A stretch of DNA of 64,000 nt. Origin: Roseimaritima ulvae (GTDB lineage: Bacteria > Planctomycetota > Planctomycetia > Pirellulales > Pirellulaceae). This document shows, piece after piece, positions 1-64,000 of this stretch. Positions within the stretch are counted from its first letter, which is position 1. Every line of letters begins with the position of its first letter. The stretch spans positions 7,855,404 to 7,919,403 of the forward strand of contig NZ_CP042914.1 of NCBI RefSeq assembly GCF_008065135.1. Reading direction: 5' to 3'. The translations under genes and the position numbers were made by a program. Under the pieces are notes generated by a model, which saw only the letters and a list, made by a program, of their open reading frames with translations, ran no database searches and was not told the origin of the DNA.

Positions 1-229
1 ACTCGGGTTCCAGTTGCAGGGCGCGCTTAAAATCTTCCGCAGCGGATCGATATTTGCGCAGCGCGCGGTACTCGCAACCGCGACGGAATAAGCTGTCGGC
101 GGTGAGCCCCTCGTCACGAATTGTGGCCGTCAAGCGATCGATCACGTCGTGCGGCCCTTCGTGTGCCGAACTCCAGATAGCGGAGAGCAGCACTAAGAGT
201 AGGGAGGCGGGAAGTTGTCGGGAGTCCAT
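1..229 (-). CDS. TPR-repeat protein, secreted (3' part outside window)
   Basis: Reading leftwards from the ATG at 229 gives an open frame of 76 codons that runs off the window edge. It begins MDSRQLPASLLLVLLSAIW, a short Sec-type signal peptide, and continues into helical repeat sequence; the last part visible, YRSAAEDFKRALQLEPE, is the classic second helix and consensus end of a tetratricopeptide repeat. TPRs mediate protein-protein contacts; nothing visible gives a specific role. The gene lies 88 bp downstream of the phosphatase-like gene on the same strand, so the two may be co-transcribed. The 3' end is missing only because the window starts here. Confidence 0.7.
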   Translation of the reverse strand, partial: MDSRQLPASLLLVLLSAIWSSAHEGPHDVIDRLTATIRDEGLTADSLFRRGCEYRALRKYRSAAEDFKRALQLEPE

Positions 230-289
230 GGGGTGGGTTTTTCATGGTCGTGTGATGCGGGCGGGTGATGACGCTGGTACATCTTGCTA

Positions 290-336
290 CACCCTCCTTC
301 CTAAGGAGGGTCGAGCCTTAGCGAGGGGAGGATCCG
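290..336. repeat. Dispersed palindromic repeat, CCCTCC/GAGGGTCGAG type
   Basis: The stretch contains CCTCCTTCCTAAGGAGGGTC, a self-complementary hairpin, followed by GAGCCTTAGCGAGGGGAGG. The same motif recurs at 6925-6972 in the opposite orientation. It overlaps the 3' end of the phosphatase-like gene and provides that gene's TAA stop. It could act as a transcription end or be an inserted small repeat. Confidence 0.6.
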
Positions 337-2360
337 GGTACGGCCAGCAGGTAGGGATCGAGCGTAAAGTCGCTGCTGCTGCGGCTGACGTTGTGGCCTT
401 CAATCGAAAGGATATTGTCGTCATCGACCAGCCACTTGGTGGCACCGTCCAGCGGGAAATACTCGTAACCTCCGGCTTCGTGCCCCTCCACGTCTTCGGC
501 ATCCTCGCCACGCCCTTTGCCGACGCCCACCCGCAGCACTTCATGGCCGTTTAAATAAGCGATAAATCCATCGTCGTAGCTGATCGCCAACCCCAGTTCA
601 TCGATGGCTTCTTTCTGTCCCGGCCCCAGTTCAAACTCGGTCCGAGCATACACCACGGTGTACTTGCCCTTCATGTCTTTCAGTTCGGTGATGTCATCGC
701 TGTCGCCGTAGCCGATACTGGCTTTACCAACTTTCCAGCCGTCGGCTTCTTCGGGAATCGTTTCAATTGCTGTCCAGTTTGCGGCCGCGTGACGACCGGC
801 CAAATACTCCCACTCGGCATTCGGCGGAATCAACTTCTTAGCTTGTTTGGGGAACGGGGTTTCGCTGGACAACCCTCGCTTGGTTTTGTCAACGGAAACC
901 GCATAGGCGGGCAAAGTTTTTGGATTGGCCACGATTTTGGGCACGTGGGTGCCCTGTTTAACGATGCGAAACAGATCGCGTGTCTTTCCGCCGCGATCGA
1001 CCATGATGCCCGTCAAAGCGTCGCCGTCCACATCGATGATCGTCGAGCCGTTTTCGACGATCACTCGCTTCATCACCGGCGAGGTGCCGCGACGGCTGAC
1101 CCGTGCGCCCCCGTGGCCGGTCACCACCTGCACAGTGCCTTGATGCGCGTGCAGGCCCTTGCTTTTGCGATACGCGCCATCACCACGAGGATCGCCATCG
1201 CCATCATCCAGCACCACACCTTCGGCGACGGTGGGTGTTTGATACGCGCCGTCGATCAGCATCGAGCGTTCGTAGATATGTGAATGCCCGGTCAGCACCA
1301 AGTCCACGCCACCGGCTTCCAGTACCGGCATGATCAATTCCCGCATTTCGATCAGCTGGTTCTCTTTGTCGCTATCGTGCGAGCCTTTGGTGTAGGGCGG
1401 GTGATGCCAATAAGCGACGATCCAGTCTTGATGGGTCGCTTCCAGGTCCGCACGCAACCACTGCGACATCACACCGGCGGGCGAGCGATCGAGGTCGTGC
1501 GAATCCAGACAGATGAAGTGGATATTGGCATAGTCGAATGAATAATAGGCTTCGCTGGCTGACGCCAATCCGCCGGCTTCGGCTTTTCGCGGACAGCGAT
1601 AGGCGTCGTAGTAGGGACCGACGCCCAACATTCCTTTGGACGTGCGGCCTTCATGGTTTCCCATCGCCGCCCAACACACAGTGTTGCGGAGCGTCGGTTG
1701 GTAGACGTCAAAAAAGTTCCGTTGAAATTCGGCGTCGGTGCCTTTGGGATAAGCCATATCGCCGACGTGGATATACAGATCCAGCGGGGTCTCGTCCGCA
1801 GCCACTTGGTCCAGCATCGCCTGATAGACGGCGGCCTGTCGCGAGTCCCCGGTGCCCGAATCGCCGACCACCCAGATTCGTACCGGCTGGGCCTGGCCAG
1901 GATTGGGATGAGTGCGGAAGTAACACTCCTCGCCACCGGCCAATTGCCTCTCTCCATCGAACACGGCGTAATAATACTTCGTCTCTGGTTGCAATCCCGT
2001 CAGCACGGCTTCGTACTGCACCGTTCCCTCTGGTGCAGAGTGTAGTTTTTTATCACCGCTTGGTCGCCGGACTTCGATCGCGTCCTGGTCGAGCACCTGG
2101 TCGAGCCGCTCGGGGTGCAAACCATACCGCACAACGGGATCGCTTTCGCCGGCGGTCCGCCAGAGGATGGAAATCGAGGACGGCGTGGCTAGTTGCAGGT
2201 ACGGGCCGCGAGTCAGCGGCGGAGTTGCAGGGGCCGCCTGGACGCAGACCAGCGGTCCAGCCACACCGCACACCAGCAGCACAACCATGGCGACACGCAC
2301 CAGCCAGGAGCTAAACGCAGAGAGGGGTCTGGCCGATCCGGCGGCAACAAATCGGGACAT
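318..2360 (-). CDS. Secreted purple-acid-phosphatase-like metallophosphoesterase
   Basis: A 680-residue protein with an N-terminal signal sequence (hydrophobic core near residues 17-40). A fibronectin-III-like domain (about 55-155, starting TRGPYLQLATPSSISILW) precedes the calcineurin-like core, as in purple acid phosphatases. Dinuclear-metal motifs appear in order: GDSG, HVGDMAY, GNHE, the His pair in YWHHPPY and TGHSHIYER. The last 130 residues form a separate region with an LNGHEVLR motif, probably a jelly-roll accessory domain. Expected role: hydrolysis of phosphate esters outside the cytoplasm; the substrate cannot be read from sequence. The ATG at 2360 (MSRFVAAG) is preferred over an in-frame TTG at 2375. 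The final codons (SSPR-stop) lie inside a dispersed GC-rich repeat. Confidence 0.85.
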   Translation of the reverse strand: MSRFVAAGSARPLSAFSSWLVRVAMVVLLVCGVAGPLVCVQAAPATPPLTRGPYLQLATPSSISILWRTAGESDPVVRYGLHPERLDQVLDQDAIEVRRPSGDKKLHSAPEGTVQYEAVLTGLQPETKYYYAVFDGERQLAGGEECYFRTHPNPGQAQPVRIWVVGDSGTGDSRQAAVYQAMLDQVAADETPLDLYIHVGDMAYPKGTDAEFQRNFFDVYQPTLRNTVCWAAMGNHEGRTSKGMLGVGPYYDAYRCPRKAEAGGLASASEAYYSFDYANIHFICLDSHDLDRSPAGVMSQWLRADLEATHQDWIVAYWHHPPYTKGSHDSDKENQLIEMRELIMPVLEAGGVDLVLTGHSHIYERSMLIDGAYQTPTVAEGVVLDDGDGDPRGDGAYRKSKGLHAHQGTVQVVTGHGGARVSRRGTSPVMKRVIVENGSTIIDVDGDALTGIMVDRGGKTRDLFRIVKQGTHVPKIVANPKTLPAYAVSVDKTKRGLSSETPFPKQAKKLIPPNAEWEYLAGRHAAANWTAIETIPEEADGWKVGKASIGYGDSDDITELKDMKGKYTVVYARTEFELGPGQKEAIDELGLAISYDDGFIAYLNGHEVLRVGVGKGRGEDAEDVEGHEAGGYEYFPLDGATKWLVDDDNILSIEGHNVSRSSSDFTLDPYLLAVPGSSPR

Positions 2361-3522
2361 CTTTGTAGAACTCAATGGCAGCAGGTGGGAGGTTGGTGGG
2401 AGTATTGAAGATAGTCGGTCCGCAGGACGGAAACAATTGCCGCCCCATGGCTAGCTCGTTTGACCCGTAGCCGCAGGAGCCTCAAAACGTTGGACTCAAA
2501 CCTATACGTGAGGCAGGCTCCGTAGGCGCAGGCGTGGTCCGCCGGGGGATGCAATCGAAGCGGACAGGTTGTGGACGACAAGTGTCATGGCAAACACCCG
2601 CGGCTGCCCGCGCCGGCGCCTGGCTCGTTTAACCCGTAGCCGCAGGAGCCTCAAAACGTTGGACCCAGACCAACACGTGCGACAGGCTCCGCAGGCGCAG
2701 GCGTGGTCCGCCGGGGGATGTAAGCGAAGCGGAGAGGTGGTGGACAACAAGTGTCATGGCAAACATCCGCGGCTGCCCGCGCCGGCGCCTGGCTCGTTTA
2801 ACCCGTAGCCGCAGGAGCCTCAAAACGTTGGACCCAAACCAATACGTGAGGCAGGCTCCGCAGGCGCAGGCGTGGTCCGCCGGGGGATGCAAGCGAAGCG
2901 GACAGGTTGTGGACGACAAGTGTCATGGCAAACACCCGCGGCTGCCCGCGCCGGCGCCTTCGGCTACGGGTTAAACGAGATTGCCGCAGGAGCCTCAAAA
3001 CGTTGGACCCAGACCAACACGTGCGACAGGCTCCGCAGACGCAGGCGTGGTCCGCCGGGGGATGCAAGCGAAGCGGAGAGGTCGTGGACATCAATTGTCA
3101 TGGCAAACATCCGCGGCTGCCCGCGCCGGCGCCTTCGGCTACGGGTTAAACGAGATTGCCGCAGGAGCCTCAAAACGTTGGACTCAAACCTATACGCGCG
3201 ACAGGCTCCGTAGGCGCAGGCGTGGTCCGCCGGGGGATGCAATCGAAGCGGACAGGTTGTGGACGACAAGTGTCATGGCAAACACCCGCGGCTGCCCGCG
3301 CCGGCGCCTTCGGCTACGGGTTAAACGAGATTGCCGCAGGAGCCTCAAAACGTTGGCCCAGACCAACACGTGCGACAGGCTCCGCAGGCGCAGGCGTGGT
3401 CCGCCGGGGGATGTAAGCGAAGCGGAGAGGTCGTGGACAACAAGTGTCATGGCAAACATCCGCGGCTGCCCGCGCCGGCGCCTGGCTCGTTTAACCCGTA
3501 GCCGCAGGAGCCTCAAAACGTT

Positions 3523-4832
3523 GGCTCTTCGTCGGTTTTAGTGGCTGAAATCGGGCTCCATCTTTAGGGCCCCACAATAAAACAAGATGCGGGTGCGGTA
3601 GTTCTCGAAGTTGCGAAAGCCGCGGGCCGCCGACTTGATGGCCTGCACTCGACCGTTGAAGGCCTCACTTTTGGCATTGGTGATGGAGTACTCGAAGTAG
3701 GCCAGCAAGCCGGCGAGGTGTTTCTTGAGCATTCTCGCAACCTTCTTGATCGGATCGAGTTTGCTACGAATGGCCCATGCGTACCAACGGTCAAAGAACT
3801 TCTTCGCCCAAGCGCCGCTGCGGTATGTCCAGAAGTCACGAAACATTTCCTTGATTCCCCACGCACGTGCCGTCTTGATCGCGACTTGCCGAATGTCTTC
3901 GATTTGCTTTTGCGTGGCATCATCAAGAGTCTCCTCGTTGTAGAGCCAAAGTTGACGCGTACCCGTCAGGTCATTAATGCCTTCGCTTCGGAGCAGTTTG
4001 TTCTCTCGGCGTCGAACCAGATCGACCGCTTCGCCGAGGTATTGGCTGATGTGGAAATGGTCGTGAACGATCTTCGCCTGGGGAACTTGTTTGACAATGC
4101 TGTTTCGAAAAGCTTGCCAGAAGTCCACGGCGACTGCCCGAATGCCCGATTTTTGCTCATCGGTGAGACTGTCAAAGAGTTTGTCACAAGATGCCTCGCT
4201 GCGGTCTTTGACGACTTCCAGCACTCGCGATCCTTCCAGGTCAACCATCAGCGACACGTAGTCCTGGCCTTTGCCAAAGCTCTTTTCATCAATGCCCAGG
4301 GTTTCAATCGGATCGGTATCACGACGCTGTAGTCCTCGCTCAACCCCGCGTTGCATGAGCTCGTGAGCGGTCTTCCAAGAGACCTTCAGTAACTTGGTCG
4401 CCGCCGAAACGCTGCTAGCCGCCTGAAGGACTTTGATCGCAAAAGCTTCAAACATCAGCGTGAATCGAGAGTGCTTCCCTGCCCAGGGTACGGCAATCGT
4501 TTTCACACCGCACCGATCGCATTTTGAACGAGGAATTGCCGCTTCGATAATGGTCTCGAACTGCATCGTGTCCAAGTGCCTCCACTGACGCGTTGGCGCG
4601 GTATCCGCACGAGAGCATTCGTCCTGGCACTCGGGGCAGCAGAGCTTGCCGCCAGAGTGACGTAATTGGATGACGACACTATTGGCTTCCATCTGAAGGT
4701 CAACGTTCTGGACCTGCCACTGGTCATCAAGTCCCAGCAGCAAACGATAGTGGGCATGTAGTTCATTCATGCTGCCATGATAGAAAATCCAAGACAGCTG
4801 GGACATTAGCCACTAAATTTGACGAAGAGCCC
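3523..4832 (-). mobile_element. ISL3-family insertion sequence, copy 1
   Basis: A 1310-bp element with one transposase on the minus strand. The ends are imperfect inverted repeats: GGCTCTTCGTCGGTTTTAG at the stop side and, reversed, GGGCTCTTCGTCAAATTTAG at the start side. It is flanked by a direct 8-bp duplication AAAACGTT (3515-3522 and 4833-4840), the size typical of ISL3 transposition. The target was the conserved anchor of a tandem-repeat unit, so the array was present before the insertion. The copy looks complete and potentially active. Confidence 0.93.
3538..4806 (-). CDS. ISL3-family transposase (copy 1)
   Basis: A 422-residue, full-length ISL3 transposase. The N-terminal zinc-binding region has paired cysteines (CCPEC at about 55-59, CDRCG at about 97-101) followed by a helix-turn-helix-like part (VSAATKLLKVSWKTAHELMQ). 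The DDE catalytic domain shows LGIDEKSFGKGQDYVSLM (first Asp), VAVDFWQAF (second Asp) and NAKSEAFNGRVQAIK (Glu), and ends with the family hallmark RGFRNFENYRTRILFYCG. It carries out cut-and-paste transposition of its own element. It is intact and differs from copy 2 by one residue (Pro instead of Ser in ADTAPTRQW). An alternative start at MNELHAHY, eleven codons in, is possible. Confidence 0.95.
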   Translation of the reverse strand: MSQLSWIFYHGSMNELHAHYRLLLGLDDQWQVQNVDLQMEANSVVIQLRHSGGKLCCPECQDECSRADTAPTRQWRHLDTMQFETIIEAAIPRSKCDRCGVKTIAVPWAGKHSRFTLMFEAFAIKVLQAASSVSAATKLLKVSWKTAHELMQRGVERGLQRRDTDPIETLGIDEKSFGKGQDYVSLMVDLEGSRVLEVVKDRSEASCDKLFDSLTDEQKSGIRAVAVDFWQAFRNSIVKQVPQAKIVHDHFHISQYLGEAVDLVRRRENKLLRSEGINDLTGTRQLWLYNEETLDDATQKQIEDIRQVAIKTARAWGIKEMFRDFWTYRSGAWAKKFFDRWYAWAIRSKLDPIKKVARMLKKHLAGLLAYFEYSITNAKSEAFNGRVQAIKSAARGFRNFENYRTRILFYCGALKMEPDFSH

Positions 4833-5534
4833 AAAACGTTGGACCCAAACCAATACGTGAGGCAGGCTCCGCAGGCGCAGGCGTGGTCCGCCGGGGGATG
4901 CAAGCGAAGCGGACAGGTTGTGGACGACAAGTGTCATGGCAAACACCCGCGGCTGCCCGCGCCGGCGCCTTCGGCTACGGGTTAAACGAGATTGCCGCAG
5001 GAGCCTCAAAACGTTGGCCCCAGACCAACACGTGCGACAGGCTCCGTAGGCGCAGGCGTGGCCCGCCGGGGGATGCAATCGAAGTGGAGAGGTCGTGTAC
5101 ATCAAGTGTCATGGCAAACATCCGCGGCTGCCGGCGCCGGCGCCTGCGGCTACGGGTTAAACGAGATTGCCGCAGGAGCCTCAAAACGTTGGCCCCAGAC
5201 CAACACGTGCGACAGGCTCCGCAGGCGCAGGCGTGGTCCACCGGGAAATGCAAGCGAAGCGAAAAGGCTGTGTTCAACAAGTGTCATGGCAAACACCCGC
5301 GGCTGCCCGCGCCGGCGCCTTCGGCTACGGGTTAAACGAGATTGCCGCAGGAGCCTCAAAACGTTGGATCCAAACCAATACGTGCGACAGGCTCCGTAGG
5401 CGCAGGCGTGGCCCGCCGGGGGATGCAATCGAAGTGGAGAGGTTGAGTACAACTAATGGTCAACAACATCCGCGGCTGCCCGCGCCGGCGTCTGCGGAGG
5501 CGCCTGACTTAATAGCATTGCACCCTCCCCCTGG

Positions 5535-6844
5535 GGGCTCTTCGTCAAATTTAGTGGCTAATGTCCCAGCTGTCTTGGATTTTCTATCATGGCAGCATGA
5601 ATGAACTACATGCCCACTATCGTTTGCTGCTGGGACTTGATGACCAGTGGCAGGTCCAGAACGTTGACCTTCAGATGGAAGCCAATAGTGTCGTCATCCA
5701 ATTACGTCACTCTGGCGGCAAGCTCTGCTGCCCCGAGTGCCAGGACGAATGCTCTCGTGCGGATACCGCGTCAACGCGTCAGTGGAGGCACTTGGACACG
5801 ATGCAGTTCGAGACCATTATCGAAGCGGCAATTCCTCGTTCAAAATGCGATCGGTGCGGTGTGAAAACGATTGCCGTACCCTGGGCAGGGAAGCACTCTC
5901 GATTCACGCTGATGTTTGAAGCTTTTGCGATCAAAGTCCTTCAGGCGGCTAGCAGCGTTTCGGCGGCGACCAAGTTACTGAAGGTCTCTTGGAAGACCGC
6001 TCACGAGCTCATGCAACGCGGGGTTGAGCGAGGACTACAGCGTCGTGATACCGATCCGATTGAAACCCTGGGCATTGATGAAAAGAGCTTTGGCAAAGGT
6101 CAGGACTACGTGTCGCTGATGGTTGACCTGGAAGGATCGCGAGTGCTGGAAGTCGTCAAAGACCGCAGCGAGGCATCTTGTGACAAACTCTTTGACAGTC
6201 TCACCGATGAGCAAAAATCGGGCATTCGGGCAGTCGCCGTGGACTTCTGGCAAGCTTTTCGAAACAGCATTGTCAAACAAGTTCCCCAGGCGAAGATCGT
6301 TCACGACCATTTCCACATCAGCCAATACCTCGGCGAAGCGGTCGATCTGGTTCGACGCCGAGAGAACAAACTGCTCCGAAGCGAAGGCATTAATGACCTG
6401 ACGGGTACGCGTCAACTTTGGCTCTACAACGAGGAGACTCTTGATGATGCCACGCAAAAGCAAATCGAAGACATTCGGCAAGTCGCGATCAAGACGGCAC
6501 GTGCGTGGGGAATCAAGGAAATGTTTCGTGACTTCTGGACATACCGCAGCGGCGCTTGGGCGAAGAAGTTCTTTGACCGTTGGTACGCATGGGCCATTCG
6601 TAGCAAACTCGATCCGATCAAGAAGGTTGCGAGAATGCTCAAGAAACACCTCGCCGGCTTGCTGGCCTACTTCGAGTACTCCATCACCAATGCCAAAAGT
6701 GAGGCCTTCAACGGTCGAGTGCAGGCCATCAAGTCGGCGGCCCGCGGCTTTCGCAACTTCGAGAACTACCGCACCCGCATCTTGTTTTATTGTGGGGCCC
6801 TAAAGATGGAGCCCGATTTCAGCCACTAAAACCGACGAAGAGCC
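5535..6844 (+). mobile_element. ISL3-family insertion sequence, copy 2 (inverted)
   Basis: The same 1310-bp element as copy 1 in the opposite orientation, with the same ends and an 8-bp target duplication CCCCCTGG (5527-5534 and 6845-6852). Removing it restores a hairpin-forming repeat, CACCCTCCCCCTGGGAGGG, continuing into GCGGGGAGGGTGC. The two copies are near identical; I see two nucleotide differences in the stretches I compared. The target duplications differ, so each copy arrived by its own transposition event. Confidence 0.93.
5561..6829 (+). CDS. ISL3-family transposase (copy 2)
   Basis: A 422-residue transposase, identical to copy 1 apart from Ser for Pro in ADTASTRQW. The zinc-binding cysteines, DDE aspartates (GIDEKSFGKG, VAVDFWQAF) and catalytic Glu (KSEAFNGRV) are all present, so it should be functional. 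With copy 1 it forms an inverted pair around 4833-5534, which holds most of the unit split by copy 1 plus the last three array units. Such a pair could move together as a composite transposon or invert by recombination; that is inference. Confidence 0.95.
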   Translation: MSQLSWIFYHGSMNELHAHYRLLLGLDDQWQVQNVDLQMEANSVVIQLRHSGGKLCCPECQDECSRADTASTRQWRHLDTMQFETIIEAAIPRSKCDRCGVKTIAVPWAGKHSRFTLMFEAFAIKVLQAASSVSAATKLLKVSWKTAHELMQRGVERGLQRRDTDPIETLGIDEKSFGKGQDYVSLMVDLEGSRVLEVVKDRSEASCDKLFDSLTDEQKSGIRAVAVDFWQAFRNSIVKQVPQAKIVHDHFHISQYLGEAVDLVRRRENKLLRSEGINDLTGTRQLWLYNEETLDDATQKQIEDIRQVAIKTARAWGIKEMFRDFWTYRSGAWAKKFFDRWYAWAIRSKLDPIKKVARMLKKHLAGLLAYFEYSITNAKSEAFNGRVQAIKSAARGFRNFENYRTRILFYCGALKMEPDFSH

Positions 6845-7048
6845 CCCCCTGGGAGGGTCGCGAGGAACGAGCGGGGAGGGTGCGTTGGACTTGCAGGTCG
6901 TCAGAACCATTGTCGGCAGCCGAAAAACCCTCCCCTCGCTAAGGCTCGACCCTCCCGGAGGGAGGGTGAAGTGAGGCCGTATGGCAATTCAATGCTACTA
7001 AGTCAGTCTCCTGCGGCTACGGGTTAAACGATCACATCCCGCATTCAT
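6845..7048. repeat. Intergenic repeats: GC-rich hairpin and a solitary array-type end
   Basis: There is no gene here. The left part is the right half of the hairpin repeat interrupted by IS copy 2. Next, 6925-6972 holds CCCTCCCCTCGCTAAGGCTC and GACCCTCCCGGAGGGAGGG, the motif also found at 290-336. At 7008-7032, CTCCTGCGGCTACGGGTTAA continuing ACGAT is the inverted terminal motif of the tandem-array and 420-bp repeat families, standing alone. It lies just downstream of the beta-helix gene's stop. Confidence 0.6.
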
Positions 7049-9223
7049 CTATTTACGCAGCAAACCGATCTGATCCAGCGGCATGGCTTCAAAGCCTGGC
7101 AACTGCTGCTGCAATCGGCTTCCTTCACGTAACTGGTACTGCCGCTTTGCCGCGGCATCAAAACCGATGTCCACGGGCTTCTCGTCGCTGCCTGTGATCG
7201 TGGTGAAACCGGGAATATCTTTGGCAACTACCACGTCTGCACGGCCCCGCGTGTTGACCGCAACGTTGTCGGCGAGCGGCAACTTGTCGAGCATTTTTTT
7301 GACGTTCCCGTCGAAGCTGCAGACCTGTTTGGTACAGTCCACAAACAGATTGCGGCGGATCGGATTGTGCAGCGGCTCTCTCGGCGAATCGTTCATGATG
7401 CCCGCCAGATTCGGATATCGCTCGCTCCACGGCGGTTGACGATAAAGCATCGCCTCGGCTTTGCCTTCCAAGTTCCAACCCGCTGACTCGGGGTTGTTCC
7501 ACTGCTTCCAAGTCATCCCGCGGGCATCCATGTGCAAACCGATAGGACAATCGATCACCAAATTATTGAGTACTCGGTTGTCGCGACCGCCGCCGATCAT
7601 GATCGCTCGCCCGGCTCGATAAAACACATTCCCCTCGATCGTGTCCCCGCTATCGCAGTCGTCCAAATAGACGCCCATCGTATTGACGTGTGAGGCGTCG
7701 CCGCCGCCCAGATCGTGGATGTAATTGTGTCGCAGCACGTTGCCCTGGCTGGTCCAATCACGACCGGTGTAAAAAGCCCCCGAGTCGCCGGTTTCCATGA
7801 CCACGCGATAGATTTCATTACGTTCAAACAGATGCTCGTTGCCGCCGTACAGGATCGCGTTGTGCGGCGCATCATGGATGCAATTATTGCGGACCACCTG
7901 ACCACAACCGCTGACTCCGATCCCCGGTGCATAGGTTCGTTGAAAAAATCCGTAGTGATGAATGTGATTGTTGATGGCCTGATTGTTCGCGGGTGTCAGC
8001 GATTTGCGATCACCACCGCTGAGCGACAAACCACTGGTGCCAAGGTTGTACAGTTCACAGCCCTGTATTCGATTCTGCGAACCATTAACGGACATCCCGC
8101 TGCCGCCCAAGTTGGCCACCACACAGTCCACGATTTGGACATGCTGGGATTCCTTCACTTGGACCCCGTTGCCATGGCCGTATTCGATCGCAAACCCCGA
8201 GAACGTCACGTGTTGTACGGAGGACAATTTCAACAGCGGATCCGTGACCGTGGCCAGCACAATCGAGGCGTTATCCAACGCAGCGGGCGGATAGAAGTAA
8301 AGTCGTTTGCCAGACCGATCCAGATACCATTCTCCGGCCGCATCCAACTCATCGAGCGAATTCAGCGCAAAGAACCTCCGTTTGGCGGCTCCCCAGGTAC
8401 CGCCCATAATGCCGTAGTTGTGCGGAGCGGCCAGAGTGATGGCGTGGCGGTCGGCATCGTACGAAGCCACTCGGATCACTTCGTCACTCCAGTCGTGAGT
8501 CCAGTAGCCCTGCAGCCAGACGCCTTTGTCCAAATTCCAGCGAGCCGGCCGCGGGTCTTTAAATTCAAACGAACCGGGATGGGCTTTGCGTTTTGCCGGA
8601 TCGTCGGAACCGGGATCGGGCAGCCCCGTATCCAAGGCTTTGGTAAAACCAGCCCAGCCGCCCTCGGCCGCGTCACGGTTGGGCCACCGCGCCAGCGTCA
8701 TCGGCTGACCGTCCACGTACAGCCAGGGGCCTCGCGGTTTGCCTCGAAAAGCGACCTTAAAATCGGGGATCGATTCCGGCATGGCTTCCGACAGATCATA
8801 AACCCGCACGTGCCGACGAACCGCTGGGTCCAGACGCTCCAGGACCGCGGCATCGCTAACCGCCTGAAAACCGCTCGGCTGCAACGTGATGCCGCCTCGC
8901 AGGTGTGCCCCGCCGGGCTCGACACTGCGATATTCGATCGGTGACTCGGCCGTGCCGCTGTCGTCGCTGCCGAGCGCAAAGCTGGTGTCCAGCGGATACA
9001 CGCCGTTGGCGACGTGCACCGTCACCTTGCCCGTAACGCGATCGGCCTTGCGAGCCGCGGCGATCGCCTCGCGGGCTTCGTGCAGCGTGACAAACGGCTG
9101 GGCTCGCGACCCATTGCCTCCAGTATTTGCACCGGAGGCGACATACACGTGGGCCTCCGCCCCCAAACCGCGGGAGCAGGCAACCATCAAGAGCAGGGGA
9201 ACAATGACGGATAATGGGCGCAT
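7049..9223 (-). CDS. Secreted right-handed parallel beta-helix protein
   Basis: A protein of about 724 residues with an N-terminal signal (MRPLSVIVPLLLMVACSRG); the MVAC could be read as a weak lipobox. The mature part begins HVYVASGANTGGNGSRAQPF, typical of pectate-lyase-like beta-helix proteins. Repeated short coils rich in Asn, Gly and hydrophobics run through the second half (NCIHDAPHNAILYGGNEHLFERNEIY, here only in part as RNNCIHDAPHNAILYGG). Such folds serve as polysaccharide lyases, epimerases or glycosidases; no catalytic residues can be assigned. The start at 9223 has AAGGA about 5 bases upstream; the longer frame to 9256 would bury the signal peptide. Confidence 0.75.
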   Translation of the reverse strand: MRPLSVIVPLLLMVACSRGLGAEAHVYVASGANTGGNGSRAQPFVTLHEAREAIAAARKADRVTGKVTVHVANGVYPLDTSFALGSDDSGTAESPIEYRSVEPGGAHLRGGITLQPSGFQAVSDAAVLERLDPAVRRHVRVYDLSEAMPESIPDFKVAFRGKPRGPWLYVDGQPMTLARWPNRDAAEGGWAGFTKALDTGLPDPGSDDPAKRKAHPGSFEFKDPRPARWNLDKGVWLQGYWTHDWSDEVIRVASYDADRHAITLAAPHNYGIMGGTWGAAKRRFFALNSLDELDAAGEWYLDRSGKRLYFYPPAALDNASIVLATVTDPLLKLSSVQHVTFSGFAIEYGHGNGVQVKESQHVQIVDCVVANLGGSGMSVNGSQNRIQGCELYNLGTSGLSLSGGDRKSLTPANNQAINNHIHHYGFFQRTYAPGIGVSGCGQVVRNNCIHDAPHNAILYGGNEHLFERNEIYRVVMETGDSGAFYTGRDWTSQGNVLRHNYIHDLGGGDASHVNTMGVYLDDCDSGDTIEGNVFYRAGRAIMIGGGRDNRVLNNLVIDCPIGLHMDARGMTWKQWNNPESAGWNLEGKAEAMLYRQPPWSERYPNLAGIMNDSPREPLHNPIRRNLFVDCTKQVCSFDGNVKKMLDKLPLADNVAVNTRGRADVVVAKDIPGFTTITGSDEKPVDIGFDAAAKRQYQLREGSRLQQQLPGFEAMPLDQIGLLRK

Positions 9224-9312
9224 AAAAATTCCTTGAAGCCGCAGGACCGATGGCAATCGTCCGGAACGCGGTGAACCGAGGTGGGAAGTGAGGGTGGGTC
9301 GTCTATTTTGGC

Positions 9313-9738
9313 TTAACTAGCGGGTTTCCGCAGCAGCCCTGGGAGACACATTAATCCCAACGCTCCAAAAATACAGGAGAGCCCCCACAGACTTTCAAAA
9401 CGGTTGGCCCGCACGCGACTGGGCTTGCGTGGATCGTAGAGGACTTCGATCTTGTCGCCTTCGGCAAGCTGGAAAGATAAACCGCCGCGGATCGTCCCCT
9501 CGGTCATCCCCTGCCCCTCGACCGGGTAAGCCAAATGATAGGTCACACTGGTTCGTCTACCGTCGCGTGCTTCGGTGGTTTTCACATCCAGGCTGGTACA
9601 AACCGCTTCGACCGCTTGGCCACGTAAAACCAGCAGGATCGACCCGTAGGCAAAATACGTCGCGGCGGCAAAGCCTGTCACGACGATCAGCAATCGCAAT
9701 GCACGGGACTTGGCTAGATATTTACTGGGAGCCGCCAT
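9313..9738 (-). CDS. DUF3592-family membrane protein
   Basis: A 141-residue protein with one hydrophobic segment near residues 17-38 (LLIVVTGFAAATYFAYGSIL), a soluble beta-rich middle and a second hydrophobic segment near the C terminus (GLSCIFGALGLMCLPG). The middle carries the DUF3592 pattern: a VTYHLAYPVEGQ strand followed by GDKIEVLYDPRKPSRVRA. The function of this family is not known. The ATG at 9738 is used rather than a TTG five codons earlier. It sits 89 bp upstream of the beta-helix gene on the same strand. Confidence 0.75.
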   Translation of the reverse strand: MAAPSKYLAKSRALRLLIVVTGFAAATYFAYGSILLVLRGQAVEAVCTSLDVKTTEARDGRRTSVTYHLAYPVEGQGMTEGTIRGGLSFQLAEGDKIEVLYDPRKPSRVRANRFESLWGLSCIFGALGLMCLPGLLRKPAS

Positions 9739-9933
9739 AACGTCGTTGACCAAAGCATCAGAAGTAGCCCCACCGCAGAATCGATCATTCTCAGCGGCCC
9801 ATCATCGCAGGCGGCGGCACAAGACGCAAACAGGGTTATACTAAGCGGCAGCGGTTCGCTCGCCTGACGCGCAGGCCAACCGTGCCGCGCAGCGAAATTG
9901 CCGCGACCGTCCGCCTCGTTTGCCGAGCAAGCC

Positions 9934-10338
9934 ATGATCCCCGACGACCTCGATCCCGTAACTGCCAGTTATCATCGCTGTATGTATGGCGAAGGTTTTT
10001 TGGATACGTTTTACGACACCTTTTTGGACGGGGCGCCGGACATCCAGGAAAAATTTCGCAACACCGATTTCACGCATCAGAAACTGATGCTCCGCGAGTC
10101 GCTGCTGTTGATGATCATGTATAGCCTGGGGCAAACCCAGGTCCGCGACGAACTGGTCCAGCTGGCCAAACGCCACGATCGCAACCACGTGGACATCCCG
10201 CCTACGATGTACGAGCGATGGCTCGAATCGTTATGCGTTGCCGTCGGGAAACATGACCCGGAATTCAGCCCCGAAATGGAACAACAATGGCGGGCCGCAA
10301 TGCAGCCCGGCATCGACCTGATGGTCTCGTATTATTAG
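9934..10338 (+). CDS. Single-domain globin
   Basis: About 134 residues, all helical, with the globin pattern: MYGEGFLDTFYDTFLDGAPDIQEKFRNTD in helices A-C (quoted in part as FLDTFYDTFLDGAPDIQEKF), and an F-helix segment LVQLAKRHDRNHVDIPP whose His is the expected proximal haem ligand. It ends in YERWLESLCVAVGKHDPEF, typical of the G/H helices of bacterial single-domain globins. Likely role: binding oxygen or nitric oxide. It converges on the nitrite reductase genes, which fits a nitrogen-oxide protective role, but that link is inference. No clear ribosome site; a longer reading from 9898 adds 12 poor-quality residues. Confidence 0.8.
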   Translation: MIPDDLDPVTASYHRCMYGEGFLDTFYDTFLDGAPDIQEKFRNTDFTHQKLMLRESLLLMIMYSLGQTQVRDELVQLAKRHDRNHVDIPPTMYERWLESLCVAVGKHDPEFSPEMEQQWRAAMQPGIDLMVSYY

Positions 10339-10345
10339 CATCGCC

Positions 10346-10617
10346 GTAGCATGGGCCCCTGGCCCGTGTCGATAAATTACCCCCCTCCCCAGGGACGTGA
10401 AATTTATTGTTGGAAGCTTGAGAAGCTACGAGAAACACGTATTTCCGCCGGGCTCGCCCCGGCGGGATAACAACTGGCGCCTACCATTGCCGTCCTATCC
10501 AACCTTTCTCCCAGCCAGACGACCGCTTCGCCTGCGGCGTAAACGCACACACCCCTAACGCCTGCATGATGGAAGGCGCTGTGATAGTTGCACACACGGG
10601 CCGGGGGCCCATGCTAC
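10346..10617. repeat. GTAGCATGGG inverted-pair element, cluster 1
   Basis: The gap between the convergent globin and nrfA genes is bounded by GTAGCATGGGCCCCTGGCCC on the left and, inverted, CACGGGCCGGGGGCCCATGC on the right. The interior includes further dyads such as CGCCGGGCTCGCCCCGGCGG. The same head-to-head arrangement recurs at three other places in the window. It may fold into a long hairpin at the end of both genes. Confidence 0.7.
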
Positions 10618-10622
10618 TTGTG

Positions 10623-12152
10623 TTACAGGTCCAGCTTATAACATGCCGCTTGGGCTTGGCGGCTGTAGTCGGCGGATTCGCCGAGGATCCGAGCGGCTTC
10701 CTGATCGGCGTGAAAGCCTTTCGAATTTTCACTGCTGATAAAGTCCAACCGCCACATCGCTTTGCGCTGCAACTCGCGGATCGGTGCCAACTGCTCTTCG
10801 CTGGCTCCGGCTTCTTTGGCCTCGATGATCGCATCCAACATATCGGTCATTGCCACGGCGGCTCGATCCATCAGCGAACGCGTGCGTCCTTGGATGATGT
10901 CGACGCGGTCCTTTAATTCCTGTTCGGAAACGTGATGGCAGGTCTGACAGGCTTTGTTGATGTTTAACATCGGGCTGCGGACCCAGTGGCTACTGACTTT
11001 GGTCGCGCCTTGTTTTTCATACGGCATATGGCAATCGCTGCAGCTGACACCGGCTCGCGCGTGGATACCTTGGCTCCACAATTCGAACTCCGGATGTTGG
11101 GCTTTATATACTTTGGTGCCGGTTTCTTTGTGCACATAGTCGTAGAACTCGCCCCCGCCCTGCCCTTGCTCATCGGCGGGGAATTCGGTTTCGTCCCATT
11201 CTTGTTCCAGGTCTTCCATCTTCAGACCATTGCCCCAGGGGAATGTCAGCGTCATCTTGTTTGCACAGTAATATTCGACGTGGCACTGCCCGCATACGAA
11301 CGATCGCATCTCCTGCCGCGTAGCGTGCACATTGGGGTCGTACGTGCCTTTGGAGCCCGCATCGCGCCACTGCTGGATGCTGGGCAGGTGCGGAACCGGA
11401 TCATCGCTTTTGGCCAGTTTGTCGATGCCCAACAGGAACCCGGGGCGCGTGACGCGAATCGACATCGTGACGGGATCGTGGCAATCGATGCAGGACACCG
11501 GATGAGCGTTGCCCAGATGCGGGTCCCCGGCTTCGGCTTTGACCACCCCGTCGGACGTCTTTTCTAATTCCGCATGGACGTCTTCATAGTTCAACTGACT
11601 GACGGCCTTAAATCCTGCCATCACCGCTTCTTGATGAAACGACTCCGCCAGAGCTTCCGGTGTGGCTTCCTGCCCCAGTTTTTCCAGACCGATACGGCGG
11701 TAGGTGGGAATGATCGAAGCGTGGCAATGCAAACAGGCGCCGGACTGTTGGACTTCGGTGACCCGTTTGGTCTGTTCTTGGTCACCCAGCATATAGGCGT
11801 GCCCGCGAGCTTCACGATATTCGATGCTGAAGGCGTAGCCGGCGTACAGCCGTTTCAGCCAGGGATCTTTTTCCAACTTGCTCGGCGGCAGGGCATTGCT
11901 GCCGCCGTACTCGGTCCGCTCGGTATCGGCGGTCCGCAGGTAGGCTTCGTACTGCAGCGGGAAATTCACGCCCCAGGGCTTTGGGTCGGTGCTGACTTCG
12001 TTGACCTCGACCAACCGCACAAAGGGCTTCCGCGCTTCCTGCTTGCGTTCGAACATGATGACCAACACGGCGACGACGCCCACGGTGCCCACCGCTACCA
12101 GGACCGTAAGCAGCGCTAACCAGCCAAAGCTACGTTTATGATCGGAAGCCAT
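10623..12152 (-). CDS. nrfA: Ammonia-forming cytochrome c nitrite reductase, catalytic subunit
   Basis: A 509-residue pentahaem enzyme reducing nitrite to ammonium with six electrons, anchored in or exported through the membrane by the segment at residues 10-33. Haem sites are at C140-H144 (CLHCH), C221-H225, C287-H291, C371-H375 and C402-H406. The active-site region HVEYY (291-295) and KAQHPEFE (350-357) match the catalytic Tyr and His and the calcium ligands known from NrfA. The first haem site is CXXCH, not the CXXCK of the Escherichia coli enzyme; CXXCH forms are known elsewhere, e.g. in Campylobacter. nrfH lies 61 bp upstream, giving the usual nrfHA order. Confidence 0.95.
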   Translation of the reverse strand: MASDHKRSFGWLALLTVLVAVGTVGVVAVLVIMFERKQEARKPFVRLVEVNEVSTDPKPWGVNFPLQYEAYLRTADTERTEYGGSNALPPSKLEKDPWLKRLYAGYAFSIEYREARGHAYMLGDQEQTKRVTEVQQSGACLHCHASIIPTYRRIGLEKLGQEATPEALAESFHQEAVMAGFKAVSQLNYEDVHAELEKTSDGVVKAEAGDPHLGNAHPVSCIDCHDPVTMSIRVTRPGFLLGIDKLAKSDDPVPHLPSIQQWRDAGSKGTYDPNVHATRQEMRSFVCGQCHVEYYCANKMTLTFPWGNGLKMEDLEQEWDETEFPADEQGQGGGEFYDYVHKETGTKVYKAQHPEFELWSQGIHARAGVSCSDCHMPYEKQGATKVSSHWVRSPMLNINKACQTCHHVSEQELKDRVDIIQGRTRSLMDRAAVAMTDMLDAIIEAKEAGASEEQLAPIRELQRKAMWRLDFISSENSKGFHADQEAARILGESADYSRQAQAACYKLDL

Positions 12153-12213
12153 TTTTGAAGTTTAAAGTTTGAGGGCGAAAGTTTGAAGTTTGAGGTTTCC
12201 TCTCCATCGCCGA
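12153..12213. repeat. Short direct repeats between nrfH and nrfA
   Basis: The spacer contains GAAGTTTAAAGTTTGAGGGC followed by GAAAGTTTGAAGTTTGAGGT: several near copies of AGTTTGA/AAGTTT. It separates the two subunit genes. No strong stem or promoter is evident. Confidence 0.5.
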
Positions 12214-12735
12214 CTACCGGCCGGCGTGGCCGACGTCGCTGTGACAATGCACACAGGACTGCATATCGCCACCCGCGACGGCGGGCAACATGGAATGCAC
12301 AAAGTCTTGATGGCAATGCACACAGGTCCCTTGGGTAACCCGTTTGTTCCGCGGTTTGATCTGAATGGGATTTTTGTAATTACCCAAGGTGAACGCCAGC
12401 GAATGAAAGAAACCGTTGTCCGCTTTCACGACCCACTTGCCAATCGGATCGTGCGGCAGGTGGCAATCGTTGCAGACGGCCACGTGATGATGGCTGCTTT
12501 TCTGCCATGAATCCAAATGATCCTGCATGGCGTGACAATTCACACAGGACTGTGGATTGTTGCTCAGATAACTGGCGCCGCGTCCATAGCCAAACGTGAA
12601 CATCCCCAGCCCAGCCAGCACGCCCAGGCACACGGCAAACAGGATGGCGGCTTTTCCGAACCGCGTTTTTCGGCGTGTCGGTTTGTTTTGGGTTTCCGGC
12701 GGTTTAGAATCCGAAGTTCCGTTCGCTTCGTCCAT
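12214..12735 (-). CDS. nrfH: Cytochrome c nitrite reductase small subunit (quinol dehydrogenase)
   Basis: A 173-residue membrane-anchored tetrahaem cytochrome of the NapC/NirT/NrfH family. It passes electrons from menaquinol to NrfA. A charged N terminus is followed by one membrane helix (about 29-50, ILFAVCLGVLAGLGMFTFGY). Haem sites are C64-H68 (CVNCHAM, with Met70 placed to be the unusual axial ligand of haem 1), C88-H92, C138-H142 and C161-H165. The length and four CXXCH motifs fit NrfH. It is the first gene of the nrfHA pair and begins with ATG at 12735. Confidence 0.94.
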   Translation of the reverse strand: MDEANGTSDSKPPETQNKPTRRKTRFGKAAILFAVCLGVLAGLGMFTFGYGRGASYLSNNPQSCVNCHAMQDHLDSWQKSSHHHVAVCNDCHLPHDPIGKWVVKADNGFFHSLAFTLGNYKNPIQIKPRNKRVTQGTCVHCHQDFVHSMLPAVAGGDMQSCVHCHSDVGHAGR

Positions 12736-12793
12736 GGATGCTGCTTTATTAGGGTAACCGGCCAGAAATCAAATTCGTTAACGTAATCCAGCC

Positions 12794-13333
12794 GTGGAGC
12801 CATCAACGGTGAAATCACTAAGACTGCAGCCTACGTTTACGGTCGATGTCCCCAGCGACGCCGAGCAAACCATTGCGGCGCTGCGCACGGCAATTGCCGA
12901 TGACGAATTGAGCGAGCACGCCATGGCGGCGGGCACTTGTTTTGAATTTTTCATCGCCCCTACCCAACAGCGTTTTTGGTCGCCGCATCTGTCCATACAA
13001 ATTAGTCCTCGCGACCCCGGCTCGCAACTGTTCGGTCGCTTCTCACCGCGGCCGGAAATCTGGACAATGGTTATGGCCATTTACGGTGTGGTTCTAATCT
13101 TTATGTTCGCCGCAGCGATCTATGGATACGTTCAGTGGATGCTGGGTACCGCGCCTTGGGCCCTGACAGTATTGCCAATCGGCGTGATCGTGATCGGCAG
13201 CCTGCACGCAGCCAGCTTGGTTGGTCAGAACCTCAGTTCCGACCAAATGCATTTATTACGGTCCCGACTCGATCGCGCGATTGAACTGGCGTTTCCCGAA
13301 CGGCCGCTTGCCGAAGACGCCGTGCGCGAATGA
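12794..13333 (+). CDS. Hypothetical membrane protein, two helices
   Basis: 179 residues from a GTG start. I do not recognise a family. A soluble N-terminal part of about 85 residues (with FEFFIAPTQQRFWSPHLSIQ) precedes two membrane helices (about 93-116, VMAIYGVVLIFMFAAAIYGY, and 121-142, APWALTVLPIGVIVIGSLHA) and a short C-terminal tail that may be helical (LLRSRLDRAIELAF). It lies divergently to nrfH, 58 bp from it, so both promoters must sit in that small gap. No link to nitrite reduction can be shown. Confidence 0.65.
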   Translation: MEPSTVKSLRLQPTFTVDVPSDAEQTIAALRTAIADDELSEHAMAAGTCFEFFIAPTQQRFWSPHLSIQISPRDPGSQLFGRFSPRPEIWTMVMAIYGVVLIFMFAAAIYGYVQWMLGTAPWALTVLPIGVIVIGSLHAASLVGQNLSSDQMHLLRSRLDRAIELAFPERPLAEDAVRE

Positions 13334-13355
13334 TGTTGCGCAAGTGGCACAGAGC

Positions 13356-13859
13356 TTAATTCGAATCGGTTCCCCCGCTCACTTCCTGTTGCGGCCAAGT
13401 CGAAGGAATCAGTTGCGCGCCGCCGCGGCCTCGGCGGGCCACTCGCAGCGAATCACGAACATAATCATGGCACTGGATACAGGTGGTGGTCATCTGCAGA
13501 TAGGTAAACGTGGCCCCTTCATGGTTGCCCTGGCTGGCCAGCGAATGCAGTTGATTGCATTGCCGGCGGAAGACCATGCCAAAATGTTCGTAGACTTCGT
13601 CGCGAGCCCGCGGCCACTCCGCCGCTTCGCTGATGTGCTTCATCTGTTCGGCGCCCCGCGCCACCCCGTCCAGGTCTTTCCGCAATAGGGCTTCCAAGAC
13701 CTGCTGGGAATGCACCATTTTGGAACGCATCAAGGCGCCGGGAGCCCGATTGATGGGCGTTGCCGGCGGATCTGCCTGAACCCACAAAGTTCCCATCACT
13801 GCGACACACGCAGCCAACATTCCTGTTACCGTACCGCGTTTGCTGAATACACCTTTCAT
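13356..13859 (-). CDS. Secreted monohaem c-type cytochrome, four-helix type
   Basis: About 167 residues starting at the ATG at 13859, where AGGAGG stands 7 bases upstream; an in-frame earlier start lacks such a site. A signal peptide (residues 1-30, MLAACVAVMGTLWVQA) is followed by helical sequence and a single haem site near the C terminus, TCIQCHDYVRD. One C-terminal CXXCH in a helical protein of this size is the arrangement seen in cytochrome c'-like proteins. Possible electron carrier or NO-binding protein. It starts 22 bp after the ornithine-cyclodeaminase-type gene, so the two are probably one transcript. Confidence 0.75.
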   Translation of the reverse strand: MKGVFSKRGTVTGMLAACVAVMGTLWVQADPPATPINRAPGALMRSKMVHSQQVLEALLRKDLDGVARGAEQMKHISEAAEWPRARDEVYEHFGMVFRRQCNQLHSLASQGNHEGATFTYLQMTTTCIQCHDYVRDSLRVARRGRGGAQLIPSTWPQQEVSGGTDSN

Positions 13860-13881
13860 CACACCGCCTCCTGCTGGTGAG

Positions 13882-14940
13882 TTACACACGCACCCAATCT
13901 TTTAATGGGGCGTGTTCAAAAATCATATCGTGCTGGACTTGTAGGTCCTGGCCCAAGCCGGCTTCGCTGGCGCGATGGTACATCGCCAGAGCAATCCCCA
14001 CGTCCACGTAGGCCAGTCCCACGGCATTAAAATAAGTCCGCTCTTCGGCGTGCTCGCGACCGGCTTTACGGCCGGCGATCAGATCGACCAGGTTTCCGTG
14101 TATATCCGCGTCGGTCAGTTCGCCGTCTTTGTACATCCGGCTGAGCGTTTGCGTGCGATGTTTGACCGTCTCCCAATCGTCGCAAACGATCTTGTCGCAC
14201 TGCTTGGCCACTGCGTACTCATCTTCCCAGCCGCCGACGTGGCTATAAAACGCGCCGGGCTTCATCCAGGCGGCTTTCAACAACGGAGCCTGAGCGCTGG
14301 TGGCGGTGACGATGATGTCGGCATCACTGACCGCCGCTTCCAGGTCCGAGGTGGCTTTGGCGAACTCCATCTGGGGCAACAGCTTTTCCATCTCGCTGAC
14401 AAACACATCTTCTTCCGCCGGATCTTTGGCGGCCACACGGCACACTTCCAGCGAAGGCACGGCGGTCTTCATCGCGATCAGATGCATCTTGGCCTGCTCG
14501 CCCGCACCGATGAAGCCGATCGTGCGAGAGTCATCGCGAGCCAAGCATTTCGCCGCCAGGGCGCCCATCGTGCCCACGCGGATGTTGGAACACAGCGTGC
14601 CTTCCATAAACGCGATCGGAAAACCTCGTTCGGTCTCCGACAGAATGATCACCGCCGACAAGTTCTGAATCCCATGCCGGACCGGATTGGGCGGAAACAC
14701 CGATACCCACTTCACGCCGCAAATCTTTTTGTTCTTAAAGGTCGCCGGCAGGCAATTGATCCGCTCCTGCGTATCGTCGTTAAAGATCTGCACGATCTTT
14801 TCAGGAAAGATCACATCGCCGTGTTCGAAATCCAAAATCGCTTGTTCGGCCGCTTCCATGGCCATGCGAATGTCCAAACACCCGGCACCGAGGAGGTCTT
14901 CTTGAGAGAAAAACCGGCACTTGATTTCGTGGGTTTGCAT
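13882..14940 (-). CDS. Ornithine cyclodeaminase / mu-crystallin family protein
   Basis: 352 residues. The family comprises NAD(P)-dependent enzymes acting on amino or imino acids. Visible here are the N-terminal substrate-binding half with EGTLCSNIRVGTMGALAAKC, and the Rossmann nucleotide-binding motif GFIGAGEQAKMHLIAM at about residues 141-156. Later IIVTATSAQAPLLKAAW corresponds to the conserved Rossmann strand of the family, and HVGGWEDEYAV replaces the usual G-x-D-x-P-x-K-x-E region in diverged form. The exact substrate (ornithine, alanine, an opine precursor) cannot be given. It leads a probable two-gene transcript with the monohaem cytochrome. Confidence 0.82.
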   Translation of the reverse strand: MQTHEIKCRFFSQEDLLGAGCLDIRMAMEAAEQAILDFEHGDVIFPEKIVQIFNDDTQERINCLPATFKNKKICGVKWVSVFPPNPVRHGIQNLSAVIILSETERGFPIAFMEGTLCSNIRVGTMGALAAKCLARDDSRTIGFIGAGEQAKMHLIAMKTAVPSLEVCRVAAKDPAEEDVFVSEMEKLLPQMEFAKATSDLEAAVSDADIIVTATSAQAPLLKAAWMKPGAFYSHVGGWEDEYAVAKQCDKIVCDDWETVKHRTQTLSRMYKDGELTDADIHGNLVDLIAGRKAGREHAEERTYFNAVGLAYVDVGIALAMYHRASEAGLGQDLQVQHDMIFEHAPLKDWVRV

Positions 14941-15273
14941 GGAGCCGTGTGATCATGAAAAGGCAAAGCGGACTGTGAACCGATATCGGCTAGCTGCAAA
15001 GCATTTTCCAGGCCAATCAGACAAAGCCGACAACTAACTGAATGCCCTCAGCGAAGCGGTCCCCTGCGGCACACCCTGAGCCATTCCGCACACACAAAGT
15101 GCGTCCCAGGTGCCCATGCTGGGGCTACAGCGGACACTCAGCTCTGTCTTGATCGCCCTGTCCTGGATTGCAAGACCACGGCGGATCCTCAGAATGAAGC
15201 CAGCCAACGCACTTGCTCGTTGGCCGCCCCTTCGTGCTTCCGTCCCTTCGTCACTCCCATGCACCAAGATCTC
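14941..15273. other. Intergenic region, no gene seen
   Basis: This gap separates the divergent cyclodeaminase-type and MscS genes. I see no convincing gene, RNA or strong dyad. An in-frame extension of the MscS reading frame to 15220 enters this stretch but is unlikely to be translated. Confidence 0.5.
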
Positions 15274-16755
15274 ATGTCCCGTTTGCCGCAGTCTTTTATC
15301 TTGACGGTATTGTTGTCGCTTGGCCCGGTTCTGTCCTCAATGGCGCAGGACCAGGAGCCGCCCGAGATCCATCCCGTCACGACGTCGGACCCCGAAATCC
15401 CCCTGGCCAGCCTGCGGATCATGGTCCGCCCGCTGGATCAACAAGAGCTGCAAGTGGAAGCGGACGCCTGGTTTTCGCTGCTAAAACAGAAAGCTCAACA
15501 GATCGCAGCCGCTCGGCTGGGCGTGCAGAAAACCAACCAAGTCATGGCCGCCGCCCCGCCGGCGGAAGCCCCAGCAGACGACTCGGCAGCCGACGAACCC
15601 GCAGCGGATAACTTGCCTGCGGACGAACCCGCCGAGGATGCGGCTCCTGGCGATGACGATGCGGCGGTCGACCCGGCCAACGTTACGGCTGCGGCGCTGG
15701 ATGAAGTCGACCAACAGCTTGAAGGCTTGGCCCCGGAGGCCGCCGGCGATGTCAAGGACCAACTGCTCGAAGATGTCGGCACCCTGATCGACGAACGCAC
15801 GGCGATCAGTGACCGCTTGGAGATCGTGCTGGATTCGCTGCAACGCAAAGGCGGCGAGGTGGAGACTTACCGTCAGTACGCGATCGCCGTAGCCGGCGTC
15901 GACCTGGACGCCAGTGATGCCCAAGCGACCTGGGCCACGTTTCATAACTGGATGGTCTCCAAAGAAGGCGGGCAACGCTGGGCGTGGAACCTGGTGCGTT
16001 TCTTGGCCATCTTATTGGTCGCCTACCTGCTAGCCAAAATCCTTAGCACCGTGGTCCACTGGTTGTTGGAAAAGAAGGTGCGGCTCACCAAACTAGCCGA
16101 GCGGTTAATCGCCAACACGATCCGAAACGTGTTGCTGGCAATCGGCTTTACCGTGGCCCTGACGGCTTTGGAAATCGACATCACTCCGATCCTGGCGGCG
16201 ATCGGAGCAACCGGGCTGGTGGTCGGTCTGGCGTTGCAAAGCACGCTGAGCAATTTTGCCAGCGGGTTGATGATCCTTATCAATCGGCCCTTCGACGTGG
16301 ATGACGTCGTCACCGCCGGCGGCATCACGGGAAAGATTCACCAAATGAATCTGGTCTCCACAACCTTTCGCACCTTTGATAACCAGACGATCCACGTTCC
16401 CAACAACGAGATCTGGAGCAACGTGATTACCAACATCACGGCCAATCAAACCCGCCGCGTGGATTTGGAATTCGGAATCGGCTACGAAGACGACTTCGAA
16501 CAAGCCGAACAGCTGATCCTGGAAACCGTGCGAGCTCACGAACTGGTCTTATCGGATCCCGAACCGGTGGTGATCACGCACGCCCTGGCCGACTCCTCGG
16601 TCAACATCGTCTGCCGGCCCTGGGCCCGCACCAGCGATTGGTGGCAGGTCAAAACCGAACTCACCCGAGCGGTAAAGAAGCAATTCGACGCACACGGCAT
16701 CTCGATCCCGTTCCCCCAGCGGGACGTGCACGTGCATCAACAGACCGCTCCTTGA
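15274..16755 (+). CDS. MscS-family mechanosensitive channel
   Basis: About 493 residues. The start MSRLPQSFILTVLLSLGPVL gives a clean signal peptide; ATGs 5 and 18 codons upstream are alternatives. A long soluble domain rich in Ala, Asp, Glu and Pro (about 85-150) is followed by membrane segments LVRFLAILLVAYLLAKIL, IRNVLLAIGFTVALTALE and the pore-lining ILAAIGATGLVVGLALQSTL. The MscS beta domain follows at once: FASGLMILINRPFDVDDVV, then FDNQTIHVPNN. These channels open under membrane tension and release solutes during osmotic downshock. The acidic periplasmic domain is an addition not found in the small E. coli MscS. Confidence 0.88.
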   Translation: MSRLPQSFILTVLLSLGPVLSSMAQDQEPPEIHPVTTSDPEIPLASLRIMVRPLDQQELQVEADAWFSLLKQKAQQIAAARLGVQKTNQVMAAAPPAEAPADDSAADEPAADNLPADEPAEDAAPGDDDAAVDPANVTAAALDEVDQQLEGLAPEAAGDVKDQLLEDVGTLIDERTAISDRLEIVLDSLQRKGGEVETYRQYAIAVAGVDLDASDAQATWATFHNWMVSKEGGQRWAWNLVRFLAILLVAYLLAKILSTVVHWLLEKKVRLTKLAERLIANTIRNVLLAIGFTVALTALEIDITPILAAIGATGLVVGLALQSTLSNFASGLMILINRPFDVDDVVTAGGITGKIHQMNLVSTTFRTFDNQTIHVPNNEIWSNVITNITANQTRRVDLEFGIGYEDDFEQAEQLILETVRAHELVLSDPEPVVITHALADSSVNIVCRPWARTSDWWQVKTELTRAVKKQFDAHGISIPFPQRDVHVHQQTAP

Positions 16756-17123
16756 ATCGAGAGCAGACGGCAATCCACCCTCCCGCTGGACGTGCGATTT
16801 ATCCGTCGAGATTCGCGCACGCATGGTTTTCGAAAGTCGCAACCGTATCAGCCGCGCAGCGTCTTAGGCCCGGAGGGCCGTCATAGCCCCTGCCGGGGCT
16901 GTCAAGCCCCGGTAACCTGCCCTCAACAAAACAAAGACCCGGAGGGTCGACACAACGGAACTCTATGCCGCGCATCAACAGAATTGTGCCGGCCCTCCGG
17001 GCCTTGTGACTCCTGTTGCCTTCAGTCCGGGGGTTCACACCCCCGGCAGAGATTGTGTCGGCACTCCGTGCCTGGGCTGTTATAGGACGGGACCTTCGGC
17101 CCGGCGGCTGAGAACGGCGTCCT
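16756..17123. repeat. Intergenic region with CCCGGAGGG-type palindromes
   Basis: No gene is convincing here. The stretch lies between the convergent MscS and sulfatase genes and is packed with short dyads: GGCCCGGAGGGCC, GCCCCTGCCGGGGC, ACCCGGAGGGTCG, its inverse GGCCCTCCGGGCC, and GGGGGTTCACACCCCC. The density suggests a cluster of inserted hairpin repeats rather than one terminator. Confidence 0.6.
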
Positions 17124-18596
17124 CTACTTAGGCGACCAGGGTTGCTGGCCATCTTTTTCACGCAGGAATTTGGCGTCCACTTGCTTGTACCAAGCGTGCA
17201 AGCGATCTCGCATCTCGGCCGTCCGCTGCGGCTGTTGCTCGGACAGATCGTTGGTTTCGCCGATGTCGTCTTGCAAGTTGTACAGATGCGTGCGTCCGTC
17301 TTCGTAGCGTTCGACCAATTTGTAGTCACCATCGCGAATCGCGCCGCCGGGCATCCCGCCTTGGTTGCTGTAGTGCGGGTAGTGCCAATACAAGGCTTCG
17401 CGGTCCAGCGGTTTGCCCAACAATGCCGGCCGGAGATCCACGCCGTCGACATCGTGCTGCAACGGAATCTTGGCGGCCGCGGCCAGCGTCGGCAGCAGGT
17501 CGATCGAACAAATTGGTTGATCACTCTCCGACCCTGCGGTGGTAACGCCCGGATAACGCACGATCCACGGCACTCGGATACCGCCTTCATAGATCCACCC
17601 TTTGCCGCCACGCAGCGGCAGATTGCTGGTCGGCGAACCTTCGCTGGTCGATAGCCCGCCGTTGTCGGAAGTGAAAACTACCAGCGTGTTATCGGCCACG
17701 CCCGAAGCGTCGAGCTGCTTGAGGACTTTGCCAATCGCCTCATCCATGGCTTCCACCATGGCCGCATACACGGCGTGTTTTTGCAGGATTCGGACTTTGC
17801 GAGGATTGTTTCCCAGCACCTGTTCCTCTTCGCCGAACTCTTGCCCCTCGATCGACGCGGCTCGCTGGCGATACTTTTTCACCAGATCCTTGCGTCCCAT
17901 CAGCGGCGTGTGCACGGAGTAAAACGAGAGGTAAGCCAGAAAAGGTTTTTCCTTGTTCGCTTCGATAAAGGAGGCCGTTTCGGTGGCCAAACGATTTGGC
18001 AGGTGCTCGCCTGCGGGGCTTTCGGGTTTGAGCTGAGGATTTTTGAAGGGGGCAAAATATCGGCTTCCCGTATAAGGTCCGCCGGCATGGAAGCCTCCCA
18101 TATTGACGTCAAAGCCCCGTGCTTGCGGCAAGAACTCATCGCCTTTGCCGAGGTGCCATTTGCCGGCGAAGAAGGTCGCGTAACCTTTCTCTTTCAACAC
18201 GTTGGCAACCGTTGTTTCCTCCACCGGCATGAAGTGATTCATGGGCGCGGGATTAAACTTGCCGCTGCGGTTGCCGCCAAAGAAATTCGTCGCGTCGGCT
18301 CGCGATGGGTACCGGCCGGTCATCAAACTAAATCGCGTCGGCGAACAAACAGGGTTGGCGGCGTAGCCGTTGGTGAACCGCATCCCGCTGCTGGACAACC
18401 GATCGATATGGGGCGTTTCATAAAAGCAATCGGGGTTGTTGGCTCCGATATCCATGTACCCCAAGTCGTCAACGACGATGACCAGAATATTCGGCGTTTG
18501 GACGTCGTCGCGAGGTGCCGCAACGGCGCCGCTGTGCCACATCGCTACCACGACCATGGTCGCGACAGCCTTCAGCACGATTCGGTGACTCCACAT
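17124..18596 (-). CDS. Secreted arylsulfatase (type I sulfatase)
   Basis: 490 residues with a signal peptide (hydrophobic 9-27). The sulfatase signature NPVCSPTRFSLMTGRYPS carries the Cys that is converted to formylglycine (CXPXR). The N-terminal metal site is VIVVDDLGYMDIGANN, and the C-terminal metal site is VVFTSDNGG. RGGKGWIYEGGIRVPWIVRYPG is typical of polysaccharide-type sulfatases. It removes sulfate esters, probably from algal polysaccharide; substrate not readable. Maturation needs a formylglycine-generating enzyme that is not in this window. A second sulfatase is 32 bp upstream on the same strand, so the two are likely co-transcribed. Confidence 0.92.
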   Translation of the reverse strand: MWSHRIVLKAVATMVVVAMWHSGAVAAPRDDVQTPNILVIVVDDLGYMDIGANNPDCFYETPHIDRLSSSGMRFTNGYAANPVCSPTRFSLMTGRYPSRADATNFFGGNRSGKFNPAPMNHFMPVEETTVANVLKEKGYATFFAGKWHLGKGDEFLPQARGFDVNMGGFHAGGPYTGSRYFAPFKNPQLKPESPAGEHLPNRLATETASFIEANKEKPFLAYLSFYSVHTPLMGRKDLVKKYRQRAASIEGQEFGEEEQVLGNNPRKVRILQKHAVYAAMVEAMDEAIGKVLKQLDASGVADNTLVVFTSDNGGLSTSEGSPTSNLPLRGGKGWIYEGGIRVPWIVRYPGVTTAGSESDQPICSIDLLPTLAAAAKIPLQHDVDGVDLRPALLGKPLDREALYWHYPHYSNQGGMPGGAIRDGDYKLVERYEDGRTHLYNLQDDIGETNDLSEQQPQRTAEMRDRLHAWYKQVDAKFLREKDGQQPWSPK

Positions 18597-18628
18597 AGTT
18601 ATCCTTTCATCTCTTCTCGAGGGGATTC

Positions 18629-20233
18629 TTACAGATTGTTGATGCCGATCGGCTGGCGATTTTTCGGCGCGCTGCGACCGGAGGTTTTGAGACGTTCGAG
18701 CAATTGCTGCATCTCGACGCGTTTGGCTTGTTCGCTAAAGAACAAGTTGGTGGTTTCGCCCGGGTCGGTCTTTAAGTTGTACAGTTGGCCGCTGGCGTCC
18801 GGAGCCGTTTCGGGCAACGCGTAGGGCCGCATGTTGGGGCTGTCGTAGTTGTTGCCGCCCGAACCGGTGTGATCGAGGTATTTCCAGTCGCCCTGGCGCA
18901 ACTGAAACTCGCCGCGAAAACTCTGCGTCAACAGGTGAGGTCGGATCGACTGTGATTCGTCCTGCGTACCGAGCAACACGGGCAGCATGTCAAAGCTGTC
19001 CGTGGCGTCTTCGTCGGCCAACGTGTAACCGACGATCGATGCCAGCGTGGCGAAGATGTCGGTGGTGTTGGTCATCTGACGCGACACGCGACCGGGCGGA
19101 ATGCGACCGGGCCAGCGCGCGATAAAGGGCACGCGATGGCCGCCTTCCCAACCGTCGCGTTTCATTCCCCGCCAACCGCCCGAGGCATCGTGGTTGTGAT
19201 CGCGACGCATCCAATCCACGTGCACGGTTTCGGCCCCGTTATCGGAGTTGAACAGGATCAGCGTGTTGTCGTCGATATCGAGTCGCTGCACCAGGTCCAT
19301 CACCCGCCCGACCAGCACGTCCAACTCCCAGACAAAATCACCGCGGGGTCCAGCCTCGGTGGCGCCGTTAAATTGCTCGGCCGGCAGCACGGGGGCGTGA
19401 GCGATTTGCGTGGACAGCACGGCAAAGAAGGGCTGGTCCGGAGTCTGCTTGCGATGCTCGGTGATAAAGGCTTCGGTCTTGTCGTAGAACAACAGGTCGG
19501 CGTTCATAAAGTCATAACCGGGCGACATCCAGCCTTCATCGTTGTCCCACCGCCACTTGCCACCGGGGTTGGGTAGCGTATCCCGCTTGTGTCGCATACT
19601 GGCCGGTTCGAGGACCATGCCGTTTTCGATATACACATACAGCGGATCGGTGTTGGGACAATTGGGCGTCACAAAGGATTCGTCAAAGCCGCGTGCATTG
19701 GGCCCGTCGATCAGCGGCGTGCTCTTTTCGTAATCGATCAGCAGCGAATTCTTGAATCCGTTGCCCAGCCGTTGATTGTTCTCGTCGTACCAGGTGAGCC
19801 CCACGTGCCATTTGCCGAATACGCCGGTGCGGTAGCCTTTGGTTTTCAGCATCTGAGCGATGGTCAGCGTGCCGGGCTTCAGATAGCTCGGTCCGCCGGG
19901 ACCTTCGAAAGCGCCGCCGCCGCGGCCGGTTGAGCGATAAATCTGCTGACCGGAAAACAGTCCGTAGCGAGACGGCGAACAGATCGTCGAGGGGCTGTGG
20001 GCGTCGGTGAAACGAACGCCCTGCTGTGCCAGCTGGTCGATTCGCGGCGTCTGGTAGGCCGCATCGGGGTTGTAACAAGACAGGTCGCCATAGCCGAGGT
20101 CATCAGCATAGATGATGATCACGTTGGGCAGCTCCTGAGCCGCCGCCTGATCACCAGTGGAACCAAGCCCCCCCAAACCAACGGCCCACACGAACAACCC
20201 AACTGTGGCGCGTAAACGTAACGATAAATTCAT
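18629..20233 (-). CDS. Secreted arylsulfatase (type I sulfatase)
   Basis: 534 residues with a signal peptide (LRATVGLFVWAVGLGGLG). The formylglycine site is STICSPSRYGLFSGQ. Metal-binding parts are VIIIYADDLGYGDLSCYN and LILFNSDNGAE. GMKRDGWEGGHRVPFIARWPG marks the S1 family. It is only moderately similar to the neighbouring sulfatase (different lengths and loops), so the pair is not a recent duplication and probably attacks different positions or linkages. It is first in the presumed two-gene transcript and diverges from the DUF1254 gene. Confidence 0.92.
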   Translation of the reverse strand: MNLSLRLRATVGLFVWAVGLGGLGSTGDQAAAQELPNVIIIYADDLGYGDLSCYNPDAAYQTPRIDQLAQQGVRFTDAHSPSTICSPSRYGLFSGQQIYRSTGRGGGAFEGPGGPSYLKPGTLTIAQMLKTKGYRTGVFGKWHVGLTWYDENNQRLGNGFKNSLLIDYEKSTPLIDGPNARGFDESFVTPNCPNTDPLYVYIENGMVLEPASMRHKRDTLPNPGGKWRWDNDEGWMSPGYDFMNADLLFYDKTEAFITEHRKQTPDQPFFAVLSTQIAHAPVLPAEQFNGATEAGPRGDFVWELDVLVGRVMDLVQRLDIDDNTLILFNSDNGAETVHVDWMRRDHNHDASGGWRGMKRDGWEGGHRVPFIARWPGRIPPGRVSRQMTNTTDIFATLASIVGYTLADEDATDSFDMLPVLLGTQDESQSIRPHLLTQSFRGEFQLRQGDWKYLDHTGSGGNNYDSPNMRPYALPETAPDASGQLYNLKTDPGETTNLFFSEQAKRVEMQQLLERLKTSGRSAPKNRQPIGINNL

Positions 20234-20446
20234 AAACGGCGATCAGCCTACAGAGAGTTCGCGAGCGACAACGGTCCAGGCTATTCTGCATCGCATGGCG
20301 GGCAAAAGAAACCTCTCCACCCGATATTCATCGACCCGGCCGACCAGCCTCGCGTCTCTTCTCCCGCTCGGCACCACGGCCGGCACCGGGCTAAAATAGT
20401 GGCCCGTCTTTTTATTCGTCCCTGCGATCCCCAGGCAAACCACTCC

Positions 20447-22006
20447 ATGAATTTCGCTACGCTCCTGCTCCTCACCGGCTTCTTGATGGTCGCCATGTCC
20501 AGCGTCTCGGGGCAAGACCCCACGCCGGGCTACAACCAGAAGATCCCCGAGAAAATCATGACCCCCGATCGCGTGGAAACCCGCATCGGCACGCTGGAAT
20601 TCTCCGATGGCCGGCCCAATCAAGCGACCGTCGACAAACTGTACGACAACCTGCTGCTGATCCGCGGCGTCGAAACCTTTTTGAACGGTATCCCCGCCAC
20701 CTCCATCGAAGGCCTTCGACTGGGCAACGCCGAAATCGGTGCGGACCAATCCAACGAGGTTGTGCTGTTCGAGGAATTGCTCGATTCCAATCCGCTGTTC
20801 CTGACCGGCAACACCGACACCGTCTACTGCTCGGGCTTTTTGAATCTGAAACAGGATGGCCCCACGGTGGTGGAGATCCCGGCCAAGTGCGGTCCGGGCA
20901 CGGTCAACGATGCCTACTTCCGCTTTGTGACCGACATGGGAATCCCCGGCCCGGACGCCGGCCGGGGAGGAAAGTATCTGATCCTACCGCCCGACTATGA
21001 AGGCGACCTGGAGGGCCCGATCGGCAGCAAGGCAACCGAGATCGACGGCCAGACCTACTACGTTTCGCAATCACCCAGCTATGTGAACTGGGTGATCCTG
21101 CGCGGCTTCCTGGTCGACGGCAAACCCGACGCGGCTCGCGAGATGTTCCAGAACGGCTTGAAAATCTATCCGCTGGCCAAGGCAAGCCAGCCCCCGAAGA
21201 TGAAATTCATCAACGGCTCGAAGAAGGTGTTCAACACCATCCATGCCAACAACTATGCCTTCTACGACGAACTGAACGACGTCATCCAGCGTGAACCGGT
21301 CTCGATGCTGGCCCCCGAACTGCGTGGCTTGTTCGCCGCCATCGGCATCGAGAAAGGGCAACCCTTCGAGCCATCGAAGAAACAACAGCAGATCCTCACC
21401 GAGGCCGTGGCGATCGGCAACGCCACTGCGCGGTCGATCGTATTTAAGCCGCGACTGGAAGGGGTCAAGTACTACGAAGACAGCGGCTGGATGACGGGCT
21501 TTGTGGGCGGCGACTATCGCTGGCTGAAAGACGAAGGCCGCGGCGGACGATACCTCGATGCCCGCACCCTGTTTTTCTATCAAGCGACGGTCAACACGCC
21601 GGCGATGGTCAAGAAGATGGTCGGCAAAGGCTCCCAATACGCCTACGTCACCACGGACAAGGACGGCAACTACTTGGACGGCGGCAAAACCTACCAGCTG
21701 ACCATTCCGGCCAACGTTCCGGTGAAAGATTTCTGGTCCGTCGTCATCTACGATCCTCAGACCCGCTCGGAATTACAGACCGGCCAGCCCTTCCCCAGCA
21801 AGAACAACAAACGCGACGACCTGAAGGAAAACGCCGACGGATCGGTAACGCTGACCTTCGGCCCCAAACCACCGGCGAAGAACCAGTACAACTGGATCCA
21901 AACGGTCCCCAATAAAGGCTGGTACCCGCTGCTTCGGCTTTACGGCCCGCTGCCTCCCTGGTTCGACAAAACCTGGCGTCCGGGTGAAATCGAAGCGGTT
22001 CATTAA
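20447..22006 (+). CDS. Secreted DUF1254/DUF1214 protein
   Basis: About 519 residues from ATG at 20447, which gives a signal peptide ending VSGQ. The DUF1254 part (about 60-200) includes LFLTGNTDTVYCSGFLNL and GGKYLILPPDYEG. The C-terminal DUF1214 part includes YAYVTTDKDGNYLDGGKTYQ, DFWSVVIYDPQTRSELQ and the typical end GWYPLLRLYGPLPPWFDKTW. Proteins of this kind are widespread and exported; the reaction is not established. The gene stands alone and is followed by a strong bidirectional terminator. Confidence 0.85.
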   Translation: MNFATLLLLTGFLMVAMSSVSGQDPTPGYNQKIPEKIMTPDRVETRIGTLEFSDGRPNQATVDKLYDNLLLIRGVETFLNGIPATSIEGLRLGNAEIGADQSNEVVLFEELLDSNPLFLTGNTDTVYCSGFLNLKQDGPTVVEIPAKCGPGTVNDAYFRFVTDMGIPGPDAGRGGKYLILPPDYEGDLEGPIGSKATEIDGQTYYVSQSPSYVNWVILRGFLVDGKPDAAREMFQNGLKIYPLAKASQPPKMKFINGSKKVFNTIHANNYAFYDELNDVIQREPVSMLAPELRGLFAAIGIEKGQPFEPSKKQQQILTEAVAIGNATARSIVFKPRLEGVKYYEDSGWMTGFVGGDYRWLKDEGRGGRYLDARTLFFYQATVNTPAMVKKMVGKGSQYAYVTTDKDGNYLDGGKTYQLTIPANVPVKDFWSVVIYDPQTRSELQTGQPFPSKNNKRDDLKENADGSVTLTFGPKPPAKNQYNWIQTVPNKGWYPLLRLYGPLPPWFDKTWRPGEIEAVH

Positions 22007-22030
22007 GCTCGCCAAGTGGGCGATGGGCAC

Positions 22031-22073
22031 AAAAAAAACGGGATTTTGCTCGGCGAGCAAACTCCCGTTTTTT
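22031..22073. terminator. Bidirectional rho-independent terminator
   Basis: AAAAAAAACGGGA, an inner stem TTTGCTCGGCGAGCAAA, then TCCCGTTTTTT. The stem has U-rich tails on both strands, so it can end the DUF1254 transcript rightwards and the tRNA-Leu transcript leftwards. Confidence 0.85.
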
Positions 22074-22081
22074 CCATTAAG

Positions 22082-22165
22082 TGCGGATGAGAGGACTTGA
22101 ACCTCCACGCCCTTGCGGGCACTAGAACCTGAATCTAGCGCGTCTGCCAATTCCGCCACATCCGC
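22082..22165 (-). tRNA. tRNA-Leu (anticodon CAG)
   Basis: The reverse strand reads GCGGATGTGGCGGAATTGGC and onward as a class II tRNA of 84 bases. The acceptor stem GCGGATG pairs with CATCCGC, with discriminator A. The D-loop is of Leu type (GGAATTGGCAGACGC). The anticodon stem CTAGA/TCTAG encloses TTCAGGT, giving CAG. A long variable arm (GCCCGCAAGGGC) and T-loop TTCAAGT complete it. The 3' CCA is not encoded. Confidence 0.95.
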
Positions 22166-22249
22166 ATGCCTGGGCAGCCGTTTCTTGGCTTGGCTTCAAC
22201 TGAGGCTAAAAAATTAGCCGCTCCGGCGGTTTGTGACAAGTGGGGCTAG

Positions 22250-22273
22250 CTCGGGGTTCGCCCGAGTTTTTTT
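22250..22273 (+). terminator. Hairpin plus T-tract
   Basis: CTCGGGGTTCGCCCGAGTTT with seven Ts looks like a rho-independent terminator read rightwards. No rightward gene ends nearby except the DUF1254 gene, which already has one, so its purpose is unclear. A second palindrome, GGCTAAAAAATTAGCC, lies at 22204-22219 upstream of the tRNA. Confidence 0.55.
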
Positions 22274-22325
22274 AAGTTCGAAAGCCGGTGGTCCAAAGTC
22301 TGGCGACTTCGGCTACGGAGGGAGT

Positions 22326-22670
22326 TTAGTAGCGGGGGACGCTGGGATCGATGTGCTGGCTCCAGTGGTCGATCCCGCCGGTCATGTTCTGGGCTTGCTT
22401 GAATCCGCTTTGCCGCAGCACCGCCACCACGCGGAGACTGCGACCGCCGTGATGACAGTGCACAATCACGCGGTCCTCGATGTGCTCCTGCAACTCCTTG
22501 GCTCGCTCCTGCAATTCGCTCAACGGCAGCAGGCGGGCACCGTCGATGCGAGCCGTTTCGTATTCGTCCTGCTCGCGGACATCCAAAAACACAAACGACT
22601 CGCCGGCCTCACGCAGCGCATGGACCGAGTGGACATCGATTTCAATGGGCAATTCGGAGTCGGAGCTCAT
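22326..22670 (-). CDS. Rhodanese-like domain protein
   Basis: 114 residues forming one rhodanese domain. The strand FVFLDVREQDEYETARIDGA is followed by the active-site loop VHCHHGGRS, which keeps the catalytic Cys and the Arg of the CxxGxR-type loop, and the C-terminal signature GFKQAQNMTGGIDHWSQHID. Single-domain rhodaneses transfer sulfur from thiosulfate or persulfide donors; partner unknown. Cytoplasmic, no signal. ATG at 22670 is preferred to a TTG just upstream. A 25-bp motif with TCTGGCGACTTCGGCTACG, repeated elsewhere in the window, sits at its 3' end (22292-22317). Confidence 0.88.
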   Translation of the reverse strand: MSSDSELPIEIDVHSVHALREAGESFVFLDVREQDEYETARIDGARLLPLSELQERAKELQEHIEDRVIVHCHHGGRSLRVVAVLRQSGFKQAQNMTGGIDHWSQHIDPSVPRY

Positions 22671-22827
22671 CAAATATTCCCGGCATAAGGCAAAACAACA
22701 ATGTAGCTACCGTCGCCAGACGGTGGAACCAGGACCAACGCCGGTCAGCCAGGAACGAGGCGACTAAAGACTGGACTCCAGCGCGGACCACGCTCTGGCG
22801 AGCGTAGCTACGAAACAGCGAGCGACG
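22671..22827. repeat. Intergenic inverted repeats, CGTCGCCAGACGG / CTCTGGCGAGCG type
   Basis: GTAGCTACCGTCGCCAGACGG near 22702 and GCTCTGGCGAGCGTAGCTAC near 22793 are related motifs in opposite orientation, bounding a short stretch without a gene. They belong to the same loose family as the repeats at 25590-25653, 54590-54672 and 62865-63016. Confidence 0.5.
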
Positions 22828-24453
22828 TTACGCTTCGCGGGGTTTTCGCGAGCCGGGGCGGAGAATGCGGATGCGGTGCACGGCGGGCGAGTTCAACGAG
22901 GGGGCTTCCAAATCGTCCAGATCGCTGGGCGAGTCGGAATCTTCGTCAGCCGCTCCGTCTTGATCGCTCGAGCCGTCTTCCGCCGAGCCGTCAGCGGCTC
23001 CTTCGCCACTGCCAGCCTCTGCCGCAGCTTCCGGCTCGTCGCCGAAGATTTCGGCGTTGCCATCGTCTTCGTTGGTCGGTTCGACCTCAACGGCCTGCAG
23101 CTTGGTCTCGGGCTTAAACGCTTCGGTGCTCGCCGCTGGCGATTCGACGATCGATTCGCCGAACGAAGAGTGGCCCATTACGATCGGCGCCGCAAAGGGA
23201 TCGCTGTAGCCAAACGGAATCCGCTGCACGACCTGCTTGGGCACCATTTGCTGTTCTTCCACACGCACCCACACGGCTTTCGTCTTGGGCACTCGCACGC
23301 GGCGAACCACACGCTCTTGCTCGTAGTACGGAACTTCGACGGTGCGACTGGAGGTTTCGTAAGTCATTTCCTGCGTGGTCACGGGAACCTTGCGAACCTT
23401 CTCTTCGGTCACCCAACGGTACTTCTGCTCGGGCACCTTGCGAGTCAACGTTTCAGTGATCGGCTTTTGCACCTGATAAGGAATCTTGCGAACTTCCGTG
23501 ACCGGTTCGTACCGCGTGACTTCCACGGGAATCTTACGGGTCATGGTTTCAGTTTGCATCCGAGTCACCGAAACGGGGACCTTTTGCGTGACCACTTCGG
23601 TCTGCATCCGCTGGACCTGAACCGGCACCTGCTGCTGGACGGTCTGCGGCACGTAGGAAGTTTGCGGAATCCGCTGGGTGACATAATTGGGCCGATAAGC
23701 CAACTGGGTCTGCACGGTCGGCGGGGTCACCTGCGGCACGGCCACGGGACCACCGGGAATCCGGCGTGCGAAAATGCCAAACGGGCCCGGGCGATAAACG
23801 TCCGGCTGATAGCCCAAGCCGTATTGCACCGTACCGGGCTGAACCACTTGCTGCGGAACATACCCACCGGCATCGACGACCTGATTGCGGTAACTGGTAA
23901 CCGGTCGCAACGTGGTGTACTGCTGCGTCTGATACTGGGTCTCGGTCACGGGCCGCTGAACGGTGTACTGCTGGTCGCGATACTGGGTTTCGGTCACCGG
24001 TCGCTGCACGCTGTACTGCTGCTCGCGGTACTGCGTTTCGGTCACCGGTCGATAGCTGGTCACCTGCTCTTCGCGTTCGGCGGTTTCGGTCACGTACCGG
24101 GTTTGCGTGACGGTCTCGTCGCGGTAACTGGTTTCCAACACCGGCCGCTGAACGTAATAACGTTCCTCGCGATATTCGGTCTTGGTGATCGGTTTGGCGA
24201 CCCGATAAGATCGTTGTTCGGTGCGAGTTTTCAGAACGGGTCGGTAGCTGACGATTTCCTGTTCTTCGTATTCGGTCTGGTATTCAAGCCGATAACGGGC
24301 CACCGTCTGAGGCTCCATGACCGTTTCGCACTGCAGCCGATAGGCGGGCTGGAAACAGCAGGCATCTTGTGCGGTGAGTTCAACGGCGACCGCGCTGGAC
24401 GCGATCGCAGCTGCGACAGCAAACGGCAATACTCGCTGGGGTCGATTTTGCAT
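22828..24453 (-). CDS. Secreted Tyr/Thr/Val/Arg-rich repeat protein (YTV-like)
   Basis: About 541 residues from the ATG at 24453, which begins a signal sequence (VLPFAVAAAIASSAVAVELT). The body is almost wholly repetitive: a 16-residue period is clearest in QRPVTETQYREQQYSV and QRPVTETQYRDQQYTV. A second repeat zone uses VPVSVTRMQTETMTRKIPVE-like units. The C-terminal 110 residues are acidic (EDDGNAEIFGDEPEAAAEAG). The pattern resembles the YTV domain described from Rhodopirellula cell-wall proteins, so a structural envelope role is likely; this match is from memory. The frame extends upstream to 24582, but that part reads through a 16-bp non-triplet DNA repeat and is probably not translated. 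Confidence 0.75.
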   Translation of the reverse strand: MQNRPQRVLPFAVAAAIASSAVAVELTAQDACCFQPAYRLQCETVMEPQTVARYRLEYQTEYEEQEIVSYRPVLKTRTEQRSYRVAKPITKTEYREERYYVQRPVLETSYRDETVTQTRYVTETAEREEQVTSYRPVTETQYREQQYSVQRPVTETQYRDQQYTVQRPVTETQYQTQQYTTLRPVTSYRNQVVDAGGYVPQQVVQPGTVQYGLGYQPDVYRPGPFGIFARRIPGGPVAVPQVTPPTVQTQLAYRPNYVTQRIPQTSYVPQTVQQQVPVQVQRMQTEVVTQKVPVSVTRMQTETMTRKIPVEVTRYEPVTEVRKIPYQVQKPITETLTRKVPEQKYRWVTEEKVRKVPVTTQEMTYETSSRTVEVPYYEQERVVRRVRVPKTKAVWVRVEEQQMVPKQVVQRIPFGYSDPFAAPIVMGHSSFGESIVESPAASTEAFKPETKLQAVEVEPTNEDDGNAEIFGDEPEAAAEAGSGEGAADGSAEDGSSDQDGAADEDSDSPSDLDDLEAPSLNSPAVHRIRILRPGSRKPREA

Positions 24454-24496
24454 GGGTTGTCTCACAGGGTCATTTCTCAAACGGTCAATCTGCCGG

Positions 24497-24560
24497 GATG
24501 CGATTTCGTGGCGATGCGATTTCGTGGCGATGCGATTTCGTGGCGATGCGATTTCGTGGC
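24497..24560. repeat. Four exact 16-bp tandem repeats upstream of the YTV-like gene
   Basis: GATGCGATTTCGTGGC occurs four times head to tail without change, 44-107 bp before the ATG at 24453. The unit length is not a multiple of three, which argues against coding. The place suits an operator or leader element of the YTV-like gene. Confidence 0.85.
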
Positions 24561-24813
24561 GATCGTGATCGACGCTCGGCATGTACTAAGTTTGGTTACC
24601 GGGCGAGGTTTATGCAAATGCTTGCAGAGCCCGCTGCCCACCCCAACTAATGTAGCTTCAAGCAGTTAGCGAAAATCAAAAAATTCCTAGGAAAAACGGC
24701 ACTTTTGCAAACCCACCCCCGGCATACCTTCGCCATCTTCCCTGCACTGTTTAGTCCACGCTACAACCGTTGTTTTTTCGCAACGCCACCCGCACTCCCC
24801 TTCGCTCGCCGCC

Positions 24814-25548
24814 ATGCCCCAACTGCTGATCCGCACGCTTGACGTCCCTGCCGATAACCTGGCCCTCGACGAGGCTCTGCTGGTCGCTGCCGAAGCCGGT
24901 CAAACGCCACCGGTACTACGGCTGTGGCAGTTCCCTCAAACCACGGCCGTGCTGGGTCGCGGCTCAAGGGTGGGCGACGAGATCAATCTGTCGTACTGCC
25001 GGCAGCACCAGATCCCCGTACTCCGCCGCTGCAGCGGTGGGGCCAGCGTGGTCGGCGGACCGGGATGCTTGATGTATAGCCTGACGATGGACCTGCGAGA
25101 GCGGCCCGAGATGCGGAAGCTGGACCGGGTGCATCCGTTTGTGATGGATCACGTGCTGGCGGCCGTGCGGCAAACGCTGCCGCCGAGCGACCGCGACCGG
25201 GTGCAATTCCAGGGCACCTGCGACCTGACGTATGACAATCAGAAATTTTCAGGCAACAGCTTGCGGATCACGCGCAGCCACCTGCTGTACCACGGCACCC
25301 TCCTGCTGGATGCCGACCTGGACCGGATTTCCAACTGCCTGGCGACCGCGCCGAGGCAACCGGAATACCGCGCCCAGCGCCAGCACCGCGACTTCATCAC
25401 CAACCTGCCGGTCGATGCTCGGCGGCTGATGGACGAACTGGCGCGGGCCTTTGCCGCCAGCGAGCCGCTGGAAAGCTGCCCCGACGAACGGATGCGAGAA
25501 CTGTCGCGTGAGCGTTACAGCCGCGATGAGTGGACTCATCGGCACTAA
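24814..25548 (+). CDS. Lipoate-protein ligase A family protein
   Basis: 244 residues of the BPL/LplA/LipB fold. The family signature RRCSGGASVVGGPGCLMYSL (about 69-88) matches the RRxSGGGxVxHxxGxLxY motif of LplA. The second motif DNQKFSGNSLRITRSHLLYHG (in part NQKFSGNSLR) keeps the lysine that contacts lipoyl-AMP, and GTLLLDADLDRI follows. It should transfer lipoate or octanoate to the E2 and H proteins of 2-oxo-acid dehydrogenases and glycine cleavage. It lacks the C-terminal accessory domain of E. coli LplA, so it could be a LipM-like transferase or need a partner protein. Confidence 0.85.
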   Translation: MPQLLIRTLDVPADNLALDEALLVAAEAGQTPPVLRLWQFPQTTAVLGRGSRVGDEINLSYCRQHQIPVLRRCSGGASVVGGPGCLMYSLTMDLRERPEMRKLDRVHPFVMDHVLAAVRQTLPPSDRDRVQFQGTCDLTYDNQKFSGNSLRITRSHLLYHGTLLLDADLDRISNCLATAPRQPEYRAQRQHRDFITNLPVDARRLMDELARAFAASEPLESCPDERMRELSRERYSRDEWTHRH

Positions 25549-25589
25549 AAGTACGTCAGGCTTTTCAGCCTGACACGGCGCCCGTAGCA

Positions 25590-25653
25590 GAACTCGCCAG
25601 AGTTTCGACAGGTTGCTCTTCGTTTTCCAAAGTCTGGCGACTTCGGCTACGAA
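25590..25653. repeat. Inverted pair of CTCTGG-type motifs
   Basis: GTAGCAGAACTCGCCAGAGT and, inverted downstream, CAAAGTCTGGCGACTTCGGC face each other between the convergent lipoate-ligase and cyclophilin genes and could form a hairpin at the end of both. Confidence 0.55.
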
Positions 25654-25662
25654 GATGCCGAC

Positions 25663-26094
25663 CTATTCGTCGCTGAGGGTGATACTGTTGATCTTATCAC
25701 CTTGCTGGATGCTATCGACGACGTCCTGACCTTCGAGCACACGGCCGAACACGCTGTGCTTGTTGTCCAACCACGGGGTTTCCACGTGGGTGATGAAAAA
25801 CTGCGAGCCGTTGCTATTGGGGCCGGAGTTGGCCATCGACAGCACGCCGGGTCCGTCATGCTTGAGGTCGGGATGGAATTCGTCTTCGAACTTGTATCCC
25901 GGTCCGCCGGTGCCGGTACCTTGAGGGCACCCGCCCTGAACCATGAAATCCGGAATGACGCGATGAAACGTCAAACCGTCGTAAAATTTGTCTTCGACCA
26001 GTTTGACGAAGTTCGCGACCGTTTTGGGCGTCTTGTCTTCGTGCAGTTCGATGCGGATGTTTCCGCGTTCGGTGTCAAAGGTAGCAACCTTCAT
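25663..26094 (-). CDS. Cyclophilin-type peptidyl-prolyl cis-trans isomerase
   Basis: 143 residues from ATG at 26094 ([20 protein letters not shown]). All core cyclophilin motifs are present: [13 protein letters not shown] (catalytic Arg and Phe), GSQFFIT and [10 protein letters not shown] with the Trp of cyclophilin A type. It speeds proline isomerisation during folding. No signal peptide, so probably cytoplasmic. The longer frame to 26154 adds residues overlapping the upstream intergenic stretch and the end of the Coa1-like gene; the short start leaves a 31-bp gap after that gene. Confidence 0.92.
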
Positions 26095-26125
26095 GGCGTT
26101 CTCTCGTAAGTAGTTAGACGGGTGA

Positions 26126-26551
26126 TTATTCAGATAGCGGGTATTCTTGCCCATCCTTTTCTAACACAAAACCACCCATCTGATTTGGCCCGGTTTTGCC
26201 GCCTTTTAACGTCCCACTACCCTTGTCGCCACGAATCGTGAACACCATCACATCCGAATCGCCGGTTTCCTGCTGATACTGGGAGGTCTTTATAAACTCC
26301 ATATCCACCGATTCGACGTTGCCGATATGTTCGACAATCACCGGATCGTCTTTGACCTGTTCGGCGACTTGGGTCCCCACGGCGTCGAGGCCAAATTTGG
26401 CGACCAGGAAACATCCGCCACAGCACAACACGGTCAGCAGGCCCAGCCCCGCCAAGATGCCCAGCACCCACTTCAGTGCGCTGGACGACCCGGTGGATGT
26501 CGGCGGGGGAACGTTGGGGTTAGGACCGAAGCCGTCAGATTGCATGGACAT
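26126..26551 (-). CDS. Small membrane protein with Coa1-like domain
   Basis: 141 residues: a Pro/Ser-rich cytoplasmic tail, one membrane helix (about 26-49, [20 protein letters not shown]) and a C-terminal domain. In that domain [30 protein letters not shown] and [14 protein letters not shown] follow the pattern of the cytochrome-oxidase assembly factor Coa1/Tim21 fold found in many small bacterial membrane proteins. The actual function in bacteria is not established. It sits between the PQQ/TPR gene (88 bp before it) and the cyclophilin gene, all on one strand. Confidence 0.65.
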
Positions 26552-26638
26552 GCCTGAGCCTTAGCAGCAAAAGGGGGAGACTTAATCTTGGTCGGTCAAT
26601 GTACCAACGGGCTCGATCACCGGGAATGGCAGGCGGGC

Positions 26639-29600
26639 TCAGCGGAACAGGTCAAAGGGCTTCGCCTCATCCTCTTCTTCATCGGCCTCCGGCGACGCTT
26701 CTTCCTGTACGGGCTGCGGCGGCGGTTCTTGGTTCGTGAAGGCGAACTGCATGAACGAAGCGCCAACCATCGCCGCGACCACGTGCTGCTGCGGATCCAC
26801 GTTCAGATGCGTGACGATGTCACTGTTGAAGCTGGGCAGCGGCAAACCGTTGCGTCGAGCGACCTGTTCGCCGGTTTTGACATCCAGCGCCAACATCGAC
26901 AATTCCTGCTTCCGCCGTGTCGAGGCGGTGGGAGAATGGATCGACAGGGCGCGGCTGAAGATCAACAACGGCGAGCCAGTAGCTTGACCGATCGTGCAGC
27001 CCCAGGGCGAGTCTTCCAGCTCGGTCTGCCAGACCACTTCCCCGCTCTGCAGATGCATGCACAGCACCGGGCCATCGACGCGAAAATGCACACGCGACTG
27101 AGCGATATTGGGAATCGTGTTCGGTTTGCGTTCGGGGCGAACACTGGTTTCGGGCAGCAAAATCAGGGTGTCGCCGCGGACCACCGTCTGCAACCCATTC
27201 AGCTTATCGATGGGGTCCAACTGGTGCGTGCCGACTTGCCTACCTTCGATCAGATCCCAGACCAGCACTTCGCCGCTGGGCTGTAGCAGCGTCAACCAAC
27301 GGCCCTCGACGATATTGCCCTTGGCCGTCACGCCGGCCGTTTCCGGCGCGGCCAATTCTTGAGTCAACACGACCGCATCGGAGAACACGTCGCGGAGGCT
27401 GACGTGGGTGGGCACGTTGCCTTCGGCCACCTGATAGGTCAACAGGTGTTTTCCGGCGGCAAACCAAATCATTTCTTCTTCGGGCCAGGGCTGGGTGAGC
27501 AATTTGCGACCATCGACACAATCGAAGATGTCGACGCGCCCATCGTCGGTTTGCGCCGACGCGACCGCCACGCGTTGCCCGTCCGAGACGACGTAACCTC
27601 GCGGCGGCACCGCCTGATTGCTCCACCGCAACTCGCCCTGCAGCACGTCGATCGCTTGCAACTGGCCCGCGTTCAGCAGGTACAACTGGTTTCCGCTGAT
27701 CGGCCCGAGACGAAATTCGCTGGGCGGCGAGCGGCGCAGTGGATCGACCACATCGTAGCTCTTATGGTTATCCCCAAAGGGCGTGGCGGTGCTTCGTGCC
27801 CGCGCCATCCGGCCGCCCAACTCACTCCGCCAGGGCAGCCGCCACAGATCGGCATCGCGGGAACCCTGGGTGGCACGAAACATGTCGATCGCCACCAATT
27901 CCGAAGGCATCAGGGCGATCATCACGCCGCCGTCCAAGGCCGCGCTGCGGGTGCCTTCGTCCTTGGCATTGGAGACCGCCATGGGGACGGAGGTCACGCG
28001 GCCGTTGGGGTCGCGGAGGCTGACCGTTCGGCCCTCTTCGCTGATCACCTGCCAGCCGCGCAAATGCGCGCCGCTGCGGCTGAGGATCTCCAGCACGTCG
28101 GGGTTGGGGACGCCCCGTGCAGAGCGTTGATTCTGCGAGGCGTTCCAACTGGTCACCACGTAGTCCGGCCAAGCGTTGTCCGTGGGGGCGGCAGAATCTT
28201 CTTGCAGCAACTCCAGCGTTTCCCGATCGGCTTCATCGAAGCTGTCTCGATCGGCATCGGACAACTGCTGAGCCTGCAACCGCGCATCGCTGGTAAAGCC
28301 GGCTGCCTGATAGACTTGAGCTAACAGCAACCGAAACGGAGCAGTTCGCTGGTCGGCGTTGCCGGCGGCGGAGAACTGCACGTCCTGCATGGCTTGCTGG
28401 GCCAGCCGCTCGGCTCGCAACAGGGCTTCCTCCTTGATCAACCGTTCGATCAACCGCGTCCGCGCGGCATCGGCGCCGACCGTGGCGGAGAAGTGCTGGG
28501 TCAAGCGTTGCAGGGTGCCGGTCGCTTGCGCTTCGAAGGCCTGCAGATGCACCGCGACGGCGGCGTTGATGGCTTCCCGCTGCGACTCGTCGGCCTGCGA
28601 CAAGGCTTGCTGAACCTGACCAGCGATCCAATTATCCAGCGAGGGTTGGGCATCCAGGTCGGAGCGTTGCAGGGAGTGCATGCGTTCGGCCCAATGGGAT
28701 TCGTCCGCCAACAGCGCCGATAGCGCAATCAAGTGTTCCACAGCGGCGACGGGTTCCTCTTCTCGCACACTGCCGCGGGCCATCAGCGATAACAATTCCG
28801 CTTGCCGTTCGGGAAACTGCACCAACCGTTCGAGAGTCGGCAGCAGATCGGTATGGCTGGCAAAATCCTCGCGCAGCGCGCCCAACATGGCCGACACGTA
28901 CAGCGCCCGGGCCTCTTCGTCGGCCGAGTCGATCTCGAGCGCCTTGGGCAGCCACTGCAGGGCTTCGTCCCGCTTGCCATCTTCAATCAACAACTGAGCT
29001 TTGCGTTTGATCGCCCAGGTATCCTGCGGGTTGTCGGCCAACCGCGTCTCCACCGTGGGCCGCAACCATTGTTGGCCAAAGGCGACGGCCACTTCGGTAG
29101 CGTTTTGACTGATCAGTTGCCCGCCGGCCTGGACCAAGTTTCCCAAATCGAAATCCATATTCTGCCGACTGACGACGTCGCCGTTGGCCAGATCGATGGC
29201 CACGACTTGTCGATCGCTGAGCGGCACGAAGAACAGGTTTCCCCCAAACACGCCGGTGCCGCACACCTGCGCGTTCTGCCCGGCGTCATTCACTGCGGCG
29301 GTCCAGCGGCGGCGGCCGGAACGCTTGTCGTAGGCGTGGACTTCGCGTGAGCCAACGAGGATCAGCTGGTCGTCGCGGACCCCGGCCAGGTATCGCATGC
29401 CGGATCGCACGATTTCCGGAAACAGCGGCTCGCCGGTTAACAGGTCGAAACCGAACAGCCGATCCGATTCAATCGGCGTGACATACACCGCGCCGTCATG
29501 GATCACCGGCGTGGAGTCCAGCCAACGCTGCATCAAACGAGCCGGATCGACACCGCTGCGACCCGAATTCATGCTGTTCAGTTCCGCACTGCGGCGATAT

Positions 29601-31357
29601 TTGGCGCCCCACAACAAACTCCGCGAGGCCAAGTCCACCGCCACGATCGCTCCCGCCCCGGTCGGACAGACCAACACGCCATCCTGATAGGCCGGCATCG
29701 CACCGGAGATTCGTCGTACGATATCGGTTTCGATATTGCCGGTTTCAATAGCCAATAATTGCTGCCGCCAGAGCTGTGTGCCGGTGGCCGGATCCAAACA
29801 CAACAGGCACAGGTCGCCGGACAGTTCAGCGATCACGTACAACCGCCCTTCGATCGGCAGCGGGGGGCCGAGGAAGAAGGCGTCGGTGAAAATCGTAGGC
29901 GTTTGTTCGCCCACGCCCGCAGTCCACAACAATGAACCTTCTTTCTTCAAATCCAAGGCAACCAGAGTATTGGCGCCCGTATTTTTGCGTTCGTTGATCC
30001 CCTGCTGGATCGCCCGCACGCCAAACGGAGTAAACCGCCGATTGGCTTGAACCTCGGCCAGGTCCTGCAAGAAAAACACGCGATGTCCATCACTGCTCAG
30101 GCGACCATAAGGCAAATCGAACCAAACCCGCTGCGACAACAGCAGACTGTCCGTGGAGACCTCCGATTCGAAGGGCATCGGTTCGGCTTCGCCGCCGGCC
30201 AAGCTGCCCCAGGGATATTCCCAGACCCGCTTGCCGGTTTCAAAGTCCACGCCCATCACCCGCCGCGTGGTCCGCATCAACAGTTGATTTCCCACCCGCA
30301 ACGGCAACCAGGTCGGCGGCGGCAGATCACCTTGGGACGCCAGCGATTGGGCGGTCTTCTGCAGTTGCTGCGTTTCGGTTTCGCCGGCCGTGGCTTCCAG
30401 CTTCCAGCGCAAATCGCTGAGCGGGTGTTGGCCGCCTTCACTGAGTGAACGGCTGGCATCGCCGCCGGCAACGGGGTAGTCCCGCGGCGGCGGCGGTGAA
30501 GCGCGTTTGAGCTCCGCGAAATGCTCCTTCAACCAGTCCAGCTCTTCGCCTTCGCCGGCCGCTGGAATTTCCGAATCCGACAAACGATATCGCTCGGCGC
30601 GCTGCGGCGCAGGGCCCTCGACGGACCGCAGTGCGGCTTGGACCTGGGACTCTTCGCGTTCCGCCAGTTTCAGCGACAGGGCCAGCGCCAGATCCAGTTG
30701 CCCGCCCATCTGCTTCGCCGCTCGCCGCTGTCCGGCCAAACGTTTGAACAACATCGACGCGGCCAGGGGGCGGCCGGTTTGCAATTCGTGATAGCCCCAC
30801 AAATAAGCCGCTTGATAGCCCGCGGAAGTGTGAAAGTAGCGTCGTACGATATCTTTCAGAGCCACCCAATCCCGGCTGGCGGTGGCTTTATCGAGATCTT
30901 GCTTGGCGGCCGGCCCATAATTCAATTCGTAGATATCCAGCCCCTCGTCCGGCAGATCGCCCAGCAGATCTTCGGCCCTCCGCAACAGACTTTCGATCGC
31001 AATCGCGTCCAGGTCTTCGCCGCCGGAGTCCAAAAAGAAGTCCTGGCCGGCGATGTCGTCATCCTGGGCTCCATCGGCCGAGCGTTGCAGCAGCTTGCCC
31101 AGCCCCAACACGGCTTCGCTGTAGCGTTGCTCGCCGATCGCCTCTTCGGCTTCTTCCAACTGCTGCCGCACCGCGCGGGGCGGTTCGATAAAGCCCCCGG
31201 TCAGGTCGGGCACCATGCTGCGAAACACATTCTGAGCGGTGGCGCGGGGCGCATCGGCCACCAGACAGCCCCAGCCGGCCAGCAGTAAGCAAGCAAACAG
31301 CCAACACGATTGCGGCTGGAAACGCACGAAGGAACAGGGCAAGGCGCGATACGTCAT
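26639..31357 (-). CDS. Giant secreted PQQ-type beta-propeller / TPR protein
   Basis: 1572 residues with a signal sequence (SCWLFACLLLAGWGCLVADA; the Cys could be a lipid anchor). The N-terminal 270 residues are helical repeats (EEAEEAIGEQRYSEAVLGLGKLL). A first propeller follows with PQQ-like blades (MGVDFETGKRVWEYPWG, LVALDLKKEGSLLWTAGVG, LLCLDPATGTQLWRQQLL). A helical TPR-like middle (about 780-1060) precedes a second propeller (IDVLQGELRWSNQAVPP, MHLQSGEVVWQTELEDSPWG, LALDVKTGEQVARRNG). PQQ cofactor residues cannot be confirmed, so this is more likely a binding scaffold than a dehydrogenase. It ends with a charged tail. Probably followed in one transcript by the Coa1-like and cyclophilin genes. 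Confidence 0.85.
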   Translation of the reverse strand: MTYRALPCSFVRFQPQSCWLFACLLLAGWGCLVADAPRATAQNVFRSMVPDLTGGFIEPPRAVRQQLEEAEEAIGEQRYSEAVLGLGKLLQRSADGAQDDDIAGQDFFLDSGGEDLDAIAIESLLRRAEDLLGDLPDEGLDIYELNYGPAAKQDLDKATASRDWVALKDIVRRYFHTSAGYQAAYLWGYHELQTGRPLAASMLFKRLAGQRRAAKQMGGQLDLALALSLKLAEREESQVQAALRSVEGPAPQRAERYRLSDSEIPAAGEGEELDWLKEHFAELKRASPPPPRDYPVAGGDASRSLSEGGQHPLSDLRWKLEATAGETETQQLQKTAQSLASQGDLPPPTWLPLRVGNQLLMRTTRRVMGVDFETGKRVWEYPWGSLAGGEAEPMPFESEVSTDSLLLSQRVWFDLPYGRLSSDGHRVFFLQDLAEVQANRRFTPFGVRAIQQGINERKNTGANTLVALDLKKEGSLLWTAGVGEQTPTIFTDAFFLGPPLPIEGRLYVIAELSGDLCLLCLDPATGTQLWRQQLLAIETGNIETDIVRRISGAMPAYQDGVLVCPTGAGAIVAVDLASRSLLWGAKYRRSAELNSMNSGRSGVDPARLMQRWLDSTPVIHDGAVYVTPIESDRLFGFDLLTGEPLFPEIVRSGMRYLAGVRDDQLILVGSREVHAYDKRSGRRRWTAAVNDAGQNAQVCGTGVFGGNLFFVPLSDRQVVAIDLANGDVVSRQNMDFDLGNLVQAGGQLISQNATEVAVAFGQQWLRPTVETRLADNPQDTWAIKRKAQLLIEDGKRDEALQWLPKALEIDSADEEARALYVSAMLGALREDFASHTDLLPTLERLVQFPERQAELLSLMARGSVREEEPVAAVEHLIALSALLADESHWAERMHSLQRSDLDAQPSLDNWIAGQVQQALSQADESQREAINAAVAVHLQAFEAQATGTLQRLTQHFSATVGADAARTRLIERLIKEEALLRAERLAQQAMQDVQFSAAGNADQRTAPFRLLLAQVYQAAGFTSDARLQAQQLSDADRDSFDEADRETLELLQEDSAAPTDNAWPDYVVTSWNASQNQRSARGVPNPDVLEILSRSGAHLRGWQVISEEGRTVSLRDPNGRVTSVPMAVSNAKDEGTRSAALDGGVMIALMPSELVAIDMFRATQGSRDADLWRLPWRSELGGRMARARSTATPFGDNHKSYDVVDPLRRSPPSEFRLGPISGNQLYLLNAGQLQAIDVLQGELRWSNQAVPPRGYVVSDGQRVAVASAQTDDGRVDIFDCVDGRKLLTQPWPEEEMIWFAAGKHLLTYQVAEGNVPTHVSLRDVFSDAVVLTQELAAPETAGVTAKGNIVEGRWLTLLQPSGEVLVWDLIEGRQVGTHQLDPIDKLNGLQTVVRGDTLILLPETSVRPERKPNTIPNIAQSRVHFRVDGPVLCMHLQSGEVVWQTELEDSPWGCTIGQATGSPLLIFSRALSIHSPTASTRRKQELSMLALDVKTGEQVARRNGLPLPSFNSDIVTHLNVDPQQHVVAAMVGASFMQFAFTNQEPPPQPVQEEASPEADEEEDEAKPFDLFR

Positions 31358-31450
31358 GACAAAATCGACAACCAGAGGAAAGGTTTTTGCAGAGCGTTAT
31401 GCATTGTAGACCATGAACGCAACCAGCCACCACCTCGACCAGTTAGGCAG

Positions 31451-31663
31451 GAGCATGGGGCCGTAGCATGGGGCCGTAGCATGGGCCCCCGGCCCGTGGG
31501 GGAACAAAGAGCAAGGGGAAAAGAGAAAGGGACGGAAAGGGACCAAAAGGACCGCGCAAGCGTGGACCGAAACCACCTGCCCTTTAGGTCCTTTAGGTCC
31601 TTTGTGTCCCTTTTTTCACTGCCCCACTGCCTAACTGCCACACGGGCCAGGGGCCCATGCTAC
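31451..31663. repeat. GTAGCATGGG inverted-pair element, cluster 2
   Basis: Three partly degenerate copies of GTAGCATGGGG stand at the left (31451-31497) and an inverted copy, CACGGGCCAGGGGCCCATGC, at the right. The interior is itself a rough palindrome: AAAGGGACCAAAAGGACC against GGTCCTTTAGGTCCTTTG and GTGTCCCTTTTTT. It fills the gap between the SecA paralogue's stop and the PQQ/TPR gene's start. No gene is visible here. Confidence 0.7.
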
Positions 31664-31694
31664 TGCCCCACTGCCCCACTGCCCTACTGCCCGA

Positions 31695-33851
31695 TCAATC
31701 CGGGGTATCCAAATACGGATCCTGGCCGATTTCGCGTTGGATTTTCTTGCGTTCGCGTTCATGGTGCAGCAACACCATGCGATCACGAAAATGCTTGCGT
31801 TCGACCTTCCGCTGAGCTTTACGGAACATGGCGGCGTAGCTGGGCAGCGGTCCGGCGGCGGCCTCGCCGACCGTTTTCAGTCTTTCGGCGCGATCCGGGC
31901 CGAAGCCGCCTTTGAGGATATCGTCGTCCAAGGCCAGGTATTGGCGATAGGAACCGCGGTCGCCCTGGCGTCCGCAACGGCCGATCAATTGGCGGTCGAC
32001 GCGAGCCGCATCGTGCAATTCGGTACAGATCACGTGCATCCCGCCCATGCCTTCGACGCCCGCAGCCAGTTTCACGTCGGTACCACGGCCCGCCATATTG
32101 GTCGCCACGGTGACTTTTCCCTTGCCGCCGGCAGCTTCGACAATCTCCGCCTCGGCTTCGACGTTGTTGGCGTTGAGCACTTGATGTTCGATGCCACGTT
32201 CGTCCAGCATCCGTGACAGGATCACCGACTTGTCGATCGAGCGGGTACCGATCAGCACGGGGCGACCGCCTTGATTCATTTCCACCGTTTCTTCCACGAT
32301 GGCTTCGAATTTCTTCATCATCGTGCCGTGCACGCTATCGGCCAGTTGCACGCGGCGTGGCGGCCGGTTGGTGGGCACGCGGATGACGGGCGTGCGGTAG
32401 ATCTTCCTCAGTTCTCGGGCGCTAGTCGCCGCCGTGCCGGTCATACCGGCCAGATGCGGGTAGCGCAAGAATAGGTCCTGAATCGTGATCCGCGCCGCTT
32501 GCCCGGTGGGCACGCTGATTTCCAGCGATTCTTTGGCTTCGATGGCTTGGTGGATCCCATCCCGCCATTTCCGGCCTTCCGCCAATCGACCGGTGAATTC
32601 GTCGACGATGACAATTTCGTCTTTGCCCTCTTGGTTGGGGCGAACGACGTATTGGCGGTCCAACAAGAATTCGCGGTGCACCTTGATGGCACGTTCGGTG
32701 AATTCGTACAGGTCCACCAAACCCACGGTGCGGACCAGATCGCTTTTCTTCAACGAGCGAACTTTTTGGCGTCCGCGAGCGGTCAATTCGTAGCGTTTGG
32801 TTTCGTCGTCGATCGTGAAGTGTTCGTCGATTTCGTAGGCCTTGGCGTTTTCGGCCGCCCACCGATAGGTTTCCACAATCTGATCGCGGACGGTGTCTTC
32901 CAAGCTGCCGATGATCAGCGGCGTACGAGCTTCGTCGATCAAGATACTGTCGGCTTCGTCGACCAAGCAGAAGTGCATCCCCCGCATCACCGGTTGGTCG
33001 CCGCTGCCACTGAAGCCGTCTTCGCCGTCGCCCAGCATTTCGGTCTGCAGTCGGTTCTGGGCTCGCAACAGCAATCGGTCGCGGAGGAAGTCGAACCCGA
33101 ACTCCTTGGCCGTGCCATAGGTGACCGATGCGGCGTAGGACTTGCGCCGCGAAGGTTGGTCATCGGGCGTTTGGATGATGCCCACGGTCAGCCCCAGTCG
33201 TTCAAACAGGGGCGTCATCCACTGGGCATCACGTTTGGCCAGGTAATCGTTGACGGTGGCCAGGTGGGCGCCTTTGCCGACCAGCGAATGCAGGTACAGC
33301 GGCAAGGTGGCGGTCAGCGTTTTACCTTCACCGGTTTGCATTTCGGCGACACAGCCTTCAAACAGACAGATCCCACCGATCATCTGCACGTCGTAATGCC
33401 GCATATTGAGGGCTCGCCGCCCAGCTTCGCGAACCAACGCGTAGGCTTCGGGCAGCAGGGCCGACAGTTTTTCGCCGCTTTTGGCGCGGTAGCGGAGGGC
33501 CAGCGAACGTTTCCGCAGGGACGAATCGTCTTCGCTGCGAAGCTCGTCCTCCATTTGATTGATCCGCTGCAACTGACGGCGCCAGCGCAGCATTCGCGGC
33601 GAAGCTCCGGTGGCGAACAGCGACCCCACGCCGTGTGAGGTCCCGTCGCGTCCATCAGAGGCCGCCGGCGGGATGGCCGTCGCGGAGGGCTCTCCGTCGC
33701 CGGCCGGCCCGGAGCCCAGCGAAGCGGACGCCGCGGTGGAGTCCGCCAGGCTGGGGTTTTGCCCCGAGGCGTCTTGACCAGCGGCGTTCTGCCCAGCGGC
33801 GTCTTGGCCGGAAGGTTGGATTAGTGGGTCTGCAGGATTGCTAGCGGACAT
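31695..33851 (-). CDS. Short SecA paralogue (preprotein translocase ATPase)
   Basis: 718 residues. The first 85 are low-complexity (GQDAAGQNAAGQDASGQNP). The ATPase motor is complete: Walker A MQTGEGKTLT (171-180), VNDYLAKRDAQWM, YGTAKEFGFDFLRDRL, the DEAD-type motif LVDEADSILIDEARTPLIIG, NMAGRGTDVKL and QLIGRCGRQGDRGSYRQYLA. A cross-linking domain is present between the motor halves. The protein ends about 70 residues after motif VI, so the helical scaffold and wing region is curtailed and the zinc-binding tail is absent. It is far shorter than canonical SecA of about 900 residues, so I take it for a second, specialised SecA rather than the housekeeping one. Export substrates are unknown. 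Confidence 0.85.
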   Translation of the reverse strand: MSASNPADPLIQPSGQDAAGQNAAGQDASGQNPSLADSTAASASLGSGPAGDGEPSATAIPPAASDGRDGTSHGVGSLFATGASPRMLRWRRQLQRINQMEDELRSEDDSSLRKRSLALRYRAKSGEKLSALLPEAYALVREAGRRALNMRHYDVQMIGGICLFEGCVAEMQTGEGKTLTATLPLYLHSLVGKGAHLATVNDYLAKRDAQWMTPLFERLGLTVGIIQTPDDQPSRRKSYAASVTYGTAKEFGFDFLRDRLLLRAQNRLQTEMLGDGEDGFSGSGDQPVMRGMHFCLVDEADSILIDEARTPLIIGSLEDTVRDQIVETYRWAAENAKAYEIDEHFTIDDETKRYELTARGRQKVRSLKKSDLVRTVGLVDLYEFTERAIKVHREFLLDRQYVVRPNQEGKDEIVIVDEFTGRLAEGRKWRDGIHQAIEAKESLEISVPTGQAARITIQDLFLRYPHLAGMTGTAATSARELRKIYRTPVIRVPTNRPPRRVQLADSVHGTMMKKFEAIVEETVEMNQGGRPVLIGTRSIDKSVILSRMLDERGIEHQVLNANNVEAEAEIVEAAGGKGKVTVATNMAGRGTDVKLAAGVEGMGGMHVICTELHDAARVDRQLIGRCGRQGDRGSYRQYLALDDDILKGGFGPDRAERLKTVGEAAAGPLPSYAAMFRKAQRKVERKHFRDRMVLLHHERERKKIQREIGQDPYLDTPD

Positions 33852-34059
33852 GTTTTCCCAAAGTTTAAGAACAATGGACTCATTTTATCCCAACCCGCCG
33901 CCGAGCAAGGATGCGAAAATAGCGTTTTCTGCATGAAACTGGGTAAGCTGCGATGAGTTTACCCCGGCTTCCGGCTGTGCTGAATTTAGTGGTCAAACCC
34001 GTCGATCCTGATCTACAAGTTGTGACAGTGTTCCCGGACTGTAGAAATAGAGCCAAACC

Positions 34060-35448
34060 ATGAAACGTATTTTTCGAGCCCTGACCATGGCGGCGACCAT
34101 CGCGGGTTTCTCCGCGACCGCCGCGAACGCCCAACAGACGATGAGGGCCGGCGACTTACCGACTTCGGCCGGGGCGACTACCTCAGGATACTCTTCCACT
34201 CAATCGATTGGCGACAGCCTGTATACGGTCGATCCGGCCCTGTACGGCAACGGCCAAATTCAACCCGCCGGACATCGCAGTTCCACACGCGGTCTGCGTT
34301 CGCGAATCGGTTCGCAGGCCTGCGGCGACTGCTACAGCGATAGCTGCCAAGGCGGCTGTAAGCCCACCCGCCGCAGTTCTTTGGCCGATGGCGATTGCAA
34401 TGAGGACACTTGGTTGCGAGCCGAACTGCTGCTGTGGTTCCCGCAAGCCCGTCGCTCGCCCGTATTGGCCGCGACCAACGCCCTGCCCGGCGGCCTGCCG
34501 GTCGTCGGCCAAGCCGGTTACACGCCCCAATTTGGTGGTGAAATCGGCACCGGCCTGGAAACCGGCTTCCGCGCCGACGTCGGCAAGTACTTCGCCGACG
34601 GACAACTAGGCTTAGGAGCCCGACTGTGGTTCTTGAGCGACGCCGAAGAAGGCTACTCGGCCTCGTCCAATGGCGACGTGGGCTTGGGACTGCCGATCTT
34701 TGACACGCAATTTGGTGGCGAAAGCGCCGTACTGGCCGCTTTTGACGATGGTGTCAATCCCGAACTGAACGGTTCGCTCAGCATCGATACCGAACTGAGC
34801 ATCGCGTCGAGCGAATTCTACGCTCGCCTGCTGTTCGCTCAGGGCAAAGACTACCGCGTGGACATGATCGGCGGCTACTCGTACTTCAACATCGAAGACG
34901 ACCTGCAGCTGAACTTGAACGCTGTCCGCGTGGCTCGCCCCGCCGATGGTCTGACCCGTAACTTCTCCGATCACTTCAACACCACCAACAATTTCCACGG
35001 TGGTCAGATCGGATTTGAAAACCTGGTCACCCGTGGCCGGTTCAGCATCCGAACGCTGACGAAAGTCCACCTCGGCAATATGAGCCAACGCGTGGAGATC
35101 GACGGCTCCAGCCAACGCTTCTTCGCCGGCGGCCCCGCTCCGGAACAGTTCGACGGCGGCATCCTGGCGATGGACAACCAGGGCGTGCAGCGACGTGATG
35201 TGTTCGCGTTCGCTCCCGAAGCCAACTTCAAGCTGAACTACCGGATGCGGAACTACGTCAACTTCAGCGTCGGCTACACCTTCATCTACTGGAACCACGT
35301 GGCCCTGGCCGGTGACCAGATCGATCGCAACGTCGATACCAGTGGCCTGTTGTCCAACGCGGGAACGGTGGCCAGCCCCAGCCGCAAGTTCGAAGATCGC
35401 GGATTCTTTGTTCAGGGCATCGATTTGGGTGTGTCGGTCGACTACTAA
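34060..35448 (+). CDS. BBP7-type outer-membrane beta-barrel protein
   Basis: 462 residues with a signal peptide (MKRIFRALTMAATIAGFSAT). A Cys-rich stretch (QACGDCYSDSCQGGCKP) follows, then TWLRAELLLWFPQARRSPVL, a signature I associate with the planctomycete BBP7 outer-membrane family. The remainder consists of alternating beta strands with aromatic ends (LGLGARLWFL, VDMIGGYSYFNIEDD, NYVNFSVGYTFIYW), and NNFHGGQIGFE is also typical. It probably spans the outer membrane; no transport substrate known. The ATG follows CAAACC without a strong ribosome site. A clear terminator follows the stop. Confidence 0.82.
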   Translation: MKRIFRALTMAATIAGFSATAANAQQTMRAGDLPTSAGATTSGYSSTQSIGDSLYTVDPALYGNGQIQPAGHRSSTRGLRSRIGSQACGDCYSDSCQGGCKPTRRSSLADGDCNEDTWLRAELLLWFPQARRSPVLAATNALPGGLPVVGQAGYTPQFGGEIGTGLETGFRADVGKYFADGQLGLGARLWFLSDAEEGYSASSNGDVGLGLPIFDTQFGGESAVLAAFDDGVNPELNGSLSIDTELSIASSEFYARLLFAQGKDYRVDMIGGYSYFNIEDDLQLNLNAVRVARPADGLTRNFSDHFNTTNNFHGGQIGFENLVTRGRFSIRTLTKVHLGNMSQRVEIDGSSQRFFAGGPAPEQFDGGILAMDNQGVQRRDVFAFAPEANFKLNYRMRNYVNFSVGYTFIYWNHVALAGDQIDRNVDTSGLLSNAGTVASPSRKFEDRGFFVQGIDLGVSVDY

Positions 35449-35483
35449 GCCGACCGCCTAACCCACCACGCGTCACAACTTGA

Positions 35484-35518
35484 CGGGTACGAACCACTTG
35501 GTTCGTGCCCGTTTTTTC
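35484..35518 (+). terminator. Rho-independent terminator after the BBP7 gene
   Basis: CGGGTACGAACCACTTGGTTC continuing GTGCCCG and six Ts: a stem of about 12 pairs with one mismatch and a short loop, 35 bases after the stop codon. Confidence 0.9.
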
Positions 35519-35524
35519 GTTTCT

Positions 35525-35787
35525 GTAGCATGGGTCCCCGGCCCGTGTCCTTCGCAGCATGGGCCCCCGGCCCGTGCCCTTCGTAGCATGGGCCCCCGGC
35601 CCGTGTCCTTCGTAGCATGGGCCCCCGGCCCGTGTAGGAGAAAAGGGACCCAAGGGACGGGGGATGCCGGGCATCGCCGGCGCCGTCCCTCTGGTCCTTT
35701 CCCCCTTGGGCTTGGTGCTGCCTATTGCTGACACGGGCCGGGGACCCATGCTACTTCTCTCGCACACGGGCCGGGGGCCCATGCTAC
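35525..35787. repeat. GTAGCATGGG inverted-pair element, cluster 3
   Basis: Four direct copies of GTAGCATGGGCCCCCGGCCC (first two degenerate) occupy 35525-35637. Two inverted copies, CACGGGCCGGGGACCCATGC and a near twin, lie at 35735-35787. The interior is again palindromic (GGGACCCAAGGGACGGGGG against CCCTCTGGTCCTTTCCCCC). It lies between the BBP7 terminator and the alpha-2-macroglobulin gene. The A2M frame stays open through part of it by chance. Confidence 0.75.
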
Positions 35788-35924
35788 TTTTGGTTTTCCC
35801 CATTTTCTGGAAACCAATCCGGCGAGCCTGCGTCTACCTAGACGATGGCGGGTGCGTTTCGCATCCACGCCGCCTGCCTCTCGTCTTCCCTGCTCCTTCG
35901 ATTTGCGAATTCGGACCGCTCACC

Positions 35925-38900
35925 ATGTTTCAAGCTTGGCGTTTCACGTTTTTTCTATGCGTTGCCCTCCTGCCCCTCTCTGTGCGGGGACAATCGAGAA
36001 CTGAAATGTGGAAACAGGTGGATCAGGCGGTCTCCCAAGGACTGCCGAAAACGGCCATCGAACGCTTGCAGCCGATCATCAAACAAGCCGTCGAAGAAAA
36101 GGCCTACGCCGAAGCCGTCAAAGCGATCGGCATGCGGATCGCTCTGGAAGGCAACATCCAAGGCAACCAGCCGGCCGAAAAAGTCACCCGTATGGAAGCC
36201 GAAATCGCGGCGGCGCCCGAGCCCATGCGGCCGGTGATGCGGGCCGTGCTGGCCAATTGGTACTGGCACTACTTCCAACAAAACCGCTGGCGATTCATGC
36301 AGCGGACGCAAACCGCGGCCCCGCCCAGCGACGACTTTACCACCTGGGACCTACCGCGAATCCTGGACCACATCGACCAACAATTCCAAACCGTGTTGGC
36401 CGCCGCAGACGAATTGCAGCAGATTCCGGTCAGCCAGTACGACGCGCTGCTGGAAAAGGGCAATACGGACGACACCTACCGCCCCACTTTGTATGACGTC
36501 CTGGCCCATAACGCACTCGATTTCTACAGCGCCGGCGAACAAGCCGGTTCGCGCAAGCAGGGTTCCTTCGACCTCTCGGCCGATAGCCCCATCTTTGACG
36601 ACATGCAGTCCTTTATTGATTGGGAACCGGACACCCCGGACAGCGATTCGCGGCTGATCAAAGCCGTCCACATCTACCAAGACCTACTGCGATTCCACCA
36701 AGACGACAGCGATCCCACGGCTCGGCTGGACGTGGATCTGCTGCGTTTGAACTTTGGCAACAACGAAGCTTTTGGCGAAGACAAATCGGAGCGTTACATG
36801 GCCGCGCTCAGCCGCTTCGTCGACGCCCATCAAGACCACAAGATCTCCGCTCGTGCCCTGCATCACTGGGCGACCGTGCTGCAGCAACAGGACGATCTCG
36901 TCAAAGCTCACGAGAAAGCGTCGCTGGGTCTCAAACGCTTCCCCGACAGCGTCGGCGGTCGGCGCTGCTACAACTTGATCCAGCAAATCGAAGCTCGCGA
37001 AGTTCAAATCACCACCGAACGCATCTGGAACCAACCGGCTCCCACCGTCGACGTCAGCTACCGCAATGTCGACAAAGTTTATTTCCGACTGGTGAAGTAC
37101 GACTTTGAAAAATTTCTGCAGGGACCGTTTCGCTGGCAGCTGGAAGCCCTCGATCAAAATCAACGCAATCAGTTGTTGGCTCAAGACGCGGTCAAAACCT
37201 GGTCGTCCGACCTGCCGCCGACGCGGGACTATCAACGCAAAGTGGAATCCCTACCGGCTCCTCTGGACGTGCCCGCCGGATCCTACTTTTTGATTTCCAG
37301 CCACAACGCAGCTTTTAGCGACCAAGACAACCAGGTCAGCCTGACGCACGTCTGGGTCAGCAAATTGGCTTTGGTCACGCGGATCCGCAACAACCAAGGC
37401 ATCACCGAAGGCTTTGTTCTGGACGCCGCCAGCGGCAACCCGATCGCCGGCGCCCGCGTCGAAGCCTGGCAGCGAACTCGCAATAACCAGAAAAGCCCTC
37501 TACCGGCGACCAAGACCGACAAGACCGGTAAGTTCGTGTTCCGCCAAGCCACGCCGCGCGGCCTGATATTGCTGGCCACGCATCAAAATCAACAGCTCTC
37601 CTCGCTGAATTTCATCTCCACCTACGATCGCCAACAACGCCCACGGCGCGTCGAACAAACACGTTTCTTCACCGATCGAGCCATTTACCGGCCCGGCCAA
37701 ACGATCCGTTACAAAGGCATCTGCCTGGCGTTTGACCACGGCTCCGACGAATACGAAACGCTGGCGCAGCGCAAGTTGACGGTGATTCTTCGCGATGTCA
37801 ACGGCGAGGAGGTCAGTCGGCTCGAACACCGCACCAACGACTACGGCAGCTTCAACGGCAGCGTGACCGCCCCCCGCGGCCGCCTGACCGGAGCGATGAC
37901 GCTGCAGGTCGACGGCGCTCCTGCGGGATCCACCCGCGTTCGCGTGGAAGAATACAAGCGGCCCAAATTCCAAGTCACCGTCGATCCGCCCGAGGAACCA
38001 GCCAAGCTGGACGAGGAAGTGGTCGTACAAGGCAAAGCCACCGCTTACACCGGAGCTGCGATCGGCGGAGCTCAGGTGCAATACCGCGTGGTTCGCGAAG
38101 TCCGCTTTCCGCCTTGGTGGTACTGGCGTTGCTGGTGGATGCCGCCTGCACAAAACGGCCCCCAGGAAATCGCGCATGGCGTCGCCACCACCGGTCCGGA
38201 CGGCCGCTTCGAAGTCTCCTTCACGGCTCGCCCCGATGCTTCGGTGTCGCGAGAAAGCGAACCCACATTCCAGTTCAAAATTTACGCGGACGTGACCGAC
38301 CAAACCGGCGAAACCCGTACCGGCCAGCAGACCGTCAATGTCGGCTACACGGCTCTGAAGACTTCGCTGACCGCCGACGACTGGCAGACCAACGAACAAC
38401 CCGTCTCGATCGCCGTCCGCGCCACCACGCTCGATGGCGAAGGCCGGGCCACCGAAGGCACGCTGAAAGTCTACGCGTTGCAGCAACCCGAACGTGTCGC
38501 ACGCGGTGACCTTGCCGGTCGCCCCCGACTGCCGCGACCGGTCGCCGGCAATACCAGCGAACCGGCCGAGCCCGATCTGTCCAATCCCAACTCATGGGAA
38601 CTAGGAAAACTGGTCGCCGAACAAACGGTCAAAACCAATCCGGCCGGATCGGCCACCGCGGACGTGCAACTGGACGCCGGCATCTACCGGGCGATTTTTG
38701 ACACCAAGGACGCCTTTGGCGCCAACGTCACCGCGATGCTGCAGATCACCGTGCTGGACACGGCAGCCGACGCGTTGAACATCCGCATTCCCAATCTGTT
38801 CGCCGCCGAAACGACGACGCTGGAACCGGGCGACGAACTGCTCGCGGTGTGGGGCAGCGGATACGAACAAGCGCGGGCGTTTGTCGAAGTCGAACACAAG

Positions 38901-41891
38901 GGCCAGATCCTGCAAAGCTTCTGGACCGATCCCAGCGACACCCAGGTCACGATCCGCCAGAAAGTCGACGAATCGATGCGGGGCGGGTTTACCGTGCGGA
39001 CCACGATGGTGCGAGAGAACCGCGCCTACCTGGAAACGCGGCAGATCACCGTGCCGTGGTCCAACAAGCGTTTGACGATCGAATGGGAACACTTCGTTTC
39101 GAAATTAAAACCGGGTCAAGAGGACCAATGGACGGCCATCATCAGCGGTCCCGATGCCGAACCGGCCGCGGCCGAAATGGTCGCTACGCTGTACGACGCT
39201 TCGCTGGACGCCTATCAACCGCACCACTGGGCCGATTCGTTTGGTGTGTTTCGCCAGGATCATTCCAATCTGCGGAGCCAGTTTGAAAACAGCATCAAAC
39301 ACATGCAGCCGATCTACCATTCGTGGTCGCGCAGCCATCGCGATGGCTCGTTGACCTACCGCCACTTCCCGGCCAGCGTGATCGCTCAGGTTACCGGTTA
39401 CGGGTTTATGAATCGCAACCGCATGCTGCGCAAGGGCGGTGCCATTGCGGGCGCACCTATGGCCGAGATGGCCATGGACGCCGCCCCCGCGCCGATGGCA
39501 TCGGCGGCGTTGGGAGTTTCCGCGGACCGGGCGGAATCAGCGGACAAATTGGCCGCAGCGGCGGCCCCCGAGCCCGAACCCGACCTCTCCAACGTTTCCG
39601 CTCGCAAGAACCTGGAAGAGACCGCCTTCTTCTTCCCGCATCTGGTGTCGCGTGAAGATGGCAAGGTGGAACTGAAATTCACCATGCCCGAAGCGTTGAC
39701 CGAATGGAAATTCTTCGGCTTCGCCCACGACAAACAACTCCGCGGCGGACTGCTGTCCAGCAGCACCGTCACCGCCAAAGACCTGATGGTCGAACCCAAC
39801 CCACCGCGTTTTGTCCGCGAAGGTGACGAGTTGGAATTTACGGTTAAGGTCAGCAACCAATCGCCCACGATTCAAACCGGCAAGGTGCGACTGACCTTCC
39901 AAGACGCTCGCACCGGCGACTCGTCCGACGCCTTGATCGAAAACACCACGGGCGATCAGTCGTTCGAAATCCCTTCGGGTGAATCAAAAGCGCTGGCGTG
40001 GCGGATTCGCATCCCCGACGGACTGGGTTTCCAAACCTACAAAGCCGTCGGTTCGACCGGACGTTTGTCCGATGGCGAAGAGGGTTACCTGCCGGTGCTG
40101 TCGCGCAAAGTGATGGTCACCGAGTCGTTGCCGCTGCCGATTCGCGGAGAGCAAACCAAGCAGTTCGAATTCGAACGCTTGCTGAAATCCGCCCAGTCCG
40201 ACAGCCTGGAAAACAAACAGCTGACCGTGCAGATGGTTTCCAATCCATCTTGGTACGCGGTGATGGCCCTGCCTTACCTGATGGAGTATCCCCATCAGTG
40301 CAGCGAACAAACCTTCAACCGTTTGTATGCCAACACCCTGGCTCACAAGATCGCCACCTCCGATCCCAAGATCGATCGTGTCTTCCAGCAGTGGCGAGGC
40401 ACGCCGGCGCTCGATAGCCCGCTGGCACAAAACGAAGATCTCAAAAGCGTGATGTTGGAAGAAACGCCCTGGCTGCGCGACGCCAACAACGAAAGCCAAG
40501 CTCGCCGCAACGTGGGCATCCTGTTCGATCACAACCGTCTGCAAGACGAAACGGCTCGGGCTCAGCAAGAACTGGTCCAGATGCAACTGGATGACGGCAT
40601 GTGGCCCTGGTTCCCCGGTGGCCGCAAGAATGAGTACATCACGCTGTACATCACCACGGGTTACGGACGCCTGCGACACCTGGGCGTGCCCGTGGATGTC
40701 GCTCCGGCAGTCAAGTCGCTGAACGGCCTGGACCAATGGATGACCGAGCGGTATCAGCGGATTTCTAATCGCGAGAAAAACCATCTGTCGCCCACGATCG
40801 CCCTGTACCTTTACGGTCGCAGCTTCTTCATGGACGACCACGCGATTGCCGACCAGCACCGCGAAGCGTTCGAGTACTGGCAAAAACAAGCTCGCGTGCA
40901 TTGGCTGAAACTGGCTAACCGTCAGTCGCAGGGCCACTTGGCACTCGCGCTCAAACGCTTGGGCGATCGCCAAACCCCCGCCAAGATCATGGCCTCGATC
41001 AAAGAACGTTCGGTCAGCGATGAAGAGCTGGGTATGTTCTGGCGTGATCAAGAATTGTCGTGGTGGTGGTTCCGAGCGCCGATCGAATCGCAAGCCGTGA
41101 TGATCGAAGCTTTCGACGAAGTCATGGGCGACCAACAAGCCGTGGAGGACTGCAAAGTCTGGCTGTTGAAGCAAAAGCAGACGCAGGACTGGAAGACCAC
41201 CAAAGCCACCGCGGATGCCGTCTACGCACTGTTGCTTCGTGGCACCAACCAACTGGCCTCCGACGTGTTGGTCGAAGTCAAGCTGGGTTCCAAGACGATC
41301 GAACCTAAAGACGTGCAAGCCGGCACCGGCTTTTATGAACAGCGATTCTACGGCGGCGACATCAAGCCTCAACAGGGCAAGATCACGGTCCGCAAGTTGG
41401 ACGAAGGCGTGGCCTGGGGCAGCGTGCACTGGCAGTACATGGAAGACATGACCAAGGTGACCGCGTATGAAGGCACACCGCTGAAGCTGACCAAAAAGCT
41501 GTTCGTGAAAAAGAACACCGCCGACGGACCGACACTGACGGCCGTCGACGGACCGGTTGCGGTGGGTGATAAATTGGTGGTGCGAGTGGTGCTGCGAAGC
41601 GACCGCGACATGGAGTACCTGCACTTGAAGGACTATCGCGGCAGCGGCACCGAACCGGTGAACGTGCTGTCACGGTATCAGTACCAAGACGGTTTGGCGT
41701 ACTACGAATCGACGCGGGACACGGCCAGTCATTTTTTCATCGACTACCTGCCCAAGGGCACGTACGTGTTCGAATATTCGACGCGAGTACAATTGCGAGG
41801 CGAGTACCAAACCGGGTTCGCCACGATCCAGTGCATGTACGCACCGGAGTTCAACAGCCACTCGGAAAGTCTGCAGCTGCAGGTCGAGTAG
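35925..41891 (+). CDS. Alpha-2-macroglobulin family protein with thioester
   Basis: 1988 residues from ATG at 35925, which starts a signal peptide (MFQAWRFTFFLCVALLPLSV); the frame is open 87 codons further upstream but only through repeat DNA. An N-terminal helical part of about 350 residues precedes the macroglobulin domains (YRPGQTIRYKGI near 587). The A2M core begins near 1220 (EETAFFFPHLVSREDGKVEL). The thioester motif YPHQCSEQTFNR has Cys1459 and Gln in CXEQ, followed by the helical thioester domain. The C-terminal beta domain ends YLPKGTYVFEYSTRVQLRGE. Such proteins are thought to trap proteases in the periplasm. No PBP1C gene, the usual partner, is adjacent. Confidence 0.9.
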   Translation: MFQAWRFTFFLCVALLPLSVRGQSRTEMWKQVDQAVSQGLPKTAIERLQPIIKQAVEEKAYAEAVKAIGMRIALEGNIQGNQPAEKVTRMEAEIAAAPEPMRPVMRAVLANWYWHYFQQNRWRFMQRTQTAAPPSDDFTTWDLPRILDHIDQQFQTVLAAADELQQIPVSQYDALLEKGNTDDTYRPTLYDVLAHNALDFYSAGEQAGSRKQGSFDLSADSPIFDDMQSFIDWEPDTPDSDSRLIKAVHIYQDLLRFHQDDSDPTARLDVDLLRLNFGNNEAFGEDKSERYMAALSRFVDAHQDHKISARALHHWATVLQQQDDLVKAHEKASLGLKRFPDSVGGRRCYNLIQQIEAREVQITTERIWNQPAPTVDVSYRNVDKVYFRLVKYDFEKFLQGPFRWQLEALDQNQRNQLLAQDAVKTWSSDLPPTRDYQRKVESLPAPLDVPAGSYFLISSHNAAFSDQDNQVSLTHVWVSKLALVTRIRNNQGITEGFVLDAASGNPIAGARVEAWQRTRNNQKSPLPATKTDKTGKFVFRQATPRGLILLATHQNQQLSSLNFISTYDRQQRPRRVEQTRFFTDRAIYRPGQTIRYKGICLAFDHGSDEYETLAQRKLTVILRDVNGEEVSRLEHRTNDYGSFNGSVTAPRGRLTGAMTLQVDGAPAGSTRVRVEEYKRPKFQVTVDPPEEPAKLDEEVVVQGKATAYTGAAIGGAQVQYRVVREVRFPPWWYWRCWWMPPAQNGPQEIAHGVATTGPDGRFEVSFTARPDASVSRESEPTFQFKIYADVTDQTGETRTGQQTVNVGYTALKTSLTADDWQTNEQPVSIAVRATTLDGEGRATEGTLKVYALQQPERVARGDLAGRPRLPRPVAGNTSEPAEPDLSNPNSWELGKLVAEQTVKTNPAGSATADVQLDAGIYRAIFDTKDAFGANVTAMLQITVLDTAADALNIRIPNLFAAETTTLEPGDELLAVWGSGYEQARAFVEVEHKGQILQSFWTDPSDTQVTIRQKVDESMRGGFTVRTTMVRENRAYLETRQITVPWSNKRLTIEWEHFVSKLKPGQEDQWTAIISGPDAEPAAAEMVATLYDASLDAYQPHHWADSFGVFRQDHSNLRSQFENSIKHMQPIYHSWSRSHRDGSLTYRHFPASVIAQVTGYGFMNRNRMLRKGGAIAGAPMAEMAMDAAPAPMASAALGVSADRAESADKLAAAAAPEPEPDLSNVSARKNLEETAFFFPHLVSREDGKVELKFTMPEALTEWKFFGFAHDKQLRGGLLSSSTVTAKDLMVEPNPPRFVREGDELEFTVKVSNQSPTIQTGKVRLTFQDARTGDSSDALIENTTGDQSFEIPSGESKALAWRIRIPDGLGFQTYKAVGSTGRLSDGEEGYLPVLSRKVMVTESLPLPIRGEQTKQFEFERLLKSAQSDSLENKQLTVQMVSNPSWYAVMALPYLMEYPHQCSEQTFNRLYANTLAHKIATSDPKIDRVFQQWRGTPALDSPLAQNEDLKSVMLEETPWLRDANNESQARRNVGILFDHNRLQDETARAQQELVQMQLDDGMWPWFPGGRKNEYITLYITTGYGRLRHLGVPVDVAPAVKSLNGLDQWMTERYQRISNREKNHLSPTIALYLYGRSFFMDDHAIADQHREAFEYWQKQARVHWLKLANRQSQGHLALALKRLGDRQTPAKIMASIKERSVSDEELGMFWRDQELSWWWFRAPIESQAVMIEAFDEVMGDQQAVEDCKVWLLKQKQTQDWKTTKATADAVYALLLRGTNQLASDVLVEVKLGSKTIEPKDVQAGTGFYEQRFYGGDIKPQQGKITVRKLDEGVAWGSVHWQYMEDMTKVTAYEGTPLKLTKKLFVKKNTADGPTLTAVDGPVAVGDKLVVRVVLRSDRDMEYLHLKDYRGSGTEPVNVLSRYQYQDGLAYYESTRDTASHFFIDYLPKGTYVFEYSTRVQLRGEYQTGFATIQCMYAPEFNSHSESLQLQVE

Positions 41892-41930
41892 CGGCCTAAG
41901 CGGAACGCTGCGGGCCGCGGATGCGAGCAA

Positions 41931-42352
41931 TCGTTTAACCCGCAGCCGCAGGCGCCGGCGAGCGGCACCACAACGCCCCGGCGCCAAACCAACCGTCCAG
42001 CGGCACCGTCCAGAGTTTTGACAGCTTCGATCTGGGACCCCGCCGGGGTCCACGACACCTGACGGCTCGGCATTCCGGCGGTGGTCGCTGCGCTCGACCG
42101 CCGGCTATTTTCCGTAACCGCTCCGCGGTAGCGCCCCATCCCGGAGGGATACCAGCCAATAGCCGGTGGTCAGCGCAGCGCCACCACCGGATCCCACGAG
42201 CAACCCGCCCGCCGATCCCGAAGGGGATCGCACCGATAACGTAGCGCCGCGCCGGAAACACAGGTCGCGAAAACGCCGGCGCCTACGAAGCTTGCTGGCT
42301 TGGTCGCACGGCTCCCAAGCCAGCAAGCTTCTCCGGCTACGGGTTAAACGAC
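41931..42352. repeat. 420-bp inverted-end repeat element, copy A
   Basis: The element begins TCGTTTAACCCGCAGCCGCA and ends CGGCTACGGGTTAAACGA, i.e. inverted ends with one mismatch. Inside it has a rhombus of dyads: GGCGGTGGTCGCTGCGCTCG, GGTGGTCAGCGCAGCGCCAC and a perfect 17-bp stem GAAGCTTGCTGGCTTGG / CCAAGCCAGCAAGCTTC with an 11-base loop at 42287-42331. Copy B at 44515-44934 is nearly the same in the same orientation. No credible gene lies inside. Confidence 0.88.
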
Positions 42353-42414
42353 GTAACCGCCTAACATTTTTCTAATTTTTCGCGCGCCACATCTTCCTTC
42401 CGTTGCACTACAAC

Positions 42415-42421
42415 AGAAGGA
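42415..42421 (+). promoter_or_regulatory. Ribosome binding site deciding the sigma-factor start
   Basis: AGAAGGA stands 6 bases before the ATG at 42428 but directly abuts the ATG at 42422, so the second ATG is the better start. Confidence 0.6.
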
Positions 42422-42427
42422 ATGGAC

Positions 42428-44509
42428 ATGAAAGCACGCGAAAGCCCAACGAAACCAAGTAAAACGCTCAGGCGATCCGATTCGGAATTGCTCGAAGGCT
42501 GGGCGGTGGACTGCGAGGAAGCTGCCTTGGCTCTACTGGTCGAACGCTACTCGCCGTTGGTGCTGGGCGTTTGCCGGCGTCAATGCCGTGACATTCACGA
42601 TGTCGAAGATGCCTTTCAAGCCACGTTCTTGTCGTTGGCTCGCGACGCCGGACGGATTCGCAACGGTGCTGCCCTGCCCGGTTGGCTGCAGCGGGTTGCC
42701 TATCGCGTGGCCTGTCGAGCTCGGCAACGCAAATTGCGGGACGAACCGTTGCTCGACGATCCACCGGACCCCGTCAATCCGTTAACTCAGGTTGCTCGGC
42801 GTCACGAACTACGGATCCTCGACGAAGAACTGGCCGCACTGCCAGAACGGTACCGAGCCGTCGTGGTGATGCACCTGCTGGAGGGCCGCACGCATGCTCA
42901 AGTGGCGCATCAGCTGGGCACGACCACCGCAGCCGTTCGCGGCTGTCTGCAACGCGGCAAGGATCGGCTGAAACGGCGGTTGCGAGGTCGTGGCGTGGTC
43001 CCGGGAGCCGTGGTGATCGCGCTGGCCGCTTGGCCAACCGACACGGCTTTGGCCGCAAGCTTGGGCCAGCAATTCGTAGCGGCTAACATCGCCAACGGTC
43101 CTGAATTATCCCCCGATGGCACGCTTCCTGACACCTCTTCTCTAGAACCTCTTCTCGAACTCGGGAGCCACACCAAGATGTCGCTTACTTCTGTATTTAC
43201 GGGTATTTCGGCCGTCGCCGTGCTGTTGTTGGTATTGAGCGGTACGCCGATGTTTAACCAAGACAGTGACGGCATCGCGACCACAGTCGCCGCCGCTCAG
43301 GATGCGAATCGTCCGCCTGCCACCATCGAATTGCCGCCGGCTTCGCCAGCCGAAGCTCTGGGCCAAACCGATGCTGCCGATGCTGCGGCAAACGATTCAC
43401 CGGAACAAGCTTCCGAGCCGCCTCGAGCCGGCGGCGGCATGGGAGGCATGGGAGGCATGGGAGGCATGGGAGGCATGGGAGGCATGATGGGAGGTATGGG
43501 TGGCGGCATGGGAATGATGGGCACGCCACCGCCTCCACCCGTTCCCGCCCGGCAACGACCGACATCTGAAGTTGCTAAACGCGTTTTCGCGGCCTTGGAT
43601 ACGACCTTCGAGCTGCCTGCCGAAGTCTCTCTGACGGATCTGCCCGAAACCTTAATGAACGTTGCCGAAGTCCCTGTCTTGATCGAACCCCGCAGTTTGA
43701 AAATGGCGCAGGTTGAGGACTCGGCAACCCTCCGTTTACCCGGTCATCAAGTTCCGCTGCGAACCTCGCTGCGAACGGCTTTGCAACGGTTGAACTTAAA
43801 AGCCGTGGTGGAAAACGATGGCCTGGCGATCGTGCCCGACATGGGGGCGCTGGCGCGGAGCAACATTGGCACGTCGAACTGGATTAATATCAATGACAAG
43901 GTCGCCTCCCACTTGTTGGCTACCTTAGCCGAGGAGACAACGCTCGAAGTGGACGAAACTCCGCTGGTTGAAGTGCTCGCTCTGCTGAGTGAACAACACA
44001 ACGTTCCGATTAAGCTCCATGTCCTCGGGTTAGAAGAAATCGGCCTTTCCGGTGACGTCCCTGTCTATCGGATGAGTGTTTCGGGGGTCACGCTTCGTTC
44101 AGCGTTGGACACAATACTGCGTGAACTGGATCTGCGTCTGACCATTCGCGACGAAGCCTTATTGATAACTACGCAACAATCCGCCGAAACGAATCTACTG
44201 ACTCGTATTTATTGGATGGATGCCACCGGGATATCCAATGAATTTGCGTCCATCATGGGAATTATCGAGACGACGATGGAACCCGACACATGGGAGGCCT
44301 TGGGTGGCCCCAGCACGATGGCGCCGCTGGTACTGAAGGAACGAGCCGGATTGACGGTTAGCGCCACGCTGGACGTGCATCTTCAAATCGAAGCGTTGTT
44401 CCAAGTGATGCGGGAAAACCATTTTGGTTCGGACACCGAGTTCTCGGTCGACGTGCCGGAAGCAGATAGCAAAGAAAGTCCCGGTGCGATGAGCGGCGGG
44501 ATGATGTAG
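42428..44509 (+). CDS. ECF sigma factor fused to a membrane segment and secretin-like domains
   Basis: About 693 residues. Sigma region 2 (about 23-100, VERYSPLVLGVCRRQCRDIH then DVEDAFQATFLSLAR) and region 4 (about 130-187, LPERYRAVVVMHLLEGRTHA then AVRGCLQRGKDRLKRRL) are complete. A second hydrophobic stretch VVIALAAWPTDTAL is followed by a membrane helix near 257-273 (ISAVAVLLLVLSGT). An acidic linker, a Gly-Met run (GGMGGMGGMGGMGG, about 335-365) and two tandem STN/secretin-N-like modules follow (FELPAEVSLTDLPETLMNVA and TLEVDETPLVEVLALLSEQH). Inferred: a membrane-tethered sigma factor sensing envelope state through its own outer domain. It is bracketed by the 420-bp repeats. Confidence 0.8.
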   Translation: MKARESPTKPSKTLRRSDSELLEGWAVDCEEAALALLVERYSPLVLGVCRRQCRDIHDVEDAFQATFLSLARDAGRIRNGAALPGWLQRVAYRVACRARQRKLRDEPLLDDPPDPVNPLTQVARRHELRILDEELAALPERYRAVVVMHLLEGRTHAQVAHQLGTTTAAVRGCLQRGKDRLKRRLRGRGVVPGAVVIALAAWPTDTALAASLGQQFVAANIANGPELSPDGTLPDTSSLEPLLELGSHTKMSLTSVFTGISAVAVLLLVLSGTPMFNQDSDGIATTVAAAQDANRPPATIELPPASPAEALGQTDAADAAANDSPEQASEPPRAGGGMGGMGGMGGMGGMGGMMGGMGGGMGMMGTPPPPPVPARQRPTSEVAKRVFAALDTTFELPAEVSLTDLPETLMNVAEVPVLIEPRSLKMAQVEDSATLRLPGHQVPLRTSLRTALQRLNLKAVVENDGLAIVPDMGALARSNIGTSNWININDKVASHLLATLAEETTLEVDETPLVEVLALLSEQHNVPIKLHVLGLEEIGLSGDVPVYRMSVSGVTLRSALDTILRELDLRLTIRDEALLITTQQSAETNLLTRIYWMDATGISNEFASIMGIIETTMEPDTWEALGGPSTMAPLVLKERAGLTVSATLDVHLQIEALFQVMRENHFGSDTEFSVDVPEADSKESPGAMSGGMM

Positions 44510-44514
44510 AGCAA

Positions 44515-44934
44515 TCGTTTAACCCGTAGCCGCAGGCGCCGGCGAGCGACACCATAACGCCCCCGCGCCAAACCAACCGCCCAGCGGCACCGTCCAGAGT
44601 TTTGGCAGCTTCGATCTGGGACCCCGCCGGGGTCCACGACACCTGACGGCTCGGCATTCCGGCGGTGGTCGCTGCGCTCGACCGCCGGCTATTTTCCCTA
44701 ACCGCTCCGCGGTAGCGCCCCATCCCGGAGGGATACCAGCCAATAGCCGGTGGTCAGCGCAGCGCCACCACCGGATCCCACGAGCAACCCGCCCGCCGAT
44801 CCCGAAGGGATCGCAGCGAATACGCAGCGCCGCGGCGGAGACACAGGCAGCAAAAACGCCGGCGCCTACGAAGCTTGCTGGCTTGGTCGCACGACTCCCA
44901 AGCCAGCAAGCTTCTCCGGCTACGGGTTAAACGA
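44515..44934. repeat. 420-bp inverted-end repeat element, copy B
   Basis: It starts TCGTTTAACCCGTAGCCGCA five bases after the stop of the sigma-factor gene and ends CGGCTACGGGTTAAACGA. It matches copy A along almost its whole length, including the 17-bp stem (44870-44914), and is preceded by the same GAGCAA. The two copies are direct repeats about 2.6 kb apart. Confidence 0.88.
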
Positions 44935-44983
44935 CGTAGCCGCACAGCCGCGATAGCCGGCGCAGTCTGCGCTATCACTCAGC

Positions 44984-46522
44984 TCAGCGTTTCCGCCGCT
45001 TTGGCTTGACGTTCTGTGGTGGCTGCAGGCCGTCATCGGGCTGGTCCCACAACCGATAGGGATCGTCCAGCCGCCGCATTTCTGCCAACAACAAAGCTTC
45101 CATTTCTTTTAGCTTGTCCGCGTACTTTGCATCGCCCGCGAGATTGGTCTGCTGCGGTTGCGGTTTCACTCCCGTTAGTTCGATCACGTCCGAGGCATGG
45201 TGCTGCGGCAGATATTCGTTGGGGTTTTCGGCCAAATTAAACAGCTGCGTCTCGTGGACCTGACCGTTCAACACATCGTATTTAATCAGCTTCCAATCGC
45301 CGCGTCGCACACATCGCATGCCCGGCTTGGTGCCGCCGCAATAGACGCCGTACAACGTGTCGCGAAGGGTTTCTTGCTTGCCTTCCAATACGGGTTTAAA
45401 GCTGACACCTTCCAGCGTTTCGGGCGGGTCGATACCGGCCAAATCACACAGGGTGGGCAGGGTGTCCAACAGGTAAGTATTGCCGGTCGCTCGCGAACCG
45501 GGCGCGATGCCCGGGCCCTTGACGATCAACGGCACCCGCCAAGTGTGTTCGTACAGGTTCTGCTTGCCCTGCAAGCCGTGGCGGCCGATCGCCATGCCAT
45601 GGTCGGCGGTGTAGATGATGTACGTATTGTCCAGCTCACCCATCGCCTCGAGCTGTTCCAGCACGCGACCGATCTGGATGTCGATGTTCTCGTCGCAAGC
45701 GAATTCGCGTCCCAGTTCGTTGCGAATCGTGCGCTCGTCGCGGCGTTCCCAGACACCGCTGACATTCACTTCGTCACGCAGCCCAGGATGCCCATGATGG
45801 AAGGGATGTTCGGGCAGGTAGTTGGGAGGTAACTGCGGTTGTTTGGGATTCGCCGCCGGCAACTCGCTGCGGTTCTTGTGATTCACGGCGCCGTACTTAT
45901 CGAGCAACTCCGGGGTGCCGTCGCGGGTATCATGCGGATGCGAAAAGCCAAAATAGATCAGGAACGGATCGGTATCCGCGGAGGCTTGGCGTTGTTGCAG
46001 ATAGTCCATCACCTGCTTGCCATGCCAGGCACTGCCGGACTCTTCGGTGCCGCCCCGTTTGGTGGCGTCGTGGCGAACGGTAAACAACGCGTTGGCTTTT
46101 TCGTAGCTATTGCCTCGCTTGCAGGTCCGCATCGTATCGTACCCCGCGCGATTGAACACGGCAGCCATCGAATTTTCAGCGATGTCGGGCGGGCAATGGC
46201 GTGTCTTCCCCGGGCCGATCGGCAGATGCCAAACGGTGCGACCGGTCATGATCATGTGTCGCGAAGGTGTACAAACGGCGCCCGAAAACGAACCCATGTG
46301 ATACGCCTGGTCGATCGTCATACCCTCGCTAGCGAGACGGTCGATCGATGGCGAATCCAGCTTCGAATCCGGGTTGTATACCTTCAGATCAAAGGGCGAT
46401 TGATCGTCGACCAGGATGAACAGCAGGTTGGGGCGTTCTTCGGCCGCCGTGGCAGGATGGTCGCAAACGAAACCCACAATGCAGGCGAAGACACCAACTG
46501 ACCAGGGAATCAAGGTACGCAT
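44984..46522 (-). CDS. Secreted sulfatase (type I)
   Basis: 512 residues with a signal peptide (IPWSVGVFACIVGFVC). The metal site is LLFILVDDQSPFDLKVYN and the formylglycine site GAVCTPSRHMIMTGR. IIYTADHGMAIGRHGLQGKQ replaces the usual SDNG region, with the D-H arrangement common in heparan- and choline-type sulfatases. NLYEHTWRVPLIVKGPGI follows. It differs clearly from the two sulfatases at 17-20 kb and belongs to another subfamily. Substrate unknown. The C-terminal tail is basic (KPKRRKR). It stands alone and diverges from the three-gene operon at 46.8 kb. Confidence 0.9.
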   Translation of the reverse strand: MRTLIPWSVGVFACIVGFVCDHPATAAEERPNLLFILVDDQSPFDLKVYNPDSKLDSPSIDRLASEGMTIDQAYHMGSFSGAVCTPSRHMIMTGRTVWHLPIGPGKTRHCPPDIAENSMAAVFNRAGYDTMRTCKRGNSYEKANALFTVRHDATKRGGTEESGSAWHGKQVMDYLQQRQASADTDPFLIYFGFSHPHDTRDGTPELLDKYGAVNHKNRSELPAANPKQPQLPPNYLPEHPFHHGHPGLRDEVNVSGVWERRDERTIRNELGREFACDENIDIQIGRVLEQLEAMGELDNTYIIYTADHGMAIGRHGLQGKQNLYEHTWRVPLIVKGPGIAPGSRATGNTYLLDTLPTLCDLAGIDPPETLEGVSFKPVLEGKQETLRDTLYGVYCGGTKPGMRCVRRGDWKLIKYDVLNGQVHETQLFNLAENPNEYLPQHHASDVIELTGVKPQPQQTNLAGDAKYADKLKEMEALLLAEMRRLDDPYRLWDQPDDGLQPPQNVKPKRRKR

Positions 46523-46588
46523 GAAGAGATCTTATCGGGCTAGAATTGGAAATTTTGTTCAGCGAAAAGCGGAGCCAGTATAGCACAT

Positions 46589-46663
46589 GGTCGTTGTTCG
46601 CTCCGCGAACACAACGCAGGAAATCATGCACGGAACGTTATGTTCGCGGAGCGAACAACGACC
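46589..46663. repeat. GGTCGTTGTTCGC inverted-end element, copy 1
   Basis: A 75-bp element: GGTCGTTGTTCGCTCCGCGA at the left and its inverse TCGCGGAGCGAACAACGACC at the right (23 paired bases in all) around a 29-base centre. It lies in the divergent promoter region between the sulfatase and the DUF3352-like gene. Confidence 0.85.
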
Positions 46664-46763
46664 ATGAAAATGTTTGCCAAGCAAACCCGTTGGGCAACGA
46701 ATAGAATGAAATCGGACGCGACCACTGCCCTGCTCCTCTTTTCTAACTCCCGGGCTCGACCCC

Positions 46764-48593
46764 ATGACGCACCAGACCCTCTTCTCAACGTGGCCGATTC
46801 GTGCTTGCTGCGGAGTCCTACTCGGCTTCAGCTTGCTCGTTGCACCAACCGCGATGGCCGCCGAGCCCGCCAAACCGAGCTGGCAAGCAGCCGAATTGTT
46901 GCCTGAAACGGTGATCGCTTACGCCGAACTATCGAATTTGGGCGATGGCGTCGAGATGCTGCTGCATCACCCGCTCCGCGATTCGATCGAAGCCCTGCCC
47001 GCCTACCAGGAGGTTTTAAAAGACGAGGGATTCGGCAAGCTACAACAGGGCGTCGCCGCTTTTGAAGGCGCCATGGACATGCCCTGGAACGAGGCTCTGG
47101 CGACCCTGTCCGCCGGCGGCGTGGCCGTCGCCTTGGATGCCCAGGAAGGCGGTGTGGCTCTGCTGGCCAAGTCTTCCAGCGAGGAAAAGCTCAAGCGTTT
47201 TCGCGGCTTTTTAACCGTCATCCGGAATCTGCAACCGAAATCCGAGTCGCGTGGCGGAACCTATCGCGGATTCAACGCCGAACCGCTGGGTGACAAACTG
47301 AAAGTTGCCTTTGTCGATGACCTACTGCTGATCACCAACAATTCCAACTTGGGCAAAGCGATCATTGATCGTTACCTCGACGCGGACCAAGCCTCGCTGC
47401 AAAACTCCGACCGTTTCCAGCTCGCTTGGTCAACGCTCTCGCCCGCCGCAGAAGGCCAGGCCAGTGTCTCAGCCTTCGTCGACGTCACGACCGTTCGATC
47501 CGGTGGCTTGGCCAAGGGTCTGTTCAAAGAAAAAACCGAAAACCCGCTGGAAGAATTGCTGCTCGGGGGCCTGTTCGCCAACCTGCAACACACGCCCTAC
47601 GCTACGGCCAAGCTGGACCTGCATCCGGCAGGGTTGCGACTTCGTTTGAGCACGCCTCACCAGCGTGACTGGGAGCCGCCGCGTGAACACTTTTTCGGCA
47701 CCGCCGAACGCCCCCCCGCGCCGCCGCTGCTGCTGGTTGATGATCGGCTGTTTGCTGTCACCACCCAGCGTGACTTATCGCAAATGTGGTTGCGAGCGGG
47801 CGACCTGATGACCGACAAAGCCAACGACGGTTTGGCTCAAGCCGACACGCAACTGACCACCTTCTTCTCGGGCCGCGATTTTGGCGAAGACATTTTGGGT
47901 TCGTTCCAAGACGATATTCAGATCGTTGGTAAAGCTCAGGATTTCGAAAACGTGTTGCCACGCCCGGCGATCAAGCTGCCCGCGTTTGCCATCCAGGTTC
48001 GCATGCAAGACCCCGCCGAAACGCAAACGGAAATGCGACGCATCTTCCAAAGCTTCATCGGCTTCCTGAATGTGGTGGGAGCGATGGAGGGACAACCGCA
48101 GTTTGATCTCGACAGCGAAACGATCGACGATGCGAAACTCTACACCGCAACCTACGTCCCCGAACGAGACGCGAGGGAAAGTGTCACCGCCCCGATCAAT
48201 TTCAACTTCTCTCCCACGCTGGCCTTCCATAACGATCGCATGATCGTGGCCAGCGCCGCGGGCTTGGCACGCGAACTGGTCACCGCACCGAAGGCCCCAG
48301 CCCGGCAAGAGACGGAGTCCAACGCCAACGCCAATGAGAACGCCTCGAAACTCAATACCGCCGTGACTCTCGACGCCCGAACCTTGCAATCTGTATTGCG
48401 TGCCAACCGCGACCAACTGGTCGCCCAAAACATGATCGAAGAAGGACATTCGCAAGAAGTCGCCGAGAACGAGACGGACTTCCTGCTTGACGTGATTGGA
48501 TATTTCCGATCCCTGCGGATCGACTTTTCCGTTACGGATGATGCCCTGCAACTCGGTGGTGAACTGAGCCTGCAAACCGAACGGACGGAGTAG
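46764..48593 (+). CDS. Secreted DUF3352-like protein, first gene of DUF1800-DUF1501 operon
   Basis: 609 residues with a signal peptide (ACCGVLLGFSLLVAPTAMAA). The sequence LPETVIAYAELSNLGDGVEM at the start of the mature part, and the alternation of ATLSAGGVAVALDAQEGGVA, KVAFVDDLLLITNNSNLGKA and QASVSAFVDVTTVRSGGLAK, resemble DUF3352-type proteins, which assess themselves against no known reaction. I cannot assign a function. The stop is 6 bp before the DUF1800 gene, so the genes are almost certainly co-transcribed and perhaps translationally linked. Confidence 0.7.
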   Translation: MTHQTLFSTWPIRACCGVLLGFSLLVAPTAMAAEPAKPSWQAAELLPETVIAYAELSNLGDGVEMLLHHPLRDSIEALPAYQEVLKDEGFGKLQQGVAAFEGAMDMPWNEALATLSAGGVAVALDAQEGGVALLAKSSSEEKLKRFRGFLTVIRNLQPKSESRGGTYRGFNAEPLGDKLKVAFVDDLLLITNNSNLGKAIIDRYLDADQASLQNSDRFQLAWSTLSPAAEGQASVSAFVDVTTVRSGGLAKGLFKEKTENPLEELLLGGLFANLQHTPYATAKLDLHPAGLRLRLSTPHQRDWEPPREHFFGTAERPPAPPLLLVDDRLFAVTTQRDLSQMWLRAGDLMTDKANDGLAQADTQLTTFFSGRDFGEDILGSFQDDIQIVGKAQDFENVLPRPAIKLPAFAIQVRMQDPAETQTEMRRIFQSFIGFLNVVGAMEGQPQFDLDSETIDDAKLYTATYVPERDARESVTAPINFNFSPTLAFHNDRMIVASAAGLARELVTAPKAPARQETESNANANENASKLNTAVTLDARTLQSVLRANRDQLVAQNMIEEGHSQEVAENETDFLLDVIGYFRSLRIDFSVTDDALQLGGELSLQTERTE

Positions 48594-48599
48594 TCACCG

Positions 48600-49967
48600 A
48601 TGAACGACATGAACTCCATCGATCCCGACTGGGCGTGGCGTGCCTTCGAACCAACGGCGGACCGACCCTGGTCACGATCCTTGGTGGCGCATCTGTATCG
48701 TCGCGCCGGTTTTGGTGCCGACTTAAACATGTTGGATGCGGCCGTTGCTCGGGGCCCCGCGGAAGTGGTTGACGAGTTGGTCTTGCAGGGACAAGAAACC
48801 AGTACGTTTCGCAGCGTCGCCGATACGTTGGCCGAAACCGTTCTGGCCGGTGGCGATCCCAAACGCTTGTCGGCCGCCTGGGTCTATCGCCTGCTGCGAA
48901 CGCCTCACCAACTGCTTGAAAAGACCACGCTGTTTTGGCACGGGCACTTTGCCACCAGCGCCGAAAAAGTCGAAGACGCTCGCATGATGTGGAATCAAAA
49001 CCGCTTGTTGCGTGAACATGCGTTGGGAAATTTTGCTCAGCTCGCCCAGGCCATCGCCCAAGATCCCGCGATGCTGATCTACCTGGATTCAGCGATCAAT
49101 CGCAAAGCTCACCCCAACGAAAACTTTTCGCGCGAGCTGATGGAATTGTTCTGCCTGGGTGAAGGCAATTATTCCGAACAAGACGTCCAGCAACTGGCAC
49201 GCTGTTTTACCGGTTGGGAGATCAAAAACAAAAAGTTCCGCAAGAACCGCTACCAACATGACGAGGGCACGAAATCTTTCTTGGGTCAATCCGGCAACTT
49301 CGACGGCCAGGACGGCGTGCGAATCGTGCTGGAACAACCGCAGCTGGAACAGTTCCTAGCGGCCAAGTGGTTCCGGTTTTTCGTCAGTGAAACCGTCCAA
49401 CCGTCTGCCTCCCTGCTGCAACCGTTGGCGGATGCCTTTCGCCAGCACGACCTGCGAATCGCTCCCGTCCTACGGATCATGTTGGGCAGTAATCTATTCT
49501 TTTCCCAACATGCTCTCGGACAAAAGATCAAGTCGCCCGTGGAACTGATTGTGGGCATGTTGCGATGCCTGAAGGGATCGACAAATACCCAATTAGTGGC
49601 CAACGGTCTGCTACAGATCGGACAAGGACTGTTCTACCCGCCCAATGTGAAAGGCTGGGATGGCGGACGTAGCTGGATCAATTCCGCAACCCTGCTGGGC
49701 CGCGCCAACCTGCTGGCCGACATCCTGGAACACGAGACCACCCAATTCGACGAGGGCACGTTGCGGTCCTACTTGGATACGCTCGGCGCCCGCAGCACCG
49801 ACGATGTGATCAGCCATTTTGAAACCTGTTTGTTGCCGGTTGCCCTGAACGAATCCACCAAAGCTCGTTTGCGTGCTGGCTATGACGTTCAATCGGACGA
49901 TCGCCAGCGCAACGCTGTCGCTCTACTGCACGCCTTTACCACCCTGCCCGAATGCCAACTGGGTTGA
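48600..49967 (+). CDS. DUF1800 family protein
   Basis: 455 residues. All main DUF1800 motifs are present: VAHLYRRAGFGADLNMLDAA near the start, TTLFWHGHFATSAEKV, the NENFSRELMELFCLGEGNYS block, QQLARCFTGW, and GQGLFYPPNVKGWDGGRSWI. The function of the family is not established; in planctomycetes it is nearly always next to a DUF1501 gene, as here (5 bp spacing). No signal peptide is evident, unlike its partner. Confidence 0.9.
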   Translation: MNDMNSIDPDWAWRAFEPTADRPWSRSLVAHLYRRAGFGADLNMLDAAVARGPAEVVDELVLQGQETSTFRSVADTLAETVLAGGDPKRLSAAWVYRLLRTPHQLLEKTTLFWHGHFATSAEKVEDARMMWNQNRLLREHALGNFAQLAQAIAQDPAMLIYLDSAINRKAHPNENFSRELMELFCLGEGNYSEQDVQQLARCFTGWEIKNKKFRKNRYQHDEGTKSFLGQSGNFDGQDGVRIVLEQPQLEQFLAAKWFRFFVSETVQPSASLLQPLADAFRQHDLRIAPVLRIMLGSNLFFSQHALGQKIKSPVELIVGMLRCLKGSTNTQLVANGLLQIGQGLFYPPNVKGWDGGRSWINSATLLGRANLLADILEHETTQFDEGTLRSYLDTLGARSTDDVISHFETCLLPVALNESTKARLRAGYDVQSDDRQRNAVALLHAFTTLPECQLG

Positions 49968-49972
49968 GAACC

Positions 49973-51211
49973 ATGACCAACTGGATGCAACCAAGTCGCC
50001 GTCAATTTTTGCGATCTACACTGGGCGGCGTAACAGCTCTGGGCGTGGGCACCGCCATTCCGCACTGCTTCGCTCAAGCGGCACAGCCCGACGACGCAAC
50101 CGCCGACGATCGGATTTTGGTCGTGGTGCAACTGTCCGGCGGCAACGATGGGCTCAACACGTTGGTTCCTTATGCCGACGATGACTACCGCGCGGCGCGA
50201 GCGAAACTGGCGGTCCCTACCAGCGATGTATTGAAGTGCGATGATGACTTCGGTTTCCATCCCGCCATGCGAGGCCTTTACGATCTGCTGCAAGCCGGAC
50301 AACTGACCGCCATCCAGGGCGTTGGTTACGACCAACCCAATCGGTCGCATTTCGAATCGATGGATATCTGGCACACCTGTCGGCGCAAGACCGAACAGCG
50401 TCCCGATGGCTGGATTGGACGCTTGCTGGAGCAGCCATCGATGGACACTGGCGGCGATGTGCCGGCCTTGCACTTGGGGCATGAACAGCAACCGTTTGCC
50501 GTGGTCTCTCAGCAGGTTCGCGTCCCCACGGTCAAACAACTGGCAGAGTTTCAGTTGCGGGGCACCGATCGAAAGTCTTTGCGGTCGCTGTTAACCCAAA
50601 GCCTGCCCGCCGAAACGACCGATAGCGATGGCTTGCTGGGGTTCTTGCAGTCGAGCACCTCGGCGGCTCTGACCGCCAGTCAACGCGTCGCCGAAGCGTC
50701 CAGTGATTATCAATCGGAAGTTCAATATCCGGAGTCGCAACTGGGCAACAAACTACGTGTGGTGGCTCAGCTGATCGATGCAGGATTGAAAACACGCGTC
50801 TACTACGTCCAACTGGACGGATTTGATACCCACGCCGAGCAAGCCGACACGCATGCCATTCTGCTGCGGCAATGGAGCGAGGCGGTGAGCGCTTTGGTGC
50901 AGGATTTGGATGCCCATGATCATGGCCAGCGCGTCTGCGTGATGACGTTCAGCGAGTTTGGACGCCGCGTTTCGGAAAACGCCAGCGGCGGCACCGACCA
51001 CGGCGCGGCCGGTCCGATGTTTTTGTGCGGCGGAGGCCTGCAAGCGGGCCTGGTTGGCACGCGGCCCGATCTGTCGGACTTGCACGACGGCGACCTCAAA
51101 CACCACATCGATTTCCGTCAGGTCTATCGCACGGTGCTGGAGTCCTGGCTGGGCGTCGACCCCGCACCCATCCTCGGCGGCGACTACGAATCCCTACCGC
51201 TTTTCGTATAA
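49973..51211 (+). CDS. DUF1501 family protein with Tat signal
   Basis: 412 residues from ATG at 49973. The N terminus has a twin-arginine signal (SRRQFLRSTLGGVTALGVG), pointing to export in folded form. Family motifs: VVVQLSGGNDGLNTLVPYAD, FHPAMRGLYDLLQAGQLTAI, YDQPNRSHFESMDIW and TFSEFGRRVSENASGGTDHG. The fold is related to alkaline phosphatase and sulfatase, but the role is unknown. It closes the three-gene operon; a hairpin-forming repeat starts two bases after its stop. Confidence 0.92.
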   Translation: MTNWMQPSRRQFLRSTLGGVTALGVGTAIPHCFAQAAQPDDATADDRILVVVQLSGGNDGLNTLVPYADDDYRAARAKLAVPTSDVLKCDDDFGFHPAMRGLYDLLQAGQLTAIQGVGYDQPNRSHFESMDIWHTCRRKTEQRPDGWIGRLLEQPSMDTGGDVPALHLGHEQQPFAVVSQQVRVPTVKQLAEFQLRGTDRKSLRSLLTQSLPAETTDSDGLLGFLQSSTSAALTASQRVAEASSDYQSEVQYPESQLGNKLRVVAQLIDAGLKTRVYYVQLDGFDTHAEQADTHAILLRQWSEAVSALVQDLDAHDHGQRVCVMTFSEFGRRVSENASGGTDHGAAGPMFLCGGGLQAGLVGTRPDLSDLHDGDLKHHIDFRQVYRTVLESWLGVDPAPILGGDYESLPLFV

Positions 51212-51212
51212 T

Positions 51213-51297
51213 GGTCGTTGTTCGCTCCGCGAACAAAATGCTCGTCCCTTATCACCGCCCGCGGTTTTTCGTTGTGTTCGCGGAGCGAACAACGACC
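51213..51297. repeat. GGTCGTTGTTCGC inverted-end element, copy 2
   Basis: An 85-bp element with the same 23-base inverted ends as copy 1 but a different centre. It sits between the convergent DUF1501 and FAD-oxidoreductase genes and overlaps the last 15 codons of the latter, including its stop. Confidence 0.88.
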
Positions 51298-53915
51298 TTC
51301 AGCCAGTTCAGACACGTGTTCGAACCGGCTTTGCCGTCGCCGATGCGCAGCGTTAGCTTTCCGTCTTTGACTTCCACTGTCGACGTCTGCTCGAAAAACT
51401 GCCCCGCTTCGGTATACACGTTTTCGACAACGGGCTGACCCTCGATAAACACAAATTGTCCCGGTTGCTCATGAAAGGAATCGCCGACACAGACGGTCAC
51501 TTGCCAAGTGCCGTTGTCCACATCCAATTCCCAAGTGTTGCTCGTCCGCGTGAATAAAAACGTGTCGCGATAAGCTTCCGCGAACACTCGACGACGGCGC
51601 TGATTCTGATCGATGTCGGCGTCCCAGCCGAATCCTCGCTGCGGATCAAACGCCAGTCCATAATCGTTCGTGAACCCTTCCACGGCCGCTGAACCTTGAC
51701 CGGTAAAATTGAATGCCAAATCGCCCGCCGCTAACTCCGCGATTCCATCGTTCTGCTCCGTCACCTGCGTGGGCGTTTCAGGGGGCCAACTCGCGGCCTC
51801 CCAATCGACGTTTGGTTGACTGTTTTTAATCTGCTGCCACCAAGCGATGGCAAATTCGCCGCGGGTCATCTCACCGACCGGCGGTACCGGAGGCGTATCG
51901 AAGTCGCGGTTTTGTCGGCACAGCTCAACCGTCTGCTCACGCCACTGCGGCGTAGCGGGCGCGTCGGGTTGAAAATCGACTCGCCGACGTTCCAGCGGAA
52001 AGCCTCTCTGAGCGGCGATCCGATTGACGGCCACAAAGGCCGGGTGATCCGCCGGCACATCGCGGAACGGCCACAACAGAATCGGCACCCCATCGGCGCC
52101 GCCACACAACCCCTCGCGGACCCGCTCCAATCGGCTGGGCGAAAACGGCACGTCTCGTGGCTGCACGTTTTGCTCGACACAAACGGCCGCCAACGCGCCG
52201 GCGGCCTGACCGACATGCACGCCTTGATCATGCAGCCGAATCGCTGCGCTGACGATGCTGGAATTGCCGATATTTCGCTGCGCCCCGATCAACCCATCGA
52301 CCCGCACCGGGACCAGGCTGCGAAGCGGGAACACACTGCGGTCGCTGACAAAACGGGTATGGCGTCCCGGTTTCTCGTAGTCGATCCAGGGTCCCGTGTC
52401 ACCTTCGTCTTTCAGGTACGTTCTGCCCGTGCGGTGGAAGTCGTAGTGAAACTGCCAGCTGAACACGCCGTCGGGGTACATCACTTTTGCGAATGCTTCG
52501 CGTGCCGCTCGTTTGTCGCGACCATCAAAGTTCCGACCATCCTGCTCACGCATCATAACCATCGCTTTCAGCCGCAGGCTTTCGCGGATGTAAGGTTTGG
52601 GCGGCAGCTGATCGGCGGTGCCAAATTCGTCGCTGAGCCGAAACTTGCGAAAGCTGTTGGTTTTATCGGTCGCGCGATCGTGCACGAAATTTTGCAAGTG
52701 ATACAACACGCCCAGCGCATGCTGCTTGGCGTCGTCGAAGATCAACTGACGTTGTCGGCGGCTGAGCAACACATAGTTCTTTTTCGATGCCCCCGGCTCG
52801 GTCGCCTCCAGCGCCTCGGCGACTCGCCGCGGCAATCGCTCCAGCGGATAATCTTGGCCGTTCATATAGTTCAACAGGATCGACGTCTTGCCGTCCTTAC
52901 TGGTGTAGCCATCGACAATTCGCCGCACGTTGTAAACAGATAATTGTCGCGGAGACGCTTTGCCGGCGTCGGGCCAATGAGGAATCGCGCCCATGCCAGC
53001 CGGTCGATCCCATGGCAGACCTTTTAGTTCCGCGGCCCCTAGATGCGTGGCGCGAGGATAATTGCGATCGTCAAAATATTGGGGTTTATCGATCGGCGAC
53101 CAGTCCTCGGACTCTTCGACGATCATGGCCCAGGTGATCGGGTTCATTTCGTTGGGCGGAAAGCCGGCTAAGTCCTGGGGCGCACTCGGTTCGTCGTAAC
53201 GCGAGTGAGGATCGGGGCCAACTTCGAATTCCGTGCCCGAAACCTGAATCGCTTCGCCGAAATCCGACGCATCAATGGTCTGCGTGGCACGGACCGCTAG
53301 CGTGGCAACGTTGTCGGTCGCCGCGGTGCCGGACAAAGCGGTATCGGTGGGCTGAAACTTCAATCCCAACAAACGATTGCCGTCTTCGGAGAGGATCGCG
53401 TCGACGGGATAGTGGTTGGGGATCCAGCGTACCTGGCCCGAATCGATATAAGGTTGCAACATTTCGCGGAAGATCGCTTGAGCTTCGGCGGGGCGAAACG
53501 TGCTGGGCCCGTGATAGGGCCGACCGGGCATCGGGTCGCCATACTTTTGCAAGTTGAAGGCTTCGATCTTGTCCATCAATTCTTTGAACAGACCAAACCG
53601 ATGGAAGGAGCGTTTCATGGGATGCCAATCGACACCCCAGCCAACATGACCATTGCCCTTATTTTCATCGACGCAGGCCAGTGCCTGTTCGGTGTACTGC
53701 CCGCCCAGCCAATGGCCGTCGTGCACGATCGTGATGGAAGGCACGCCCATCCGAGCCGCCTGGATGGCCGCAGCCCAACCCGATTCGGTCCCGCCTACGA
53801 TCAACACATCGGTCCGCAATGCGCTTGGTTGCTCCGCGGCAAAGCATTGAGCTGAATCGGTTAGCGCGAGGATGAGTGTAAATGCAACAAGGTTTATTAG
53901 ATTTTTAATATTCAT
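51252..53915 (-). CDS. Secreted FAD-dependent oxidoreductase with C-terminal accessory domain
   Basis: 887 residues with a signal peptide (LINLVAFTLILALTDSAQCF). The FAD-binding motif is TDVLIVGGTESGWAAAIQAA, a GGxxSG variant, with DGHWLGGQYTEQALACVDEN following. Long middle regions match the family often annotated as FAD-dependent oxidoreductase (FAD_oxidored) in planctomycetes. The last 150 residues form a beta-rich domain (NTWELDVDNGTWQVTVCVGD, LTLRIGDGKAGSNTCLNWLK), similar to golvesin/malectin-type carbohydrate-associated modules. The domain seems to end at LNWLKV; the remaining VVRSANTTKNRGR is encoded by the inverted-end repeat. The substrate is unknown. Confidence 0.82.
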   Translation of the reverse strand: MNIKNLINLVAFTLILALTDSAQCFAAEQPSALRTDVLIVGGTESGWAAAIQAARMGVPSITIVHDGHWLGGQYTEQALACVDENKGNGHVGWGVDWHPMKRSFHRFGLFKELMDKIEAFNLQKYGDPMPGRPYHGPSTFRPAEAQAIFREMLQPYIDSGQVRWIPNHYPVDAILSEDGNRLLGLKFQPTDTALSGTAATDNVATLAVRATQTIDASDFGEAIQVSGTEFEVGPDPHSRYDEPSAPQDLAGFPPNEMNPITWAMIVEESEDWSPIDKPQYFDDRNYPRATHLGAAELKGLPWDRPAGMGAIPHWPDAGKASPRQLSVYNVRRIVDGYTSKDGKTSILLNYMNGQDYPLERLPRRVAEALEATEPGASKKNYVLLSRRQRQLIFDDAKQHALGVLYHLQNFVHDRATDKTNSFRKFRLSDEFGTADQLPPKPYIRESLRLKAMVMMREQDGRNFDGRDKRAAREAFAKVMYPDGVFSWQFHYDFHRTGRTYLKDEGDTGPWIDYEKPGRHTRFVSDRSVFPLRSLVPVRVDGLIGAQRNIGNSSIVSAAIRLHDQGVHVGQAAGALAAVCVEQNVQPRDVPFSPSRLERVREGLCGGADGVPILLWPFRDVPADHPAFVAVNRIAAQRGFPLERRRVDFQPDAPATPQWREQTVELCRQNRDFDTPPVPPVGEMTRGEFAIAWWQQIKNSQPNVDWEAASWPPETPTQVTEQNDGIAELAAGDLAFNFTGQGSAAVEGFTNDYGLAFDPQRGFGWDADIDQNQRRRRVFAEAYRDTFLFTRTSNTWELDVDNGTWQVTVCVGDSFHEQPGQFVFIEGQPVVENVYTEAGQFFEQTSTVEVKDGKLTLRIGDGKAGSNTCLNWLKVVVRSANTTKNRGR

Positions 53916-53960
53916 AACGGGCCCTACTATAGCAGGACAGACACAAGGATTGTGGAGCCA

Positions 53961-54149
53961 CGTCGTTTAACCCGTAGCCGCAGGAGCCTACACACGCGTT
54001 GGCCGCACCATTCGATTCGATAGGCTCCGCAGGCGCAGGCGTGGTCCGCCGGGCGGTGTAATCGAAGGGTTTGGATTGGGTGCACCGATGGTTAACACAA
54101 ACGTCTGTGGCTGCCCACGCCGACGCCTCCGGCTAGGGGTTAAACGACG
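53961..54149. repeat. Solitary full-length copy of the tandem-array unit
   Basis: 189 bp starting CGTCGTTTAACCCGTAGCCG and ending CGGCTAGGGGTTAAACGACG, inverted ends with one mismatch. The inside matches the array units: GCAGGAGCC, CGATAGGCTCCGCAGGCGCA, GTGGTCCGCCGGGCGGTGTA and GTGGCTGCCCACGCCGACGC. This shows the natural ends of the unit, which in the array are reduced to one end per junction. Confidence 0.88.
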
Positions 54150-54187
54150 TAGCTCCGCCCTCGCCTCTTCGAACCCACGCTCTCTCG

Positions 54188-54553
54188 CTACGGCTGTACC
54201 TTTTCCCACAGCGGTGGGAGCAGCACGATCAAGCCGACGATGGCGGCGGTGATGGCGGCTACCAAGACCGCCGCCGCGGCCAAATCCAGCACGCGGCCGA
54301 TGCGGGGATCGCGTCCCGGGTGCAGCACGTGCACCAACATTTCAATGGCGGTGTTGATCAGCTCCAACGCCAACACCATGCCGATGCAGATCAACAGCGC
54401 GGCCCAACGCCAAGCTTCCAACTGCAGCCAGACGGCTAACAGAATCACGACTGCGGCCACGGGGACGTGCACGGCAAAACTACTGTGGCTGCGGAGCGCA
54501 TGCGTAACGCCCTGAATGGCATAGCGAAACTTGGCGATCCAATGGGGCATCAT
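54188..54553 (-). CDS. dgkA: Diacylglycerol/undecaprenol kinase family protein
   Basis: About 121 residues from ATG at 54553. The DgkA pattern is complete: RYAIQGVTHALRSHSSFAVH at the amphipathic start, three membrane helices (VAAVVILLAVWLQLEAWRW; LLICIGMVLALELINTAIEM; VLVAAITAAIVGLIVLL), and the catalytic ELINTAIEMLVHVLHPGRDP with its conserved Glu and Asn. It phosphorylates diacylglycerol or undecaprenol in the inner membrane using ATP. A longer frame to 54649 reads through three short DNA repeats and is not preferred. It follows the LptD-like gene on the same strand. Confidence 0.88.
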   Translation of the reverse strand: MMPHWIAKFRYAIQGVTHALRSHSSFAVHVPVAAVVILLAVWLQLEAWRWAALLICIGMVLALELINTAIEMLVHVLHPGRDPRIGRVLDLAAAAVLVAAITAAIVGLIVLLPPLWEKVQP

Positions 54554-54589
54554 ACGCGCGGGGTACCGGAAATTGTCGAAGCGTTCGTG

Positions 54590-54672
54590 CCACCGTCGGG
54601 CGACGATAGCGAAGGGGCCACCGTCGGGCGACGATAGCGACGGGCCCACCGTCTGGCGACGGTAGCTACGGG
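54590..54672. repeat. Three tandem CACCGTCGGGCGACGATAGC units
   Basis: Units of about 28-29 bp, the last one diverged to CACCGTCTGGCGACGGTAGC. They fill the spacer between the LptD-like and dgkA genes and relate to the TCTGGCGACTTCGG repeats elsewhere in the window. Confidence 0.75.
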
Positions 54673-54678
54673 TCCAGC

Positions 54679-57600
54679 TTATTCCAAGCCTTCGACGCCG
54701 GGGGGCGGGATCAGTTGACCGCCCAGATTTCCCAACTTTCGTTTCGGCCAGAAGCGGGGCTCGAAGGAGAACACGAAACCGACGTTGTCGCGTCCCGAGT
54801 CGACGTTGATGCCCAACTGCAACAATCCCGATTCACCAATCCTCGTCAGCGAGAAGGTCTGGCCCACGTTGCCCACAACGCCCAAGTCGACCGTCGCTCC
54901 GGCACCCAGAATCCATTTTTCGTTTAGCCGGTAGTCGATCGCGCTGCGGAGCACGTTGCTGCTGATCGGGCCTTCCAAGGAGAGTACCCCAACGTACACA
55001 TTGCCCAGCCCCGGCCGGCTGCTCATCACGCCCGCACTGATGCTGCGGAGGCCTTCTTCAAAGAAGTCGAAGTAGCCGTCGGACAAAAAGGTAACGCGAT
55101 CGCCGGCGTGATAACGGAAGTCATAACGAGCTGGTCCCAGCACTTCACCGAAGTTGTCGCGGTCCTCTTCGGGAAACAGCAACACGTCCATATCCAAGCG
55201 GATCAGGTCCACGATCCGTTCGCGTCCCGCCAAACCTCGCTTGGTCTGCCAGCGTTGGTTCAGTCCCAACCGGGCCTGCATCAGGTCGTCGGCGATCGGC
55301 AAACTAGGGCTGGTCACGTTGCGTTGCAGTCCCTGCCGGAAGGCGTACGTCCGAGGATCGTACTGCGGCGGCAGGACACCGCCGAAGTTGTCAAAAATCA
55401 GACGGCGGCGGAATTGCTCTTGGGCATCGTCGTCCAGTGGATCGTAGAGCGGGATTTCATCCAGGTCCGCACTGCTGTCGGCATAGAAAAAGTCACCGCG
55501 CCATTCCATTTTGTGCGCCAGCGAGCGAACGTTCAGCAAACTGCTTTGCACCGTCGGGTAGTGTTTCCACATCGGAATCGAAGTCCGCACGCCGGCTTGG
55601 CCCAACAAGCGGGTGAGGTCCTGACCGGTCGCGTCTTCGCCAAAATACGCTGCTTCGCCGGAAACATAGGGCACGATTTTCATAATCCTGGCGTTGATCG
55701 GTGCGGCCAACTCTTGTCGCGTCGCCGCCACCAGGCCTTCCGCATCCGTCTCGCCGGGCAAAGTCGTAAAGCTGGCCGCTTCGACCGGGTCGATCGGCGC
55801 CTCGGCGACTTCCAGATCGGCATAACCGACTTGATTGTGCATCGACCAGGTCAACCGATCGCCAAGCAGCGAGCCGCCCAAGCCGTAGTGATCCAGGCGT
55901 GGCAACTGGTTTGTGTCGGTGTAGAACTCATTGGTCCGCACGCCGAGGTTCAGGTCAAACATATTGTTCAGATAATATTTTCGCAGCCGCAGCGCCGTGT
56001 CGTGATCCTTGTCACGATCCCATTCGTTTTCCAGGTACTGTTCCAGGAAATGGCGGTCGCTCAACAAACCGACTTCGGCGATGAATTCGAAATCGTTGGG
56101 CAGGTAGTGCCGATGCCGCAGCAGGGCCCGGCCCCGTAGATCTTCTTCGGGCGTCAAATCGCTACGTCCCACACCCAGGTAGTCCAGGCCTTCGTCGTTG
56201 ATGCCCCAGATGTCCAATTCGCCTTTGACCGGACCGGGCAAGCCCCACATGCCGGGAACTTCATACTGCGCGTAGGTGCCCAACGCTGGCCCACGCTCAC
56301 TGAGGTAGTCCGTCGACAGCGTCCATTCAACGCCGGCGGGCGGTTCTTCGATGCCCAACACCTGAAACAAATCGAAGTCCACCAACAATTGAGCGCCGAA
56401 GATACTGTCGTTCTTGATGCCGATGTCGGTGATGTAGAAGTTGGAACGTTTCAAGTCGGTGGTAAACACCGGCCAATACATAACGGGCAGACCGGCCAGG
56501 TACACATAGTTGTTACGGCTGCTGACCAGATTCCGCCGCGTGATCTCGCCCAGCCCGGTCTGCGGGTTCACGGTCAGCTCTTCGCGAGTCGATAACCGCA
56601 GTTGATTGCTTTGCAGCCAGTACCGGGGCACGCCCAAGCGGCTGGTGGTCACGGCCGCATCGAAGGCCACAAACTCGCCCTGCGAGACCTGCTGCAGCAC
56701 ATCAGCTTTCAGCCGCACCATGCCCTCGTACTGCGGAATCGACGTCAACACTTCGGCTTGCAAAACCATGCCGTACTGTTGTGCAACGTTGTAGTACATC
56801 CGTTCGGCATAGATCACTCGATCCCCTTGCCGAAACACAATGTCGCCTTCCAAATACAATTCACCGTCGCCTTCGCCGAGCGTCGAGGTGCCGTTCAGCA
56901 AACCGTTCATGCTGGGCATCCAACCGACAATGCGGTCGGCCGAAAGCTCGACGGCTCCAACGTCAAAGATTTGGTTGTTAATCTCCGCTTGAGCGTCTTG
57001 AATGATTACCGTCACGCCGCCGCGAGCCACAATGATCGACTCGCTCTGCAAACTGCCGGCAATGGCGTGCTGACGAAAACTAATCTGAGGCGGAATCGAA
57101 GGGTTCCGCGGCAACACGGACACCGCCTGCGCACCGCCGCCGACCAGGAAGCGAAAATTGTTGTCACCCAGCGGCCCATCACGCTCGATCGGCTGGCCCG
57201 GTGGCGCGGGTTGAGGAACCGGCAAGCCCTCTGGCGTCAGGGTCCCCGGTGGATTGGCGGCTGGCGGATTGTTGGTTATCGGAGGCGCCGCCGGCGATTG
57301 GAACTGCGCTGGTTGGATCGCGCCGGCGTCGGACCGAGTCGGCGTTTTCCAGCGGGCCATCGCGTCGAGCAATGGTGGCGGCTGCGGCGGGGCGCCGCGG
57401 TATTGTTTGGCATCGATCGCCGGACGCGACTCCAGCTGCAATTGGCTGTACCACTGCTTGGAAGAAGACCGGCCATCGATTTCCACCGCGCCGGCTGCCA
57501 ACACTTCCACGGCGATCGTGTCTCCCTGCCGCTGCACCTTCAGCAACGTTTCTTCGCAGAGAATCTGTTGTTCTCCCAGCGTCAGCCGGCAATCGCCGCG

Positions 57601-57882
57601 CAGCCAGTACAGGTCGATCGGGCCCTGCCGCCAACGCCACACCGACTGACCACGGACCCGCATCGACGTCGCCGCCTCGGCATCCGGAGAAACAGCAGCG
57701 GGGATTGGGCTATCAGGGGAGACGGCATCCTGGGCGGCCGAGAGCGTCATCACGACCGCCATAAAGCCGAAGCCGAGCCAGACCGGAAGCCGAAACCGCG
57801 CAGCGATCAACCCGCGACAGAATCGTTTTCTGCCGTGGTTATTGCGGACGCGATCGTTTCGTTTGGCCGCGATGGCTGACAA
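54679..57882 (-). CDS. LptD/OstA-like outer-membrane assembly protein
   Basis: Up to 1067 residues. The first in-frame start is TTG at 57882; no ATG precedes the signal helix (LPVWLGFGFMAVVMTLSAAQ), so the exact start is uncertain. Two OstA-type N-terminal segments (DLYWLRGDCRLTLGEQQILC and ELYLEGDIVFRQGDRVIYAE) precede a barrel-like part with LAGLPVMYWPVFTTDLKRSN, a recognisable LptD feature, then many amphipathic strands ending near FSFEPRFWPKRKLGNLGG. A Pro-rich linker (about 165-240) joins the halves. LptD inserts lipopolysaccharide into the outer membrane. The dedicated LptE partner is not visible here. Confidence 0.78.
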   Translation of the reverse strand: MSAIAAKRNDRVRNNHGRKRFCRGLIAARFRLPVWLGFGFMAVVMTLSAAQDAVSPDSPIPAAVSPDAEAATSMRVRGQSVWRWRQGPIDLYWLRGDCRLTLGEQQILCEETLLKVQRQGDTIAVEVLAAGAVEIDGRSSSKQWYSQLQLESRPAIDAKQYRGAPPQPPPLLDAMARWKTPTRSDAGAIQPAQFQSPAAPPITNNPPAANPPGTLTPEGLPVPQPAPPGQPIERDGPLGDNNFRFLVGGGAQAVSVLPRNPSIPPQISFRQHAIAGSLQSESIIVARGGVTVIIQDAQAEINNQIFDVGAVELSADRIVGWMPSMNGLLNGTSTLGEGDGELYLEGDIVFRQGDRVIYAERMYYNVAQQYGMVLQAEVLTSIPQYEGMVRLKADVLQQVSQGEFVAFDAAVTTSRLGVPRYWLQSNQLRLSTREELTVNPQTGLGEITRRNLVSSRNNYVYLAGLPVMYWPVFTTDLKRSNFYITDIGIKNDSIFGAQLLVDFDLFQVLGIEEPPAGVEWTLSTDYLSERGPALGTYAQYEVPGMWGLPGPVKGELDIWGINDEGLDYLGVGRSDLTPEEDLRGRALLRHRHYLPNDFEFIAEVGLLSDRHFLEQYLENEWDRDKDHDTALRLRKYYLNNMFDLNLGVRTNEFYTDTNQLPRLDHYGLGGSLLGDRLTWSMHNQVGYADLEVAEAPIDPVEAASFTTLPGETDAEGLVAATRQELAAPINARIMKIVPYVSGEAAYFGEDATGQDLTRLLGQAGVRTSIPMWKHYPTVQSSLLNVRSLAHKMEWRGDFFYADSSADLDEIPLYDPLDDDAQEQFRRRLIFDNFGGVLPPQYDPRTYAFRQGLQRNVTSPSLPIADDLMQARLGLNQRWQTKRGLAGRERIVDLIRLDMDVLLFPEEDRDNFGEVLGPARYDFRYHAGDRVTFLSDGYFDFFEEGLRSISAGVMSSRPGLGNVYVGVLSLEGPISSNVLRSAIDYRLNEKWILGAGATVDLGVVGNVGQTFSLTRIGESGLLQLGINVDSGRDNVGFVFSFEPRFWPKRKLGNLGGQLIPPPGVEGLE

Positions 57883-58035
57883 TCCTCAAAGCTTCCTTGC
57901 TTGCATACCGGACCTACCGCGGCCGTCATCAACGACCACCTGTACGCCTGGCGCGGGACCTAATCGCGGCGGAGTATACGAAGGAGCAAAGACTGCCCAC
58001 AAGCGGAAAAAACCCGAGAAACCCCAGTCGCGCGA
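57883..58035. other. Intergenic region, nothing recognised
   Basis: A 153-bp gap between the LptD-like gene and the glycosyltransferase gene upstream on the same strand. No clear repeat, stem or gene is visible. Confidence 0.4.
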
Positions 58036-59430
58036 CTAAAAATCCACGGATTCTCGGTTCCGCAAACCCAGACCAGCGGCTGCGACGAGTGCTAGCAAAG
58101 GCGTCGCGGGCGCTCGCATCCGCATGTTGCTCCAGTACACCAGATGCACGGCCGAGAGGGCGATCGCCAACAGGATGCCAGCCATCCACGCCGGTTGCAG
58201 CAAGCGACGGCCCAACCGCCACAGTCCCACGACCACGGCCACGAACCAGGTTCCATAGAAAGCCGCGATGCCCCACAATTTCGCACCGCTGCGGTCCGCC
58301 GTTTGATGCGGCAGCGGCGACCACAATCGCCCGACTCGCACCACACAGGCCCAAGCAAACATTGCCGGCTGCTGGCGGATCGTCTGCCTGGCAACCTCGT
58401 AGGCCAAGCGATCATCGGCGACTTCGTCTTCCACCGCCGGCGGGTCGCTGTCGCTGTCGGCGTGTTCGTCCCAAAACGTGTCGTCCAGCGGATCGGCCGC
58501 GTAACGCTCCGTCCAGGCGCGGTGAAAGGGTTCGGCATCCCAGGCCACGCCGTAGCGTCCCTCGCGGAGATAATCGTAAAACGGCGGATTGTTTCCCAGC
58601 AGCAAGGTGTAGCCGCCATGGGAGGTGGCCCATACGGGATGGCCCAACTGTTGCGAATTGCGGTAGGCCCAAGCGCTGATCGAAACCAACAGCGCAATCG
58701 CGATCACACACGCCGTCGCCAGCAGCCCGCCCTGTCGACGGCCGATGCCCAGCAGCACCAGCCAGCCACACAGCAAGACCGCCCAGATCAGAAATGTGGG
58801 ACGGCAAAAGAAAGCGGCGACCAACATGCCCGCCAGCGACGCCGCCAACAGGCTTAATCGACCGCGTCGATGCGGCGTGTCCTGCACACAGCGGAGCAGC
58901 GCCAGCCACAGCATCCAGCCCCCAACGCACAACGCCACGGCCAGCGTTTCGGTCATCACATACGTCGACTGGACTAACAGAATCGGGTCGACGGCCACCA
59001 GTAGCCCGGCGACCCACCCGCCCCCGGCCCCCAACATCCGCCGCCCCAACCAATAGGTGCCGGCCACTGCAAACAGTCCCCATAACAGGTGCAGGACCAA
59101 CACGCGGTAAAGATCCAGCTGGCCGTCGTCGACGCAGAACGAAAGTAACAGAGGATACAAAGGCGGGCGAAAGGCCGTCGGATGCGGCTCGCCATGCGGG
59201 CCGACCGAGCCATACACCTGATCGCTGGCCAGCGATTCGGCCAGCCAACGATAACCGTCCACATCCATCGAGAGGTTTGCGAACAAGCCGATCAAGACGG
59301 CTGCGCGAATGCACAGCGCCAACAATAACAGCGACGCCCAGCCCACCCACGGTCGACAGCAAACCGCGGTCCGCGCCGCAGAGCAATGGGGTTCAGCGGG
59401 CGGATCCGGTTCAGAAGCTGTTGCGTGCAT
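58036..59430 (-). CDS. Membrane glycosyltransferase, ArnT/PMT-like
   Basis: 464 residues with about ten hydrophobic segments (for example WASLLLLALCIRAAVLIGLF, LLWGLFAVAGTYWLGRRMLG). The first loop holds SMDVDGYRWLAESLASDQVY with the acidic residues typical of GT-C enzymes, followed by FRPPLYPLLLSF, a motif of the GT39/GT83 (ArnT-like) family. Such enzymes move a sugar from a polyprenyl-phosphate donor to lipid or protein outside the inner membrane. It is upstream of the LptD-like gene on the same strand, which fits an envelope role. Acceptor and donor unknown. Confidence 0.78.
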   Translation of the reverse strand: MHATASEPDPPAEPHCSAARTAVCCRPWVGWASLLLLALCIRAAVLIGLFANLSMDVDGYRWLAESLASDQVYGSVGPHGEPHPTAFRPPLYPLLLSFCVDDGQLDLYRVLVLHLLWGLFAVAGTYWLGRRMLGAGGGWVAGLLVAVDPILLVQSTYVMTETLAVALCVGGWMLWLALLRCVQDTPHRRGRLSLLAASLAGMLVAAFFCRPTFLIWAVLLCGWLVLLGIGRRQGGLLATACVIAIALLVSISAWAYRNSQQLGHPVWATSHGGYTLLLGNNPPFYDYLREGRYGVAWDAEPFHRAWTERYAADPLDDTFWDEHADSDSDPPAVEDEVADDRLAYEVARQTIRQQPAMFAWACVVRVGRLWSPLPHQTADRSGAKLWGIAAFYGTWFVAVVVGLWRLGRRLLQPAWMAGILLAIALSAVHLVYWSNMRMRAPATPLLALVAAAGLGLRNRESVDF

Positions 59431-59576
59431 ACTTGTATTTCGAAACAGGATGCGTGAAAGTGACGGACTTCAATATATTCGCTCTCGTGCCGATGCACCC
59501 AACCCGGCGTCGATAAAAATCCTGCTGACTGAGTACCTCGTGCGACACGAAGCTCCGCTGCGAAGTGACGGATTGC

Positions 59577-59645
59577 AAATTGAAAAATGCAAAGTGCAAA
59601 GTGCAAAATGTCCAGTCACCAATTGCATTTTGCACTTTGGAATTT
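59577..59645. repeat. GCAAAGTGCAAAATG inverted repeat
   Basis: GCAAAGTGCAAAGTGCAAAA with TGTCC faces GCATTTTGCACTTTGGAATT across a 14-base centre, outer bases AAATT/AATTT also pairing. A long AT-rich hairpin upstream of the MMPL gene, unlike the GC-rich repeats elsewhere. Confidence 0.8.
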
Positions 59646-59683
59646 AACTGTTTCAATTCCCAATCCCGACCCCGTCCTTCACC

Positions 59684-62005
59684 ATGCTAAACGTTCCATC
59701 AGGCCCCTCGCGGCTTAGCACGTTTGCTAGCGGGTTATATGCTGGCCGCTGGTGGTGGCTGGCCTTGGCGGCGAGCTTGTTTCTGCTGGCTCGGCCCTGG
59801 GCTTCGAGCCTGCAGATGGATCGCCGCATCGACCAGATGTTTCCCACCGCCGACGCGTCGGTCGACGCTTACCACTATCTGACCGAACACTTTGGCGGCA
59901 ACGCCATCGTGTTGATGGTCTATGCGGACGACGAGCTGTACAGCGAGAAAGGCATCGAGCGCGCCGAACAGTTGGGGCAACGCGTCCGCGGCGTGCCGGG
60001 GGTGCGAGCGGTCGTTTCGATCGCTCACGTATCGAGAGCATTAGAAGACCTGCGAGCGATATCGTTGTTCGGCGACCGTGGCGGTCCGGCCCTGCTGGAA
60101 TCCAGCGAGGCGACCACGGCATTTCGTCAATTGTTTGCCGGCTACACCCACAACGACGAAGGCGATCACGGAGCGATTGTGGCGATGCTGGAACCGTCCG
60201 GCACGATGGGCAGTTACGCACCGACGATCGTCGAACTGCGGCGGATCGCGGACGACTTGCCGGCTCCGTTGCCAAACGCCGTGCTGGTCGGCCAACCGGT
60301 GTTGGTCACCGAAGGGTTTTCGTTAATCGCCCGCGACGGCGCGCGACTGAGCACCACCACGGTGTGGTTGCTGTCGATCGTGTTGCTGATTTTATTTCGC
60401 AGCCTGCGATGGGTGGGGGCCGCGTTGTTGGTGATTTATTGGTCCTCGACGGTGACCCGCGGCGTGGCCGTATGGTCGGGCATGCAGCTGTCGCTGGTGT
60501 CTTCGATGTTGACCGCGATCCTGACGGTGGTGGCGGTCGCGGCGATCATTCATGTGGCCATCGGCTGGATCGCTCGCCGGCGCCGCGGCGACGACATCCG
60601 CGGCGCCAGCGAAAAAACGATCCGCCGACTGACACCGCCGATCTTCTGGGCCTGTGTCACCGACGCGGCGGGATTTGCCGCCCTGCTGGCCTCGGAGGTC
60701 GGCCCGGTGCGCGACTTCGGTTTGATGATGACGCTGGGCGTGGGCGTGGTCTTGCTGGGGCTGAGCATGATCCTGCCGGCCGTGATGTCGCTGCCGCTGG
60801 GGTCCGTTGCGATGTCTCGCGCCGCCGAACGATTCGACCGCCGTCTGCAACGCACCGCGGTCCGCGCCACCGCGGGCCTGCTGGCGAGTCGAAGGCTCGT
60901 CTTGATACTGCTGGGATTGGTGACCGTAGGCACGCTGATCGGGCTGACGCGGCTGACGGCCGAAACGAATTTCCTCCGCAACTTCCGTCAATCCAGTTCG
61001 ATCACCAGCGAGTATCGGCTGGTCGAAAACCGCTTTGGAGGCGCGGGAACCTGGGACATTCTGGTGCCGGCTCCCAGTCGCTCGATCAGCAAACGTTATC
61101 TGGAAAGCGTGCGGACATTGGAAGCCAAGTTGAAAGCGATTCGTTTGGACGGTCATCCCGCCGCCCGCGTCGCGCACACGCTCAGCATCGCCGACGTCGA
61201 CGCCGCCTCGGCGCGATCGGACAACCCGCTGATCCGGCTGGCCTCTCCCGACATCCGGCTGACCCGAATGCGCGGCATCCTGCCATCGTTTACGCGAGCC
61301 CTATTGATGCCGCCGAGCGTCACCGAACCGCGTTACCTGCGGATCATGCTGCGAAGCCCCGAAGACCTCTCGACCGAAGCCAAGACGGCTTTGATCACGG
61401 CCGTCGAAGATGCCGTTTTCGAACATACGCACAGCGAGACCTGGCAAGCGCTGCTGGCCGACGAACCGACGGCGGGCAACGGAGCCCGAGTCACCGGTTA
61501 CTACGTGCTGTTGGCCCGCTTGGTCAACAGCCTGCTGAGCGACCAATGGACCTGTCTGGGAATTGCTGCCGCAGCCGTGTTTGTCGTTTTGTTGCTAGCC
61601 ACCGGCAAGATCAGCTGGGCCTTGCTGGCCATGATCCCCAACCTGCTGCCGGTGCTGGCCACGCTGTCGGTGCTGGGGTGGCTGGGCATCCCTTTGAACA
61701 TGGGCGGCGCGATGATTGCCGCCGTTTCGATCGGGCTGACCATCGACGGCTCGATCCACTTCCTGGCATCCTATCGCCGCAGTCGCCGACGCTACGGGCG
61801 GACGGGCCGGGACGCGGTGCTGCGAGCTCAGTCGCGAGTGGGGATGGCGATCATCCTCTCGACGATCGCCCTGGTGGCGGGCTTCAGCGTGCTGACCAGC
61901 AGCTCCTTCGTGCCCACGGCCACCTTCGGCTGGCTGCTGTCGGCGGCCATGCTGCTGGGCATGCTGAGCAACCTAATACTAATGCCAGTGTTGCTATCAA
62001 AGTAA
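59684..62005 (+). CDS. MMPL/RND-superfamily membrane transporter
   Basis: 773 residues in the two-fold RND pattern: a first helix (WWWLALAASLFLLARPW), a periplasmic domain (about 40-215), five helices (STTTVWLLSIVLLILFRSLR onwards), then a second set beginning RLVLILLGLVTVGTLIGLTR with its own loop and five helices (GIAAAAVFVVLLLATGKISW). A conserved MMPL-type stretch GAMIAAVSIGLTIDGSIHFL is at about 685-704. These proteins export lipids, hopanoids or other hydrophobic molecules using the proton gradient; substrate not known. Many planctomycete genomes have such proteins, and the outer-membrane partners are not next to it. Confidence 0.85.
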   Translation: MLNVPSGPSRLSTFASGLYAGRWWWLALAASLFLLARPWASSLQMDRRIDQMFPTADASVDAYHYLTEHFGGNAIVLMVYADDELYSEKGIERAEQLGQRVRGVPGVRAVVSIAHVSRALEDLRAISLFGDRGGPALLESSEATTAFRQLFAGYTHNDEGDHGAIVAMLEPSGTMGSYAPTIVELRRIADDLPAPLPNAVLVGQPVLVTEGFSLIARDGARLSTTTVWLLSIVLLILFRSLRWVGAALLVIYWSSTVTRGVAVWSGMQLSLVSSMLTAILTVVAVAAIIHVAIGWIARRRRGDDIRGASEKTIRRLTPPIFWACVTDAAGFAALLASEVGPVRDFGLMMTLGVGVVLLGLSMILPAVMSLPLGSVAMSRAAERFDRRLQRTAVRATAGLLASRRLVLILLGLVTVGTLIGLTRLTAETNFLRNFRQSSSITSEYRLVENRFGGAGTWDILVPAPSRSISKRYLESVRTLEAKLKAIRLDGHPAARVAHTLSIADVDAASARSDNPLIRLASPDIRLTRMRGILPSFTRALLMPPSVTEPRYLRIMLRSPEDLSTEAKTALITAVEDAVFEHTHSETWQALLADEPTAGNGARVTGYYVLLARLVNSLLSDQWTCLGIAAAAVFVVLLLATGKISWALLAMIPNLLPVLATLSVLGWLGIPLNMGGAMIAAVSIGLTIDGSIHFLASYRRSRRRYGRTGRDAVLRAQSRVGMAIILSTIALVAGFSVLTSSSFVPTATFGWLLSAAMLLGMLSNLILMPVLLSK

Positions 62006-62006
62006 A

Positions 62007-62229
62007 AGTAGCATGGGTCCCCGGCCCGTGTAAAAGGAGCATGGGTGAGCGGCCCGTGTCCGCAAAACCCGCAAGCCACTCCACGGTTGCACACCGGCTG
62101 TTCGTTCATGCTACGTGCGGTGCTTCTACACGGGCCGGGGACCCATGCTACGTACGCTGCGCTTCTACACGGGCCGGGGACCCATGCTACGTACGTTGCG
62201 ATTCTACACGGGCCGGGGGCCCATGCTAC
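62007..62229. repeat. GTAGCATGGG inverted-pair element, cluster 4
   Basis: Starting 2 bases after the MMPL stop: one clear and one degenerate copy of GTAGCATGGGTCCCCGGCCC on the left, and three inverted copies (CACGGGCCGGGGACCCATGC twice, then CACGGGCCGGGGGCCCATGC) on the right. The same forward-left, reverse-right order is seen in the other three clusters. No gene lies within. Confidence 0.78.
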
Positions 62230-62324
62230 TTTTTTGGTCTCGATTGCTCTTCCCCCCGCGACCGCTTTTTTGAAACACTCGGCGCCGCAGTTTAGATCAT
62301 CAAAATACAGACAGGGTTATTATT

Positions 62325-62861
62325 ATGATGCGTAGCTTAATGGTATTGGGCGCGTTGGGCGTGGTGGGGTTCATGGCCGGCTGGTTTACGATCAACCGCG
62401 ACGAGGGCCGTACGACGATTGAAATCAACCGTGATGAGATCCGCAACGATGCCCGGCAAGCGGTCGACCGCGGCAAGGAATATCTGGAGCAACGGCGGCA
62501 GCAACAAGCCGCGGCTCAGCAAAACGCCGGCGGCCAACCGTCGCCCTGGAACCCACAAGCGGCTCCTTGGGATCAACAAGCCGGCACAGCGCCCCAACAA
62601 CCCGCGCCGTGGAACCAACAAACCGGCACGTATCCACCGGCTGCGGTGCCCGGACCCTACGCCGCCGATCAGGGCCAATATCCTCAAGCCAACGGTTATC
62701 AGGCGCCCGCCTACAACCAACCACCGGCTTACAACCAACCGGCCGGCTACACGCAACCTCCCGCTGCCGGTAGTGCTCCTTGGAATCCGGCGCCGCCGGC
62801 CAACAACAACTGGCAAGCCATCCCCGCCGGATACCAGAACGGTCAGCCGAACGTACGTTAG
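62325..62861 (+). CDS. Small membrane-anchored Pro/Gln/Asn-rich protein
   Basis: 178 residues. The N-terminal helix (SLMVLGALGVVGFMAGWFTI) is followed by a charged region EINRDEIRNDARQAVDRGKE that is probably helical. From about residue 65 the protein is low complexity, rich in Pro, Gln, Ala, Asn and Tyr, with repeats such as PWNPQAAPWDQQ and YNQPPAYNQPAGY. No family is recognised. It could be an envelope linker or spacer protein. Two ATGs in tandem start the gene, the first being used here. Confidence 0.65.
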   Translation: MMRSLMVLGALGVVGFMAGWFTINRDEGRTTIEINRDEIRNDARQAVDRGKEYLEQRRQQQAAAQQNAGGQPSPWNPQAAPWDQQAGTAPQQPAPWNQQTGTYPPAAVPGPYAADQGQYPQANGYQAPAYNQPPAYNQPAGYTQPPAAGSAPWNPAPPANNNWQAIPAGYQNGQPNVR

Positions 62862-62864
62862 GGC

Positions 62865-63016
62865 TCGTAGCCGAAGTCGCCAAGACTTTGGAAACGCGGG
62901 GCAAGCCTCCAAACTCTGGCGAGTTCGGCTACGGCAGAACGCAGCGTCCAAACTCTGGCGAGTTCGGCTACGGCGGAACGCAGCGTCCAAACTCTGGCGA
63001 GTTCGGCTACGGCGGA
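62865..63016. repeat. CTCTGGCGAGTTCGGCTACG repeats, one inverted and three direct
   Basis: An inverted copy (CGTAGCCGAAGTCGCCAAGA) is followed by three direct copies, the last two 39 bp apart with the identical spacer GGAACGCAGCGT. They lie between convergent genes (the 178-residue protein and the aldolase) and can pair with the inverted copy. Confidence 0.8.
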
Positions 63017-63040
63017 GGGGACACAGTCAGGCTGGAAAGC

Positions 63041-63835
63041 CTAACGTACCTGCCGTAGTTGCTTGATGCCTTGCTCCAATGCGGCTCCGAATAGGCCGGC
63101 ATCGCTGCCGTAGAACATCAGCTGGATGCCCAGCTGCATGTATCGCTCGACCGATCCCAGCGGCGGCCACCAGGGCATGCCCGGAGCCACGTTCGCCGCT
63201 CGGCAGACCCGACAAACCTCGGCCACCGCATCGATAAAGCGTTGGTCGTCGTACTGCTCGGGGATGCCCATGTTGCAGGTCAGGTCATGCGGCCCTAACA
63301 ACGTTCCATCCACGCCTTCGACCGCAACCAACTGCGCCAAGTCATCCACCGCCCGCTGCGATTCCACTTGAATCAACAGCACATTGTTGCGGCAGCGCTG
63401 ACGGCTGTACGTCTCGAGCGCCGATTCAAACACTTGTCCGCCCAGTCGTTCGGCCAGACGGTGACCTTTGAGCGGTCGATGTTTGGTGGCTCCCACCAAT
63501 TGCCGCACCTGTTCGAGCGTTTCGATATAGGGCGCGATCACTCCCGTCGCCCCATCGTCAAGCGCCATGCAAGCCTGATAGGGATCCGGGGCAGGAATTC
63601 GCACCAACGACGCGATCCCAGCGGCCCCGAAAGCGCGACACATCCAAGCCACTTCGCGGCGATCAAGCGGCGTGTGTTCGGTATCGATAAACACCGCGTC
63701 GACGCCGGCCGCGGAAACCAGCGGCAGCCACTGCGGAGCGGCGGTGGTCAGCATCGTCCCCAGCAGCGTTTGCCCACCGCGAAGGCGGTCGGCAAACGAT
63801 TGCGAAGGTTGCGAATCAGCAGTGGAATCAGGCAT
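63041..63835 (-). CDS. HpcH/HpaI aldolase family protein
   Basis: 264 residues. The family folds as a TIM barrel and cleaves 2-keto-3-deoxy sugar acids or 2,4-dihydroxyhept-2-ene-dioate type substrates with a divalent metal. Visible motifs: LLGTMLTTAAPQWLPLVSAA, DAVFIDTEHTPLDRREVAWM (barrel strand with conserved Asp, Glu and His), VRIPAPDPYQACMALDDGAT, the metal-binding Glu in LLIQVESQRAVDDL, and GVDGTLLGPHDLTCNMGIP with its Asp. The exact substrate is not readable. Its ATG overlaps the stop of the upstream permease gene by 8 bp, so translation is probably coupled. Confidence 0.87.
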   Translation of the reverse strand: MPDSTADSQPSQSFADRLRGGQTLLGTMLTTAAPQWLPLVSAAGVDAVFIDTEHTPLDRREVAWMCRAFGAAGIASLVRIPAPDPYQACMALDDGATGVIAPYIETLEQVRQLVGATKHRPLKGHRLAERLGGQVFESALETYSRQRCRNNVLLIQVESQRAVDDLAQLVAVEGVDGTLLGPHDLTCNMGIPEQYDDQRFIDAVAEVCRVCRAANVAPGMPWWPPLGSVERYMQLGIQLMFYGSDAGLFGAALEQGIKQLRQVR

Positions 63836-64000
63836 TGAGGTTCGCCGTTACGTCGGTGCGATACGCCGCCACGGCGGGCAGCAGGCCGGCCAGGGCGGCC
63901 AAGCCCAACACCAGGGGTAGGATGACTAGTTCGTAGGGCGAAGTGGAAAACAAACCGGGTTGGACGCCGGTCTGCTCTTCGATGTAGCCACCGGAAAGCC
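63828..64000 (-). CDS. FtsX-like permease, C-terminal end only
   Basis: Reading leftwards from the window edge to TGA at 63828-63830 gives about 57 codons ending LVLGLAALAGLLPAVAAYRT then DVTANLNA. A last membrane helix followed by PAVAAYRTDVTANL is typical of the end of FtsX/MacB-type ABC permeases (G-x-x-PA-x-x-A-x-R-x-x-x-x-x-L). The 5' part lies outside the window. It overlaps the aldolase start by 8 bp. Confidence 0.65.
   Translation of the reverse strand, partial: LSGGYIEEQTGVQPGLFSTSPYELVILPLVLGLAALAGLLPAVAAYRTDVTANLNA

Follow-up and report, generated by a model that had tools for sequence, protein, structure and literature searches.

The window considered here, a stretch of 64,000 nucleotides (7855404-7919403) of the 8.2-Mb single-contig genome of Roseimaritima ulvae, contains a tandem array of ten short units and a solitary copy of the same unit that is bounded by two inverted ends. 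At each junction of the array only one of these ends is present, either the left (L) or the right (R), and the locus raises two questions, namely what kind of element the unit is and how an array with one-ended junctions is formed. Positions are those of the window unless stated otherwise.

The ten-unit array

The array with its one-ended junctions is confirmed and comprises ten bodies, of which nine are whole (150-152 bp) and one is split by an insertion sequence, and nine junctions. The bodies start at 2470, 2639, 2808, 2983, 3158, 3333, 3501, 4994, 5169 and 5344, which corresponds to start-to-start spacings of 169, 169, 175, 175, 175, 168, 1493, 175 and 175; the large spacing becomes a normal unit spacing of 175 once the 1309-bp insertion sequence and a 9-bp repeat are subtracted. 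TRF gives the 350-bp period a higher score (1892) than the 175-bp period (1642). Left end motifs are located at 2457 (the outer end), 2626, 2795 and 3488 and right end motifs at the junctions at 2963, 3138, 3313, 4974, 5149 and 5324, and exactly one end is found at nine of nine junctions, three of them left and six right, as the earlier note on this DNA had described. Two body subtypes, judged by eye, alternate over about the first seven units. The sole match in an Rfam scan of the 64-kb window is a tRNA.

The array is part of a larger composite (2457-7030, + strand) in which the outer left end (CGTTTGACCCGTAGCCG; 2457-2473, +) is followed by bodies 1-6 with the first two L and the first three R junction ends (2470-3483, +), by an L junction end with the first part of body 7 (3488-3522, +) and, beyond an insertion sequence, by the remainder of body 7 and bodies 8-10 with the last three R junction ends (4832-5493, +). 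This first ISL3-family insertion sequence (3523-4831, - strand; 1309 bp, ORF of 422 aa at 3538-4806) splits unit 7 and is bounded by 9-bp direct repeats (CAAAACGTT), the left copy of which lies at 3514-3522. Unit 10 continues into a second module (5494-7013, +; GACTTAATAGCATT at 5506 and its inverted partner at 6991) which is itself broken by a second ISL3-family copy (5536-6844, +; ORF 5561-6829) that is inverted relative to the first, identical to it at 1307 of 1309 bases and surrounded by the repeats CCCCCTGGG. An intact outer right end (CGGCTACGGGTTAAACG; 7014-7030, -) is found beyond the module. The two insertions would be later events that interrupted the array. The array had been placed at 2455-5507, which is correct as to its ten units and overlooked both the insertion in unit 7 and the right end at 7014-7030. 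The second module is likewise found after the last unit in arrays L113, L121, L132 and L099, and in all of these but L099 a right end lies beyond it.

A dispersed family with inverted ends

The solitary copy (53964-54146, +) carries both ends as noted earlier, except that its right end, CGGCTAGGGGTTAAACG, differs by one base from the motif then given. The window holds a further element with array-type ends and a different body (41932-42350, +) and a second copy of it (44516-44933, +) which form a 417-bp pair of 96% identity. Used as a blastn query the solitary copy has 288 matches in the genome, and the exact 15-base end GTTTAACCCGTAGCC occurs 346 times (181 + 165) compared to 0 + 0 for the motif read backwards, which excludes chance. 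Forty stretches fetched from among the matches listed give, with the window, 43 places, a sample rather than every genomic copy; 36 of these are arrays with two or more bodies and seven are single copies. The left end opens 42 of the 43 places and the right end directly closes 32. Twenty further places with an exact end include nine intact elements of 129-389 bp that have array-type ends and other bodies, several of them composed of halves common to other elements, a mosaic make-up that recalls BIMEs. Like REPINs and BIMEs, the family occurs in high copy number, is dispersed and is found both singly and in tandem clusters.

The unit is probably a small, mobile element with inverted ends that has been dispersed through the genome, and the view of the earlier note to this effect is borne out by the occurrence of the same ends around other bodies, around short elements in relatives that are palindromic and roughly 60-95 bp long, and around a RAYT gene. 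Inverted ends were also looked for on solitary copies in related genomes and are present there.

Junctions and linkers

The one-end rule extends beyond the window. A first parse of the arrays gave 186 junctions, of which 18 were scored as having no end (partial units). The recount, based on body midpoints 120-400 nt apart and leaving out the IS-split junction of the window array, gave 184 junctions with 73 left ends, 88 right ends and 23 cases of both, so the rule holds in 161 of 184. The both-end cases are confined to five arrays and have spacers of 17-101 bp, and in none of the 184 counted junctions, the both-end ones coming from these five arrays only, are the two ends closer than 17 bp. 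Adjacent ends would form a long palindrome, and selection may act against such unstable palindromes.

Body identity is 93.8% within arrays and 69.7% between arrays, and 33 of the 36 arrays are monophyletic by body (midpoint-rooted), the remainder being L112, L115 and a group in which the solitary copy was lumped with the window array. The arrays thus grew in place. The linkers give an indication of how this occurred. At L-bearing junctions, the five bases that precede the left end agree with the left flank of the same array at 3.16 of 5 positions versus 1.83 when permuted (25 arrays; 0 of 20000 shuffles as high), with 13 of the 25 arrays matching at 4 or 5 of the 5 bases, four of which are arrays with both-end junctions, and 12 falling below. 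In the window array the L linker matches its own left flank at 4 of 5 bases. The long linkers of both-end junctions also match the left flank (best variant), at 33 of 34 positions in L121, 17 of 17 in L132, 74 of 101 in L114 and 23 of 35 in L113; for L094, whose left flank was displaced by a spurious match, the fit is taken from the first junction parse. Many L-bearing linkers therefore originate from the left flank, and duplication that includes flanking DNA explains these matches, which joining of bare elements does not. The end-to-end joining suggested by the earlier note accordingly gives way to local duplication, which fits both the linkers and the monophyly of the arrays.

The R linkers may in turn be derived from the right flank. 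The match between R junctions and right flank has p < 5e-5 across all 17 arrays, seven of which end in a partial unit, and in the ten clean arrays it is 1.90 of 4 versus 1.34 (p=0.08), with three of the ten matching; the strict flank tests exclude four left and seven right cases with partial units. Simple indels in one ancestral linker had been named as a possible source of both linker types, and most arrays suggest otherwise; in the window array, the right flank now reads ATCAC and lacks the R linker AGATT. The window array and array L109 have this linker in common and their bodies are fairly close (0.785).

Several other routes were considered. Transposition of whole arrays was rejected since arrays that share a linker are generally not nearest by body. 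Loop inversion could explain the L and R junctions of L108, with one mismatch, but not those of L129 or L133. A palindromic target was rejected because flank complementarity in 40 places is not above permutation (p 0.21-0.46), in a test that is blind to a consensus common to all flanks and in which the right flank is a junction in 11 places. The flanks do tend toward GCGGC/GCC and ATTGC, which this test does not account for. Target duplications of 3-6 bp were looked for at 21 loci, where seven of eight tests gave p 0.38-0.90 and one, at 6 bp, p=0.039. A search for empty sites in congeners matched the right side of the query alone and yielded no usable orthologous site.

A partner Y1/HUH gene

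One of the 13 Y1_Tnp loci of the genome, a gene encoding 212 aa (genome positions 6434236-6434871), is located inside an array of these units and apparently, judged by eye, separates the left part of a unit from its right part. At the other 12 loci no end was found within 1.5 kb at up to 2 mismatches. The protein, referred to here as RAYT, scores above the cutoff for Pfam Y1_Tnp; its score with NCBIfam REP_Tyr_transpos is 51.3 bits against a curated cutoff of 80, and it is therefore not a member of that curated equivalog. The residues H110, H112 and Y180, which form the HUH motif and the catalytic tyrosine, are invariant in 14 of 14 aligned homologues. The Rhodopirellula maiorica homologue was modelled (pLDDT 81.9), and the model has its best match in IS200/IS605 TnpA (ISDra2 TnpA, E 1.7e-5) and matches TnpA-REP (4er8) with an E of 1.5e-4 at rank 13, and the HUH motif, catalytic tyrosine and predicted Y1 fold of RAYT and TnpA-REP proteins are all represented.

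Of 149 sampled genomes of the family, taken to be Pirellulaceae, 31 contain a RAYT match at E 0.001, and in 16 of these it reaches 1e-45 or better. All 14 near-full-length homologues (51-100% identity, the R. ulvae protein included) are flanked on either side by [C/A]GTTTAAC ends, which stand in runs or inverted pairs with post-tag bases that vary by lineage. A 15th homologue (L079, above 50% identity), which is incomplete and broken, has one end only, and at the more distant L078 and L080-L093 no end pair was found at up to 5 mismatches in a test tuned to the R. ulvae ends. One-ended tandem units with periods of 31-80 bp adjoin RAYT genes in other genomes. The RAYT is thus associated with these ends across genera, and, as is the case for REPINs and BIMEs, the gene has matching sites alongside it. 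Because of this association it is likely that the RAYT acts on the ends and moves the elements.

The GTTTARC tag among relatives

A broader view was obtained from the best 80 of 381 named relatives, 78 of which are labelled Planctomycetota. The motif CGTTTAAC occurs within 500 bp in 37 of these best 80 and on both sides in 28, compared to one for the reversed motif, and on the tree of the 80 relatives this label changes seven times versus 27.3 when shuffled, i.e. it is clustered. The motif was widened to GTTTARC after the ends of other loci had been inspected. In this form it is found within 300 bp on both sides in 62 of the best 80 (reversed control 0/80) and in 67 on one side or both (reversed control 9/80). 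A second control motif gave 0/80 on both sides and 8/80 on at least one side, and is an 8-base pattern and thus a weaker control. GTTTARC is present in 9 of 128 far segments and is absent on one or both sides in 18 of the 80 relatives, some of which have cut-off flanks.

At the genome level GTTTAACNNNNAGCCGNAGGCG is found in 46 of 149 family genomes with up to 408 copies, the controls reaching at most 1 per genome. Ten or more tagged ends are present in 11 of 16 genomes with a close RAYT versus 12 of 133 without (Fisher 2.8e-7, with a 10-copy cutoff that was picked after the copy counts were known). Four genomes (G024, G016, G014 and G108) have 173-408 tagged ends each and no close RAYT match, which may reflect loss of the gene, missing contigs or another enzyme.

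Folding of the element

As single-stranded DNA the solitary copy forms an outer stem composed of both ends together with inner hairpins (z -4.54), and two of the short elements from relatives form near-perfect hairpins (z -8.5 and -11.9); a 149-nt piece that lacks the right end folds poorly (z -0.80). The element therefore resembles REPINs and BIMEs in that two inverted REP-like sites bound a spacer and the whole is foldable as a single strand. Junction hairpins by themselves are no better than shuffles (z -0.23 and 0.32). In 55 of 64 loci a hairpin starts no more than 10 bases from the tag, compared to a mean of 26.2 and a maximum of 36 when shuffled; its offset is 5 in 21 loci and 0 in 18. 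Covariation within the genome is seen in one of 17 pairs and in one sequence, and since the stems are nearly invariant within the genome it gives no support.

A model for the origin of the arrays

It is proposed that the unit is, in all likelihood, a REPIN/BIME-type element of a planctomycete RAYT which has been amplified locally by tandem duplication. The unit would be non-autonomous and its two inverted ends would serve as REP-like sites, each consisting of the conserved GTTTARC tag, often about five variable bases, and a hairpin such as GCC-GNA-GGC. The partner would be the planctomycete RAYT, an HUH/Y1 single-strand transposase that would carry individual elements to new sites in the form of folded single strands and leave no clear target duplication, the absence of which fits an HUH transposase acting on single strands. 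A resident element would then multiply locally by tandem duplication. A breakpoint between one flank and the opposite end would leave one end per junction, the left flank giving the L type and the right flank the R type, and a breakpoint between the two flanks would retain both ends and a spacer of 17-101 bp. Units would afterwards be copied and homogenised inside the array.

The arrays could instead be built by the RAYT itself, if its cuts lie at a constant distance beyond the tag and are rejoined to the opposite end at the hairpin foot; the tandem units would then be made by the enzyme and not by ordinary slippage or recombination. Between the tag and the hairpin foot that follows lie 6 nt in 88 of 107 matches, although the letters of this stretch vary from array to array (21 distinct 5-mers in 30, with an average match of 1.20 of 4), and the one-ended tandem runs beside RAYT genes in other genomes point in the same direction. 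Set against this, the 107 matches were read on both strands and mix in reversed L junctions and a few terminal flanks, and short homology alone could suffice to set the distance because the flanks often hold GCGGC or GCC at that position; the constant distance may thus reflect either short homology or an enzyme cut. Construction of the arrays by the RAYT is considered rather unlikely, and it is equally doubtful that a planctomycete RAYT clade with its own class of REP (GTTTARC and a short hairpin) both spreads elements and builds satellite-like arrays by cutting about five bases outside the tag.

The remaining explanations dispense with the RAYT. The inverted ends and dispersed copies would also be expected of a MITE mobilised by a DDE transposase whose insertion sequence also has CGTTTAACCCGTAGCCG ends, but the nearby ISL3 copies have different ends (GGCTCTTCG), the target-duplication tests at the 21 loci gave a single p=0.039 among eight, and the gene that has these ends is Y1/HUH in 14 of 14 close cases, which makes a MITE highly improbable. 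A plain satellite repeat enlarged by slippage, with no mobile element involved, would account for the local enlargement of the arrays; it is contradicted by dispersed single copies with two ends, by other bodies between the same ends and by copies in other genera, and has hardly any credibility left. An integron cassette array with attC-like sites is the most remote of these ideas, as the likeness is limited to a short core, which we take to resemble GTTTAAC/GTTAAAC, whereas the 169-175 bp units have noise-like overlapping frames and the ends are associated with a Y1 gene. Local tandem duplication of a RAYT-dependent element is therefore the preferred reading.

Relation to known REP systems

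Tandem REPIN clusters that include flanking DNA are a kind already known (PMC3116915, PMC3733652). In the available part of the first source, the REPINs of Pseudomonas fluorescens SBW25 are described as inverted, hairpin-capable REP pairs which occur in tandem clusters including flanking sequences, with clusters located beside RAYT genes, and a second mechanism is called for to explain the tandem clusters (PMC3116915). The R. ulvae family is alike in its inverted foldable pairs, flank-including tandem clusters and RAYT adjacency, and differs by its GTTTARC tag, its longer body (about 185 bp in the solitary copy) and its mostly one-ended junctions. The GTAG and CGTC REP super-families, as far as the accessible text goes, similarly comprise tagged palindromes, inverted dimers and clusters with flanking DNA; REP families are reported for R. 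baltica, and in TIRtrons some Y1 genes are flanked by long inverted repeats (PMC3733652). Unlike the GTAG super-family, the clade described here has GTTTARC as its tag. GTAG occurs in the R. ulvae ends (CCGTAG) by happenstance and is missing from most relatives' ends, which have GGCAAG, AGTCAG, CCGGAG and others at the hairpin foot, and among the best 80 of 381 named relatives it is found on both sides in 38 versus 62 for GTTTARC. Nor is CGTC the tag, as CG is preceded by T in 41 of 42 cases and most flanks are not CGT. The CGTC at the solitary copy is a coincidence of its flank. The TIR motif GGGGWSAS, as given in the accessible text on TIRtrons (PMC3733652), is absent from the R. ulvae ends.

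For TnpA-REP of E. coli, cutting of its sites has been demonstrated, and on the portions of the source available the REP/BIME system shares with R. ulvae the HUH/Y1 fold, inverted tandem sites and an enzyme gene that adjoins them (PMC8266576; structure 4er8). Its sites, tag and sequence differ from those of the R. ulvae RAYT (PMC8266576). Within the TnpA-Y1 classification, class 3, found for the most part in Planctomycetes, Acidobacteria and Proteobacteria, is described in the part consulted as having flanking structures that are atypical, the motifs NHVH and YV..EQ and a CnGA foot, and subclass 2.7 as having a median length of 213 aa, [ND]HVH and GT[AG]G tags (PMC6006769). When the alignment is compared by eye with the published table, the RAYT clade described here mostly has EH[TV]H, YV..NP and GTTTARC, and thus has neither the class 3 motifs and foot nor the [ND]HVH motif and GT[AG]G tags of subclass 2.7, with which it agrees in length (PMC6006769, in part). 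The features that look new are the GTTTARC-tagged family and its one-ended junctions, in which the tag and the next hairpin foot are a nearly constant distance apart. In the literature searched, with supplements and most subscription papers outside its scope, neither the GTTTARC tag nor this particular planctomycete RAYT clade nor one-ended junctions were found. The remark in the earlier note that no described family follows such a junction rule holds to this extent, with the reservation that flank-including tandem REPIN clusters are in print, according to the available text of PMC3116915.

Implications

The formation of tandem REPIN clusters is presented as an open question in the available part of PMC3116915. 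With 36 examined arrays, in about half of which the seams match the array's own flank, models of array birth become testable by sequence, and if the RAYT does build arrays, each junction would keep one tag and a few bases of the site at which the array was born. With the GTTTARC-tagged RAYT clade a further tag is added to the GTAG and CGTC known for REPs, and the variation among genomes in the bases that separate tag from hairpin offers natural pairs of enzyme and site for biochemistry.

Array edges and element flanks

The second module, which follows the last unit of the window array (5494-7013), has inverted GACTTAATAGCATT arms and a middle rich in CCCTCCC. It is found repeatedly at array edges and also within a 389-bp element that carries the ends of the main element, and its further occurrences lie in six fetched stretches of the R. 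ulvae genome (L099, L113, L121, L126, L132 and L232). The bases directly outside the element ends are non-random across the fetched stretches L094-L133 and L229-L242, where the left flank tends to GCGGCTAGCT and the right flank is frequently ATTGC(TCGG) or ANNNNGCC.

Tagged ends are also present in the family genomes G014, G016, G024 and G108, at 173-408 per genome, and a search of these genomes for the RAYT returned no close match. G016 contains short palindromic elements of approximately 63-72 bp.

Other repeats in the window

A palindromic repeat distinct from the main element, GTAGCATGGGCCCCCGGCCCGTG, occurs in 13 copies within the window (10346-10606, 31476-31652, 35525-35776 and 62008-62218) and bears a GTAG tag like that of classic REPs. 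Among the 13 Y1_Tnp loci of the R. ulvae genome it is present at L043 only, about 1 kb from the gene. The short repeat TCTGGCGACTTCGGCTAC has five window copies (22299, 25633 and 62915-63016), three of them tandem, and one further copy in L043. The 16-bp repeat GATGCGATTTCGTGGC forms a perfect tandem of 4.2 copies at 24497-24563. A 28-bp tandem repeat spans 54590-54676, and its core (approximately 54646-54671) accounts for 19 of the 22 matches in the congener G028; this is another dispersed repeat common to the genus.
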